A stretch of 41,155 nt of DNA from a virus. The notes beneath the pieces were generated by a model. It had not been told where the DNA came from. It was given only the letters and a program-made list of their open reading frames with translations, and ran no database searches. Positions 1 through 41,155 of the stretch are shown piece by piece. The DNA lies in IMG/VR virus record IMGVR_UViG_3300032224_000484, positions 1-41,155 of that record; one strand, given 5' to 3'. Both the position numbers and the translations under genes were made by a program. Positions within the stretch are counted from its first letter, which is position 1. The number at the start of each line of letters is the position of its first letter.

Positions 1-1
1 A

Positions 2-562
2 AAAGAATTAATTAGTTATACAGGTAAAACTGCCACCACATTTACGGGTATTACCAGATCGCAGTATGGCTCATCTGGCGCTTCACATGCCGCAGGTGTT
101 TATGTAACAGAAGCTCAGGCAGTACCTTCCGCAACTACGGCTTTAGCTATTCCATACGATACAACCGATTATAATAATCAAATATCTTTAGATGCCACAG
201 ATAAAAGTAAAGTTGTTTTTGCTGTTTCTGGGTTTTACAACATCCAATTTAGTATTCAGCTTTTAAACGGTAAGAGTTCAATAGATAACGTAACTCTTTG
301 GTTTAGACAAAATGGTGTTGACATTCCAAATACGGCTGGAATTGCGACCGTTCCTCTTGGCCCCGGCACTAGTCTGGGCGCTATTATCGTAGCTTGGAAT
401 TTAGTTATACCTGTAACCGCTGGTGACTATATTCAGTTAATGATGGCTTCAGATTCTGGAGACACAGTAGCTGGTACTTACCCGCCCGGAACAGCGCCTG
501 TACACCCAGTATCACCATCTGTTATTTTCACCGCAACATTTGTGTCTGCGCTCTCAACATGA
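2..562 (+). CDS. Tail fibre / receptor-binding-type virion protein, C-terminal part
   Basis: Open from the first bases of the window to a TGA at 560-562, so the N-terminus lies outside. The first visible residues carry a GKTATTFTGITRSQYGSSG stretch, a pattern I associate with phage tail and fibre proteins. The last ~140 residues alternate hydrophobic and polar positions and read as a beta-sandwich, with segments such as VVFAVSGFYNIQFSIQLL and DYIQLMMASD. This recalls C1q/TNF-like trimeric tips of tail spikes. The likely role is host surface recognition. It is followed after 34 bp by another virion gene on the same strand. The reading frame is clear; the function is inferred from composition and position only. 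Confidence 0.65.
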   Translation, partial: KELISYTGKTATTFTGITRSQYGSSGASHAAGVYVTEAQAVPSATTALAIPYDTTDYNNQISLDATDKSKVVFAVSGFYNIQFSIQLLNGKSSIDNVTLWFRQNGVDIPNTAGIATVPLGPGTSLGAIIVAWNLVIPVTAGDYIQLMMASDSGDTVAGTYPPGTAPVHPVSPSVIFTATFVSALST

Positions 563-596
563 TACGATCAACCAACCCCCTATTTAAGAGGCAACA

Positions 597-1958
597 ATGA
601 GCCTACAGCACGCTGCAAAACATTTGTCTGCGCATGGTCGCGGCCCAGACACGACTCTTGTCCACATGTCCAAAGGCGAAGTCAAAAGCCTGAACGACTT
701 GGCTATGGCTCATGGTGGCCATCTAACTATCAACCCGCATACGGGCTTACCCGAAGCTGGATTTTTATCTCGAATCCTTCCAATGATTGCTGGCGCAGGA
801 TTAATGATGGTTCCCGGTATGCAGCCTTTGGCTGCTTCTGCAATTGTTGGCGCTGGGTATGCAGCCAAAACAGGCAGTCTTTCTAAAGGTTTGATGGCTG
901 GTTTAGGTGCTTATAGTGGTGCGGGTTTGGGTAGCGCTCTTACCTCCGCTGGCGCATCTTCGATTACTCCGGCGGTAGAGGCAGCAGCCCCTGCGGCGAC
1001 CCCTGCGGCAGCCCCCGCTCCTGTGGTAGAAACACCTCCTACTCCTGTTTCAACTACTGTCCCTGCTCCTTCTGTAACCTCTACAAATATTCCGTCGTGG
1101 AATGCAAATCAACCGTTTGCTAACCAAACAATGGTTTCCCCCACTGTCGCCGCTCCCGCTCCAGTTACTGTTACTCCTGCCTCGGCCACCACTCTTGATA
1201 CTACTGCCACTGCTCCTAACTACTCATATGAGTTAAAAGGGAATACGCCGGGAATAAGAGCGTCTTTGGATACCTCAACGCCGAGCCGTTTTTCATTGAG
1301 TGGGCAAAGTGGTAACTACAACTTAGCAAACCCAATGCCATCCCCCGCATCTATTGCTAACCCCGCCCCTTCTCCTGTCGAAAACATGACTCCTCTTGAA
1401 CGGCTTCAGGCTATGAAGAGCGGAGCAACTTTTGATAACCTCACAAAATTTGCAAAAGAAAACCCAATGCAGGTAGCAGGTATGGCTGTAACAGCGTTTA
1501 CCCCTGATAAAAAACCAAGAGAAAAGCCATACCGCGATGCTGACCCCGGTCAACAATATAGCTATGAAGCAAATGCTGTAAACCCAGCTCCTAATCAGTA
1601 TGGGCAAGAGCAAAAATATTACAACCAGCAATACACAAGAATGGCCAGCGGCGGACTCTCCGATGCTCAATACAACTTAGGTGGCTACTCAGATGGTGGC
1701 CGACTGCTTCGTGGCCCGGGTGATGGCGTGTCCGACTCTATCCCTGCTGTGATAGGCAAGAAGCAACCAGCACGTTTGGCCGACGGTGAATTTGTTGTAC
1801 CTGCCCGTATTGTGTCTGAGTTGGGCAACGGCTCGACTGAAGCTGGCGCACGCAAACTGTACGCCATGATGGACAGAATTCAGAAGACTCGTAGTTCAAC
1901 TGTAGGTAAAGGCAAAGTCGCCAAGAACAGCCGTGCTGATAAGCACTTACCTGCATGA
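597..1958 (+). CDS. Glycine/proline-rich virion (tail-associated) protein
   Basis: 453 residues. The start follows an AGAGG ribosome binding site. Residues ~55-120 form a Gly/Ala-rich hydrophobic stretch that could cross or insert into a membrane. Residues ~120-210 are a Pro/Ala/Thr linker. The C-terminal ~100 residues hold a compact motif, DGGRLLRGPGDGVSDSIPA followed by LADGEFVVPA and GNGSTEAGARKLYAMMD. I associate this ending with structural proteins of uncultured tailed phages. The stop overlaps the next start (ATGA), so translation is probably coupled to the GNAT gene. The function is probably virion assembly or a minor tail component; no enzymatic motif is visible. Confidence 0.6.
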   Translation: MSLQHAAKHLSAHGRGPDTTLVHMSKGEVKSLNDLAMAHGGHLTINPHTGLPEAGFLSRILPMIAGAGLMMVPGMQPLAASAIVGAGYAAKTGSLSKGLMAGLGAYSGAGLGSALTSAGASSITPAVEAAAPAATPAAAPAPVVETPPTPVSTTVPAPSVTSTNIPSWNANQPFANQTMVSPTVAAPAPVTVTPASATTLDTTATAPNYSYELKGNTPGIRASLDTSTPSRFSLSGQSGNYNLANPMPSPASIANPAPSPVENMTPLERLQAMKSGATFDNLTKFAKENPMQVAGMAVTAFTPDKKPREKPYRDADPGQQYSYEANAVNPAPNQYGQEQKYYNQQYTRMASGGLSDAQYNLGGYSDGGRLLRGPGDGVSDSIPAVIGKKQPARLADGEFVVPARIVSELGNGSTEAGARKLYAMMDRIQKTRSSTVGKGKVAKNSRADKHLPA

Positions 1959-2431
1959 ACGCAGTCACAAGCATCGTATATGCCAGCGAAGACCCAGCCA
2001 CATTTGTGGATGAGATGCAGGCCCTTCTGCCCGAGCATTACGATGAATTGTGTGTTACAAAAGATTTTCCTTTAGCGCCAGACTATGTTGGATATGGTCG
2101 TTTGGTTATGGCCGGTATGCTGCGCTGCATCACATGCAGGGCTGAAGGTAATTTGATTGGTTACATAATTTTTATTGTGCAACCGCATTTACACTATATG
2201 ACCTGCAAAACTGCTTTTGAAGACCTGTATTTTGTCAAGAAAGAATTCCGTCAAGGCCGAATTGGGATTAGATTATTCCAATACGCCGAAGATGTGCTCA
2301 AGCAAGATGGTGTTAACAGAATCATCATGCACACCAAAATTCATTTAGATAACTCTCGGTTGTTTGAGTACCTCGGGTACAAGCACACTGACAAACTCTA
2401 CACAAAGATATTGAGCACGGAGTCGGTATGA
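1955..2431 (+). CDS. GNAT-family N-acetyltransferase
   Basis: 158 residues. The acetyl-CoA binding signature (Q/R-x-x-G-x-G/A) is seen as QGRIGI at residues 100-105, preceded by the beta-strand FEDLYFVKKEFR and followed by the helix RLFQYAEDVLKQ. The C-terminal LFEYLGYKHTDKLYTKIL matches the usual 'GF/Y' end of GNAT folds. It probably transfers an acetyl group to an amine on a protein or small molecule; the substrate is unknown. It overlaps both neighbours by 4 bp (ATGA), so it is translated with the two flanking virion proteins and could modify one of them. A GNAT gene between tail genes is a recurrent phage arrangement. Confidence 0.8.
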   Translation: MNAVTSIVYASEDPATFVDEMQALLPEHYDELCVTKDFPLAPDYVGYGRLVMAGMLRCITCRAEGNLIGYIIFIVQPHLHYMTCKTAFEDLYFVKKEFRQGRIGIRLFQYAEDVLKQDGVNRIIMHTKIHLDNSRLFEYLGYKHTDKLYTKILSTESV

Positions 2432-4965
2432 ACATTTCACGTAAACAACTTTACGCTTTAGGCGAACCTTTTGGCGATTCAGCTACCCGTTTAAAACCCG
2501 GTGGTCGTGTATACGGCGGTGGCTCTAGCACTCCTGCGGATACAACAAATGTCCAAACAATGGAGTTGCCCGAGTGGGCACGGGGCTATGCTAAAGATAC
2601 GCTGGCCAAAACTTCTGCGTTAACCGACATCAATAAAAACCCGTATCAACAATATCAAGGCAACCGTATTGCTGGGTTCCAACCCATGCAGCAGCAGGCA
2701 TTTGAAGGCGCGGCAAACATGCAGCCGTCCGCGCAGGTTGGCATGGGTACAGGTTTGGCCGGTGCAGCCGGTATCGGTGCGCTCGGTACAAATTACCAAG
2801 GCGGGCAATTTCAAGGCGGTCAGTTTGATAATCAAGCTGCCCAGCAGTACATGAACCCCTACACACAAAATGTAGTGGATTACCAGAAGTCCCAAGCACT
2901 GCGAGACTTTCAAATTGCTCAGCCAATGCGTAATGCTCAGGCCGTAGGTGCGGGTGCGTTTGGTGGAAGCCGACAGGCCATTCAGGATGCTGAAGCACAG
3001 CGTACTTTGAACTCTCAGTTGCAAGGTATCGAGGCTACTGGCCAACAAAATGCGTTCCAACAAGCTCAGCAGCAATTTAATGCCGACCAAGCTCGCCGTA
3101 TGCAGGCTCAGCAGTTGGGTGAACAGTCTCGGCAGTATGGCGCGGGTCTGGGAATGCAAGGTTTACAAACAGCGTTACAAAGTGCTGGTACTCTTGGTCA
3201 ACTTGGCCAAACTCAGTATGGCCAGCAAATGGGCATTAACCAATTACAAAGTGCGTATGGCACACAGCAGCAACAGCAGGCCCAACGTCCGCTGGATATG
3301 GCGTATCAGGATTTCCTGAACCAACAGAACTACCCATACAAACAGTTGGGCTTCATGTCCGACATGATCCGTGGTTTGCCGCTTGGCCAACAGTCTACTG
3401 CTCAGGTGTATCAGGCTCCCCCGTCTGCTATTCAGACCGTGGGTGCGCTCGGCCTTGGTGCTTACGGTATCAACCAATTAACAAAAGCCGATGGTGGCTT
3501 GGCCGGTGCTTACGCTGGCGGGGGTATGGTTGCGTTTGGTGACGGTGGCAATACCGATATTCCCCATTCCCCAATGGATGACCCATCTAAGATGGCAGAA
3601 GCAGTATCCAAGCTCAGCGACGAACAGCTTCAAGAAATTATTCAGCATCCATCTAGTGCAGCAGAACTTCAAGCTGCCAAAACAGAATTGGCTACCCGTG
3701 CTTCAGAACATAGAGGCTTGGCCAGCGCGTACAACATCATGCCGCAACAAGCACCATCAATGCAAGAAACCCCCCAAGCTCCGGTAATGCAAGCCGCACA
3801 TGGCGGCATTATGGGGTTCAAAGACAGAGGCGCGGTAGAAAGCGATGATGAAGAAGAAGTGACAGCAGCTTTTGATCCAAGCCAACTTTTCTCTGGCAGC
3901 TATACGCCCGGCAACCAAAAAAACTTTGATTTATGGAATCAAAGATTAGCCGACGCATATAAAGCTCAAACCGATTACCAACCTTCTGCTCCCATGACAG
4001 AAGATGAGCGCCGTGCAGCTACTACTGCAAACTATAAAGAAGTCATGGCAATGGCTGGCCCATCTCCATATGAGGCGCAAAATGCTCGTATATCTGGGCT
4101 GGAAAAACAACAAGCCGGTAATTTGGAACAGCAAAAAGGTTTGGCTGCTATTGCCGCGATACCCACAGTTCTTCAGGGCGGTAATGCCATACGAGGTATA
4201 GGCGCTGGCGTTGGGGCGTTTGGTGGAATGTACGGTAAAGCTCTACAAGCTGACCGCGAAGAAAAACGCTCTCTTATGAGCATGAAAAATAACTTGGAAG
4301 ATGCGCAGTACAAACTGCGGGTCGGTATGGTTGGCGATGCACGTCAGCTTACTGCCGAAGCACGCCGCGACAAACAGGCCGCAGAAGCTGCAAATATTGC
4401 GAAGAACAAAGCGTTGGGTGTAACTGCCGCCGCTGCCGCAAACCTTAACAAACCTCAACGTCCGTTGGTACAAAAACCAGCGACCGTTAAAGAACCAAAG
4501 GTCAATGAACAATTGGCTGCGGCTGAAATTGCACTTGAAACTAATCCATCACCTACTAATAAAGCTAAAGTCGAAGCCTTGCGCCGTACAGTAGACCGAA
4601 TCAGAACTTCTGATGTTGGCCCAACTAAAGCTGGCGGTGTTGGTGCAGAGCTTTCTAGCAAAGAAACATTGGCTGCTTCTACCGCTGCCAAGAAAGCCGC
4701 ACTGCGCAATGAAGATTGGCAAAACGCTACTACTCAAGCCGAGAAAGATGCGGTTGAACAGCGTTTGTTTGAAGCTGAAATAGAAAAAATACAATCTGGC
4801 AAACAAAAACTTGGCGCGGAAAAACCCGCTCCTACGGCGACAAAGCCTTTGTCCTTACCAGCCAACCCCAAAGCTACTGACTTAAAGGATGGAGTCGTAT
4901 ATAGTACGCCAAGGGGTAACGCCAAATGGAATGCAAATACACAGAAATTCACGCCTGTACCATAA
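2428..4965 (+). CDS. Large Gln/Ala-rich virion protein (internal/tail)
   Basis: 845 residues, ATGA-coupled to the GNAT gene. The N-terminus holds a LPEWARGYAKDTLAKTSALT segment and GNRIAGFQPMQQQA. Residues ~130-310 are extremely rich in Gln and Ala and read as long amphipathic helices. Two glycine motifs, AYAGGGMVAFGDGG (~364-377) and AAHGGIMGFKDRGA, follow. Residues ~520-760 are charged and helical, and the end is short and basic. There is no enzymatic motif. Composition and position between tail genes and the giant protein fit an internal or tail-associated structural protein, possibly ejected with the DNA. The function is inference. Confidence 0.6.
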   Translation: MNISRKQLYALGEPFGDSATRLKPGGRVYGGGSSTPADTTNVQTMELPEWARGYAKDTLAKTSALTDINKNPYQQYQGNRIAGFQPMQQQAFEGAANMQPSAQVGMGTGLAGAAGIGALGTNYQGGQFQGGQFDNQAAQQYMNPYTQNVVDYQKSQALRDFQIAQPMRNAQAVGAGAFGGSRQAIQDAEAQRTLNSQLQGIEATGQQNAFQQAQQQFNADQARRMQAQQLGEQSRQYGAGLGMQGLQTALQSAGTLGQLGQTQYGQQMGINQLQSAYGTQQQQQAQRPLDMAYQDFLNQQNYPYKQLGFMSDMIRGLPLGQQSTAQVYQAPPSAIQTVGALGLGAYGINQLTKADGGLAGAYAGGGMVAFGDGGNTDIPHSPMDDPSKMAEAVSKLSDEQLQEIIQHPSSAAELQAAKTELATRASEHRGLASAYNIMPQQAPSMQETPQAPVMQAAHGGIMGFKDRGAVESDDEEEVTAAFDPSQLFSGSYTPGNQKNFDLWNQRLADAYKAQTDYQPSAPMTEDERRAATTANYKEVMAMAGPSPYEAQNARISGLEKQQAGNLEQQKGLAAIAAIPTVLQGGNAIRGIGAGVGAFGGMYGKALQADREEKRSLMSMKNNLEDAQYKLRVGMVGDARQLTAEARRDKQAAEAANIAKNKALGVTAAAAANLNKPQRPLVQKPATVKEPKVNEQLAAAEIALETNPSPTNKAKVEALRRTVDRIRTSDVGPTKAGGVGAELSSKETLAASTAAKKAALRNEDWQNATTQAEKDAVEQRLFEAEIEKIQSGKQKLGAEKPAPTATKPLSLPANPKATDLKDGVVYSTPRGNAKWNANTQKFTPVP

Positions 4966-4974
4966 GGGGTCACT

Positions 4975-7900
4975 ATGGCTAAAGATTTTTCACTGGATGA
5001 GGCACTGACCCCACCGCCTCAAGAAGAGTTTGGTCTTTCTGATTTATTTGCGGCGGAAGAACCTACGGGCGTTAAAAATTATGTGCCTAGAAAACCTCAA
5101 GGCCCTGTCCGAACTTTTCAAGGTAAAACTTACCCGCCTAAACAAGTAAAGCCTGCGCCCGTAGCCGACACTGATTTTGACACCGGCAATGCGGCAGGGG
5201 ATGAGTTTGGTTCGGCAATTATGAATGCGCCGCAGCAATACCAGAGCATCATGGCGGGCCGAAAGCTACCTGAGCTTCCAACAGAGGATCGCGCCGTTGT
5301 AAACCCTCAATTTGTAACTGCGGTTCAAGCACAACTAAACGCACTGCCCACCGAACAGCGCCAAGCTGCTTTGGACAAAATGACTCAACGGCCAGATGTG
5401 TATGGCCGAGCCGCTCGTGCTATTGCTGGCCGGTATGCGGCAATGGATCAAAACCAAACTCCTACGGCTAGGAAGTTTGACCCACGTCTTGAAGCTCAGA
5501 CTGAACGGTTTGCTGAGCAAGGAATAGAACGCCCAGAAGATTACGCTAAAGCTCAAGCGTTGAGCGGTCGGTTGATGCCTGATTTGCAGCAGATGACACC
5601 AGATGTTGTAGGTGAGCAAGCCGATGTTGAAGCACAAAAGCGTGCCAAAGAACTTGCCGATGCCGACTTCATGGATCGTGTTGGTGCTGGTGTTCGTTCT
5701 CAATGGACAAAATCCGGTATGGGTTTGTTGCAAGCCTATGCAGATTTGACTGGCGATAAACAGTTTAGTTCTGATTTAAACAGCGCACGTCGTATTGAAG
5801 AAGCCCGTGAGAAAGTTATCCCTCAAGGCGAAAGCATATTTGAAAAGTCATTTCAAGGAGCAATGACAAGTTTGGGTTCCCAAGCACCGTTTATGGTTAT
5901 GAGTGCAGTTACAGGTACTCCACTCCCTGTGCTGGCTCAAGCAGCGATCCAACAGTTTGGGGATTCTTACGGCGAAGGAAAAGCTGCGGGTTTATCGGGT
6001 TCAGCATCAGCAGCAAGGGCAATTCCAACAGCCGCAGCCGAAGTATTCTTTGAGCGTTTTGGTATGACCAAAGCCCTTGCTGGCTTGAAGTCCCACATTG
6101 CCAAGTATGGCGTAGACAGTGTGCCTAAGTACGTGGCGCAATCTATTGCCTCTGAATTACCCGCTGAATTAGCTACCACTGCTACGCAATACGCAATTGA
6201 TGCAATGCCAGAAATTGGGTTGAACAAAAACCCAAGCATGGTCGATCTATACAAACAACTTGAAGAGACCCTGCGTCAAACAGTTCTTCAAGCTGGTGCA
6301 ACTGCTGGCGTGACTATAGGTGCGGTTAAAGGTGGCCAAAAAGTTGCTCAGATGCTCGGCCCACGCGAAGGCGCGTACCAACGTGATACATCTTACGAAG
6401 GTATATCTGAAATCATCGCTCGGTCAAAAGGGTTCTTGACCCCTGAAGAACGCCAACAAAGAGAGCAGAAAACAGAGTTTGGTTTAGATGAGCTTGGCGC
6501 AGAACGCCCCGGTGTTGAAGTAAAACAAGAACCTATTACTTCAGTGGATTTAGGCGAAGTACGCCCCGGCGCTGAAGTAACGCCCCCGGCGGCTCCTAAA
6601 ATTGAAGTTGCTACAAGAGTTGATCGTAAGCAGCAGATTGAAGCACTGGCTACACAGATAGCCGAAGAACAAGGCATACCTGATGAAGATGCACGCCGTA
6701 TTGCTACGTCACAAGTAATAGCTCAAGAACTAAAAGAGAAAAAAGCTGCTGCGGATTTGGTTACTAAACCTCAAGAAGACCGCGTAAAGGCCCGTGCTCA
6801 AGAACTGCTGTCTGAGGGTGTGACCCTAAACCCAACCGAGGCTATAAACATAGCCACAACAGAAATTCAAGAACAGGATGAAGCCGATGCGCTTGCTGCA
6901 AGAGAAGCACAAGGAGAAACAAATGCTGGACAAATTGACACCACAACAGGTAGAGCAGGCGTTTCAGTGGCTGGACAGCCCGGTGCAATCGTACCCACCG
7001 GAGGGGCTAAAGGCTCTAAGCGAAGTAGAGTGGTTTCTACTGGAGAGAATGTTGCAGGGGCTACTGGCGGAAAAAGATCGAAACCCAGTGCAATAGTCGA
7101 TGAACGTGGTGCGATCATTCCCTCCCCTAAAAAGGGAGAAGACCCAATTGCGTCTGCTGGGTTTAAAACGCTTGAAGAAGACAACAACATATCCGATGAT
7201 CTTGTAGGGGCTACCTTCATTACCGGTATGAACGCATCGGCAAAGAACAAAGGTGCGGGTACAAAACTTTTAAAGTCAATTACAAATTGGGCGGATACAA
7301 ACGGCAAGACATTGGTTCTTGTTCCTTCAGCAAGCCCAGATGCTGAGTTGGGTGGGTTGTCCCAAGAACAGTTAAAAGACTGGTACACACGTAATGGATT
7401 TGAAGACCGTGTGGATTACATGGTCAGAGCGCCAAAACAAAAAGCTACTCTTGGTGCGCCAGTCAGACTTACGGAAGAGCAGAAAAAACAAAAGCTTGCT
7501 GAGAGTGCGCCGGTACAAGCAGAAAAAGCCCGCGCAGAACGTGCATTGACACGTATCAACCAAACGCTTGACGCTTTGGCCAAACCAATAACTGAAGATG
7601 AGTTTGAGTCAGAAAACGAATATGCAGAAGCACAGCAAGCGACACGAACCAAACGCCGCGATGCAATCAAAGAACTGCTCATATTGAAGGGCAACCCAGC
7701 CCTGCGCGGAACCAAAGTCGGTGAGCGTATCAATGCGGCATTGGCACGCCCAGATATTTCTGCAAAAGAAAAAGCTGAAATCCAGTCGGGTATTGACGCA
7801 GTCAACAAAGCCAAGATGTCTGGCCCATCCGCGTCTACGACTACCAAAGAACCTGCTGATACTAGATACAATAAGTTCACGACTGGCCCACAAGCCATAT

Positions 7901-10900
7901 CTCACATCGTCAAAACAGGTACAAAATTCCAACAGCGGTTGGCCAAGCGCCTCCGTGGGTTTGTAACCAAAGTTCGTTTTGTGGTTATTGAAGAAGGTCA
8001 AGAGCTACCCGAACAACTGAAAACCCCCAAAAATGCTGCTGCATGGGATCGCTCAATTGCACTCTACATCGAGAACTACAAAACCAACGACCAAGTCATT
8101 TACGTGCGCGGTGCGTCCTTTGGCAATGACCAAGGCATCAACAACCTCACCGTGCTGCACGAATTGCTGCACGCTGCAACAAACCGCAAGATTGCTTTGG
8201 CCAAGGCGTTTATCGACAAGGGCATTCACCTTAATCACCCGGTTGTAAAAGCATTCCAAGACCTCATCCGCACAATGAACAGCGCGGGTCGGGCGTATGA
8301 AGATTTAGCCAAGCGCAACAAGCTACCCATGCACATGGTCAAGCTCAAGTACGACGGCGATATATTCTCTGACCCACGCGAGTTCGTTGCTTATGGTTTG
8401 ACAGACGAGACCATGCAAGACTTCCTGATGCAAGCCGAGGGCTTCGAGGAAGACACATCGTATTTGAGCCGTTTTGTTCGGGCAATACGTGATTTGTTTG
8501 GTATGGGTGAAAGCGATACCAATGCACTGACCGATTTGGTTATTGCAACCGAGAGCATCCTAAAGAGCCGCCCACCAAAGATTAAGGCTAAGGGTGAGCA
8601 GGTTAGCCGTACCAGCAAAGACACAACTCCTGATGTACAGGGTGAGACCGTATCGGCTAGACCGACTGCCAACGTGCAGCGACTGACCAAGATGCTTGGT
8701 TCAAAACTGTATGGCTCACCTGAAGATATTGGCAAAGTCTCTATCAAAGAGTTGTTTCAAAATGGTTTTGACGCAATCAAAGAAGCAATGGAGAAGGGGC
8801 AGATCACCAAAGGCAAGATTGATATAAACATAGACTCCAATAACCGCACCATAAGTGTGGTTGACAACGGCCCCGGCATGCCCACCAGTGTGATGGGTAA
8901 TCAGTTCTTGCAAATTGCAGGTACGGTTAAAGGTACGAAGCGTGCATCTGGTGGTCTTGGTGTTGCCAAAATGTTATTCTTGTTCGAGAACAAGAAACTA
9001 GAAGTCGTGTCTTTACGTGATGGCGTACTGTCTCGTATGGTCACGACAGGGGAGGATTTAAAAGAAGCGTTTGATGACCCTTCACGCGCCCCACAAATCA
9101 CTACTTCGTCTGATCCCGATACTCTTGAAAAATATGAAGATATGTTCCCCGATGGCCACGGAACAGCCGTGGTCATTGAAATACCAGAAACATACACCGA
9201 CACATCTACAGGGGAAGAAAAGAATATTAAGTTCAGTACATATGACTTGGAGGATGCTCCAGTTTTACGGTACAGCCCTTTATTTGATGACATAGAAGTA
9301 TCTGTAAAAACAAGTGGGTTCCCTAGAAAAATAGAACTCGGAAACAATTTCCCCATCCAAGACTACACTCCTTTTGCAAATGTAAATTTTGCTTGGGGTA
9401 CTGCGCGTATTTACGTAACAAAAGAAAAGACAAGCCCCCCATACAAAGGCAATACACATATATTGTCAAATGGCTTGTGGCAATTTGATACCAACTTAAA
9501 AGATAGACCCGGTTGGGAAGGCAAGCAAATTGAACGAGTCTTTTATATCGACGTATCCCCTGCGTCTGATGTAAAGCCAGAAGATGCTGCGTACCCATTC
9601 GATCTCAATCGGCAAAACTTTTCTCAGCAAGCTGGGCAAGACTTCCAAAAAATATTTAACTACATAACCGCTATTTATGGCCAATTAGATTTGGCCGCAA
9701 GTGTAAAAAACTTTGGTACTGTTCAATACGTAAACAGCGATGGCTCGCTGACCACCGCAGAAGTGTTGGAGCCTAACGCTCCAATAACAGACAACGCTTT
9801 TACGCTTATCAAGCCCGGCGATGAAGTTGAAGTTAGAGACGGCGTGTTGTATGTCAATAACCGTGGGCTCCCTGAATTGTCTATTGATGATTTAAAAAAT
9901 ACTGCGCCACGTCTTGATGAATTGACCATACCTCAGAATGAGATTGATCCGCAAAAGATCATGGTTCATGACAACACTACGTATTTAAGAGTTAGTTCAG
10001 ACCCTACAAATACGTTACTTGATTTCACACTTAGCCCAGAAGCAGGGGAAGAGTTTATACTTAAATTTGATTCAAACAACAAAGTAATTGGGCTTGATGT
10101 TTTTAGTCTTGATAAAGACGGATATAGAACTTCCGTAGAAAGAACATTAACGGGTGACGCTAAATCCATTTTGAACCAATTAGAAAATCTTGGGTGGTTA
10201 CCTGCAACAATGAAAAATGGGGGCGAGTCCCTTTCAGATAAAGCGCGGGAGAAATTTGGCGGCAAACGCTACGATAGATACTTGGCAACAATTGGAAAGA
10301 CTTTCCAAACGCTTCGTAATGCCTTGGTTGCATCTGGAAGTGACTATGGTTCTCTTGCCGACGAAGCAATCGGTACAAGTATTGACAACGAATACTACGG
10401 TGTCAGTATCATATTGCCGTTCCGTGGTATGTTCATCAACCCCGCAACGACTGATTTGCGTGGTAGCCCGGAAGAAATTGCGCTATCCATGATTGGTACG
10501 ATGATCCATGAGTTGGCTCACTTTAGAGTGCGGAGTCATGGCGCTGATTTTGCAAGCGAAATGCAGCGTGTAATGGTGTTGTTGAAGGTTTCTCCAAATC
10601 TAAATTTGGCTTCGATGGAGAAAAATCTAACCAACCATATCAAAGCTAACCAAGATATTTTTGATTTTTTAAACAAGGAGTTCCGTAATGGAGATCTCAA
10701 GCCTCGTGGAAACCGCTTCAAAGACGCTGGCGGGCACCAGCAAATTGAAAATGAAGGTTCTTCTAAGCCAATGGAAAACACTGGCGGAGCAGGAGACGAA
10801 TGGCGACCCAGCTTATCCGCAAGCACTGGGCAGGGCACTGGGGGTGCTGGAAAAGTCGGCATCGGTCAAGGACTTAATAACGAAGCTGAAGAAGTTGGAG

Positions 10901-13833
10901 ATGCAGTAAGGACGCAAAGGGAAATTGATAAAGCGGTCAAAATTGCCGCCGAGCAATTCTCAGAGTCCAAGAAAGGCTACGACTTTTCCAAAGCAGTGAC
11001 AGTGCTCCAGATGTTGCAGCACCCAACTGAAGTCATCCCTGCGCTCAGAGCACTTTGGAAACGTGCGACTCTTGCACAACGTAACGCACTGGTTAAGTTG
11101 CCGACTACCGAGTTCTTGGCTGACTGGGCTGGGAACGCAGTGCCCGAGTTACAAAATACATCACGCTTGCTTCGCTTGATGAACGGCATGACGCTTAAGT
11201 TGCTCAAGTCTGCCGGAGAACTTACCAAAGAAATTGAACGTGCGTTCCGTGCTGACCATACCCTGCGTGCCAAGCTGGACAGAATCACGCTTATGTCTAC
11301 GCTTGCAGAAGTAGACCCGTCTGACCCATTGGCCAAAGAACGCAATGCCGACTTGGACAAGCAATACAAAGCCCTTGGTGTAGATGGCCAACGTATATAC
11401 AAGCGTGTCAAAGAACATTTTGAACGTCTGTCCGAGTACTTCACTCAGCTGCTCGACGACCAGATAACTGATTCCAAATTGCCGATTGCAGAAAAAGCAA
11501 ACCTGATGAAGAAGATCAGGTCAATCTACGAAACCGGTAGCAAGATCTATCCATACTTCCCCTTGGTGCGCCAAGGCGATTTCTGGTTGTCAATTGGCAA
11601 AGGCAAGACTCGTAAGTTCTTCATGTTTGAAACTCTGGAAGAACGCGACAACGCCATGCAGAAGTTTGCTGATGAGCGTATCAAACAAAAACCGGGTGAG
11701 TCCAACTCAGCGTTCCAAAGACGCCGCGCTGATAACCTCTTGGAGCTGATTACCGACCAAGAATTTGTACATGGCAACAGCATTTCTGAACTACGTAGAA
11801 ACAGTGCAGATAGCAGCGCATTGCTGATGGAAATTTTTAGCGCTATTGATAGTGCAAGTCTTGGTGAAACAGAAGCAAAAGAAACACTCAAGGATGCCAT
11901 CTATCAGGTGTACTTGCAGTCGATGCCGGATCAAAGTTTCCGTAAGCAGTTCATCCATCGTAAAGGCGTAACTGGCTTTCGACCAGACCTCCTGCGCAAT
12001 GTGGCGCACACTTCAGCAAAAATGGCAACCCAGCTTGCTCGTATTAAGTACGCTCCGTTGTTGCGCAATTCTGTGTCGGCAGCAAGAGATTCAATCTTAA
12101 ACCGTCCAACATATGAGCCGTTTGTTACCGAGATGGCCAGCCGTGTGCGGGACTCTTTGGGTAAGTTCCAAGAGGGAGCAATATCCAAATTTGTTGGGCT
12201 TGTTAACAAAGCGTCGTACATCTATTATTTGAGCGGTGCAAGCTCAGCGCTTTTACAGCCTTTGAGTATTTTCCAAACCGGTATGCCGGTGCTGTCTAGG
12301 TACGGAACAATCAATGCTACCCGCGAGATGGGGCGCATGATGAACATATTCCAGCAGTACGGATACTACAAAGACAACAAGGATGGTACTAAGTCTTGGG
12401 TTGCTCCTTCCATTGAGCACTCAAAGATACTTACTCCTGAAGAACGCAAAGCTGTTCGTGAGATGCTGGCCCGTGACGTGACAACGTCTACGTATGCCAA
12501 CGCAGTCTTTGAATACAAGAAAACCCCCACCGAAAACTTGTCGCCTCCAATCGTGAGCTTTGGTAAGAATACTGTGGATATGCTTGTGCTCGGCGGATTG
12601 ATGCACTCAACTGAGCGTTTGTCCCGTGAGATGATGTTCATGTCTTCTTTCCGGTTGAACCGACAGGCGGGCAAAACTTTTGAGCAGGCGATTGAGCAAG
12701 CTACGTACGACACCAATGAAGCCCTTGGTAACTACGGCGACTACAACAGACCGGGGTTCATGCGCAGTCTGCCGGGTAAAGTTCTGACACAGTTCATGAT
12801 GTACCCCCTGCACGTAACGCTGTTCTTATTGAAGAATTTCAAAGAAATGGCTGTCCCAATGGACGGACGCACTCGTGCTGAAGCGGCCAAGAAGTTCTTT
12901 GGTACGTTGGGCACCTCATTTATTCTCGCTGGTACTGTTGGCTTACCTATGTTCAGCACAGTCATGGGCTTACTTGGCTGGGCTTGGAATCAAATGAAAG
13001 ATGACGATTGGCCAGAAGATATGAAGTCTATGGACTTTGAATTCTGGTTCCGCACCGTGTGGCTTGAAGAACAGCTCGGCGGTGTAAGAATTGGTGGTAA
13101 GAAACTGTCGGACATCGTAGAACGTGGTGTTGTAAACGCTTTGACCGGCTTGGATATTTCAGGCCGTACAAGTCTAAATAATCTGTGGGTACGTGAGCAG
13201 AAAGAAGTCAAAGGGGTCAAAGACGAAATCATGAATCTTGCTTTGGAAAAAGCTGGCCCCGGTGTAAATATGTTTGTATCTTGGGCTGAAGGTATTGAAG
13301 CGTTCTATCGGGGCGATCTTGACAAAGGCGTTAGAAAAGTCACGCCTGCGGGTTACCGTAACTTCAAGACTGCTTATGATCTACTTACTGAAGGCGCAAA
13401 AGACAATAAGGGCGTAAAGCTCCTATCCAAAGATGCGTTCAGCACAGGTATGTTGATTGGCCAAGCAATTGGTTTCCGTTCAGACTTGTTGGCCAATACT
13501 CAGTATGTGAACTTCAAAGTCATGGGCTTACAACAACGAATTGAAAATGAACGTACTCGCTTGATGGTGGACGTTGAAAAACAATTCCGTGAGAAAGAGT
13601 TTAAGAAGTTCAACCAACTCCTCAACAAAGATGTAATCAAGTTCAACAAGCGTTACCCTACGTTTGAGATTACCGATGAAGAGATCTTGGCCTCAATCGA
13701 GAAACGTGAAGAGCAACGTGCGGAATCATGGCGCGGTGTATCCATCACCGACAAGAACGCAACTTTGTTTACTAAAGCTCTGAAGCCTTCCCGCCAAGCC
13801 GCCAGAGAAGCGGAACAAGCTGGGCGCAAATAA
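4975..13833 (+). CDS. Giant polyvalent virion protein: GNAT-like region, two zincins, GHKL ATPase
   Basis: 2952 residues, with an AAGGGG ribosome binding site. Visible parts in order: a Gly/Ala-rich, membrane-like segment at ~290-460; a GNAT-like region at ~720-822 with GAGTKLLKSI and a WYTRNGFEDRVDYMVRAP ending; a zinc metallopeptidase motif HELLH at 1062-1066; a GHKL (Hsp90/MutL-type) ATPase with N-box N1263, DNGPGM at 1297-1302 and glycine loop GGLG at 1326-1329; a second zincin motif HELAH at 1845-1849; long helical regions; and hydrophobic segments near 2636-2680. Multi-enzyme proteins of this kind are the 'polyvalent proteins' thought to be injected with phage DNA to act on host targets. 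Low-complexity linkers near residues 650-708 and 1905-1979 coincide with two nested genes. It is the last gene before the convergent terminator at 13.84 kb. Confidence 0.8.
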   Translation: MAKDFSLDEALTPPPQEEFGLSDLFAAEEPTGVKNYVPRKPQGPVRTFQGKTYPPKQVKPAPVADTDFDTGNAAGDEFGSAIMNAPQQYQSIMAGRKLPELPTEDRAVVNPQFVTAVQAQLNALPTEQRQAALDKMTQRPDVYGRAARAIAGRYAAMDQNQTPTARKFDPRLEAQTERFAEQGIERPEDYAKAQALSGRLMPDLQQMTPDVVGEQADVEAQKRAKELADADFMDRVGAGVRSQWTKSGMGLLQAYADLTGDKQFSSDLNSARRIEEAREKVIPQGESIFEKSFQGAMTSLGSQAPFMVMSAVTGTPLPVLAQAAIQQFGDSYGEGKAAGLSGSASAARAIPTAAAEVFFERFGMTKALAGLKSHIAKYGVDSVPKYVAQSIASELPAELATTATQYAIDAMPEIGLNKNPSMVDLYKQLEETLRQTVLQAGATAGVTIGAVKGGQKVAQMLGPREGAYQRDTSYEGISEIIARSKGFLTPEERQQREQKTEFGLDELGAERPGVEVKQEPITSVDLGEVRPGAEVTPPAAPKIEVATRVDRKQQIEALATQIAEEQGIPDEDARRIATSQVIAQELKEKKAAADLVTKPQEDRVKARAQELLSEGVTLNPTEAINIATTEIQEQDEADALAAREAQGETNAGQIDTTTGRAGVSVAGQPGAIVPTGGAKGSKRSRVVSTGENVAGATGGKRSKPSAIVDERGAIIPSPKKGEDPIASAGFKTLEEDNNISDDLVGATFITGMNASAKNKGAGTKLLKSITNWADTNGKTLVLVPSASPDAELGGLSQEQLKDWYTRNGFEDRVDYMVRAPKQKATLGAPVRLTEEQKKQKLAESAPVQAEKARAERALTRINQTLDALAKPITEDEFESENEYAEAQQATRTKRRDAIKELLILKGNPALRGTKVGERINAALARPDISAKEKAEIQSGIDAVNKAKMSGPSASTTTKEPADTRYNKFTTGPQAISHIVKTGTKFQQRLAKRLRGFVTKVRFVVIEEGQELPEQLKTPKNAAAWDRSIALYIENYKTNDQVIYVRGASFGNDQGINNLTVLHELLHAATNRKIALAKAFIDKGIHLNHPVVKAFQDLIRTMNSAGRAYEDLAKRNKLPMHMVKLKYDGDIFSDPREFVAYGLTDETMQDFLMQAEGFEEDTSYLSRFVRAIRDLFGMGESDTNALTDLVIATESILKSRPPKIKAKGEQVSRTSKDTTPDVQGETVSARPTANVQRLTKMLGSKLYGSPEDIGKVSIKELFQNGFDAIKEAMEKGQITKGKIDINIDSNNRTISVVDNGPGMPTSVMGNQFLQIAGTVKGTKRASGGLGVAKMLFLFENKKLEVVSLRDGVLSRMVTTGEDLKEAFDDPSRAPQITTSSDPDTLEKYEDMFPDGHGTAVVIEIPETYTDTSTGEEKNIKFSTYDLEDAPVLRYSPLFDDIEVSVKTSGFPRKIELGNNFPIQDYTPFANVNFAWGTARIYVTKEKTSPPYKGNTHILSNGLWQFDTNLKDRPGWEGKQIERVFYIDVSPASDVKPEDAAYPFDLNRQNFSQQAGQDFQKIFNYITAIYGQLDLAASVKNFGTVQYVNSDGSLTTAEVLEPNAPITDNAFTLIKPGDEVEVRDGVLYVNNRGLPELSIDDLKNTAPRLDELTIPQNEIDPQKIMVHDNTTYLRVSSDPTNTLLDFTLSPEAGEEFILKFDSNNKVIGLDVFSLDKDGYRTSVERTLTGDAKSILNQLENLGWLPATMKNGGESLSDKAREKFGGKRYDRYLATIGKTFQTLRNALVASGSDYGSLADEAIGTSIDNEYYGVSIILPFRGMFINPATTDLRGSPEEIALSMIGTMIHELAHFRVRSHGADFASEMQRVMVLLKVSPNLNLASMEKNLTNHIKANQDIFDFLNKEFRNGDLKPRGNRFKDAGGHQQIENEGSSKPMENTGGAGDEWRPSLSASTGQGTGGAGKVGIGQGLNNEAEEVGDAVRTQREIDKAVKIAAEQFSESKKGYDFSKAVTVLQMLQHPTEVIPALRALWKRATLAQRNALVKLPTTEFLADWAGNAVPELQNTSRLLRLMNGMTLKLLKSAGELTKEIERAFRADHTLRAKLDRITLMSTLAEVDPSDPLAKERNADLDKQYKALGVDGQRIYKRVKEHFERLSEYFTQLLDDQITDSKLPIAEKANLMKKIRSIYETGSKIYPYFPLVRQGDFWLSIGKGKTRKFFMFETLEERDNAMQKFADERIKQKPGESNSAFQRRRADNLLELITDQEFVHGNSISELRRNSADSSALLMEIFSAIDSASLGETEAKETLKDAIYQVYLQSMPDQSFRKQFIHRKGVTGFRPDLLRNVAHTSAKMATQLARIKYAPLLRNSVSAARDSILNRPTYEPFVTEMASRVRDSLGKFQEGAISKFVGLVNKASYIYYLSGASSALLQPLSIFQTGMPVLSRYGTINATREMGRMMNIFQQYGYYKDNKDGTKSWVAPSIEHSKILTPEERKAVREMLARDVTTSTYANAVFEYKKTPTENLSPPIVSFGKNTVDMLVLGGLMHSTERLSREMMFMSSFRLNRQAGKTFEQAIEQATYDTNEALGNYGDYNRPGFMRSLPGKVLTQFMMYPLHVTLFLLKNFKEMAVPMDGRTRAEAAKKFFGTLGTSFILAGTVGLPMFSTVMGLLGWAWNQMKDDDWPEDMKSMDFEFWFRTVWLEEQLGGVRIGGKKLSDIVERGVVNALTGLDISGRTSLNNLWVREQKEVKGVKDEIMNLALEKAGPGVNMFVSWAEGIEAFYRGDLDKGVRKVTPAGYRNFKTAYDLLTEGAKDNKGVKLLSKDAFSTGMLIGQAIGFRSDLLANTQYVNFKVMGLQQRIENERTRLMVDVEKQFREKEFKKFNQLLNKDVIKFNKRYPTFEITDEEILASIEKREEQRAESWRGVSITDKNATLFTKALKPSRQAAREAEQAGRK
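6923..7096 (+). CDS. Nested small gene inside the giant gene (frame +1)
   Basis: 57 residues, beginning MLDKLTPQQVEQAFQWLDSP and ending LLAEKDRNPVQ. It lies wholly inside the giant gene but in the +1 frame. An AAGGAG ribosome binding site at 6911-6916 sits 6 bases before the ATG. The product looks like a real folded helical protein with a normal mix of Leu, Trp, Glu and Pro, including SEVEWFLLERMLQGLL. The main frame across the same bases gives a Gly/Ser/Ala/Thr/Arg linker without secondary-structure pattern. This contrast argues that the small frame is the older or more constrained one. Its function is unknown. Expression would require internal initiation on the late mRNA. Confidence 0.55.
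   Translation: MLDKLTPQQVEQAFQWLDSPVQSYPPEGLKALSEVEWFLLERMLQGLLAEKDRNPVQ
10688..10909 (+). CDS. Second nested small gene inside the giant gene (frame +1)
   Basis: 73 residues, beginning MEISSLVETASKTLAGTSKL and ending VKDLITKLKKLEMQ, predicted to be almost wholly helical. AAGGAG at 10675-10680 lies 7 bases before the ATG, a near-ideal ribosome binding site. It uses the same +1 frame relative to the giant gene as the nested gene at 6923. The main frame here reads as a Gly/Asn/Ser-rich linker (for example STGQGTGGAGKVGIGQG) just after the second zincin region. Its function is unknown. The pair suggests that two small cistrons were overprinted when neighbouring genes fused into one giant reading frame, or that they arose inside flexible linkers. 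Confidence 0.55.
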   Translation: MEISSLVETASKTLAGTSKLKMKVLLSQWKTLAEQETNGDPAYPQALGRALGVLEKSASVKDLITKLKKLEMQ

Positions 13834-13858
13834 AAAACCCCCGCGATTAGGCGGGGGT
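13832..13858 (-). terminator. Intrinsic terminator of the leftward replication operon
   Basis: A 7-bp GC stem (CCCCCGC / GCGGGGG, 13838-13844 with 13851-13857) and 6-base loop are followed on the minus strand by a T-run (A-run at 13832-13837 on plus). It is best oriented for leftward transcripts from the primase operon, and lies just after the stop of the converging giant gene. On the plus strand there is no T-run, so rightward termination would be weaker. Confidence 0.85.
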
Positions 13859-13905
13859 AAAAGGAGAGGCAACGAAAGGAGCTAACTTTCAAGCGTGAGT
13901 TTAAC

Positions 13906-14100
13906 TCAAGTGCGCCAAATTCGCAGCCCTTTTATGCCATCCACTATCACTACTTTTGTAACAATAGATATTTTTAACCTTTTGGTTACAGCCGCCAGAG
14001 TTTTCCGTGCCGCAACATGGTCAATGCAGGGTACAAATATAGATTGGCCAACTCGAAACTTGCTCCAATCAATCTGATACGACACTGTCTCGATCTTCAT
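13906..14100 (-). CDS. Small conserved-type phage protein
   Basis: 64 residues, starting MKIETVSYQIDWSKF, with RVGQSIFVPC in the middle and VDGIKGLRIWRT at the end. The pattern (W-x-x-F-x-x-G-x-S-x-F-x-P-C, then a basic helix and a G-L-R-x-W ending) is one I associate with a short phage protein often found beside replication genes. The ATG at 14100 lies inside the last codons of the primase gene (32-bp overlap), and a TTG sits one codon upstream. No good ribosome binding site is visible, so translation is probably coupled. It is the last gene of the leftward operon, before the terminator at 13.84 kb. Its function is unknown. Confidence 0.65.
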   Translation of the reverse strand: MKIETVSYQIDWSKFRVGQSIFVPCIDHVAARKTLAAVTKRLKISIVTKVVIVDGIKGLRIWRT

Positions 14101-16924
14101 CAATACCCAATATCACTTCAATGCGTAGGAACTCGGATTTCGATGCGTCAAACTTCAACGTGCGAATCGGCGGCGACACAATTTTCATACCCTTGGACAT
14201 GCGTTTATTACAGGCTTCACTAAACACCTCAAGGTCACCCAACTGCTTGAGCAAGTTCTTGTAGTTCACCTGCTGTTTGACGCAGAAGTCTTTGAACTGT
14301 TTGGCCGCAACGTAAACGTGTTGTGTATCTGGCTCGTAACGTACCAGCAACTCCCCTCGGGGTTCCTGCGTCGGCATAGCCGACAAATTACTTCGGGCAT
14401 CCACCTCGCCGTTGACCACCAGAGTATTTATCACGTGGCTGTTTAAGAACTCACCCAACGTAACGACTGGGGTTGACTGCGGCGGCTTTATATCGTGGCG
14501 CATTTCGCTCAGCATTCCTTTGAGCCACTCGTAGACTGCTGACATGTCATAGTCGTGCAAACCAAGGTGGCGGGCAATCAGGCCACCGGCAATATTACAG
14601 GCGGCTGTGGCTGACCAAAAGCGCTCCCGGGCGGTGAACTGAACTTCTTTATCCAGTCGGGCTTGAACCTTCTTGACCAGATCAATGGCTTCTTCCAAGT
14701 TGTTCACCAGCCATGAAATAAATATTTCCCCAGCGTGGCCATAGTTGTTGTTCAGTTGGTGGTCAAACATCTCCTTACCTCTGGCCACACCGATCAGGTC
14801 GTTCGGCTCTATCTTGTACTCAAGTAAGCGCACTTGTTCGCCGTCAGGGGTGTTCTTCAAACTGGTCAATTTTTCGTAGAAGCTGGCGTTGGCTGAACAC
14901 AGCGTCATGTTTTGCCAAGATGCGTTATTAACCCTTAAAGAATTCTCTTGGCTTTTCTGGCGGTTCTTGCCTCGGCCTTGGCTGATGCCGTATGACAAGT
15001 CTGAAAACTCGTCGGGCTTCATGTTGGTGATCTCGTCAATGGTATTGGGCAAGCTGTTCATCACACCCAACTGAGTCATCTTGGCGTTGAGCGTATCCTT
15101 TTGGATAGCCATCAATTCGTACGGCATCCCATATACGCTGTTGCACATACGCAAGATGGTTGATTTTCCTGATCCAGCGTATTCGTAAATCACGTTGATG
15201 ATCGCGCCTTTGAGTCCGGTGAACTTCATCAGTGGTGAACCAAACGCTGTCAATGCGCCAAACGCATGAGGCTCCATGCCCTTTATTGCGTACAGGTTAA
15301 ACACCTCTTTCCACTTCTCCATGTCGCCTTTGGTATGAATCTTCTCGGCAAAGAATTCTGTTGTTGATGACGATGGGCTGTAGAACGTACCGTCTTTGGT
15401 AATCTCTTTGTTGCCCATAATGAACTTGCTGTCGTTCTCTACCCATCCAAATTGTGTTCTCATTGTTTCTGCCTTCTTCGTGTATTGCAAATTTTTTACT
15501 GATGTAACAACATACGTGGCAAGGTTCTCGTACTGCTTGTGGTGTGCCATTACGCCCTGTTGCGCAAGTTGTTTGCGTAGCTCGTCTTTCGATGAGATCG
15601 CCGCTGTTGTGACTGAAAACTCCTTCACGCCATCGTGCGGCAGGTGAAGTCTGAACAGTGCTATCTCTCCAAGCTCTTTGTCTCTCATCCGCTTAACCAC
15701 ATACAGGTCGTGTTCGTAGACCAGCTTCGGTTCAGCTTCCTCTTCTTCGGCGGCACGTACATACACGCCACCCTTCTTGCCCCTGAAAAACGGAAACGGA
15801 TATTCAGGTATTTGGTATTTGGTTTCTCCTTTGTCGGTCTCAACCACGACTTCGTTGTCGGCTTCATCCGCCGCTTCTATTTCTATTCCTAACACGATAG
15901 GTGAAGTGATCTTGCCCTTGTGCGGACACCCATCACACCCACCGGGATTACGTTCTTCAAATGTTGTGCAATGGTGAGGCCCACCGCGCTTACGGATATT
16001 CCTGAGTTTGTTGTCCACCTCGGCGGGGTCGTACTCAGGATGTTGGTCGGACATTTTGTGTGCCGCTTTGTCTCCGTCTACGCAGAAAGCAGGAATCGAC
16101 AACGCTGACATCCACAGTGGCTCATCAATTTCGTTTTGGTTTTCAAAGCAATAATTGAGTTGTGCACAGCCGTTCTCGGCCTTGAGCATGATGTTTTTGA
16201 ACTTCTTGACCTTATTGGCCATCAATGCTTCCATCATTGGACTCATTGCGGTGGGTACAAAGTCAGGCTTGTCTTCTTCTACCTTGGGTGCGGGTGCGCC
16301 CAATAGCTTACGCATCTGCTCGGCGGGTATCCTTGCTGAGTTCTCGTTCCAAATCTCCACCGGCTTTGGATTGGCGGGGTCTTTGAAGTTGAATGAATTT
16401 ATTGGGCGCAGGACACGCGACGCTTCAAATACCTTATCGTCAACGATCAGACCATGCTCTTTGCACAGTTGTTTAAGCCGCTTGGCTAACGGTTCCCACT
16501 CGGTGCGGGTCAACGTCTCTTCAAGTAGCCAGTAAGCGTGAATGCCGTTGCCGGAATTCACCAAAATTGGTTGGGGTAAGCCGACTGTTTTGCAAAACTT
16601 TTTGAACTCGGCCAACCCAATGTGTTGGTCAAGGTAGCCTTCGATCTTTCCTTTGGAGTTTGGTATGCCCTTGGTCGGGCCGCAATCAATGTCCATCCAC
16701 AGTGAGCGGAAGTATTTGGCGTTGTCATGTGTCCGGTCATCTGCCTCACCGAACTTGGCGCAACCAAAATAGGCATCAATCTTCTTGCTGACAAACTCCT
16801 GAATTATTTCTTCAGCTTCTTCTCTGGTATCTGCAAACCGCTGATCGGGAAACCGCCCTATACCAATCACACAGTACCGTCCCTCCGTTGGGAGTACGGT
16901 GTCGAGCAAGTCGAATGTGGACAT
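14069..16924 (-). CDS. Primase-helicase: AEP-type primase with C-terminal P-loop ATPase
   Basis: 951 residues. The N-terminus fits the archaeo-eukaryotic primase fold: a D-x-D pair in LWMDID (D78, D80) and an S-x-H-type motif SGNGIH (124-129). A middle Cys/His cluster, CTTFEERNPGGCDGCPHKG, may bind zinc. The C-terminal half has a Walker A loop AGSGKST (K587) and an acidic Walker B-like IDEITN, as in phage DUF927/D5-type primase-helicases. It would open the replication fork and lay primers for the family A polymerase in the same operon. The start follows the HTH gene by 2 bp and is preceded by ATAACA, a half-site of the dispersed repeat. Confidence 0.88.
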   Translation of the reverse strand: MSTFDLLDTVLPTEGRYCVIGIGRFPDQRFADTREEAEEIIQEFVSKKIDAYFGCAKFGEADDRTHDNAKYFRSLWMDIDCGPTKGIPNSKGKIEGYLDQHIGLAEFKKFCKTVGLPQPILVNSGNGIHAYWLLEETLTRTEWEPLAKRLKQLCKEHGLIVDDKVFEASRVLRPINSFNFKDPANPKPVEIWNENSARIPAEQMRKLLGAPAPKVEEDKPDFVPTAMSPMMEALMANKVKKFKNIMLKAENGCAQLNYCFENQNEIDEPLWMSALSIPAFCVDGDKAAHKMSDQHPEYDPAEVDNKLRNIRKRGGPHHCTTFEERNPGGCDGCPHKGKITSPIVLGIEIEAADEADNEVVVETDKGETKYQIPEYPFPFFRGKKGGVYVRAAEEEEAEPKLVYEHDLYVVKRMRDKELGEIALFRLHLPHDGVKEFSVTTAAISSKDELRKQLAQQGVMAHHKQYENLATYVVTSVKNLQYTKKAETMRTQFGWVENDSKFIMGNKEITKDGTFYSPSSSTTEFFAEKIHTKGDMEKWKEVFNLYAIKGMEPHAFGALTAFGSPLMKFTGLKGAIINVIYEYAGSGKSTILRMCNSVYGMPYELMAIQKDTLNAKMTQLGVMNSLPNTIDEITNMKPDEFSDLSYGISQGRGKNRQKSQENSLRVNNASWQNMTLCSANASFYEKLTSLKNTPDGEQVRLLEYKIEPNDLIGVARGKEMFDHQLNNNYGHAGEIFISWLVNNLEEAIDLVKKVQARLDKEVQFTARERFWSATAACNIAGGLIARHLGLHDYDMSAVYEWLKGMLSEMRHDIKPPQSTPVVTLGEFLNSHVINTLVVNGEVDARSNLSAMPTQEPRGELLVRYEPDTQHVYVAAKQFKDFCVKQQVNYKNLLKQLGDLEVFSEACNKRMSKGMKIVSPPIRTLKFDASKSEFLRIEVILGIDEDRDSVVSD

Positions 16925-16926
16925 TG

Positions 16927-17166
16927 TTATTTGCGCTTTTTGTGTCGTGCCATGAAACGCTCTATCTGCTCAGAGTAATTGGGAGACGGGGCGAACTCGC
17001 CCCAGAACCAGTTGTAAACCGTCATGCGGCTTACACCAAGTTCTTTCGCCACAGCAGTGGCAGTGATCTCCCTCTCTATGCAGAAGCGACCCAAGGCTAC
17101 GCCCAAAGATTCAGCATCGGCCTTTGAGTTGGCTTCAACTAACTTTTGGCTGTAACCATAGGACAT
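16927..17166 (-). CDS. Helix-turn-helix DNA-binding protein
   Basis: 79 residues. A classical HTH is visible at ~35-57, TATAVAKELGVSRMTVYNWFW, followed by a basic tail HKKRK. It resembles Cro/C1-type or transposase-type HTH proteins of phages. The GAGGA ribosome binding site lies in the end of the ssDNA-binding gene, 3 bp upstream by stop-start spacing. Placed inside the replication operon, it is one candidate for a regulator acting on the phage's own repeated operator sites; this is inference from position only. Confidence 0.75.
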   Translation of the reverse strand: MSYGYSQKLVEANSKADAESLGVALGRFCIEREITATAVAKELGVSRMTVYNWFWGEFAPSPNYSEQIERFMARHKKRK

Positions 17167-17169
17167 GCG

Positions 17170-18072
17170 TCAATCCTCGTCTGTTGACCAAGCCGCCGCG
17201 ACAGAGGCAAGGCTCTTCTTGGCAGTCGGGGCAGGAGTTTCAGCTTTCTTGGACTCACGCTTCTTCGGTGCTTCTTCGGCTTCAGCTTCCGGCTCAGCGG
17301 CTGGGGCTTCAGCTTTGGGTGCTTCCAACTTCGGTGTGCGGCCAGACGCATCAGCTTGGTATGGAGTCATGATGACCATCTTCTGTGTCTCAGGTAACAC
17401 GGCAACCTTGCTCGTAACTGCGTACTGATCTTTGTTGATAAAGCGCACAGGTGTGAACAGGATTGACTGGTTGTCGTTGTCTTCATTGAAGCTCAACTGT
17501 GTAACAACGTAGTCCAAGCTCTTGCCGTTGTTGGCCAAGTATTTGGTGTAACTCTCAAAAGGATGAGTGTTGTCACCAACGCTGTCGCCAAACAAAGACT
17601 TGGATGCCAAGTTCATCTGGTACACAGAACCTTCGAGTGAAGTACCAAAGTCTTCCACTAATGTCACAGCAATGCGACGTGAGTAGCGGCAAGCCTTGGA
17701 GTTACCCATGCCTGAACCTTTGATATTTTGCTCGCATGAATCGCAGCGATCGGCCTGTTTGTTAGTCGAACCAACATCAGGTACATTGCCATCATTAGAA
17801 AAGCAATCAGGTGCGCTTGGCTCGGCTTCAGGAGTCCACTGCTTAGCGTAGAAGATACGGCCAACTTTGGGAGAAGCGTTGACAACAACAACTTCTAAGT
17901 CGCCCTTGACTTTACCCATCTCTTCACCGCCAACCACTTTACGGAAGATTCCGTTCTTTGGGACGATACGTTTAACGCCAGTGCGACCGGCGAGGTTTTT
18001 TGTAAGCTCACTGACACCGGCGGTTTGCAGGAAGTCGGGGAGGTCTTGGTTTAAGAGTGCAATGTTGCTCAT
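17170..18072 (-). CDS. Probable ssDNA-binding protein with zinc finger and acidic tail
   Basis: 300 residues from the ATG at 18072, which has an AAGGAA ribosome binding site 8 bases upstream; longer in-frame extension is not needed. Four cysteines, C90, C110, C113 and C128 (CDSC ... ACRYSRR), form a likely zinc-binding site. The last ~70 residues are an Ala/Glu/Lys-rich disordered linker ending in SVAAAWSTDED, an acidic tip of the kind used by phage and bacterial ssDNA-binding proteins to recruit partners. It is encoded between helicase and primase genes. The role in coating template DNA is inferred from architecture and context, not from a recognised family signature. Confidence 0.65.
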   Translation of the reverse strand: MSNIALLNQDLPDFLQTAGVSELTKNLAGRTGVKRIVPKNGIFRKVVGGEEMGKVKGDLEVVVVNASPKVGRIFYAKQWTPEAEPSAPDCFSNDGNVPDVGSTNKQADRCDSCEQNIKGSGMGNSKACRYSRRIAVTLVEDFGTSLEGSVYQMNLASKSLFGDSVGDNTHPFESYTKYLANNGKSLDYVVTQLSFNEDNDNQSILFTPVRFINKDQYAVTSKVAVLPETQKMVIMTPYQADASGRTPKLEAPKAEAPAAEPEAEAEEAPKKRESKKAETPAPTAKKSLASVAAAWSTDED

Positions 18073-18073
18073 T

Positions 18074-18508
18074 TCAGTTTTCCTTAGAACGTCTAACAAC
18101 CACGGTGTATTCGCTTTCTACGTTCAAGCCCATAGGAAGCAAGTCGGGATTCTCGGAAAGAAACTCTTTCATGTGTGTCTGATGAAGTCTCTTTTCTAGC
18201 AGGCCATACGCATCGTTTTCTTTGATGAAGCGATACATAGAATCCCAATCGTTTGTCCAATACCGTGACTTTATTGAACGAATGATCGTGCCAGCTTTTG
18301 TGCGAATGCTGTCGGCATTCATGTGTTTGCAAACACCCAGCATCTCAGCCTCAAGCACACCCATCTGATCTTCCAGATCGGCGTATTGCTGTTTGTAGTC
18401 TGCTGTGAGTTTGTCCTTGGCATCGCGTATCTTTATGTAGATAGCGGCAAGTTTGTCGAGGGGTAAGGAGGAAGAGGTGACTTCGTCCTGAACTTCTAAT
18501 GCGTCCAT
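18074..18508 (-). CDS. Conserved-type phage replication-operon protein
   Basis: 144 residues. Residues ~15-60 are a charged, probably coiled-coil helix (KLAAIYIKIRDAKDKLTADY). The rest is a compact domain with ADSIRTKAGTIIRSIKSRYW, WDSMYRFIKEN and LEKRLHQTHMKEFL. I have a sense of similar proteins next to ssDNA-binding proteins in other phages, but can name no function. The stop (TGA) is one base before the next ATG, so it is co-translated with the ssDNA-binding-like protein and may act with it. It is the first gene after the candidate promoter at 18.55 kb. Confidence 0.7.
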   Translation of the reverse strand: MDALEVQDEVTSSSLPLDKLAAIYIKIRDAKDKLTADYKQQYADLEDQMGVLEAEMLGVCKHMNADSIRTKAGTIIRSIKSRYWTNDWDSMYRFIKENDAYGLLEKRLHQTHMKEFLSENPDLLPMGLNVESEYTVVVRRSKEN

Positions 18509-18534
18509 AGTTAGCTCCGTTTGATTGGGGGGTC

Positions 18535-18562
18535 AGTCTATCACAGAACTTGACATTGTCAA
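18535..18562 (-). promoter_or_regulatory. Candidate sigma70 promoter with palindromic -35 region
   Basis: On the minus strand, TTGACA (18557-18562), a 16-bp spacer and TAGACT (18535-18540) precede the 144-residue gene at 18508. The -35 box matches consensus perfectly; the -10 box is weak (4 of 6). The -35 lies in the palindrome TTGACATTGTCAA at 18550-18562, which recurs at 23.54 kb. Confidence 0.5.
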
Positions 18563-18566
18563 GTAC
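18550..18566. repeat. 17-bp repeat with TTGACA-T-TGTCAA palindrome, copy 2
   Basis: TTGACATTGTCAAGTAC, identical over 17 bases to 23537-23553. Both copies overlap the -35 box of a leftward promoter. This position suits a repressor or activator operator. Confidence 0.65.
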
Positions 18567-19947
18567 CTTCAGAAATTATTTCTTGTCGGTATAAGTCAAT
18601 GATTTGATTGTGATTACTCACGTTGCCTCGCAAGAGGCTGTACATCCTTGTCTCTATCGGACTGCCATTTATATGCACGACTGTCATTGGGTTGACTTGA
18701 CCGGGACGGTCAATTCGTGCGTTGGCTTGGAGGTATGTTTCTACGCTAGTACAGGGAGCGTACCAGACGATTGTGTCGGCGGCAGTTAGGGTTAATCCGT
18801 GGGATGCCGCTTGTGGTTGGATGATGAGAACTTTGGGTTCAAGGTTAGCTTGAAAGCGTTGAACAATGTCTGACCGTTTGTTAACACTCACATCTCCGTT
18901 GATGACTTCGCAGGTTATGTGGTGCTTGGTCAGGTAGTCTTTCAGTAGTGCGATGGTATGAGTAAAGGGTACAAATATCAGCACCTTGTTACTGCTCTCA
19001 TCGACCACTTCACGTACCACACTCATGCGGTTGGACACATCAAAGTCCACGACTTCACCGGTGTCGGTATAGATTGACCCGCACGCAATCTGCAACAGCT
19101 TGCTGACCTTGACGGCGGCATTTACCGCAGAGATTTCTTCACCATCGGCCTCAATCAACATCTGCGACTTCAGCATCTTATAGAAGCCCATCTGCTGTGT
19201 CGTCATCGGTGCATCACGATCAACGTATGTAATCGGGGGCAAGTCAATACACTGCCTTTTCTCAAACCTGATAGCAGGTTGGAGTGCCTTGTGAACAATA
19301 TGCTTGGACTCAGGGCGGGGTATCCATCTGAACTCACTAACTTTGTACATCACCTGATCTCTGAACTGACCAAAGAACATCGGGATACCGTTGGGGTTAA
19401 TCAGCTTTGCTAATCCGTAAGCATCCACAGGAGACTGCGCGGCTGGGGTTCCGGTCAACATCCACAAACCCTTTATAACTTTTGTTAGGTCGCGCAGGTC
19501 TTTCCAACGATCTGTCTGAGCATTCTTATACGCTGACGCTTCATCTACTACGATCAAATCAAAGCCGCCCTTAAGCAACTCACTCTTAACAATTCCAACA
19601 CCATCAAAATTTATAACGACAAACTCTGATCCTGCGTTGATGATCTCTTTACGTTTCTTAGCCGCGCCATGTGCTACTGACACTGTGCGGTGTATTGCAA
19701 ACTTAAACAAATCTACTTGCCATGCCGATTTCATGATCGACAACGGACAGATCACTAACACACGCTTTACTACACCTAACTTCATCAAATAATCTACTGC
19801 CCAAATCACTGATGCTGTCTTGCCTGTACCTTGCTCGTTGAAACAAAACGACTTGGGGTTGTTGACAAGGAACTCTGATGTAGTCTTCTGATGCTCGAAT
19901 GGGGTAAACCCCGGTGGACGAGGCCACTCATACTCTGATATGTTCAT
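18559..19947 (-). CDS. SNF2-like superfamily 2 helicase/translocase
   Basis: 462 residues, close to the compact size of phage SNF2-like enzymes. Motifs in order: Walker A NEQGTGKTAS (K43), DEAS box 135-138, TGTPA (165-169), and motif VI QANARIDRPGQ (407-417), the last being typical of SNF2/RapA-type ATPases. There is no nuclease domain. It would use ATP to move on duplex DNA and may remodel forks or strip proteins during replication or recombination. It overlaps the small upstream gene by 20 bp and has no strong ribosome binding site, so its translation is probably coupled. Its 3' end abuts the promoter region of the next operon segment. Confidence 0.9.
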   Translation of the reverse strand: MNISEYEWPRPPGFTPFEHQKTTSEFLVNNPKSFCFNEQGTGKTASVIWAVDYLMKLGVVKRVLVICPLSIMKSAWQVDLFKFAIHRTVSVAHGAAKKRKEIINAGSEFVVINFDGVGIVKSELLKGGFDLIVVDEASAYKNAQTDRWKDLRDLTKVIKGLWMLTGTPAAQSPVDAYGLAKLINPNGIPMFFGQFRDQVMYKVSEFRWIPRPESKHIVHKALQPAIRFEKRQCIDLPPITYVDRDAPMTTQQMGFYKMLKSQMLIEADGEEISAVNAAVKVSKLLQIACGSIYTDTGEVVDFDVSNRMSVVREVVDESSNKVLIFVPFTHTIALLKDYLTKHHITCEVINGDVSVNKRSDIVQRFQANLEPKVLIIQPQAASHGLTLTAADTIVWYAPCTSVETYLQANARIDRPGQVNPMTVVHINGSPIETRMYSLLRGNVSNHNQIIDLYRQEIISEGT

Positions 19948-20113
19948 TTTTTAATCTTAGTTTTACTTTGTCTTTTTCCACATCAAACTCAAGGTTGTAG
20001 CTTCTAGCTAGTTCTACATACACACTGAATAGCATGTCCCCTGAGTTTTCAATTTCAGTACGATCAACCCAGCCTCTCCCAAACGCTACTAACCACTTTT
20101 GCTTCTCGTTCAT
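19928..20113 (-). CDS. Small hypothetical protein
   Basis: 61 residues, MNEKQKWLVAFGRGWVDRTE at the start and a charged C-terminus (VEKDKVKLRLKNEHIRV). It is coupled to the HNH gene by an ATGA overlap and overlaps the helicase start by 20 bp. There is no recognisable motif. Its placement between nuclease and helicase genes suggests a DNA-metabolism accessory, but the sequence itself does not show this. Confidence 0.55.
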   Translation of the reverse strand: MNEKQKWLVAFGRGWVDRTEIENSGDMLFSVYVELARSYNLEFDVEKDKVKLRLKNEHIRV

Positions 20114-20385
20114 TTCTTTGGCTTGTTAATTTTGACTGTGTGGTCTGAATTGCGGGTAAATGATCGGTTGGCACTTGGGCTTTTGAGTTTAAGATTTCCT
20201 TTAGCATTACTGCCCCCTTTGGACAAGGGAACCACGTGGTCGATGTCCTTTCCAGTACGGTCAATGCCCTTCTTGTCCATCTCGTTTCTTGCACGTTGTC
20301 TATCCATTCTGTCTTCATGTTCGCCTCGGTCAAGCTGTTGCTTGTATTCTTTTTTGTATGGTCTTGGTTTATTTACGTATGGCAT
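20110..20385 (-). CDS. HNH-type nuclease, small
   Basis: 91 residues. The catalytic-type signature IDHVVPLSKGG (D49, H50) is followed by N64 (GNLKLK) and N73 (SANRS), which fits the H-N-N/H pattern of HNH endonucleases. The N-terminal half is highly basic (KPRPYKKEYK), suited to DNA contact. It lacks the usual zinc-binding CxxC pairs. Small HNH proteins in phages can nick DNA during packaging or replication; here the gene sits within the replication operon, 17 bp overlapped with a winged-helix gene upstream. It could also be a degenerate homing endonuclease. Confidence 0.75.
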   Translation of the reverse strand: MPYVNKPRPYKKEYKQQLDRGEHEDRMDRQRARNEMDKKGIDRTGKDIDHVVPLSKGGSNAKGNLKLKSPSANRSFTRNSDHTVKINKPKK

Positions 20386-20710
20386 TTTGTTTGAGCCTTT
20401 CTTGATAAGCGTTTAAGTTGATCGCCCACTCACGTTCATTGCACCCACTACGCGACTTAACTTTTTCACCTGTGAGAAATACTAAACCCATCTTCTGCAA
20501 CTCAGGCAGGCGGCGAGATATAGCAACCCCATCTTCACGATTATTCGTGTTGGCTTTCTTAGCTATACCGTCTTTACCTAGTGGGCCGTGGTCTAGCAAG
20601 GCTTGAAGTATCTGTTGGTAGTGTGCGTGAGCAAACTCCCCTACTTTATCCGCTGCTTCATGGCTTGTCGAGGGGTCTGTTTTGCGTGCTCGTACATAAT
20701 TGTCTGTCAT
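20369..20710 (-). CDS. Winged-helix-like DNA-binding protein
   Basis: 113 residues. The N-terminus ARKTDPSTSHEAADKVGEFA is a signature I associate with a common phage protein. The core reads as a winged helix: a helix HAHYQQILQALLDHG, HTH-like GKDGIAKKANTNN...AISRRLPELQKMG, then a strand pair LVFLTGEKVKSRSG. The AGGAG ribosome binding site is 6 bases before the ATG. It could regulate transcription or load nucleases; neighbours are a Cas4-like nuclease and an HNH protein. Confidence 0.7.
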   Translation of the reverse strand: MTDNYVRARKTDPSTSHEAADKVGEFAHAHYQQILQALLDHGPLGKDGIAKKANTNNREDGVAISRRLPELQKMGLVFLTGEKVKSRSGCNEREWAINLNAYQERLKQNAIRK

Positions 20711-20712
20711 TG

Positions 20713-21375
20713 TTAGCTCCTGTTGTATTCACATTGCTTGATTGCACAGAACTTGCACAGTGGGCCACTGATTGGGTTCCACACTCCGTTTTCCAGTGCC
20801 GCTTCAATTCGTGCGACATCTTTTTCTGGCTGCTCCAAATATTTTGGCATCATTTCCCGATAGTGCGTAGCCTGTACAAATTCTTTACTTACTGTAAATA
20901 TCAAGGCTGACTTCACTTTGTTGATCTTTGGAAACTTGGCAAAGATACCTGCCGCCACAAGGTCAAGCTGTTTGGTGTCGGCGTACCTTGCGCTCTTGCT
21001 CGTCTTGTAGTCAGCAGAATACGCCAAGCTTTTCGCTTCGTTCAACACAACCAAGTCGGCAATGCCGTGCCACCACACGTCCGGTGCACTGAACTCGCAG
21101 GACTCCAAGTTCCTCGTCAAGCCCAACTTCACTTCGCATAGCTTCTCTCCCTCAATCTGCTTCAGTACATCTAACGTGTCTTGCATGTAATCAAACTGTG
21201 GTGGGATTGGTTTGCCATCCCGAATGTATTCCTCGGCCACAGTGTGCGCGGTCTTGCCGTACAGCGTTGCCTGTGTATCAGGCTCAACAACGTCCTTGGC
21301 TATCTTGGTGTGATAGTACTTCTTGGGGCACTGCTGAAATGTTTTCAGGCTACTGAACGACCAGACGATACTCAT
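20713..21375 (-). CDS. Cas4/RecB-like PD-(D/E)XK nuclease with probable Fe-S cluster
   Basis: 220 residues. The RecB-type nuclease motifs are visible: H44 (YGKTAHTVAEEYI), D107 (GIADLVV), the D-x-K pair in SADYKTSK (D122, K124) and Q136 (QLDLVAAGIF). Cysteine C16 (FQQCPKKYY) together with C207, C210 and C215 (CKFCAIKQC) gives the four-Cys arrangement that holds a 4Fe-4S cluster in AddB and Cas4. It probably degrades or processes DNA ends during replication and recombination. The ATG directly follows the TAA of the DNA polymerase gene. Confidence 0.88.
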   Translation of the reverse strand: MSIVWSFSSLKTFQQCPKKYYHTKIAKDVVEPDTQATLYGKTAHTVAEEYIRDGKPIPPQFDYMQDTLDVLKQIEGEKLCEVKLGLTRNLESCEFSAPDVWWHGIADLVVLNEAKSLAYSADYKTSKSARYADTKQLDLVAAGIFAKFPKINKVKSALIFTVSKEFVQATHYREMMPKYLEQPEKDVARIEAALENGVWNPISGPLCKFCAIKQCEYNRS

Positions 21376-23196
21376 TTAACAATCTCCATAACTTCTGCCG
21401 TACCCAGCTTCACAATTAAGCGGTAGCTCGGGTGCCCACGATGGGCGTATACGCATACACATCTCCACGTATTCTTTACCTGTTTCAACCTCGGCTTCGG
21501 GCACGATGCAAGCAATGGCATCATGCACTGTCATGACCACACGATACTTCTTGGCCACCATCAACATCTGCTCACCTATCACGATACGTGCAAGTGCTTG
21601 GCATACGTTCTCAATCACCTTGCCGCCATAGATTCGGTTGGGGATGACTGCCTTGCCCTTCTTGGTGTCGTAGACCAATTCGTTACGCAGTCCGTCTTCA
21701 GCGGTAACCATGCGCAAGTTAGGGTATCGTAGCCATAAGCCATTGGGTAACAGGATGCCTTCCTTGCCATGCACAAGTAACTTACCGCTCCTACCAAATT
21801 CTGTAGCACGGCCACGCGACATGGCTTCAAGGGCTACACCCGCCGCTTTCCAAAGTTCGGGGATGCGAGGGTAGGTTCTGCGGTAAGTATCAATAATTCG
21901 TTGCGCCTCATCCGTTGATATTTCCACTCCAAAAGTTTTGAGTTGCGCCTTAAACTTAGCCGCACCCATACCATAGCCAGCCCCAAGAATCGTCGTCTTA
22001 CCGACGAACCGCTCGTCCTTTGTAATGGCTTCAATATCCTTGCCATAGATTGCCGATGCCATGATTTTGTATACATCTTCGCCCCTGTTAAATGCGTCAA
22101 CCAAATCGTCCTGCCCCGCTAACCATGCGAGCGTACGTGCTTCAATCTGTGATGAGTCTGAGTCAATCATCATGTAGCCAAACGGTGCAAGGATGGACAT
22201 TTTCAAAGGCGATGTGCGTTGCAAGTTCTGCAAGTTGATTTTGTCGTCACCGCCCCACCGCCCTGTGTGGGCGGCGTAATATCGCAGGGGCACAGGCATC
22301 GGGCCTCGATTGGCAATACCAATGAATCGCTCGGTTCGCGTCTCCTCAATGGTTGACTTTGTTCCCAGCCGGGCCGCAACTACTGCTTGTACTCCAGTAT
22401 CTGGATGCTCCAACAGGGCCTTGAACTCCTCGTCGTTCTTAGCAAAGGCATAAGTCATTTTGCCAGTGGCGGGGCTTTTCTTCATGGGCGGCTGTACGCC
22501 AAGCGATACAAGCAAGTCGGCAAACTGTGGGTTGCTCATCAAGGTATCTTTGTCAAAGCGGTCAAGGATAGCGGCCTTGCGTGTTTGCTCTGAAATCAAA
22601 TGGACTTGCAACAACTCTTTATCCAACTGCAACATTGGCTCGGTGAACATCCGCACAGTCAGGTCGATCAAGCGCAACTCAATGGCGGGGAAACCTTCGC
22701 TCATGTGTGCGTACAAGTCCCATGTCAGTGCCACGTCGTTCTTGCAGTAGCTTCCGTAGTCGGCCAACTCTTCCTTGCTGAAATCCTTGCGGAAGTAATT
22801 GATGTACTGCTTAACCTGTTCGCCCTTGACACCGATACCGTAATAAGAGGCTAGTGCCGCCAAACTACCGCCTACCTGAGTACCATGAAGTGCCCGACCC
22901 ATACTCAACGTGTCAAGCCAGCCTTTTGGTTTGATTCCAAATTGCCAATTGAGGATTGCTCCGTCGAACGGAGCGTTGTGGGCTAGTGCAATTGAATTGA
23001 CCCAATCAAACCCTTGTAGGAACTGGTATGTCTTTTGGTGTGTCCCAGTAAACCACACGGGTTCACCATCGTTTACCTGTACTGCAACACCAATAACTTC
23101 AAAGCGCCGATCCCGAATGTATTCCTCAGTGGTTTGCTTGGCAAACCCAAGGTCACCGCCGTAGGCTGTCTCAAAGTCAATCGTAATGATGTTCAT
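21376..23196 (-). CDS. Family A DNA polymerase with 3'-5' exonuclease
   Basis: 606 residues. The exonuclease domain has D7/E9 (TIDFETA), N74/D78 (AHNAPFDGA) and Y150-x3-D154. The polymerase domain has motif A D347-S-S-Q-I-E352, motif B K400 with the Y408-G409 pair, and motif C VHDA (H558, D559, A560). Most family A enzymes have H-D-E in motif C; here the Glu is Ala. There is no 5'-3' exonuclease domain, as usual for phage replicases. It is the main replicative polymerase of this phage. It starts on the stop codon of the VRR-NUC gene (TAATG) and is followed directly by the Cas4-like nuclease. Confidence 0.96.
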   Translation of the reverse strand: MNIITIDFETAYGGDLGFAKQTTEEYIRDRRFEVIGVAVQVNDGEPVWFTGTHQKTYQFLQGFDWVNSIALAHNAPFDGAILNWQFGIKPKGWLDTLSMGRALHGTQVGGSLAALASYYGIGVKGEQVKQYINYFRKDFSKEELADYGSYCKNDVALTWDLYAHMSEGFPAIELRLIDLTVRMFTEPMLQLDKELLQVHLISEQTRKAAILDRFDKDTLMSNPQFADLLVSLGVQPPMKKSPATGKMTYAFAKNDEEFKALLEHPDTGVQAVVAARLGTKSTIEETRTERFIGIANRGPMPVPLRYYAAHTGRWGGDDKINLQNLQRTSPLKMSILAPFGYMMIDSDSSQIEARTLAWLAGQDDLVDAFNRGEDVYKIMASAIYGKDIEAITKDERFVGKTTILGAGYGMGAAKFKAQLKTFGVEISTDEAQRIIDTYRRTYPRIPELWKAAGVALEAMSRGRATEFGRSGKLLVHGKEGILLPNGLWLRYPNLRMVTAEDGLRNELVYDTKKGKAVIPNRIYGGKVIENVCQALARIVIGEQMLMVAKKYRVVMTVHDAIACIVPEAEVETGKEYVEMCMRIRPSWAPELPLNCEAGYGRSYGDC

Positions 23197-23492
23197 TAGC
23201 TCCTCATCAGTTGAATAAGTTGTTCGAGATATTCAAGTTGCTCTTCGGCAATGACAGCGGCTGTGCCACCGCATTCTTTTATCTCTCGAATATTCTTGTC
23301 TTGCAGTGCTGTGGTCGTACCTTTACCCGCCTTGGCTTCAATGGCAAGGAAGTGTCCGTTGACACAACAAAGAAAGTCTGGGACTCCTGAACTGCCGTAG
23401 CCAGTGCCAATAGGCATGGCAAAATAGACGTTATTGTCTTTCAGGATTTTTTTGATTTTGGCCTTGACCTTGGCCTCTGGTGTTGCCGCCAC
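23196..23492 (-). CDS. VRR-NUC domain nuclease
   Basis: 98 residues with a GTG start and a GGAG ribosome binding site 6 bases upstream. The stand-alone VRR-NUC (PD-(D/E)XK-like) motifs are clear: GVPDF (D39), FLAIEAK (E52, K54) and the Gln of TALQ (Q64). Phage VRR-NUC proteins are predicted structure-specific or Holliday-junction nucleases. It heads the polymerase segment of the operon, behind the promoter at 23.52-23.55 kb. Confidence 0.92.
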   Translation of the reverse strand: MAATPEAKVKAKIKKILKDNNVYFAMPIGTGYGSSGVPDFLCCVNGHFLAIEAKAGKGTTTALQDKNIREIKECGGTAAVIAEEQLEYLEQLIQLMRS

Positions 23493-23521
23493 TAACTACT
23501 CCAATTCGTTTTCGAGCGGCG

Positions 23522-23549
23522 ATAATAACACACTGTTTGACATTGTCAA
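23522..23549 (-). promoter_or_regulatory. Sigma70-type promoter for the VRR-NUC/DNA polymerase segment
   Basis: On the minus strand, TTGACA (23544-23549), 16-bp spacer and TATTAT (23522-23527, 5 of 6). It lies between the upstream terminator at 23.57 kb and the GTG start at 23492. The -35 is embedded in the 17-bp repeat shared with 18.55 kb, so both promoters may answer to one regulator. Confidence 0.7.
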
Positions 23550-23553
23550 GTAC
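23537..23553. repeat. 17-bp repeat with TTGACA-T-TGTCAA palindrome, copy 1
   Basis: Identical to 18550-18566. The 13-bp odd-length palindrome covers the -35 box of the polymerase promoter. A likely operator. Confidence 0.65.
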
Positions 23554-23558
23554 AGACG

Positions 23559-23582
23559 TAAAAAAACCGCCCGAAGGCGGTT
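23559..23582 (-). terminator. Intrinsic terminator ending the accessory operon
   Basis: A stem AACCGCC / GGCGGTT with a 4-base loop (CGAA on plus, TTCG on minus) at 23565-23582, followed on the minus strand by a run of T (A-run 23560-23566). It stops leftward transcription after the DUF3310 gene and separates the accessory array from the polymerase segment. Confidence 0.88.
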
Positions 23583-23598
23583 AGGAGTTACCCTTAAA

Positions 23599-23610
23599 TA
23601 ACAATTGTTA
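23599..23610. repeat. TAACA-NN-TGTTA element 1
   Basis: TAACAATTGTTA, part of a 14-bp perfect palindrome (23598-23611). Its TAA on the minus strand is the stop codon of the DUF3310 gene, just before the terminator. It is the leftmost of 17 copies. Confidence 0.85.
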
Positions 23611-24141
23611 TAACTGGGCGATGGCTCGTTCAAGATACCATTTGGCTTTCTCCAAGTCTTGCTTGCGGTTGCCCTTGTGGTCGGCTCGGCTTATGTATTT
23701 CACAGCATTGCCAAGGTGATACGTCAAGCCCTTGGCCTCGATAAAGTCAATGGTCTCGATTCCCCCTACTTTGTAATGAGCAGGGTGGTTCACTGGGTCG
23801 GCTTGTGGCTCCTCCATTGTGATGGCGGCTTCGGGATTTATTGTGTCCAACACCGACTTGTTGCTTGAGAACACTGCAATGCGTTTTATCTTAGGTTCTT
23901 TGAGTATCTTGGCTTTCTGCTTGGCGTACTCTGCTGTTGAGATACCCAATCTGTTAGCAATTTCTACCTCAGAAAGTTGAAGAACAAGTTTCTTCGGTTT
24001 CATCTCCCTCTTGCACATGTACGCAATTTGATACGTGGTCTTAAATTTCTCAGCTACTTCGCTAGGTGTAGCTGTTGGGTTTGTGGTGTAGTACGCACGC
24101 ATCTTTGCGGCGCGGCTTGTGGTTGCTTTCTTAGTTGCCAT
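23608..24141 (-). CDS. DUF3310-type protein with N-terminal HTH segments
   Basis: 177 residues. Residues ~115-175 (DPVNHPAHYKVGGIETIDFI, then LGNAVKYISRADHKGN and DLEKAKWYLERAI) match the DUF3310 family, common in phages and often labelled nucleotide kinase although no P-loop is present. The first ~80 residues look like two HTH units, ATPSEVAEKFKTTYQIAYM and LSEVEIANRLGISTAEY, an uncommon extension. The start has an AAGGAG ribosome binding site and overlaps the RHH-like gene by 11 bp. The stop codon belongs to repeat element 1. Confidence 0.85.
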   Translation of the reverse strand: MATKKATTSRAAKMRAYYTTNPTATPSEVAEKFKTTYQIAYMCKREMKPKKLVLQLSEVEIANRLGISTAEYAKQKAKILKEPKIKRIAVFSSNKSVLDTINPEAAITMEEPQADPVNHPAHYKVGGIETIDFIEAKGLTYHLGNAVKYISRADHKGNRKQDLEKAKWYLERAIAQL

Positions 24142-24328
24142 TTTTAGCTCCTTGCTGTTGGCTGTTTACATACTCGGTAAGAATTTCACGAATCTTGGCT
24201 TGCTTTGAATACGGATGGTGGGTGTTGAAGTAATCCATCACCTCCCTCGATAGTCGCAAGCTCGTATTGAAAAGGGTTGGCTTCTTACTTGGGCCTCGTC
24301 CTCTTCGCTTTGTAGTTTCTTCAGTCAT
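24131..24328 (-). CDS. Ribbon-helix-helix-like DNA-binding protein
   Basis: 65 residues: a basic arm (KRRGRGPSKK), a short strand NTSLRLSREV, then two helices (VMDYFNTHH and QAKIREILTEYVNSQQ). This order fits the ribbon-helix-helix fold of Arc/CopG-type repressors, which bind short palindromes as dimers. AAGGAG lies 5 bases before the start, and it overlaps the HTH gene by 8 bp. With the adjacent HTH protein it is a candidate reader of the dispersed TAACA-NN-TGTTA sites; this is inference. Confidence 0.65.
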   Translation of the reverse strand: MTEETTKRRGRGPSKKPTLFNTSLRLSREVMDYFNTHHPYSKQAKIREILTEYVNSQQQGAKNGN

Positions 24329-24518
24329 TTTTTCTCCTTTGTAATTTTCCGGCTTTCCTAAAAAAAGTCAGTATTGATCTATAAGGAACACCAAACCTGT
24401 CGGCAATATTTTTCTTGGATACACCTTGCGCATATAAGCTGAAAGCCCTGCGCTCATCGAGAGCGGGTAGTTTTCTACCTGAGTTAACTCTCGCCCCGCC
24501 ATGTTTCTTTACAGTCAT
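24321..24518 (-). CDS. Small HTH protein
   Basis: 65 residues. The segment RAFSLYAQGVSKKNIADRFG plus VPYRSILTFFRKAG reads as a helix-turn-helix of the resolvase/Fis-like or sigma-like type, preceded by a basic N-terminus (KKHGGARVNSGRK) also seen in phage terminase-small-like DNA binders. It has a GGGGAG ribosome binding site. It is probably a transcription factor or DNA-binding accessory; the target is unknown. Confidence 0.7.
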   Translation of the reverse strand: MTVKKHGGARVNSGRKLPALDERRAFSLYAQGVSKKNIADRFGVPYRSILTFFRKAGKLQRRKND

Positions 24519-24648
24519 GTTGCTCCCCTGCCTGTTTCGTTGTAAAAATTAAATGACACTTGGTGCATCGCCAAAGCGTTCCTTGCTCGACAACAACATT
24601 GCCTCGTCTGCGTAACTTTCCAAAGAATGTTCTTATCAGTTCAAGCAT
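24484..24648 (-). CDS. Small Cys-containing hypothetical protein
   Basis: 54 residues, beginning MLELIRTFFGKLRRRGNVVV. It has a WRCTKCHLIF segment (a C-x-x-C-H zinc-knuckle-like motif) and a later HDC. A GGAGGG ribosome binding site lies 9 bases upstream. It overlaps the gene before it by 8 bp and the HTH gene after it by 35 bp, a long overlap that lowers certainty about the C-terminus but not the frame. Its function is unknown; it may be a small zinc-binding protein. Confidence 0.55.
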   Translation of the reverse strand: MLELIRTFFGKLRRRGNVVVEQGTLWRCTKCHLIFTTKQAGEQHDCKETWRGES

Positions 24649-24838
24649 TTTGTTGTTCCCTCCATCTGTCGCACATTTGCTTCACTGTCTTGGTCTGCTT
24701 CCCTTTGCGCTCACATATTGCGCTCATGGATTTGTACACTGCCTTTTGCTTCAGTGTCGGTATTGGTTTAGGTTCGGGGAACATTCCGTTGAACCCTACT
24801 GTGCCTAGCATAGCACTGAGAATGAGTCGGTCGATCAT
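24641..24838 (-). CDS. Small hypothetical protein
   Basis: 65 residues, start MIDRLILSAMLGTVGFNGMF, then a basic helical part (KQKAVYKSMSAICERKGKQT). ATGA overlap with the DYFAA-type gene upstream and a GAGG ribosome binding site. The first ~18 residues are hydrophobic and could be a signal or short membrane anchor, ending near a Pro-rich turn. No family recognised. Confidence 0.55.
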   Translation of the reverse strand: MIDRLILSAMLGTVGFNGMFPEPKPIPTLKQKAVYKSMSAICERKGKQTKTVKQMCDRWREQQNA

Positions 24839-25041
24839 TCTTGCCTCGCTTTCATCATTGCTTTCGCTTGTTTGTAAGATGTCTTTGCAATATCGTCATA
24901 GTCCAACTCATATTCTTCTGGCGCTTTATCCACAAGACCTTGCATTGCTTTGGCGGCAAAGTAGTCCAGCGTTGTTATGCCAGCTCTGCCCGACTCTTTT
25001 GGCTCGGGCGTAGGAAATGCTGGATGATTTTTTATTTTCAC
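24835..25041 (-). CDS. DYFAAKAMQ-type phage protein, copy 2
   Basis: 68 residues from a GTG at 25041 that overlaps the upstream stop (GTGA); an ATG at 25074 is an alternative but would overlap the upstream gene by 37 bp. The sequence NHPAFPTPEPKE ... TTLDYFAAKAMQGL ... DIAKTSYKQAKAMMKARQE parallels the neighbouring gene nearly motif for motif, so the two are tandem paralogues. Small proteins with this DYFAA helix are frequent in phages and have no known function that I can name. Confidence 0.65.
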   Translation of the reverse strand: MKIKNHPAFPTPEPKESGRAGITTLDYFAAKAMQGLVDKAPEEYELDYDDIAKTSYKQAKAMMKARQE

Positions 25042-25295
25042 GTTTCTCTCGCTTTCAGCATTTCGTCTGCCCATTTGTAAGCGGTTTCACAACAATCATC
25101 AATGTCTGCTGTTCCCATAAGTTCTTGCATAGCCCTTGCCGCAAAGTAATCACGCATTGTGATGCCTGAGTCGTCCCGCAAATGTGGGTTTGGAAATGCT
25201 GGTGGGTTTGTTGGTTTGTTGAAGTTACTCATTTGTGCCTTTACATTTTCTTGTTTAACCTTGCTCTCTCGTTCGGTGTCGTTGAATTCACTCAT
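25038..25295 (-). CDS. DYFAARAMQ-type phage protein, copy 1
   Basis: 85 residues from the ATG at 25295 with a GGAGG ribosome binding site. The core NPPAFPNPHLRD ... ITMRDYFAARAMQELM ... CCETAYKWADEMLKARET is shared with the next gene, but this copy has a longer charged N-terminus and a Cys pair. Predicted mostly helical and cytoplasmic. It overlaps the 40-residue membrane protein upstream by 8 bp. Function unknown. Confidence 0.7.
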   Translation of the reverse strand: MSEFNDTERESKVKQENVKAQMSNFNKPTNPPAFPNPHLRDDSGITMRDYFAARAMQELMGTADIDDCCETAYKWADEMLKARET

Positions 25296-25410
25296 CCCTA
25301 CCTCCATTCTGAATAAAAAATATCGCCCACCCAATCAAACCGCAGATGGCAATCAAAGCTACTGCACCGAACGCCATTAGGGTTACTGTTACTACAACGT
25401 CCCATAACAT
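25288..25410 (-). CDS. 40-residue membrane protein starting inside a repeat
   Basis: Starts MLWDVVVTVTLMAFGAVALI, followed by AICGLIGWAIFF and a short hydrophilic end QNGGRDE. Almost the whole protein is one or two membrane helices. Its ATG is part of repeat element 2 (TAACAAATG), directly after the stop of the preceding gene; GAGGAG lies ~12 bases upstream of the ATG. It could be a holin-like or regulatory mini-membrane protein; this is not decidable from sequence. Confidence 0.6.
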   Translation of the reverse strand: MLWDVVVTVTLMAFGAVALIAICGLIGWAIFFIQNGGRDE

Positions 25411-25416
25411 TTGTTA
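25405..25416 (-). repeat. TAACA-NN-TGTTA element 2
   Basis: Reads TAACAAATGTTA on the minus strand. TAA is the stop of the 286-residue gene and the internal ATG is the start of the 40-residue membrane protein. Confidence 0.85.
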
Positions 25417-26274
25417 GGTCTCCTCTACCATCAATACGAATGTTTCATCATTCACTCTGCAACCTGTGTTAGATACGAACTGCTCGGCTTGCACAAGTTT
25501 GAGCATACCTAGCTTGCCACGCATCCAGTCGGGGAGCGTATTATCATCAAACAGGTCTACCTTGTCACCTATCTTGACTAGGTATTTACCACCATCTTTG
25601 ATAACCAATGCAGTCTTATTCGCCTCGAACTCAGCCTTAGCTTTTTCGATAGTCATCATCTCATCGGTCAGGCGTTGGTTTTCCTCCATAGCATTTTCAA
25701 TACGCCCACGATCACTCGCTGTGTATGTTTGCATATGCTCAAGGAACAAAGGAAAGCCAGTTCCCATGATGAACGCATGGGCGGCGGTCTTGATAGTACC
25801 TTCGGCGGTGTACTTCTCACGTTCTTTGAGCCGCTTCTGCTTACCAATGACTGACTCCGCATCCTTCGATGCCTTCTCGATACGCTCGTTGGGTTTGAGT
25901 TTGAAGAACATCTTCTTGGCTTTCAAGATAGCCTTGTCCGCATCCGCAGTCTTGTACCCACCACGACGCACTCGGTCTTTACCGATACGCTCGTTGCTAA
26001 CATGGATAACGTACTCACTCCCGTGGTAGTACCGATCAATAGTGCCCAGCTCCTCGCCATGCTCTATTACGCTGAACGCTGTGACTCGTGTTTGGTTGCC
26101 TGAAAGATAAGATACCTCCGTGGCTACAAATCTCCACAAAGGGTTCAGTGTGGCCAGACGTTGGATGACTGGGTCTATCAGCTTATCCACAATCGTTATC
26201 TCGCTTCCGTTCGCGGCGGCTTGTTTCTTCAGCTTGTCGCTGATCTCTACGTTGCTCAGTTCTAATGTGTTCAT
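25414..26274 (-). CDS. Hypothetical protein of the MoxR/VWA module
   Basis: 286 residues from the ATG at 26274, chosen because AGGAG lies 5 bases upstream, directly after repeat element 3. The N-terminal half looks like an alpha/beta domain (WRFVATEVSYLSGNQTRVTA, YYHGSEYVIHVSNE); the centre is a long charged helix (KAKKMFFKLKPNERIEKASK); residues ~190-230 are likely coiled coil; and the C-terminus has strands around KYLVKIGDKVDLFDD. No catalytic motif seen. It sits in the same operon as the ATPase and VWA genes, so it may be a structural or adaptor part of that system. Confidence 0.7.
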   Translation of the reverse strand: MNTLELSNVEISDKLKKQAAANGSEITIVDKLIDPVIQRLATLNPLWRFVATEVSYLSGNQTRVTAFSVIEHGEELGTIDRYYHGSEYVIHVSNERIGKDRVRRGGYKTADADKAILKAKKMFFKLKPNERIEKASKDAESVIGKQKRLKEREKYTAEGTIKTAAHAFIMGTGFPLFLEHMQTYTASDRGRIENAMEENQRLTDEMMTIEKAKAEFEANKTALVIKDGGKYLVKIGDKVDLFDDNTLPDWMRGKLGMLKLVQAEQFVSNTGCRVNDETFVLMVEET

Positions 26275-26283
26275 GTCTGCTCC

Positions 26284-26295
26284 TAACAATTGTTA
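26284..26295. repeat. TAACA-NN-TGTTA element 3
   Basis: Perfect palindrome TAACAATTGTTA between the DUF3150-like stop and the next start; on the minus strand its last base runs into the AGGAG ribosome binding site of the 286-residue gene. Confidence 0.85.
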
Positions 26296-27147
26296 TTACC
26301 ACTCGAAACGTTTGAGAATGTCGTCCACCTTGGACTTCAAATCACTACGTGCATCTGCATCTTCTTTAATATCTTCAATGTCAGCAGTCACCATCGCCAA
26401 CTCCAACTGTCTACGTGCTTCCTCCAACTTGGGGTCGTTGGTCACGTTCAGCTTGGTCAGCAGTCCACACAGCTCTATCGGGTTAGTGATAAGTGTGTCG
26501 TGGTAACGCTTCTTGCCGTCCTCATCCACATCAGTCAATTTCTCGGATATACCTACTAACATCTTATGCAGACGCTCCCACGGCTCACGCATTGCCTCGG
26601 CCAATTTGCGATCTTGCTGAGACATGAACTCGCTGCGCATCTCCTCTAAGTCATACGCAGGAATGTCTAAGCGAAAGTCGCCCGCCTCTGGCACAGGTTT
26701 GACCGTGCGCTTGAACCCGAACTTCAACCTAACATCTGTTATGTCTGGGTAGTCCTCGGCTTTGTACAGACCCTTCAACGCTTGCGGTGCTTCCGCGACA
26801 AGACGCGGGTATTCGATAAAGAAGTTCTGGCACATCATGTTGAATGTCTGCTCGAACCCATTCATGGTCTGCTTGTAGTCCATGAACAACGCAGTCGGTA
26901 ACATGCGCTCACCTTTGTCAGCCCACGGTAGTGTGTGCTTGTTGTGATACAGACGAACCCTTGCGGCGAAGTCTGATATGTCTTTGCGTAGCGACGTACC
27001 TGCAAACAGATTCTTCTTGGTCTGGCTTGCACCTCGTACTGCACCCGCATCACTGTTGACCTTGTCCGTGACCTCTCGGTCGAGTTTGGACGCAGGCCAT
27101 ACGCTGATATTCAATTCCACTAACAACGCTGATGAACTAATACTCAT
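26296..27147 (-). CDS. DUF3150-like protein
   Basis: 283 residues. The N-terminus (SSALLVELNISVWPASKLDR, then ASQTKKNLFAGTSLRKDI and RLYHNKHTLPWADKGERMLP) matches my recollection of DUF3150, a family that travels with MoxR-type ATPases and VWA proteins in phages and plasmids. The rest is mainly helical with a charged C-terminus. GGAG lies 6 bases before the ATG. With the MoxR and VWA genes it probably forms a chaperone-like complex acting on an unknown client. The family call is from memory of motif style and context. Confidence 0.6.
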   Translation of the reverse strand: MSISSSALLVELNISVWPASKLDREVTDKVNSDAGAVRGASQTKKNLFAGTSLRKDISDFAARVRLYHNKHTLPWADKGERMLPTALFMDYKQTMNGFEQTFNMMCQNFFIEYPRLVAEAPQALKGLYKAEDYPDITDVRLKFGFKRTVKPVPEAGDFRLDIPAYDLEEMRSEFMSQQDRKLAEAMREPWERLHKMLVGISEKLTDVDEDGKKRYHDTLITNPIELCGLLTKLNVTNDPKLEEARRQLELAMVTADIEDIKEDADARSDLKSKVDDILKRFEW

Positions 27148-27150
27148 GAT

Positions 27151-27312
27151 TCACTCCTTGATTTCTTCAACATCTAACACTTCTGATTCGCCCTCTGCCT
27201 TGCTTAGATTAAGCTCGGCAAACATGGCACTCTCGGCTTCCTCTTTCGACTCGGCCTCTACTTCAACCTGTTGGTAGTATCTGAATACCAACACTCCTCT
27301 GTATCGTTTCAT
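27151..27312 (-). CDS. Small acidic hypothetical protein
   Basis: 53 residues: a basic start MKRYRGVLVFRYYQQVEVEA, then a strongly acidic helix (ESKEEAESAMFAELN and later EVLDVEEIKE). The AGGAG ribosome binding site is 6 bases before the ATG and touches repeat element 4. It lies 3 bp before the DUF3150-like gene in the same operon. The pattern 'beta strand then helix with AES.EEAE' resembles small phage DUF proteins that mirror substrate-strand ligands, but no family is recognised. Confidence 0.65.
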   Translation of the reverse strand: MKRYRGVLVFRYYQQVEVEAESKEEAESAMFAELNLSKAEGESEVLDVEEIKE

Positions 27313-27321
27313 GTTCACTCC

Positions 27322-27333
27322 TAACATTTGTTA
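27322..27333 (-). repeat. TAACA-NN-TGTTA element 4
   Basis: TAACAAATGTTA on the minus strand, running directly into the AGGAG ribosome binding site of the 53-residue gene, 3 bp after the VWA-gene stop. Confidence 0.85.
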
Positions 27334-27336
27334 TGT

Positions 27337-28551
27337 TCAGTCTTTGATGTGGATGGTCTTACCATTCGCGGCTTCACCATCGAAGTAGTCGCCCACTATG
27401 CACCACAGCGTAGGTGCAGTCCACTCACTGCCCCAGTCATCGCCCACGCAACCATCGGTCAGGATGATGACGCACTCGGGCTTGATGTTCTTTTCCTTGA
27501 GATACTCTGATACACAGGTCGGGCTAGTACCACCGCCACCCTTGGGTCGTGTTGATGCAATGATGTCGGACGCTTGCCCATCACCATAGGTCTCATGCCC
27601 CACCACACTACTACCCCAGTACAGCAAGTCCACACACGCAGGGTTTACTTCTTCTGCGATACCCTTAACCTCGGACAAGAACTCAGCAAGCTCCTCGTCA
27701 CCCACCGAACCCGATGTGTCAACCGCGATAACCAAGTGGCCTACCTTCTCACCGATCAGGGTTGGCATGTAAGTACCTGTGGATAAGAACCTACGATTAA
27801 CCCTGCGCCATGAGGATGCGTCCTTGGAATTGCAGATTGATTTGACGAAGTCACGCAACACCTCACGCCAGTTAACTTTCGGCTCCATCAAGTCAGCAAG
27901 CTCTCGGTCGGAACCATCTGCTCCGCTACCCGCTAACTTCTGTCTTGCCATCATGCCTTGGCGAATGGCTTGGTCGATCTCGCGCTCAAGCTCACGCTTC
28001 TCCTCGTCGGTCATGTCTTTCGCACCACCCCAGTCGTGCTCGTCAAGACCCTCTCCGTTGCCATCACCATCGCCCCCGTCGCCATCCTCTTTCTCTTCTT
28101 TGAGTATGTCGAACACTTGCTTGGTGTTCATGCCACGGAATCGCTCGTCGATCAAGCCCATCACTTGCCCTGCCATCTTGTGCCCCTTGGGGTAGCGCGG
28201 CATTGCAATGAATGTCTCTTGCGGATCGAGGTCTCTGAGCATCAGGTTAATAACGTAGTCACAAGCCCGATTAGCCAGACGATGATCTATGTCATGTAAC
28301 TTCTTCCATGTGGTCAGGTGTCGATACATCTTGTGTGATGCTTCGTGTGCAATCAAGAACCCAAGCTCTTGGTCGCGTAGGTCAGCCACGAACTTGCGGC
28401 CATACTTCTCGTCTCGTCCGTTGGTACAGGCAGTGGGTAAGTTATCCACTACGCTAGTACGCCCAACCATCAACACGCCGGACAGCAATGCGAACTTGGG
28501 GTTACGCATCAAACTGATCTTGGCCTTCTGCACTTTGCGTTCTTCTAACAT
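27337..28551 (-). CDS. VWA-like protein with N-terminal metallopeptidase-like domain
   Basis: 404 residues. The N-terminal domain carries HEASH (69-73), the HExxH zinc motif of the putative metallopeptidase domain (DUF2201-type) that precedes VWA-like domains. An acidic Gly/Asp linker at ~154-172 (DGDGGDGDGNGEG) leads to a C-terminal VWA-like domain with the MIDAS signature DTSGS (278-282) and a later LTDGCVGDD. Such proteins pair with MoxR AAA+ ATPases to insert metals or remodel targets. The ATG lies inside repeat element 5, with GGAG upstream in the end of the preceding gene. Confidence 0.85.
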   Translation of the reverse strand: MLEERKVQKAKISLMRNPKFALLSGVLMVGRTSVVDNLPTACTNGRDEKYGRKFVADLRDQELGFLIAHEASHKMYRHLTTWKKLHDIDHRLANRACDYVINLMLRDLDPQETFIAMPRYPKGHKMAGQVMGLIDERFRGMNTKQVFDILKEEKEDGDGGDGDGNGEGLDEHDWGGAKDMTDEEKRELEREIDQAIRQGMMARQKLAGSGADGSDRELADLMEPKVNWREVLRDFVKSICNSKDASSWRRVNRRFLSTGTYMPTLIGEKVGHLVIAVDTSGSVGDEELAEFLSEVKGIAEEVNPACVDLLYWGSSVVGHETYGDGQASDIIASTRPKGGGGTSPTCVSEYLKEKNIKPECVIILTDGCVGDDWGSEWTAPTLWCIVGDYFDGEAANGKTIHIKD

Positions 28552-28730
28552 TTGTTATGCTCCTCTTCGTTTAACATCTCACATACTTTCTCACATACTT
28601 CTTTGCTCTCGTGACGGAACAAGGTTGGCCAACCAGAACTCTTCTTGTCCCTCACGCAGTAACCCACCACTCGGGTGATGTGGTTGTTCTCATTCCACTC
28701 AGTCACCCATTGCACGATGTACCTTGGCAT
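28545..28730 (-). CDS. Small hypothetical protein
   Basis: 61 residues, MPRYIVQWVTEWNENNHITR, then VGYCVRDKKSSGWPTLFRHE and EVCEKVCEMLNEEEHNKC. Strong GGAGGA ribosome binding site 5 bases upstream. It overlaps the preceding gene by 32 bp and its last codons (His-Asn-Lys-Cys-stop) are written by repeat element 5, which also holds the next start. Four Cys residues; no clear metal motif. Function unknown. Confidence 0.65.
   Translation of the reverse strand: MPRYIVQWVTEWNENNHITRVVGYCVRDKKSSGWPTLFRHESKEVCEKVCEMLNEEEHNKC
28546..28557 (-). repeat. TAACA-NN-TGTTA element 5
   Basis: TAACAAATGTTA on the minus strand; encodes the end of the 61-residue protein and, in another frame, contains the ATG of the VWA gene. 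Confidence 0.85.
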
Positions 28731-29013
28731 CTGCTTCCTCCGTGTTTATCAGCATGAACAACGCTGACTCCATCTGTTCCAAGTCCGTGGTCTCAAGCAA
28801 CACGTATCGTTTCTTATCCCGCAAGGTCGGGTCGTTATCCCACTTTGCCACTGTGAATTGAAACTCCTCCATGTTCGCCAAAGCGAACATGCGCTTTGAG
28901 ATGACAAGTTGGTAGGCAGGGTTAAGTCTTTTCAGTCTTCTCTCCAACCATTCCAACTTCTCAAACTCCAGTGGTAGTTCGTGTATTTGCCTTCGTTCAA
29001 TTGGCACAAACAT
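28699..29013 (-). CDS. Hypothetical protein translated directly after MoxR
   Basis: 104 residues from the ATG at 29013, which overlaps the end of repeat element 6, itself carrying the MoxR stop codon. There is no ribosome binding site, so reinitiation by ribosomes leaving MoxR is the likely mode. Features: MFVPIERRQIHELPLEFEKL, a basic helix LERRLKRLNPAYQL, and a likely alpha/beta fold with VAKWDNDPTLRDKKRYVLLE. No recognised family. Confidence 0.65.
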   Translation of the reverse strand: MFVPIERRQIHELPLEFEKLEWLERRLKRLNPAYQLVISKRMFALANMEEFQFTVAKWDNDPTLRDKKRYVLLETTDLEQMESALFMLINTEEADAKVHRAMGD

Positions 29014-29024
29014 AACAATTGTTA
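29013..29024. repeat. TAACA-NN-TGTTA element 6
   Basis: Perfect palindrome TAACAATTGTTA. On the minus strand TAA is the MoxR stop and the final TA plus following G... forms the next ATG (TTATG). Confidence 0.85.
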
Positions 29025-30095
29025 TAGTAGGTCTTGGTTCTTTGCTACCCAGTTGCTGAACGCCTTGGAACTGAACGCAATCGCTTGCTTGTCCTTGGCC
29101 TTGGCAATGTTGATAGCGAACACAGCTTGCCACTCGGCATCGAATCGCTCTAGGTATTCCATGAACGGAGTAATAGTGTCCTTAGTGATACGCGAGATCG
29201 CGCCAAACACCACAATCGCACAAGCCCCCGGACTTGTAGGTATCTTCGTAGTCTTAGGATGCTCGATGGTTGACTCCCATGTTGGCAGTTGATCGGCAAA
29301 CTCGATGTACGCTTGCATGTCCCGCGCACCTGATTCACCCAACGCACCAGTCAACGCCGCAATCACAGCATCGGGGTCGTTGTGCTTACGGCTTCGCACG
29401 ATGTTGCTTGCAGTTGCTAGAGAACGTGGAGATACAAACGCCTTCTGCGGTTTCTTCGGGTTAAAGATGTAGGGGTTATCACCATGTCCGTCGATGTAAC
29501 TCGCCAACACATGAGGGAATCGGCTCACCCATGCACACACCTCTGGCTCAATGCCGTTAGGGATAGCCCACTCCAACCACTGCTCAGCGTCTGGCTTGGC
29601 AATCGTTAGGGGTACTAAGCGATTCGCACTATGCGCTTTCAAGCTGTCACCTACACCATCGGTGCTTTGGTTACCAGTCAAGAACACGATGGTCTGTCGG
29701 TCTCCGTCTTTGGGGATTGGTATGTCACCGAGTCGAGGGTTGGCCTTCTCGAACATGGGGTGCAACATGTTCTTCACAGGGTCTGCGCCCTTGGTGTACT
29801 CGTCAAGCATGATGACCAACGGCTTGCCTTCGTGCAGTTTGAACCGAGCGTTCGGATAGTACCGAGTCGTCTTGGTCTCGTGGTCGATCACAGGCATCGC
29901 AATGTCGCCCAAGTCCATATTGGGTACGTCAATATACGCATGGTCATACCCGAGTCCGTCGGCCACCTGCTTTAGTAGGGAGGACTTACCAATCCCCGGC
30001 TCACCTTGCAACAGGAAAATAGTTTCGGGATTGGTACGGATAAGCGTTGCCGCTTGCTTCAAAGTCACTGACTTACCAAATTTAACTTCTGACAT
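29022..30095 (-). CDS. MoxR-type AAA+ ATPase
   Basis: 357 residues from the ATG at 30095 with AGGAG upstream. Walker A GEPGIGKS (31-38, K37), Walker B VIMLDE (94-99) and a sensor-1-like FLTGNQ are clear, and the spacing fits the MoxR/CbbQ class. These ATPases work as hexamers with VWA-domain partners to remodel or activate proteins. It is the first gene behind the promoter at 30.18 kb and repeat element 7, so it heads its own transcription segment with the VWA, DUF3150-like and further genes downstream. Confidence 0.92.
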   Translation of the reverse strand: MSEVKFGKSVTLKQAATLIRTNPETIFLLQGEPGIGKSSLLKQVADGLGYDHAYIDVPNMDLGDIAMPVIDHETKTTRYYPNARFKLHEGKPLVIMLDEYTKGADPVKNMLHPMFEKANPRLGDIPIPKDGDRQTIVFLTGNQSTDGVGDSLKAHSANRLVPLTIAKPDAEQWLEWAIPNGIEPEVCAWVSRFPHVLASYIDGHGDNPYIFNPKKPQKAFVSPRSLATASNIVRSRKHNDPDAVIAALTGALGESGARDMQAYIEFADQLPTWESTIEHPKTTKIPTSPGACAIVVFGAISRITKDTITPFMEYLERFDAEWQAVFAINIAKAKDKQAIAFSSKAFSNWVAKNQDLL

Positions 30096-30116
30096 ATCTA
30101 ACTCTCCTGATGAACC

Positions 30117-30128
30117 TAACAATTGTTA
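30117..30128. repeat. TAACA-NN-TGTTA element 7
   Basis: Perfect palindrome in the MoxR leader, 46 bp downstream of the -10 box, upstream of the AGGAG. Confidence 0.87.
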
Positions 30129-30174
30129 TGTTAGGGGTTGAAAAAACAAAAACACTTCTCCACTTCCAACTTAT

Positions 30175-30203
30175 ATTATAACACAAAGTTACATATAAGT
30201 CAA
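30175..30203 (-). promoter_or_regulatory. Sigma70 promoter of the MoxR operon
   Basis: On the minus strand: TTGACT (30198-30203), 17-bp spacer, TATAAT (30175-30180) with a TGT extended -10. The spacer end and downstream bases (CTTTGTG-TATAATATAAG) are shared with three other promoters. It lies between a small membrane-protein gene and MoxR. Confidence 0.85.
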
Positions 30204-30206
30204 GTA

Positions 30207-30395
30207 TTAGCCAGCACTCTGGCCGAACTCTTTCTCATACTCGGCTACCACCCTGTCTCTCACTTCCTTGCGCTCAAGCAATACCCGAATGAACAGGTCT
30301 GCACTCTCGGTTTGTGCCTTGCATTTAAGTGCGTACCCAGTAGCGAGTACGGCCCAGCAGAACAGTGCAATCTCTCCAAACGAAAACTCAATCAT
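30207..30395 (-). CDS. Small single-pass membrane protein
   Basis: 62 residues from the ATG at 30395 (AAGGAG 6 bases upstream). One N-terminal membrane helix (EIALFCWAVLATGYALKC) is followed by a charged helix (LLERKEVRDRVVAEYEKEFG). This topology recalls spanin-like or regulatory mini-membrane proteins, but it is in an early-type region, away from lysis genes. It follows repeat element 8. Confidence 0.65.
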   Translation of the reverse strand: MIEFSFGEIALFCWAVLATGYALKCKAQTESADLFIRVLLERKEVRDRVVAEYEKEFGQSAG

Positions 30396-30408
30396 GATTA
30401 ACTCCTTA

Positions 30409-30420
30409 TAACAAATGTTA
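30409..30420 (+). repeat. TAACA-NN-TGTTA element 8
   Basis: TAACAAATGTTA on plus. On the minus strand its first TAA is the stop of the 322-residue gene and it runs into the AAGGAG of the small membrane-protein gene. Confidence 0.85.
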
Positions 30421-31386
30421 TTCAACCTCGACCATCCAATGCTCGTAGATGCCGCTCGACACCTTGCCCATTGGTAACTCATAGCGCACCAACACCTGAT
30501 GTGCGTACAGCATGAACAATACATCATCAAGCAAGGGTACGATATGCTTCGCCTGCGCATATACTTCGTCGGTGCGTATGTCCATCTCGTCTGTGTCTAG
30601 CTTGGCAATCAGAATCAATGCCGCCTTGTAGAAGTTCGTGTGCTTGCCCTCCTCGGGTTGGTCGGGGCGAATCAAACTCTCGAACGCTTTGGATGACTGC
30701 TCATACTGGTCAGCTTTGACGATAGTCCAGTTAATCTTCTGCTTGCCGCGCTTGTCCATGTACTTGTAGTCTCGTAGGTGTATCAAACTACCAAGCACAG
30801 CACCAAACTCATTTTGTGGTATGACAACATAGTTCTTCTCAGGTTGCCAACGATGTTGCTTTGCCACTTCAGTGCGTAGGTTTACGAACCCTTTCAGGTA
30901 TGAGTAGAACTCGCCATACTTGGTTCTAACATTTGTTATTTCCTTGCGGTTGAGTTTCCATCCCCATTGTTGCGTGGGATTGAGCACAGACCAGTTCCCA
31001 TCCTCCCCCATGCGCATACGCAGTTTGTCCTTGTCGGCGAGCGTGTACTTGTTGCCGTTGATGGTCAGCACAGTCGTGCGTCGTGCCCCACTCGCACTGA
31101 TGCCCAGAATGTGACCGATGAACTGATGCGTTGATACGGAGTTGTACCCATCAATGAACAGTGACACCTCGCCATCGGGCGTGAATGTAATGACCGGAGT
31201 TTTGTACAAGACCAACTCGACAGCATCCCCATGTTTGCGTATGCGGTATGTGTCTGCGTCCCGTCGCTCACCCAACGGCTTGACTTCTTCTGCTCGTCCG
31301 CGCATCGGCTTGACTGCGTTGTACATCTTTAGTGCGTCCTCGTACTTGCGTATCTGTGGCACTCGCCTGATTGTTGCGTATCCCAT
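30418..31386 (-). CDS. Hypothetical 322-residue phage protein
   Basis: Starts MGYATIRRVPQIRKYEDALK. Beta-rich N-terminal half with DAVELVLYKTPVITFTPDGE and VSTHQFIGHILG; a helical C-terminal half ending YAHQVLVRYELPMG...WMVEVE. No catalytic motif is visible. The gene contains repeat element 9 within its coding sequence (bases 30927-30938, coding Ile-Thr-Asn-Val). Start overlaps the upstream stop by one base (TGATG). It is one of the few mid-sized genes in the array; a structural or DNA-binding role is possible but unsupported. Confidence 0.7.
   Translation of the reverse strand: MGYATIRRVPQIRKYEDALKMYNAVKPMRGRAEEVKPLGERRDADTYRIRKHGDAVELVLYKTPVITFTPDGEVSLFIDGYNSVSTHQFIGHILGISASGARRTTVLTINGNKYTLADKDKLRMRMGEDGNWSVLNPTQQWGWKLNRKEITNVRTKYGEFYSYLKGFVNLRTEVAKQHRWQPEKNYVVIPQNEFGAVLGSLIHLRDYKYMDKRGKQKINWTIVKADQYEQSSKAFESLIRPDQPEEGKHTNFYKAALILIAKLDTDEMDIRTDEVYAQAKHIVPLLDDVLFMLYAHQVLVRYELPMGKVSSGIYEHWMVEVE
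30927..30938 (-). repeat. TAACA-NN-TGTTA element 9 (intragenic)
   Basis: The only exact copy well inside a coding sequence. If the sites block transcription, this copy would act within the 322-residue gene. Confidence 0.8.
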
Positions 31387-31613
31387 CACACCACCTTATT
31401 TAGTTTGTCTAACATGTACTCACGCAGGATTGCGTAAGCCTCCTCTTTGCGACCCTCTCGGTCGTGCAACCAAGCCTTGGTCAGTGTCTCGGTGTCATCA
31501 AAGGTCACTCCATCTGTACCTCGTTCTTTTAACTCTTCAAGCAAGTCATCGGTATCAAACTCGCTCAGGTCAACGTCCACCTCGACCTCTGTTGTTATCG
31601 TTCTGTATGTCAT
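31386..31613 (-). CDS. Small acidic hypothetical protein
   Basis: 75 residues from the ATG at 31613 (AAGGAG in the preceding gene). Strand-rich start MTYRTITTEVEVDVDLSEFD, then DDLLEELKERGTDG and a helical C-terminus. The 'EVEVDVDLSEFDTDDLLEEL' style occurs in small phage proteins; no function known. One-base stop/start overlaps on both sides show tight translational coupling. Confidence 0.7.
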   Translation of the reverse strand: MTYRTITTEVEVDVDLSEFDTDDLLEELKERGTDGVTFDDTETLTKAWLHDREGRKEEAYAILREYMLDKLNKVV

Positions 31614-31954
31614 CACATTTCTCCTTCTTGCCAATCTTTACAGTTACACAATTCCTCGTTGCCTGTTTTGTATGCAGGGCAACTCACCATGTGCACGAGT
31701 TTGTGTCCGTGGTAGATGAACACATCAATCATCATGGCGTGGTCGTGCAACTGCTTTGTTACATTTGTGTATAGCTTGGAAGCTATAACCAACTGCTCGG
31801 GCGTAGTCTCAGGGTTGTTCATCAGCAGGGGCAATGTCTCCTCCATGTGTTTGACATTCTTACGTATGCCCTCCCACTTACGCATGAGCATCCGTGTCTT
31901 GGGTTTGTTGAGTCCGTAGTACCAACTGTTTGGCTCTATCTCGCTTGCCTTCAT
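31613..31954 (-). CDS. Hypothetical protein
   Basis: 113 residues, MKASEIEPNSWYYGLNKPKT at the start, then a helical body with LMRKWEGIRKNVKHMEETLP and KQLHDHAMMIDVFIYHGHKL. Four Cys/His positions near the end (SCPAY...LCNC) might bind metal. ATGA overlap with the upstream 53-residue gene. No family recognised. Confidence 0.65.
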   Translation of the reverse strand: MKASEIEPNSWYYGLNKPKTRMLMRKWEGIRKNVKHMEETLPLLMNNPETTPEQLVIASKLYTNVTKQLHDHAMMIDVFIYHGHKLVHMVSCPAYKTGNEELCNCKDWQEGEM

Positions 31955-32115
31955 CACACACCTCCGATTGTTTTGTATGCCTTGATTTTCTTCAGCGATG
32001 GATTGGCTGTTTTGAACCTCTCCTTCGCCAACTTCATATTCTGTGCCACGATACTCTCGGCAACCCAGTTGCTGAACCTATCGCACCAACCTGTCACATA
32101 GTATCTACATAACAT
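31954..32115 (-). CDS. Small basic protein starting inside a repeat
   Basis: 53 residues: MLCRYYVTGWCDRFSNWVAE, then SIVAQNMKLAKERFKTANPS and a Lys-rich end. Its ATG is the ATG of repeat element 10 (TAACAAATG on the minus strand), 3 bases after the stop of the preceding gene; GGAGG lies 8 bases upstream, inside that gene. Charge and size fit a nucleic-acid-binding accessory; function unknown. Confidence 0.6.
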   Translation of the reverse strand: MLCRYYVTGWCDRFSNWVAESIVAQNMKLAKERFKTANPSLKKIKAYKTIGGV

Positions 32116-32121
32116 TTGTTA
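32110..32121 (-). repeat. TAACA-NN-TGTTA element 10
   Basis: TAACAAATGTTA on the minus strand: TAA stops the 68-residue gene, ATG starts the 53-residue gene. Confidence 0.85.
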
Positions 32122-32325
32122 GTCCTCCATCTCAAAGTAGTCGTAGTCGCGTTCACCACCAGCCGCGCGTTCAACATCGAGCAGGCTCAATGCTTCAGTC
32201 ATCAGGCAATGGGTGTCTTCCAAATACGATGCTTGGTACTCGGCAGGGTTCAGCAGATAGCGGCGTAGGTCTAACTCCACTGCTATCAGCAACTTCATGG
32301 CTTTCTCGTAGTCGTGCTCAGTCAT
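32119..32325 (-). CDS. Small hypothetical protein
   Basis: 68 residues: MTEHDYEKAMKLLIAVELDL, then RRYLLNPAEYQASYLEDTHC and an acidic end DYDYFEMED. Predicted helical. It overlaps the upstream gene by 8 bp and its stop is part of repeat element 10. No motif recognised. Confidence 0.65.
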   Translation of the reverse strand: MTEHDYEKAMKLLIAVELDLRRYLLNPAEYQASYLEDTHCLMTEALSLLDVERAAGGERDYDYFEMED

Positions 32326-32527
32326 TTTCTAACTCCTGTTCGTTGAGGAACCCGCTCACGCTGAGCATCCCCGCTTGCTGACTCTCACTTACATTCAACA
32401 CCGACCCATCGGTGAACACCACCGATATGCCCTCGTCAAAGTCATCCACGTAATCAATACGCGCGACAGTCTTGCCCACGAATATTTGGAACATCTCATT
32501 GCTCTCGTGCATTTCTGTATCACTCAT
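32318..32527 (-). CDS. Small hypothetical protein with beta-barrel-like core
   Basis: 69 residues. VGKTVARIDYVDDFDEGISV followed by VFTDGSVLNVSES reads as a small beta-sheet ('G-x-x-I-x-x-V...V-F-T-D-G-S') often seen in tiny phage proteins. GAGGAG lies in the end of the upstream gene. Function unknown. Confidence 0.65.
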   Translation of the reverse strand: MSDTEMHESNEMFQIFVGKTVARIDYVDDFDEGISVVFTDGSVLNVSESQQAGMLSVSGFLNEQELEND

Positions 32528-32539
32528 ACTCGGTTCTCC

Positions 32540-32713
32540 TCATTTGGTTGGGTTGGTTGGGTTGGTTGGGTCAAGCAGGGAATTCAGATACCCTGCCACT
32601 CGGCACAGTTCTTCATCGCTGACATCTAACTCATGGGCGATGCGTTGCGTGGTAGCTTCATCTTCTAAGGCAATCCGCGCAATCTCTTCAATCAAAATCT
32701 GTAAGTCACTCAT
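32540..32713 (-). CDS. Small acidic protein with C-terminal PTN repeats
   Basis: 57 residues: MSDLQILIEEIARIALEDEA, then TTQRIAHELDVSDEELCRVA, which looks like a short HTH-like or all-helical unit, ending in NPTNPTNPT-type repeats. The repeats are written by three exact 9-bp units at 32544-32570. ATGA overlap with the Zn-ribbon gene upstream; GGAG ribosome binding site. Function unknown. Confidence 0.65.
   Translation of the reverse strand: MSDLQILIEEIARIALEDEATTQRIAHELDVSDEELCRVAGYLNSLLDPTNPTNPTK
32544..32570 (-). repeat. Three tandem 9-bp units coding Pro-Thr-Asn
   Basis: TTGGTTGGG three times on plus, i.e. a coding microsatellite at the C-terminus of the 57-residue gene; a likely place for slip-strand length change. 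Confidence 0.85.
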
Positions 32714-32934
32714 GTTCTCAACTCCTTCTGGTTAGTCTGCTTCAAGGTTGTGGGTGCGCTCGTAGTGGTAACCAACTGATACGGGCCTTTGCCGTATTCT
32801 TGCACAATGCACCACGAACTACGCTCTACCTGTGCACTGTGCTCTCGGTCACGCTCACAGAACAAACAGAACGCTTGGTATCTTGTAGCGGGTACATCGT
32901 CACCGCAGTCAATACATAGTTTCCAATCTAACAT
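32710..32934 (-). CDS. Small zinc-ribbon-like protein
   Basis: 74 residues. Two Cys pairs, CIDC (residues 7-10) and CLFC (24-27 region, AFCLFCERDRE), spaced like a zinc ribbon of the DksA/TraR or general ribbon type. The rest is basic/polar. Its ATG belongs to repeat element 11 and GGAGG lies 8 bases upstream. TraR/DksA-like proteins modulate RNA polymerase; this is too short to assign firmly. Confidence 0.65.
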   Translation of the reverse strand: MLDWKLCIDCGDDVPATRYQAFCLFCERDREHSAQVERSSWCIVQEYGKGPYQLVTTTSAPTTLKQTNQKELRT

Positions 32935-32940
32935 TTGTTA
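32929..32940 (-). repeat. TAACA-NN-TGTTA element 11
   Basis: TAACAAATGTTA on the minus strand: TAA stops the 85-residue gene, ATG starts the zinc-ribbon gene. Confidence 0.85.
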
Positions 32941-33195
32941 TCCCTCCCTTGATTCTTGGTTTGCCCACTCGATGAACGTTTCGGCATCGGTGTGGTGCAC
33001 TATGCGCACTTGGTCTTCCAAGTGTTGGGCGATGGTATTGAGTACCACGTGAAGTGCAGTTGTGACAGCGGCAGGGTTGTCGGATGCCTTGGCGATGTCG
33101 TATGCGTAAGAGATGGATTCCTTGATGGATTCCTTGGTTGCGAACAGTGGGCTGTACAAACCCTGTGCAAGTGCAATGATTTCTTTATCTAACAT
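32938..33195 (-). CDS. Small helical hypothetical protein
   Basis: 85 residues from the ATG at 33195 (AAAGG ribosome binding site); the longer frame upstream would run through the promoter leader and is not used. MLDKEIIALAQGLYSPLFAT, then helices SISYAYDIAKASDN and ALHVVLNTIAQHLEDQ. First gene of the segment driven by the promoter at 33.28 kb. Function unknown. Confidence 0.7.
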   Translation of the reverse strand: MLDKEIIALAQGLYSPLFATKESIKESISYAYDIAKASDNPAAVTTALHVVLNTIAQHLEDQVRIVHHTDAETFIEWANQESREG

Positions 33196-33214
33196 GACTA
33201 ACCTTTCTGATTTA

Positions 33215-33226
33215 TAACAAATGTTA
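33215..33226 (+). repeat. TAACA-NN-TGTTA element 12
   Basis: In the leader of the 85-residue gene, 50 bp downstream of the -10 box. Within ATAACAAATGTTAT. Confidence 0.87.
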
Positions 33227-33276
33227 TGTTTTGGGACTTTGGCAAGGCTTGTTTTGTTTTTTCCCCACCAGCTTAT

Positions 33277-33305
33277 ATTATACCACAAAGTAATGATATT
33301 GTCAA
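33277..33305 (-). promoter_or_regulatory. Consensus sigma70 promoter for the array from 33195 leftward
   Basis: Minus strand TTGACA (33300-33305), 17-bp spacer, TATAAT (33277-33282), extended -10 TGG. Both hexamers match consensus exactly. It is a near copy of the promoter at 33.6 kb, including upstream CACTGCC and downstream GGAAAAAACAAAA. Confidence 0.93.
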
Positions 33306-33321
33306 GTTTTCTGGGCAGTGT

Positions 33322-33525
33322 TCAATTGAACAGGTTCTCGAAGTATTGGTCAATGATGACAGTGTCCTCGAAGTTGTTGGTGTCGGCTTGCAGTTGGTCT
33401 GCATCATGGTCTTGAAACCACAGGTCATCGCCTGTTGTGTTGCAGGTAACTTTGTAGCCCCAACCATTGCCGTAGCTTTGGATGGTGTACTTACCGTCGT
33501 CGGTGTCGAACTCGTTTGTAATCAT
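33322..33525 (-). CDS. Small acidic hypothetical protein, own promoter
   Basis: 67 residues from the ATG at 33525 (AAAGG ribosome binding site): MITNEFDTDDGKYTIQSYGN, then GWGYKVTC...DDLWFQDHDA and an acidic, aromatic end ENLFN. Beta-rich and very acidic overall, a profile shared with DNA-mimic proteins and small anti-host factors, but that is only a resemblance. Served by a perfect-consensus promoter with repeat element 13 in its leader. The stop lies in the 12-bp palindrome GTTCAATTGAAC. Confidence 0.7.
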   Translation of the reverse strand: MITNEFDTDDGKYTIQSYGNGWGYKVTCNTTGDDLWFQDHDADQLQADTNNFEDTVIIDQYFENLFN

Positions 33526-33545
33526 GATTTACCTTTCATTGTTTA

Positions 33546-33557
33546 TAACAAATGTTA
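33546..33557 (+). repeat. TAACA-NN-TGTTA element 13
   Basis: In the leader of the 67-residue gene, 40 bp downstream of the -10 box. Confidence 0.87.
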
Positions 33558-33597
33558 TGTTTTGATGCGGGTTTTTGTTTTTTCCTCATCAACTTAT

Positions 33598-33626
33598 ATT
33601 ATACCACAAAGTTAAAGAGTTGTCAA
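33598..33626 (-). promoter_or_regulatory. Consensus sigma70 promoter for the 67-residue gene
   Basis: Minus strand TTGACA (33621-33626), 17-bp spacer, TATAAT (33598-33603), extended -10 TGG. Perfect match to consensus. It shares the CTTTGTGGTATAATATAAG core with the promoter at 33.28 kb. Confidence 0.93.
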
Positions 33627-33966
33627 GTTTTTAGGCAGTGGGATGTTACGAAAGTGATGTTATGAAAATGGGGAAAGTTATGTTATTTTTGGGTAAACGT
33701 AACGGAAAACATAACAAAAGAAAGTCAACAACGGCGGGGCTTAGCGGAGAGTTTTTTATGTAATGTTATAATGTAATGACTTTTTAGATATATATACAGA
33801 CCCCAACTTTACAATGTCAAGTTCTGAGTATGTGTGATGTTATGCACTTGCTGTGTTGCTCGTTCTGGCAGGTTTTCATTATACACGTATAACATTATAA
33901 CATATAACAATGCTTTAAAATCAACAACTTGCGTGTGATACGATATAACATTACCCTCCAAAACAT

Positions 33967-33978
33967 AACATTTGTTAC
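33967..33978 (-). repeat. TAACA-NN-TGTTA element 14
   Basis: In the noncoding hub, just before the first 24-bp direct repeat. Confidence 0.85.
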
Positions 33979-33985
33979 GCTCGGG

Positions 33986-34009
33986 GCTACCCCCGCGCAG
34001 AGAACTGGT
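33986..34009 (+). repeat. 24-bp direct repeat, copy A
   Basis: Begins GGCTACCCCCGC and ends AGAGAACTGG; 23 of 24 bases match copy B at 34064. GC-rich island in an AT-rich region. Confidence 0.85.
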
Positions 34010-34063
34010 CTAGTTTAAAAAATCGCCTAGCGTTTGCGCCTTGCGGTTTGCCCTGCTCGTTGT

Positions 34064-34087
34064 GGCTACCCCCGCACAGAGAACTGG
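34064..34087 (+). repeat. 24-bp direct repeat, copy B
   Basis: Second copy, 78 bp from the first start to start. One base differs (A for G at position 13). Confidence 0.85.
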
Positions 34088-34124
34088 CATTGCTAAAATA
34101 ATCGGGCAAACAAAAAGCTATTCA

Positions 34125-34136
34125 TAACAAATGTTA
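34125..34136 (+). repeat. TAACA-NN-TGTTA element 15
   Basis: Between the hub and the tandem terminators that end the 173-residue gene. Confidence 0.85.
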
Positions 34137-34161
34137 TAAATAGCTGAGAATGAGTAGACGC

Positions 34162-34185
34162 AAAAAAGCCCGCATGAAGCGGGCT
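34162..34185 (-). terminator. Intrinsic terminator, second of a tandem pair
   Basis: AGCCCGC / GCGGGCT stem (34167-34173, 34179-34185), 5-base loop, then a T6 run on the minus strand (A-run 34162-34167). Confidence 0.88.
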
Positions 34186-34197
34186 TGACACAAAAAG

Positions 34198-34223
34198 AAA
34201 AAAGGGCAGGGTTTCCCCTGCCC
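34198..34223 (-). terminator. Intrinsic terminator, first of a tandem pair
   Basis: GGGCAGGG / CCCTGCCC stem (34204-34211, 34216-34223), 4-base loop, T6 run on the minus strand. It starts 7 bp after the stop of the 173-residue gene. Confidence 0.9.
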
Positions 34224-34230
34224 TGCCTGA

Positions 34231-34752
34231 TTAACCTAATTCATCGATATTGCCGCCGAGAATTGCATAAGCGGTCATCAATTCACCTTTGATTTCAGAT
34301 GACTTGCACTCTGTACCCGCTTCCTCAGCCTTGAATATGCGGTTGATGAGGGTTTTCAATTCAGCGAGGGTTTTCGCATCAATGTCAGTTGTGCCACCTG
34401 ATACCTTGTTACCCGCTGTCTCGTACCCGCTCGCTTCTTTCACACGTTGCCAATAGACATTGATTGTGGCTTCGCCGAATCCCTCAGCCTTGAACGCTTC
34501 AACGAATAACTTACGCTCATCGCTGATACCCGCTTTCAGCTTACCCTTAAGTTCGTACCACTTAGATGTTACGTTACCCTCGTTATCGACTAAGTCGAAC
34601 GCTGAGCATAAGCCAGTAGCGTAAGCCTTAAGTACTTGCCCCGTTTTCTTGGCTGACTTAACTAAGTCGTTGCGCAATTCATACAAAGGGATAACAGGGG
34701 CGATGCCTACTTGAGTCACGATAGCTTGATTCACTTGAGACAATGTATTCAT
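34231..34752 (-). CDS. Hypothetical protein in an isolated transcription unit
   Basis: 173 residues, MNTLSQVNQAIVTQVGIAPV at the start, AAAGG ribosome binding site. Mostly helical: LRNDLVKSAKKTGQVLKAYA, then DERKLFVEAFKAEGFGEATI and NVYWQRVKEASGY, which could form a DNA-binding helix pair. It has its own strong promoter, repeat elements 16 and 17 on either side of that promoter, and two tandem terminators behind it. Such isolation fits an early regulator or host-takeover protein, and it is my leading positional candidate for the protein that binds the repeats. Function is inference. Confidence 0.75.
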   Translation of the reverse strand: MNTLSQVNQAIVTQVGIAPVIPLYELRNDLVKSAKKTGQVLKAYATGLCSAFDLVDNEGNVTSKWYELKGKLKAGISDERKLFVEAFKAEGFGEATINVYWQRVKEASGYETAGNKVSGGTTDIDAKTLAELKTLINRIFKAEEAGTECKSSEIKGELMTAYAILGGNIDELG

Positions 34753-34786
34753 TTTCTAACCTTTCAAAATTTACTAACAAGGAACA

Positions 34787-34798
34787 TAACATTTGTTA
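34787..34798 (-). repeat. TAACA-NN-TGTTA element 16
   Basis: In the leader of the 173-residue gene, 33 bp downstream of the -10 box. Confidence 0.87.
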
Positions 34799-34831
34799 TG
34801 TATGCAACCGATTCTTCGTTTGCATGGGTAT

Positions 34832-34860
34832 ATTATACCACAATATAATAGGAAATTCAA
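34832..34860 (-). promoter_or_regulatory. Sigma70 promoter of the 173-residue gene
   Basis: Minus strand TTGAAT (34855-34860), 17-bp spacer, TATAAT (34832-34837), extended -10 TGG. The TTGTGGTATAATATA core is shared with the promoters at 33.28 and 33.6 kb. Confidence 0.87.
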
Positions 34861-34901
34861 ATCTAGCGTAAAGAATAATTCTATGTATATGGGGCATGGC
34901 A

Positions 34902-34913
34902 TAACGATTGTTA
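34902..34913. repeat. TAACA-NN-TGTTA element 17 (variant)
   Basis: TAACGATTGTTA, one mismatch in the left arm. It lies upstream of the promoter at 34.83 kb, between the leftward and rightward gene blocks. Confidence 0.75.
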
Positions 34914-35219
34914 TGGGGTGAAATCACGTCAACCCCACCCCCCAAAAAATAGGAAAAGGGGAGGTGCGCGCATTACACTCTGTGCAGCACACCCGATACC
35001 AACATCCATACTTTATTTAACACCGTGGTACTTTTCCCCCATTCTGTACTTCCAATTTTCACTACCCCATTTATTTTTACTTAACCCCCCTCCCCCCTTA
35101 CCTTTTTTGAATTACGACCTAAACGAGCCTTTTCCAGAAACACCCCCCGTCACTTTTTATTTTGGGTTCCCATTGCCCCCTATATATTTTTCTGTTACAG
35201 TCCGGCCACTCCCATTCAC
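34914..35219. other. C/T-rich intergenic region before the terminase genes
   Basis: About 300 bp without a credible gene. Long C-runs and pyrimidine tracts (for example near 34931-34947 and 35085-35110) dominate the plus strand. No convincing sigma70 promoter for the late genes is seen; only TATATA at 35181-35186 with no good -35. A TGGGGT/ACCCCA inverted repeat lies at 34914-34937. Position just ahead of TerS suits a packaging recognition site, but this is inference. Confidence 0.5.
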
Positions 35220-35828
35220 ATGGTGCTTATGATTCAACTTGAACCTACGTCGGAACACCCTGTTCCTTTCGATCTGTCTGATGAGCAGCCAAAAACTCAT
35301 ACGGATAGCGTAGCTGTCGCTGTAAATACAGTTGACTTAATTAACAGCCTTGGCCCTAGCATAGATTTCAACAGTGACGACCTGCACAAAGCTGCGGATC
35401 TTCTAACCGGTGCAGCAAAACCAAACGTACCAAAGACAATGACAAAGTCTGCTGAAGCAGCCGCAGCCCACCATTTAGTAAAACAGTTTGACTTCCAAGC
35501 GTTTTCGGATGCACTGCAAGCCAGAAATTTCATAACAAATAAACTTGTCCTCCTTGCCGACAGCGGCGACCCAAAGATTGAATTGAAGGCACTGGAGTTG
35601 CTGGGCAAGCACTCGGACATCGGCCTCTTTACCGAACGCAGCGAGATTACTGTTCACCATACAACATCTGCCTCACTTGAGAACTCTATTAAAGAAAGAG
35701 TAAAACGCCTACTCAATACAGATGTAACAGACATCACTCCCCTTGACGACTTGGATGCGCAGTTGGGGAAACCGGTAGAAAAAACCGAAGAGCCAGAACC
35801 AGAACAAAAAGAAGAAATAAATGAGTGA
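35220..35828 (+). CDS. terS: Terminase small subunit
   Basis: 202 residues. The core FDFQAFSDALQARNFITNKL followed by DPKIELKALELLGKHSDIGL and FTERSEITVHHTTS is what I recognise as the phage small terminase of this lineage; the C-terminus is a charged Glu/Pro tail. It would recognise phage DNA and load the large subunit. Two in-frame starts (35220, 35229) exist, neither with a clear ribosome binding site, so the exact N-terminus is unsure. It overlaps TerL by 8 bp, which strongly supports the assignment. Confidence 0.82.
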   Translation: MVLMIQLEPTSEHPVPFDLSDEQPKTHTDSVAVAVNTVDLINSLGPSIDFNSDDLHKAADLLTGAAKPNVPKTMTKSAEAAAAHHLVKQFDFQAFSDALQARNFITNKLVLLADSGDPKIELKALELLGKHSDIGLFTERSEITVHHTTSASLENSIKERVKRLLNTDVTDITPLDDLDAQLGKPVEKTEEPEPEQKEEINE

Positions 35829-37344
35829 GATCACACTCAAGGACATCGAAGCCCTAATAAACTCAGGAAAACTGAGCGAGACGGACTTACGGGTACTAGA
35901 GGCTCAGCTAACTAAATTAGAGAAGCTCAAAGATCGTGAGCTTAGCCAAACTCGGTTCATAAAGTTCGTGGAAAGGGTCTGGCCAACCTTTATTTCAGGT
36001 AGGCACCACAAGAGAATGGCCGAAGCATTTGAAAGGGTAGCAAATGGAACATGTAAACGCCTTATTATTAACATGCCTCCTCGTCATACCAAGTCTGAAT
36101 TTGCTTCTTATCTGCTTCCAGCTTGGTTTTTGGGCAAATATCCGGGCAAAAAAGTCATTCAAGCGTCCCACACAGCCGAATTAGCGGTTGGTTTTGGTCG
36201 AAAAGTGCGAAATTTGGTGGATTCCGAGGTTTATCACGAGATTTTTCCCGAATTAAGCCTGCAAAGTGACTCAAAAGCGGCTGGCCGGTGGAACACCAGC
36301 AAGGGCGGTGACTATTTTGCGATTGGTGTGGGCGGTGCGGTGACCGGTAAGGGCGCGGACGTACTAATAATAGATGACCCACACTCAGAACAAGAGGCGG
36401 CTATGGCCGCAAGCAACCCAGAAGTGTACGACAAAGTTATAGAATGGTATACATCAGGGCCACGACAGCGTTTGCAGCCGGGCGGGTCGATTGTGATCGT
36501 GATGACACGCTGGTCTCAGCGAGATTTGACTGGCCAAGTGCTAAAAGCAGCGGCTCAGCGCTCTGGCGAGGACTGGGAAGTGATTGAGTTTCCTGCAATC
36601 CTACCTTCGGGAAACCCCCTATGGCCAGAGTTTTGGTCAATGGAGGAACTTGAAGCGCTAAGAAATGAACTACCCAACTCCAAATGGCAAGCGCAATACC
36701 AGCAGAATCCTGTAGGTAACGAGAGTGCGATTGTCAAGCGTGACTGGTGGCAGATATGGGAGCCTGACCGCCCACCGGCCTGTGATTACATCCTTCAGAC
36801 ATGGGACACGGCGTTTGAGAAAAACAACCGGGCCGACTACTCTGCTGGGACGACGTGGGGAATATTTAAGAATGATGAGGACTACGGCAACTCAAACATC
36901 ATCCTGCTCAATACATATAAGAAGCGGGTTGAGTATCCAGACTTGAAACGTGATGTGTTGAAAGAGTACAACATGTACGAGCCGGATGGGGTACTTATAG
37001 AGAAGAAGGCGTCAGGAGCGCCGTTGATCTATGACTTAAGAGCAATGGGCATACCTGTGCAGGAGTTCACTCCCGGAAAAGGGCAGGACAAGATTGCCCG
37101 TCTTAACGCAGTCTCAGACATAATCGCGTCTGGGAAAGTATGGGTGCCAAACACTAGGTGGGCTGAAGAATTGGTAGATGAGATTGCAGAATTTCCTTCA
37201 GGCGAACACGATGACTTGGTGGATGCAACAACTCTGGCACTCATGAGATTTAGACAAGGTGGGTTCTTGCGCTTACCCAGCGACGAGCCTGAAGACATTC
37301 GATATTTCAAAGGTCACCGCCGAGAGCGGTACTACACAGTTTAA
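35821..37344 (+). CDS. terL: Terminase large subunit
   Basis: 507 residues. ATPase: Walker A MPPRHTKS (85-92), Walker B VLIIDD (181-186), coupling-type MTRW. Nuclease (RNase H-like): D329 in TWDTAFE, E394 in LIEKKASG and D464/D465/D468 in EHDDLVDAT. This matches the Terminase_6-type packaging motor that cuts concatemeric DNA and pumps it through the portal encoded next. It is the most reliable marker gene of the window for placing the phage. Confidence 0.96.
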   Translation: MSEITLKDIEALINSGKLSETDLRVLEAQLTKLEKLKDRELSQTRFIKFVERVWPTFISGRHHKRMAEAFERVANGTCKRLIINMPPRHTKSEFASYLLPAWFLGKYPGKKVIQASHTAELAVGFGRKVRNLVDSEVYHEIFPELSLQSDSKAAGRWNTSKGGDYFAIGVGGAVTGKGADVLIIDDPHSEQEAAMAASNPEVYDKVIEWYTSGPRQRLQPGGSIVIVMTRWSQRDLTGQVLKAAAQRSGEDWEVIEFPAILPSGNPLWPEFWSMEELEALRNELPNSKWQAQYQQNPVGNESAIVKRDWWQIWEPDRPPACDYILQTWDTAFEKNNRADYSAGTTWGIFKNDEDYGNSNIILLNTYKKRVEYPDLKRDVLKEYNMYEPDGVLIEKKASGAPLIYDLRAMGIPVQEFTPGKGQDKIARLNAVSDIIASGKVWVPNTRWAEELVDEIAEFPSGEHDDLVDATTLALMRFRQGGFLRLPSDEPEDIRYFKGHRRERYYTV

Positions 37345-37353
37345 GGACACAAA

Positions 37354-39852
37354 ATGGCAACAAGTTCAATGGACAAAGGTCTGTACGCAGCCCCTCAAGG
37401 CATCTCCGCATTAGCTGGCCAACCTGACATGGAGATCGAGATTGAAGATCCTGAGTCAGTAAGCCTACATATGGGCGACATTGATATTGAGTTAGCACCC
37501 CAAAAAGAAACAGCCAAAGACTTTGATGCCAACTTAGCGGACTACATGGACGATCAAGATTTGGATGGGCTTGGCGAAGAGTTGATTGGAGACTTTGGTA
37601 AAGACGTAATGGATCGCAAAGACTGGATCAAAACCTACGTTGATGGCCTGAAACTGTTAGGTTTGCAGTATGAAGAACGCACAGAGCCGTGGCAAGGTGC
37701 TTGTGGCGTGTTTCACCCTATGCTGACAGAGTCAGTAGTTAGGTTCCAGTCAGAAGCCATGATGGAGACATTCCCAGCAATGGGGCCTGTCAAGACACAA
37801 ATAGTAGGCGCAGTTGATCTATTACGTGAAGAAGCTGCCGCTCGCGTGCGCGAGGACATGAACTATCAGTTGACTGAGGTGATGGTCGAGTACCGCCCAG
37901 AGCACGAGAAGATGTTGTGGTCACTACCACTAGCGGGTTCAGCGTTCAAGAAGGTGTACTTTGACCCAAGCAAAGGTCGCCAAGTAGCTGTGTTCATTCC
38001 AGCCGAGGACATCGTCGTACCGTATGGTGCGAGTAATCTAGAGTCAGCGGAGCGTGTTACACACGTGATGCGCAAGACCGAGAACGAGGTCAAGAAGCTG
38101 ATTGAAGCTGGGTTCTACAGTGATGTGGACTTAGGTGAGCCAACGCATGAGTTAGACGACATTGAGAAGCAGAAGGCTGAAGAGCAAGGCATGTCAGCCC
38201 TGAATGATGATCGCTTCCGTATACTTGAGATGCACGTAGACTTAGACTTGCCCGGCTATGAGCACAAGGACAAGAAAGGTAAGGTCACTGGGATCGCACT
38301 GCCGTACGTGGTGACTGTTGAGAAAGGCACACGCAAAATCTTAGCCATCAGAAGGAATTGGTACGAAGATGATGAACTCCATACAAAGCGCCAGCACTTC
38401 GTCCACTACCAATACATCCCCGGTTTTGGATTTTACGGTTACGGTCTTATCCACCTTATCGGGGGATATGCAAAATCGGCTACGATGCTCATCAGGCAAT
38501 TGGTTGACGCAGGAACGCTTAGCAACCTGCCGGGCGGCCTCAAGTCCCGTGGTTTACGTATCAAGGGTGATGACACTCCCATTCAACCCGGAGAGTTTAG
38601 AGACGTAGATGTCCCTTCCGGAAGTATCCGCGACAACATCTTACCGTTACCGTACAAAGAACCAAGTCAGGTTCTGTTTGCGTTGTTCCAAAACATTGTG
38701 CAAGAAGGCCGTGCATTTGCCTCATCAGGTGATATGAACGTGTCTGATATGAGTACCAACGCACCGGTGGGTACTACGCTGGCTCTGCTTGAGCGCACAT
38801 TGAAAGTGATGACGGCTGTTCAAGCCCGACTGCACTACACGATGAAGCAAGAGTTCCGCTTGCTCAAAATCATCATCGCCGACTACACACCCGAGGAGTA
38901 TGACTACGAGCCGGAAGACGCGGGTCGCAAGGCTAAAAAGTCAGACTATGACTCTACCGACGTGATCCCAGTCAGTGATCCAAATGCAGCGACGATGGCA
39001 CAGAAGATCGTGCAGTATCAAGCTGTTCTACAACTCGCACAGTCAGCACCTCAGCTCTATAACCTCCCCTTGCTGCACCGCCAGATGATTGAGGTGTTGG
39101 GTATTAAGAACGCCAGCAAGCTAGTGCCGGTGGAGGATGACCAAGTGCCAACCGACCCAGTGCAGGAGAACCAGAACCTGCTCATCATGAAACCGGTCAA
39201 GGCGTTCATTGAGCAGAATCACGAGGCGCATATTCAAGCGCACATGGCAGCAATCCAGAATCCCAAGATTCAACAGTTGATGCAGATGAACCCACAAGCT
39301 CAAGCGATCATGGCAGCAGCTATGGCGCACATCAACGAGCACATTGCGTTCGAGTATCGCAAGCAAGTGGAGATGGCCATCGGTACACCGTTGCCTACAG
39401 AAGAACAGAACAAACAGGTTCCTCCAGAGTTGGCAGACAAGATAGCTATGCTGACCGCCCAAGCGTCGCAACAGTTGACTCAGCAAGCTCAACAACAAGC
39501 ACAGGCTCAGCAAGCTCAGCAAAAGATGCAAGATCCAATTGTTCAAATGCAGATGCAAGAACTCCAACTAAAACAACAAGACTTGCAGTTGAAGCAGCAA
39601 AAACAAGCTGCCGATGCAGCAGCTAAGGCAGATCAGTTGGAAATCGAAAAGTCCCGTATTGATGCACAGATGCAGATCGCCGCTATGCAAGTTGGAGCAC
39701 AAGCTGCGGCTAAGCGAGACCAGCTCAATAAACAAATGGAAGCTGATGGAGTCCGTATGGGCATCGACGCTGCCAAGCACCGTGCTCAGATGGCGGTGCA
39801 GATGGCGCAACGTGCATCACAACAGAATAGACCAAAGAAGGAAACTAAATGA
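37354..39852 (+). CDS. Portal protein (large type)
   Basis: 832 residues, directly after TerL with an AAGGA ribosome binding site. The N-terminal part has DRKDWIKTYVDGLKLLGLQY and TEPWQGACGVFHPMLTESVV, a signature I associate with the ~700-800-residue portals of P22-like podoviruses. The C-terminal ~150 residues are a Gln/Ala-rich coiled coil (QQLTQQAQQQAQAQQAQQKM and after), likely the long barrel of such portals. Twelve copies would form the DNA entry channel. Order TerS-TerL-portal is canonical. Confidence 0.9.
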   Translation: MATSSMDKGLYAAPQGISALAGQPDMEIEIEDPESVSLHMGDIDIELAPQKETAKDFDANLADYMDDQDLDGLGEELIGDFGKDVMDRKDWIKTYVDGLKLLGLQYEERTEPWQGACGVFHPMLTESVVRFQSEAMMETFPAMGPVKTQIVGAVDLLREEAAARVREDMNYQLTEVMVEYRPEHEKMLWSLPLAGSAFKKVYFDPSKGRQVAVFIPAEDIVVPYGASNLESAERVTHVMRKTENEVKKLIEAGFYSDVDLGEPTHELDDIEKQKAEEQGMSALNDDRFRILEMHVDLDLPGYEHKDKKGKVTGIALPYVVTVEKGTRKILAIRRNWYEDDELHTKRQHFVHYQYIPGFGFYGYGLIHLIGGYAKSATMLIRQLVDAGTLSNLPGGLKSRGLRIKGDDTPIQPGEFRDVDVPSGSIRDNILPLPYKEPSQVLFALFQNIVQEGRAFASSGDMNVSDMSTNAPVGTTLALLERTLKVMTAVQARLHYTMKQEFRLLKIIIADYTPEEYDYEPEDAGRKAKKSDYDSTDVIPVSDPNAATMAQKIVQYQAVLQLAQSAPQLYNLPLLHRQMIEVLGIKNASKLVPVEDDQVPTDPVQENQNLLIMKPVKAFIEQNHEAHIQAHMAAIQNPKIQQLMQMNPQAQAIMAAAMAHINEHIAFEYRKQVEMAIGTPLPTEEQNKQVPPELADKIAMLTAQASQQLTQQAQQQAQAQQAQQKMQDPIVQMQMQELQLKQQDLQLKQQKQAADAAAKADQLEIEKSRIDAQMQIAAMQVGAQAAAKRDQLNKQMEADGVRMGIDAAKHRAQMAVQMAQRASQQNRPKKETK

Positions 39853-40043
39853 ACCATCAGGCGTTCCCGTATCTCCTAAAAGAAATTGCCAAGCTACGTG
39901 AAGATCAGGCTGTTTTCTTGACTGGCGGCGGTGCAAAAGATTTTGCCGAATATCGGCATGTTTGCGGGGTCATCCGAGGTCTGACCCATGCAGATCAACT
40001 TGTCAGAGACCTTGTGCAAAAAATGGAGTTTGAAGATGAGTGA
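39849..40043 (+). CDS. Small head-gene-cluster protein
   Basis: 64 residues: MNHQAFPYLLKEIAKLREDQ, GGGAKDFAEYRHVCGVIRGL, then LVQKMEFEDE. ATGA overlap with the portal and 8-bp overlap with the next gene. The 'GGAKD-AEYRH-CGVIRGL' motif is one I associate with a small phage protein next to portals. Helical; function unknown, possibly a head-assembly accessory. Confidence 0.75.
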   Translation: MNHQAFPYLLKEIAKLREDQAVFLTGGGAKDFAEYRHVCGVIRGLTHADQLVRDLVQKMEFEDE

Positions 40044-40443
40044 ATTTGATACCACTGCGGTAGATTTATCTGGCATTCTTAATACGAGTGCAGAAGATAA
40101 AGCGAAACAGTTGCCTGACCCAAAAACTTTCCACATTCTGTGCGTTGTTCCAGAAGCGATGGAGCAGTACCACGATAGCGAAGTTGGCATCATTAAAGCA
40201 GGGGACACCATGCACTATGAAGAAGTACTGACCCCAGTACTATTTGTAGTCAAGCTTGGCCCCGATGCTTATAAAGACGCATCTCGCTTTCCTAGTGGGC
40301 CATCATGTAAGGAAGGTGACTTCATCATCGTTCGACCCAATTCAGGCACCCGCTTGAAGATTCATGGCAGAGAGTTTCGCATCATCAATGACACCTCAAT
40401 CGAGGCAGTAGTTGAAGACCCCCGTGGCATTACACGAGCATAA
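40036..40443 (+). CDS. GroES-like co-chaperonin (candidate)
   Basis: 135 residues from the ATG at 40036 (GGAG upstream). The core PDPKTFHILCVVPEAMEQYH, then GIIKAGDTMHYEEVLTPVLF, GDFIIVRPNSGTRLKIHGRE and FRIINDTSIEAVVEDPRG follows the order of the chaperonin-10 fold: opening strand, mobile-loop-like segment, G-D-x-V-L/I strand, 'K-x-x-G-x-E-[FY]-x-I-I' and a final strand. Position between portal and scaffold fits a T4 gp31-like helper in capsid folding. The fold assignment is by motif reading, so moderate confidence. Confidence 0.6.
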   Translation: MSEFDTTAVDLSGILNTSAEDKAKQLPDPKTFHILCVVPEAMEQYHDSEVGIIKAGDTMHYEEVLTPVLFVVKLGPDAYKDASRFPSGPSCKEGDFIIVRPNSGTRLKIHGREFRIINDTSIEAVVEDPRGITRA

Positions 40444-40453
40444 GGAGTAACAC

Positions 40454-41155
40454 ATGATAGATGACTATGAATTGCCTGATCCCGATAAAAAGGGAAAAGC
40501 TCAAGAAGAAGACAAGTTTGAGATCGAAATAGAGGACGATACTCCGCCGGAAGATCGTGGGCGCAAGCCTATGAAAGAACCCGTCGAGGATATAACTGAA
40601 GATGAACTATCGTCATATGACGAGAAGGTTCAAGCGCGAATGAAGAAATTCACTCGTGGCTACCACGACGAACGCAGGGCAAAAGAAACCGCGCTACGTG
40701 AGCGTGAAGCCGCTGAAGCCTACGCACGACAAGTCGTTGAAGAGAACAAAAAGCTTCAACAACAACTTTCTAGTGGCAGTAAAGTATTCATTGAGCAGTC
40801 GCAATCCTCTGCCGCAATTGAGCTTGAAGCCGCTAAGAAAAAGTACAAGGAAGCCTACGAAGCAGGCGATGTAGATGCTTTAACCGACGCACAAGGCGAC
40901 ATTGCTGAAGCTACGTTAAAACTAGATAAGACCCGTGGTATGAAACCTATTGAGGTTGAAGAACACGAGTTCAAACCTACTCAACCCGCCCAACCAGACA
41001 AACCTAACCTTACTCCCCGCACCCAGAAGTGGATTGACAACAACAGCGACTGGTGGGGTAAAGACGACGAAATGACAATGACCGCAATGGGTATTGACAG
41101 GAAGTTACAGAAGGAGTATGGTGCGGACTATGTAGGTACTGAAGAGTACTTTCAA
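40454..41155 (+). CDS. Scaffolding-protein-like gene, 5' part
   Basis: 234 residues visible; the frame runs off the window. Start ATG at 40454 with AGGAG. The sequence is highly charged and helical: an acidic N-terminus (EIEIEDDTPPEDRGRKPMKE), KVQARMKKFTRGYHDERRAK, then a coiled coil (ALREREAAEAYARQVVEENK and on) and later QKWIDNNSDWWGKDDEM. This is the usual profile of phage scaffolding proteins, and the location after portal supports it; the capsid gene is expected next, outside the window. Confidence 0.8.
   Translation, partial: MIDDYELPDPDKKGKAQEEDKFEIEIEDDTPPEDRGRKPMKEPVEDITEDELSSYDEKVQARMKKFTRGYHDERRAKETALREREAAEAYARQVVEENKKLQQQLSSGSKVFIEQSQSSAAIELEAAKKKYKEAYEAGDVDALTDAQGDIAEATLKLDKTRGMKPIEVEEHEFKPTQPAQPDKPNLTPRTQKWIDNNSDWWGKDDEMTMTAMGIDRKLQKEYGADYVGTEEYFQ

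Follow-up and report, generated by a model that had tools for sequence, protein, structure and literature searches.

A very probable 57-residue gene overprinted on the linker of a giant, polyvalent-type phage gene

The window, i.e., the whole stretch of DNA analyzed here, is an IMG/VR virus record with a length of 41,155 bases. It features a giant gene just downstream of a gene for a DNA ejection protein and, wholly within the giant ORF 4975–13833, on the same strand and in another frame, a complete ORF of 57 residues that carries no annotation. The elements of this locus are as follows:

2428..4965, plus strand: upstream gene of the same late block, DNA ejection protein (PHROG 4287)
4975..13833, plus strand: giant gene, 2,952 aa, polyvalent-type, with a HATPase-like region, LPD39, and a DarB-like C-terminal part
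6911..6916, plus strand: Shine–Dalgarno sequence AAGGAG, ending 6 nt before the nested ATG
6922..7098, plus strand: giant-frame stretch under the nested gene, giant residues ~650–708, a Gly/Ala/Pro/Thr/Val-rich linker
6923..7096, plus strand: putative nested gene, 57 aa and a TAG stop, MLDKLTPQQVEQAFQWLDSPVQSYPPEGLKALSEVEWFLLERMLQGLLAEKDRNPVQ, with predicted helices at residues 7–18 and 34–53

A codon of the giant starts at 6922 and the nested ATG at 6923; hence, the nested frame is +1 relative to the giant frame. The ORF at 6923–7096 and the AAGGAG six bases 5′ of its ATG had been pointed out in a preliminary description of this DNA, and all of these elements are present in the sequence. An upstream in-frame ATG at 6878, which would give a protein of 72 aa, was rejected as the start, the conserved start in the alignment being the one at 6923.

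The giant matches LPD39 (E 7e-8), HATPase_c_3 (E 1e-5), and the DarB-like PHROG 10089 (E 2e-56) and, hence, combines several disparate domains with large-polyvalent-associated domains in the manner of the polyvalent proteins. The HATPase-like region (GyrB/Hsp90/histidine kinase), located at 8740–9069 of the window, is largely unmatched in an alignment of 21 giants. At the far end of the window, a GroES-like co-chaperonin gene is found at 39988–40443 (PHROG 3188, E 2e-6), which is also annotated in related cultured phages. In the relatives compared, the nested gene is located where the N-terminal part of the giant gives way to its body; the median position of the nested start is codon 479, in giants of ~2,100 residues. 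Across 151 relatives, the giant frame consists of 68% Gly, Ala, Pro, Val, and Thr at the overlap—in agreement with the earlier view of this stretch as a linker—and the stretch directly after the overlap is the most variable portion of the giant alignment. Because of this composition and the variability that follows it, the giant appears to use the place as a spacer.

The predicted product is a helical hairpin. The AlphaFold2 model reaches a mean pLDDT of 80 with 23 sequences and of 83 with 100 sequences. With a calculated pI of 4.4 and a GRAVY of −0.45, the nested protein is expected to be soluble and acidic rather than a lysis or membrane peptide. An Rz1-type spanin was considered and rejected: inspection reveals neither a signal nor a hydrophobic segment, in line with this GRAVY value, and the gene resides in an ejection-protein block. 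Sequence searches of Pfam, PHROG, and the PDB assigned no family (best E 0.07 in PHROG, 0.01 for one member only in Pfam, and 0.64 in the PDB), and Foldseek against the PDB and BFVD gave no match below E 1.9. The best Z of VIA-align, 4.2, is uninformative for a simple hairpin. No report of this nested gene was found in the open-access literature, the coverage of which is incomplete.

At least 130 IMG/VR contigs harbor relatives of the nested gene. When viral contigs were scanned with the nested protein as query, 50 relatives were obtained; scans with alignments yielded 132 matches, and pattern scans gave additional ones. The family has a well-defined anatomy: 176 of 177 relatives have a length of 55 to 58 aa, and the last residue is Gln or His in 175 of them. 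In a set of 100 diverse members, three residues (L5, L29, and W37) do not vary at all, and Q9, E11, A13, L17, P26, L32, E36, L40, L44, L47, and E50 are nearly invariant. The location is conserved as well, with 164 of 165 distinct proteins (E below 1e-8) sharing one register inside a long frame. The sole exception, L197 (12027), has a giant-frame stop within the overlap, ~28 codons past the nested start and near the contig end; this may be a sequencing error or a broken giant. A search begun from the C-terminal domain of the giant instead of the ORF found a nested ORF within the giant, again in the same register, at 47 of 52 loci. Two of the other five loci are truncated (L355 and L367), one is open at its 5′ end (L390), and two are complete (L377 and L382). 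The giants of the latter three contain neither a recognizable nested copy nor an SD-led candidate, and the nested gene is therefore not universal among such giants.

Every copy found is nested. In the viral contigs scanned, 50,697 phage records, and ~85,000 bacterial and archaeal genomes, no free-standing homologue was found; the search of the cultured phage records gave no homologue at all and that of the bacterial and archaeal genomes no copy. The preliminary description had likened the protein to free-standing small phage proteins and had named homologues occurring as independent genes as the proof of nesting; since none turned up in these searches, that likeness is unsupported. The window terminase is closest to those of DSL-LC04, 023Pt_psg01, and the pelagiphages HTVC027P and HTVC023P (48–59% identity), and in the stretches examined of these phages and of MinM2, a further terminase relative, the nested gene is absent. 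Because gene finders generally reject ORFs wholly within longer ones, this gene has remained without a name although at least 130 environmental phage contigs carry it.

The length of the ORF by itself is unremarkable and proves nothing. Synonymous shuffling of the giant gives 1.7 ATG-started ORFs of at least 57 aa in the nested register, of which 0.2 have a strong SD, and 14.6% of synonymous-codon permutations keep exactly the nested stretch open. In addition, further open stretches of 51 to 91 aa are present besides the nested ORF. The case for a nested gene is, hence, based on comparison, namely on conservation and on selection. An SD of at least 4 nt precedes 97% of the family starts versus 13% of the other ATGs in the same register. 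The aligned start codon is ATG in 145, GTG in 24, and CTG in 2 of 177 members, which places ATG or GTG at the same position in 169; approximately 6 of the 177 have none of the three codons there, which is a point against the gene being real. The nested family features conserved initiation signals of its own, as is expected of an overprinted gene.

Selection was assessed in both frames. The first test comprised 33 disjoint pairs picked by their distance in the nested region—a choice that could depress divergence there. The nested frame has a dS of 0.49 and a dN of 0.074 (dN/dS 0.15); for these bases read in the giant frame, dS is 0.073 and dN 0.178 (ratio 2.4). In the giant-frame flanks, dS amounts to 0.88–1.03 at a ratio of 0.38. 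Changes within the overlap are distributed over giant codon positions 1, 2, and 3 as 402, 207, and 123, which correspond to nested positions 3, 1, and 2, and upstream of it as 2518, 2246, and 3906. The free position in the overlap is the third position of the nested frame. The second test comprised 30 pairs of giant genes chosen on whole-giant similarity. Here, the two overlap bins have a giant pS of 0.047 and 0.086, as opposed to 0.28–0.57 in every other bin with enough sites, and pN/pS is 2.4 and 1.7 in the overlap bins versus 0.1–0.6 elsewhere. Both ways of choosing pairs lead to the same outcome, and the choice has no bearing on the codon-position pattern. For a second nested gene that these giants might conserve in common, no support emerges: the synonymous dip is seen only in the two overlap bins. 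Its confinement there speaks against additional nested genes conserved in them at a constant distance.

Purifying selection in the nested frame, hence, goes hand in hand with a lack of synonymous change in the giant frame, where synonymous sites are frozen and amino acids are free to change. These two properties of the giant frame mark the overlap as a linker with a base sequence maintained by the small gene—as judged by the substitution pattern, by selection on the small protein. The idea that a real gene is nested out of frame in the giant, together with the comparison of synonymous-site constraint across relatives proposed for it, is borne out in that the constraint acts on the nested frame, with the giant frame relaxed there. 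On these grounds, the stretch 6923–7096 of the window is, with very high probability, a genuine protein-coding overprinted gene.

From the conserved start signals, we infer that the small protein is translated by internal initiation on the mRNA of the giant. Ribosomes would start again at the internal SD and ATG on the late mRNA of the giant and then read the +1 frame, so that the acidic helical-hairpin protein of 57 residues would be made alongside the giant. The same bases would serve the giant only as a flexible linker that leads from its conserved N-terminal part to its variable middle part. As to function, the simplest reading, offered tentatively, is a cytosolic accessory that is made together with the giant and aids its folding, packaging, or ejection.

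The main alternative, a rather unlikely one, is that the protein is real but directed at the host—for takeover or antidefense—with the nesting in a late gene merely providing a place on a transcript. Small acidic helical proteins are frequent among host-directed phage factors, the giant belongs to the polyvalent class of proteins, which has been linked to host conflict (PMC5512222), and AcrIE3 appears in a second-look structural list, albeit at a Z of only 2.7 and an rmsd of 8.6. However, host-directed factors usually vary fast, whereas the core of this family (EWFLL, PP, and QVE) is strongly conserved in many phages; moreover, the nested gene keeps one place in one class of genes, and its position is late. 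Very unlikely is a translational device acting in cis, in which initiation or pausing would separate the folding of the N-terminal part of the giant from that of the rest and the peptide would be inert: the site between these two parts would suit such a device, but a role purely in cis would not maintain 57 residues at the dN/dS found, with an invariant Trp-containing core and a C-terminal Gln or His. Even less probable is entry into the small frame from the giant by ribosomal frameshifting, resulting in a fusion protein. The nested frame is indeed open upstream of its start, with a median of 19 codons, yet this stretch varies from 1 to 64 codons (5th–95th percentile), and the start codon and SD are conserved; a programmed frameshift product would have a conserved open lead-in and no start of its own, and it was rejected as an explanation. 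The probability is close to nil for a chance ORF in a low-complexity linker that owes its conservation to selection on the giant: chance alone does produce open stretches this long in the giant, but of the two frames here, that of the giant is less conserved (pN/pS above 1), the synonymous freezing is confined to the overlap, and the shuffling and SD comparisons contradict it as well. An RNA or DNA element behind the missing synonymous change is just as negligible, since the changes, for all the nucleotide-level conservation of the overlap, track the nested codon periodicity with nested position 3 as the most variable.

Nested ORFs of a similar kind are also seen in cultured phages. The DarB-like giants of the Erwinia phages Pavtok, Stean, and PEp14, the Serratia phage Parlo, and the Klebsiella phage ZX1 feature an unannotated nested ORF of 70 to 76 aa, in the same +1 register, at giant residue ~800–1030, with an SD-like sequence and ending in LH. 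Further LH-ending candidates are located in virion RNA polymerase (vRNAP) genes of N4-like Erwinia phages:

L398:2592–2819, L402:3808–4035, L404:3826–4053, L406:7204–7416, L403:7588–7797, +1 register: candidate ORFs in DarB-like giants
L411:8941–9162, L412:8914–9135, L410:8986–9195: candidate LH-ending ORFs in N4-like Erwinia vRNAP genes (phages S6, Fifi011, and Pastis)

The candidates of S6, Pastis, and Fifi011 share the register and lie at giant residue ~900–965, near the position of the linker that connects the NTD and the RNAP in the N4 virion RNA polymerase gp50 (residues 907–1007; PMC12633501). In a tblastn search with the ZX1 ORF, the genes of Pastis, S6, and Fifi011 gave E values of 0.01, 0.2, and 0.6, respectively, and no strong SD was seen at these three candidates. 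Sequence comparison for selection is suggestive in the Erwinia trio and weak in S6 and Fifi011. A natural presence/absence pair for the nested ORF is provided by ZX1 (L403), in which the linker with the ORF spans ~80 residues (giant residues ~1020–1100), and by SopranoGao and LASTA (L397 and L409), in which a linker of ~25 residues takes its place between nearly identical flanks. Homology of the cultured-phage ORFs to the window family is not supported by profile comparison; their resemblance may reflect convergence, remote homology, or partly chance. A second family in the linkers of cultured-phage giants, including N4-like virion RNA polymerases, is possible and is put forward as a lead only. 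That overprinting recurs in the linkers that follow the N-terminal domain in ejected podophage giants is a doubtful extension of this lead; the window family and the Erwinia, Serratia, and Klebsiella ORFs, including those in N4-like vRNAP genes, would then share one function in building or ejecting the giant, and linker and nested gene would be gained and lost as a unit.

The overlap of the window displays a clean division of labor: one frame would encode a folded protein, the other a linker in which nearly all sequences are tolerated. This suggests giant multidomain proteins as a place to hunt for hidden genes. If the accessory role proposed above holds true, the small protein would be a missing component in the making and delivery of ejected phage proteins of thousands of residues.

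Same-strand nested overprinted genes of phages include Rz1 within Rz of lambda-like phages and B, E, and K of phiX174. As in these systems, a complete small gene lies in, or largely in, another gene on the same strand, in another frame and with its own initiation signal. Unlike in these systems, the host gene in the window is a multi-kilobase giant of the ejection type rather than a small lysis or structural gene, the nested gene has no lipoprotein or membrane features, and the enclosing frame is under relaxed constraint where the two genes overlap. The giant itself resembles the polyvalent phage proteins (PMC5512222) by its late position, LPD39, the HATPase-like region, and the DarB-like C-terminal match to cultured podophages. 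The nested gene differs from the domains of polyvalent proteins by being a separate product, and a search by terms retrieved no overlapping gene from the survey of these proteins. N4 gp50 (PMC12633501) is, like the window giant, a giant ejected protein with a long flexible linker, which follows a membrane-inserting N-terminal domain; the N4 linker itself, unlike that of the window giant, carries no nested ORF. Of the annotated viral overlaps, 30% lie wholly within another gene (PMC7017920). Nested phage genes are, hence, a known kind; what is new is the family of proteins itself, its location within the linker of an ejection-type giant, and the relaxation of the enclosing frame.
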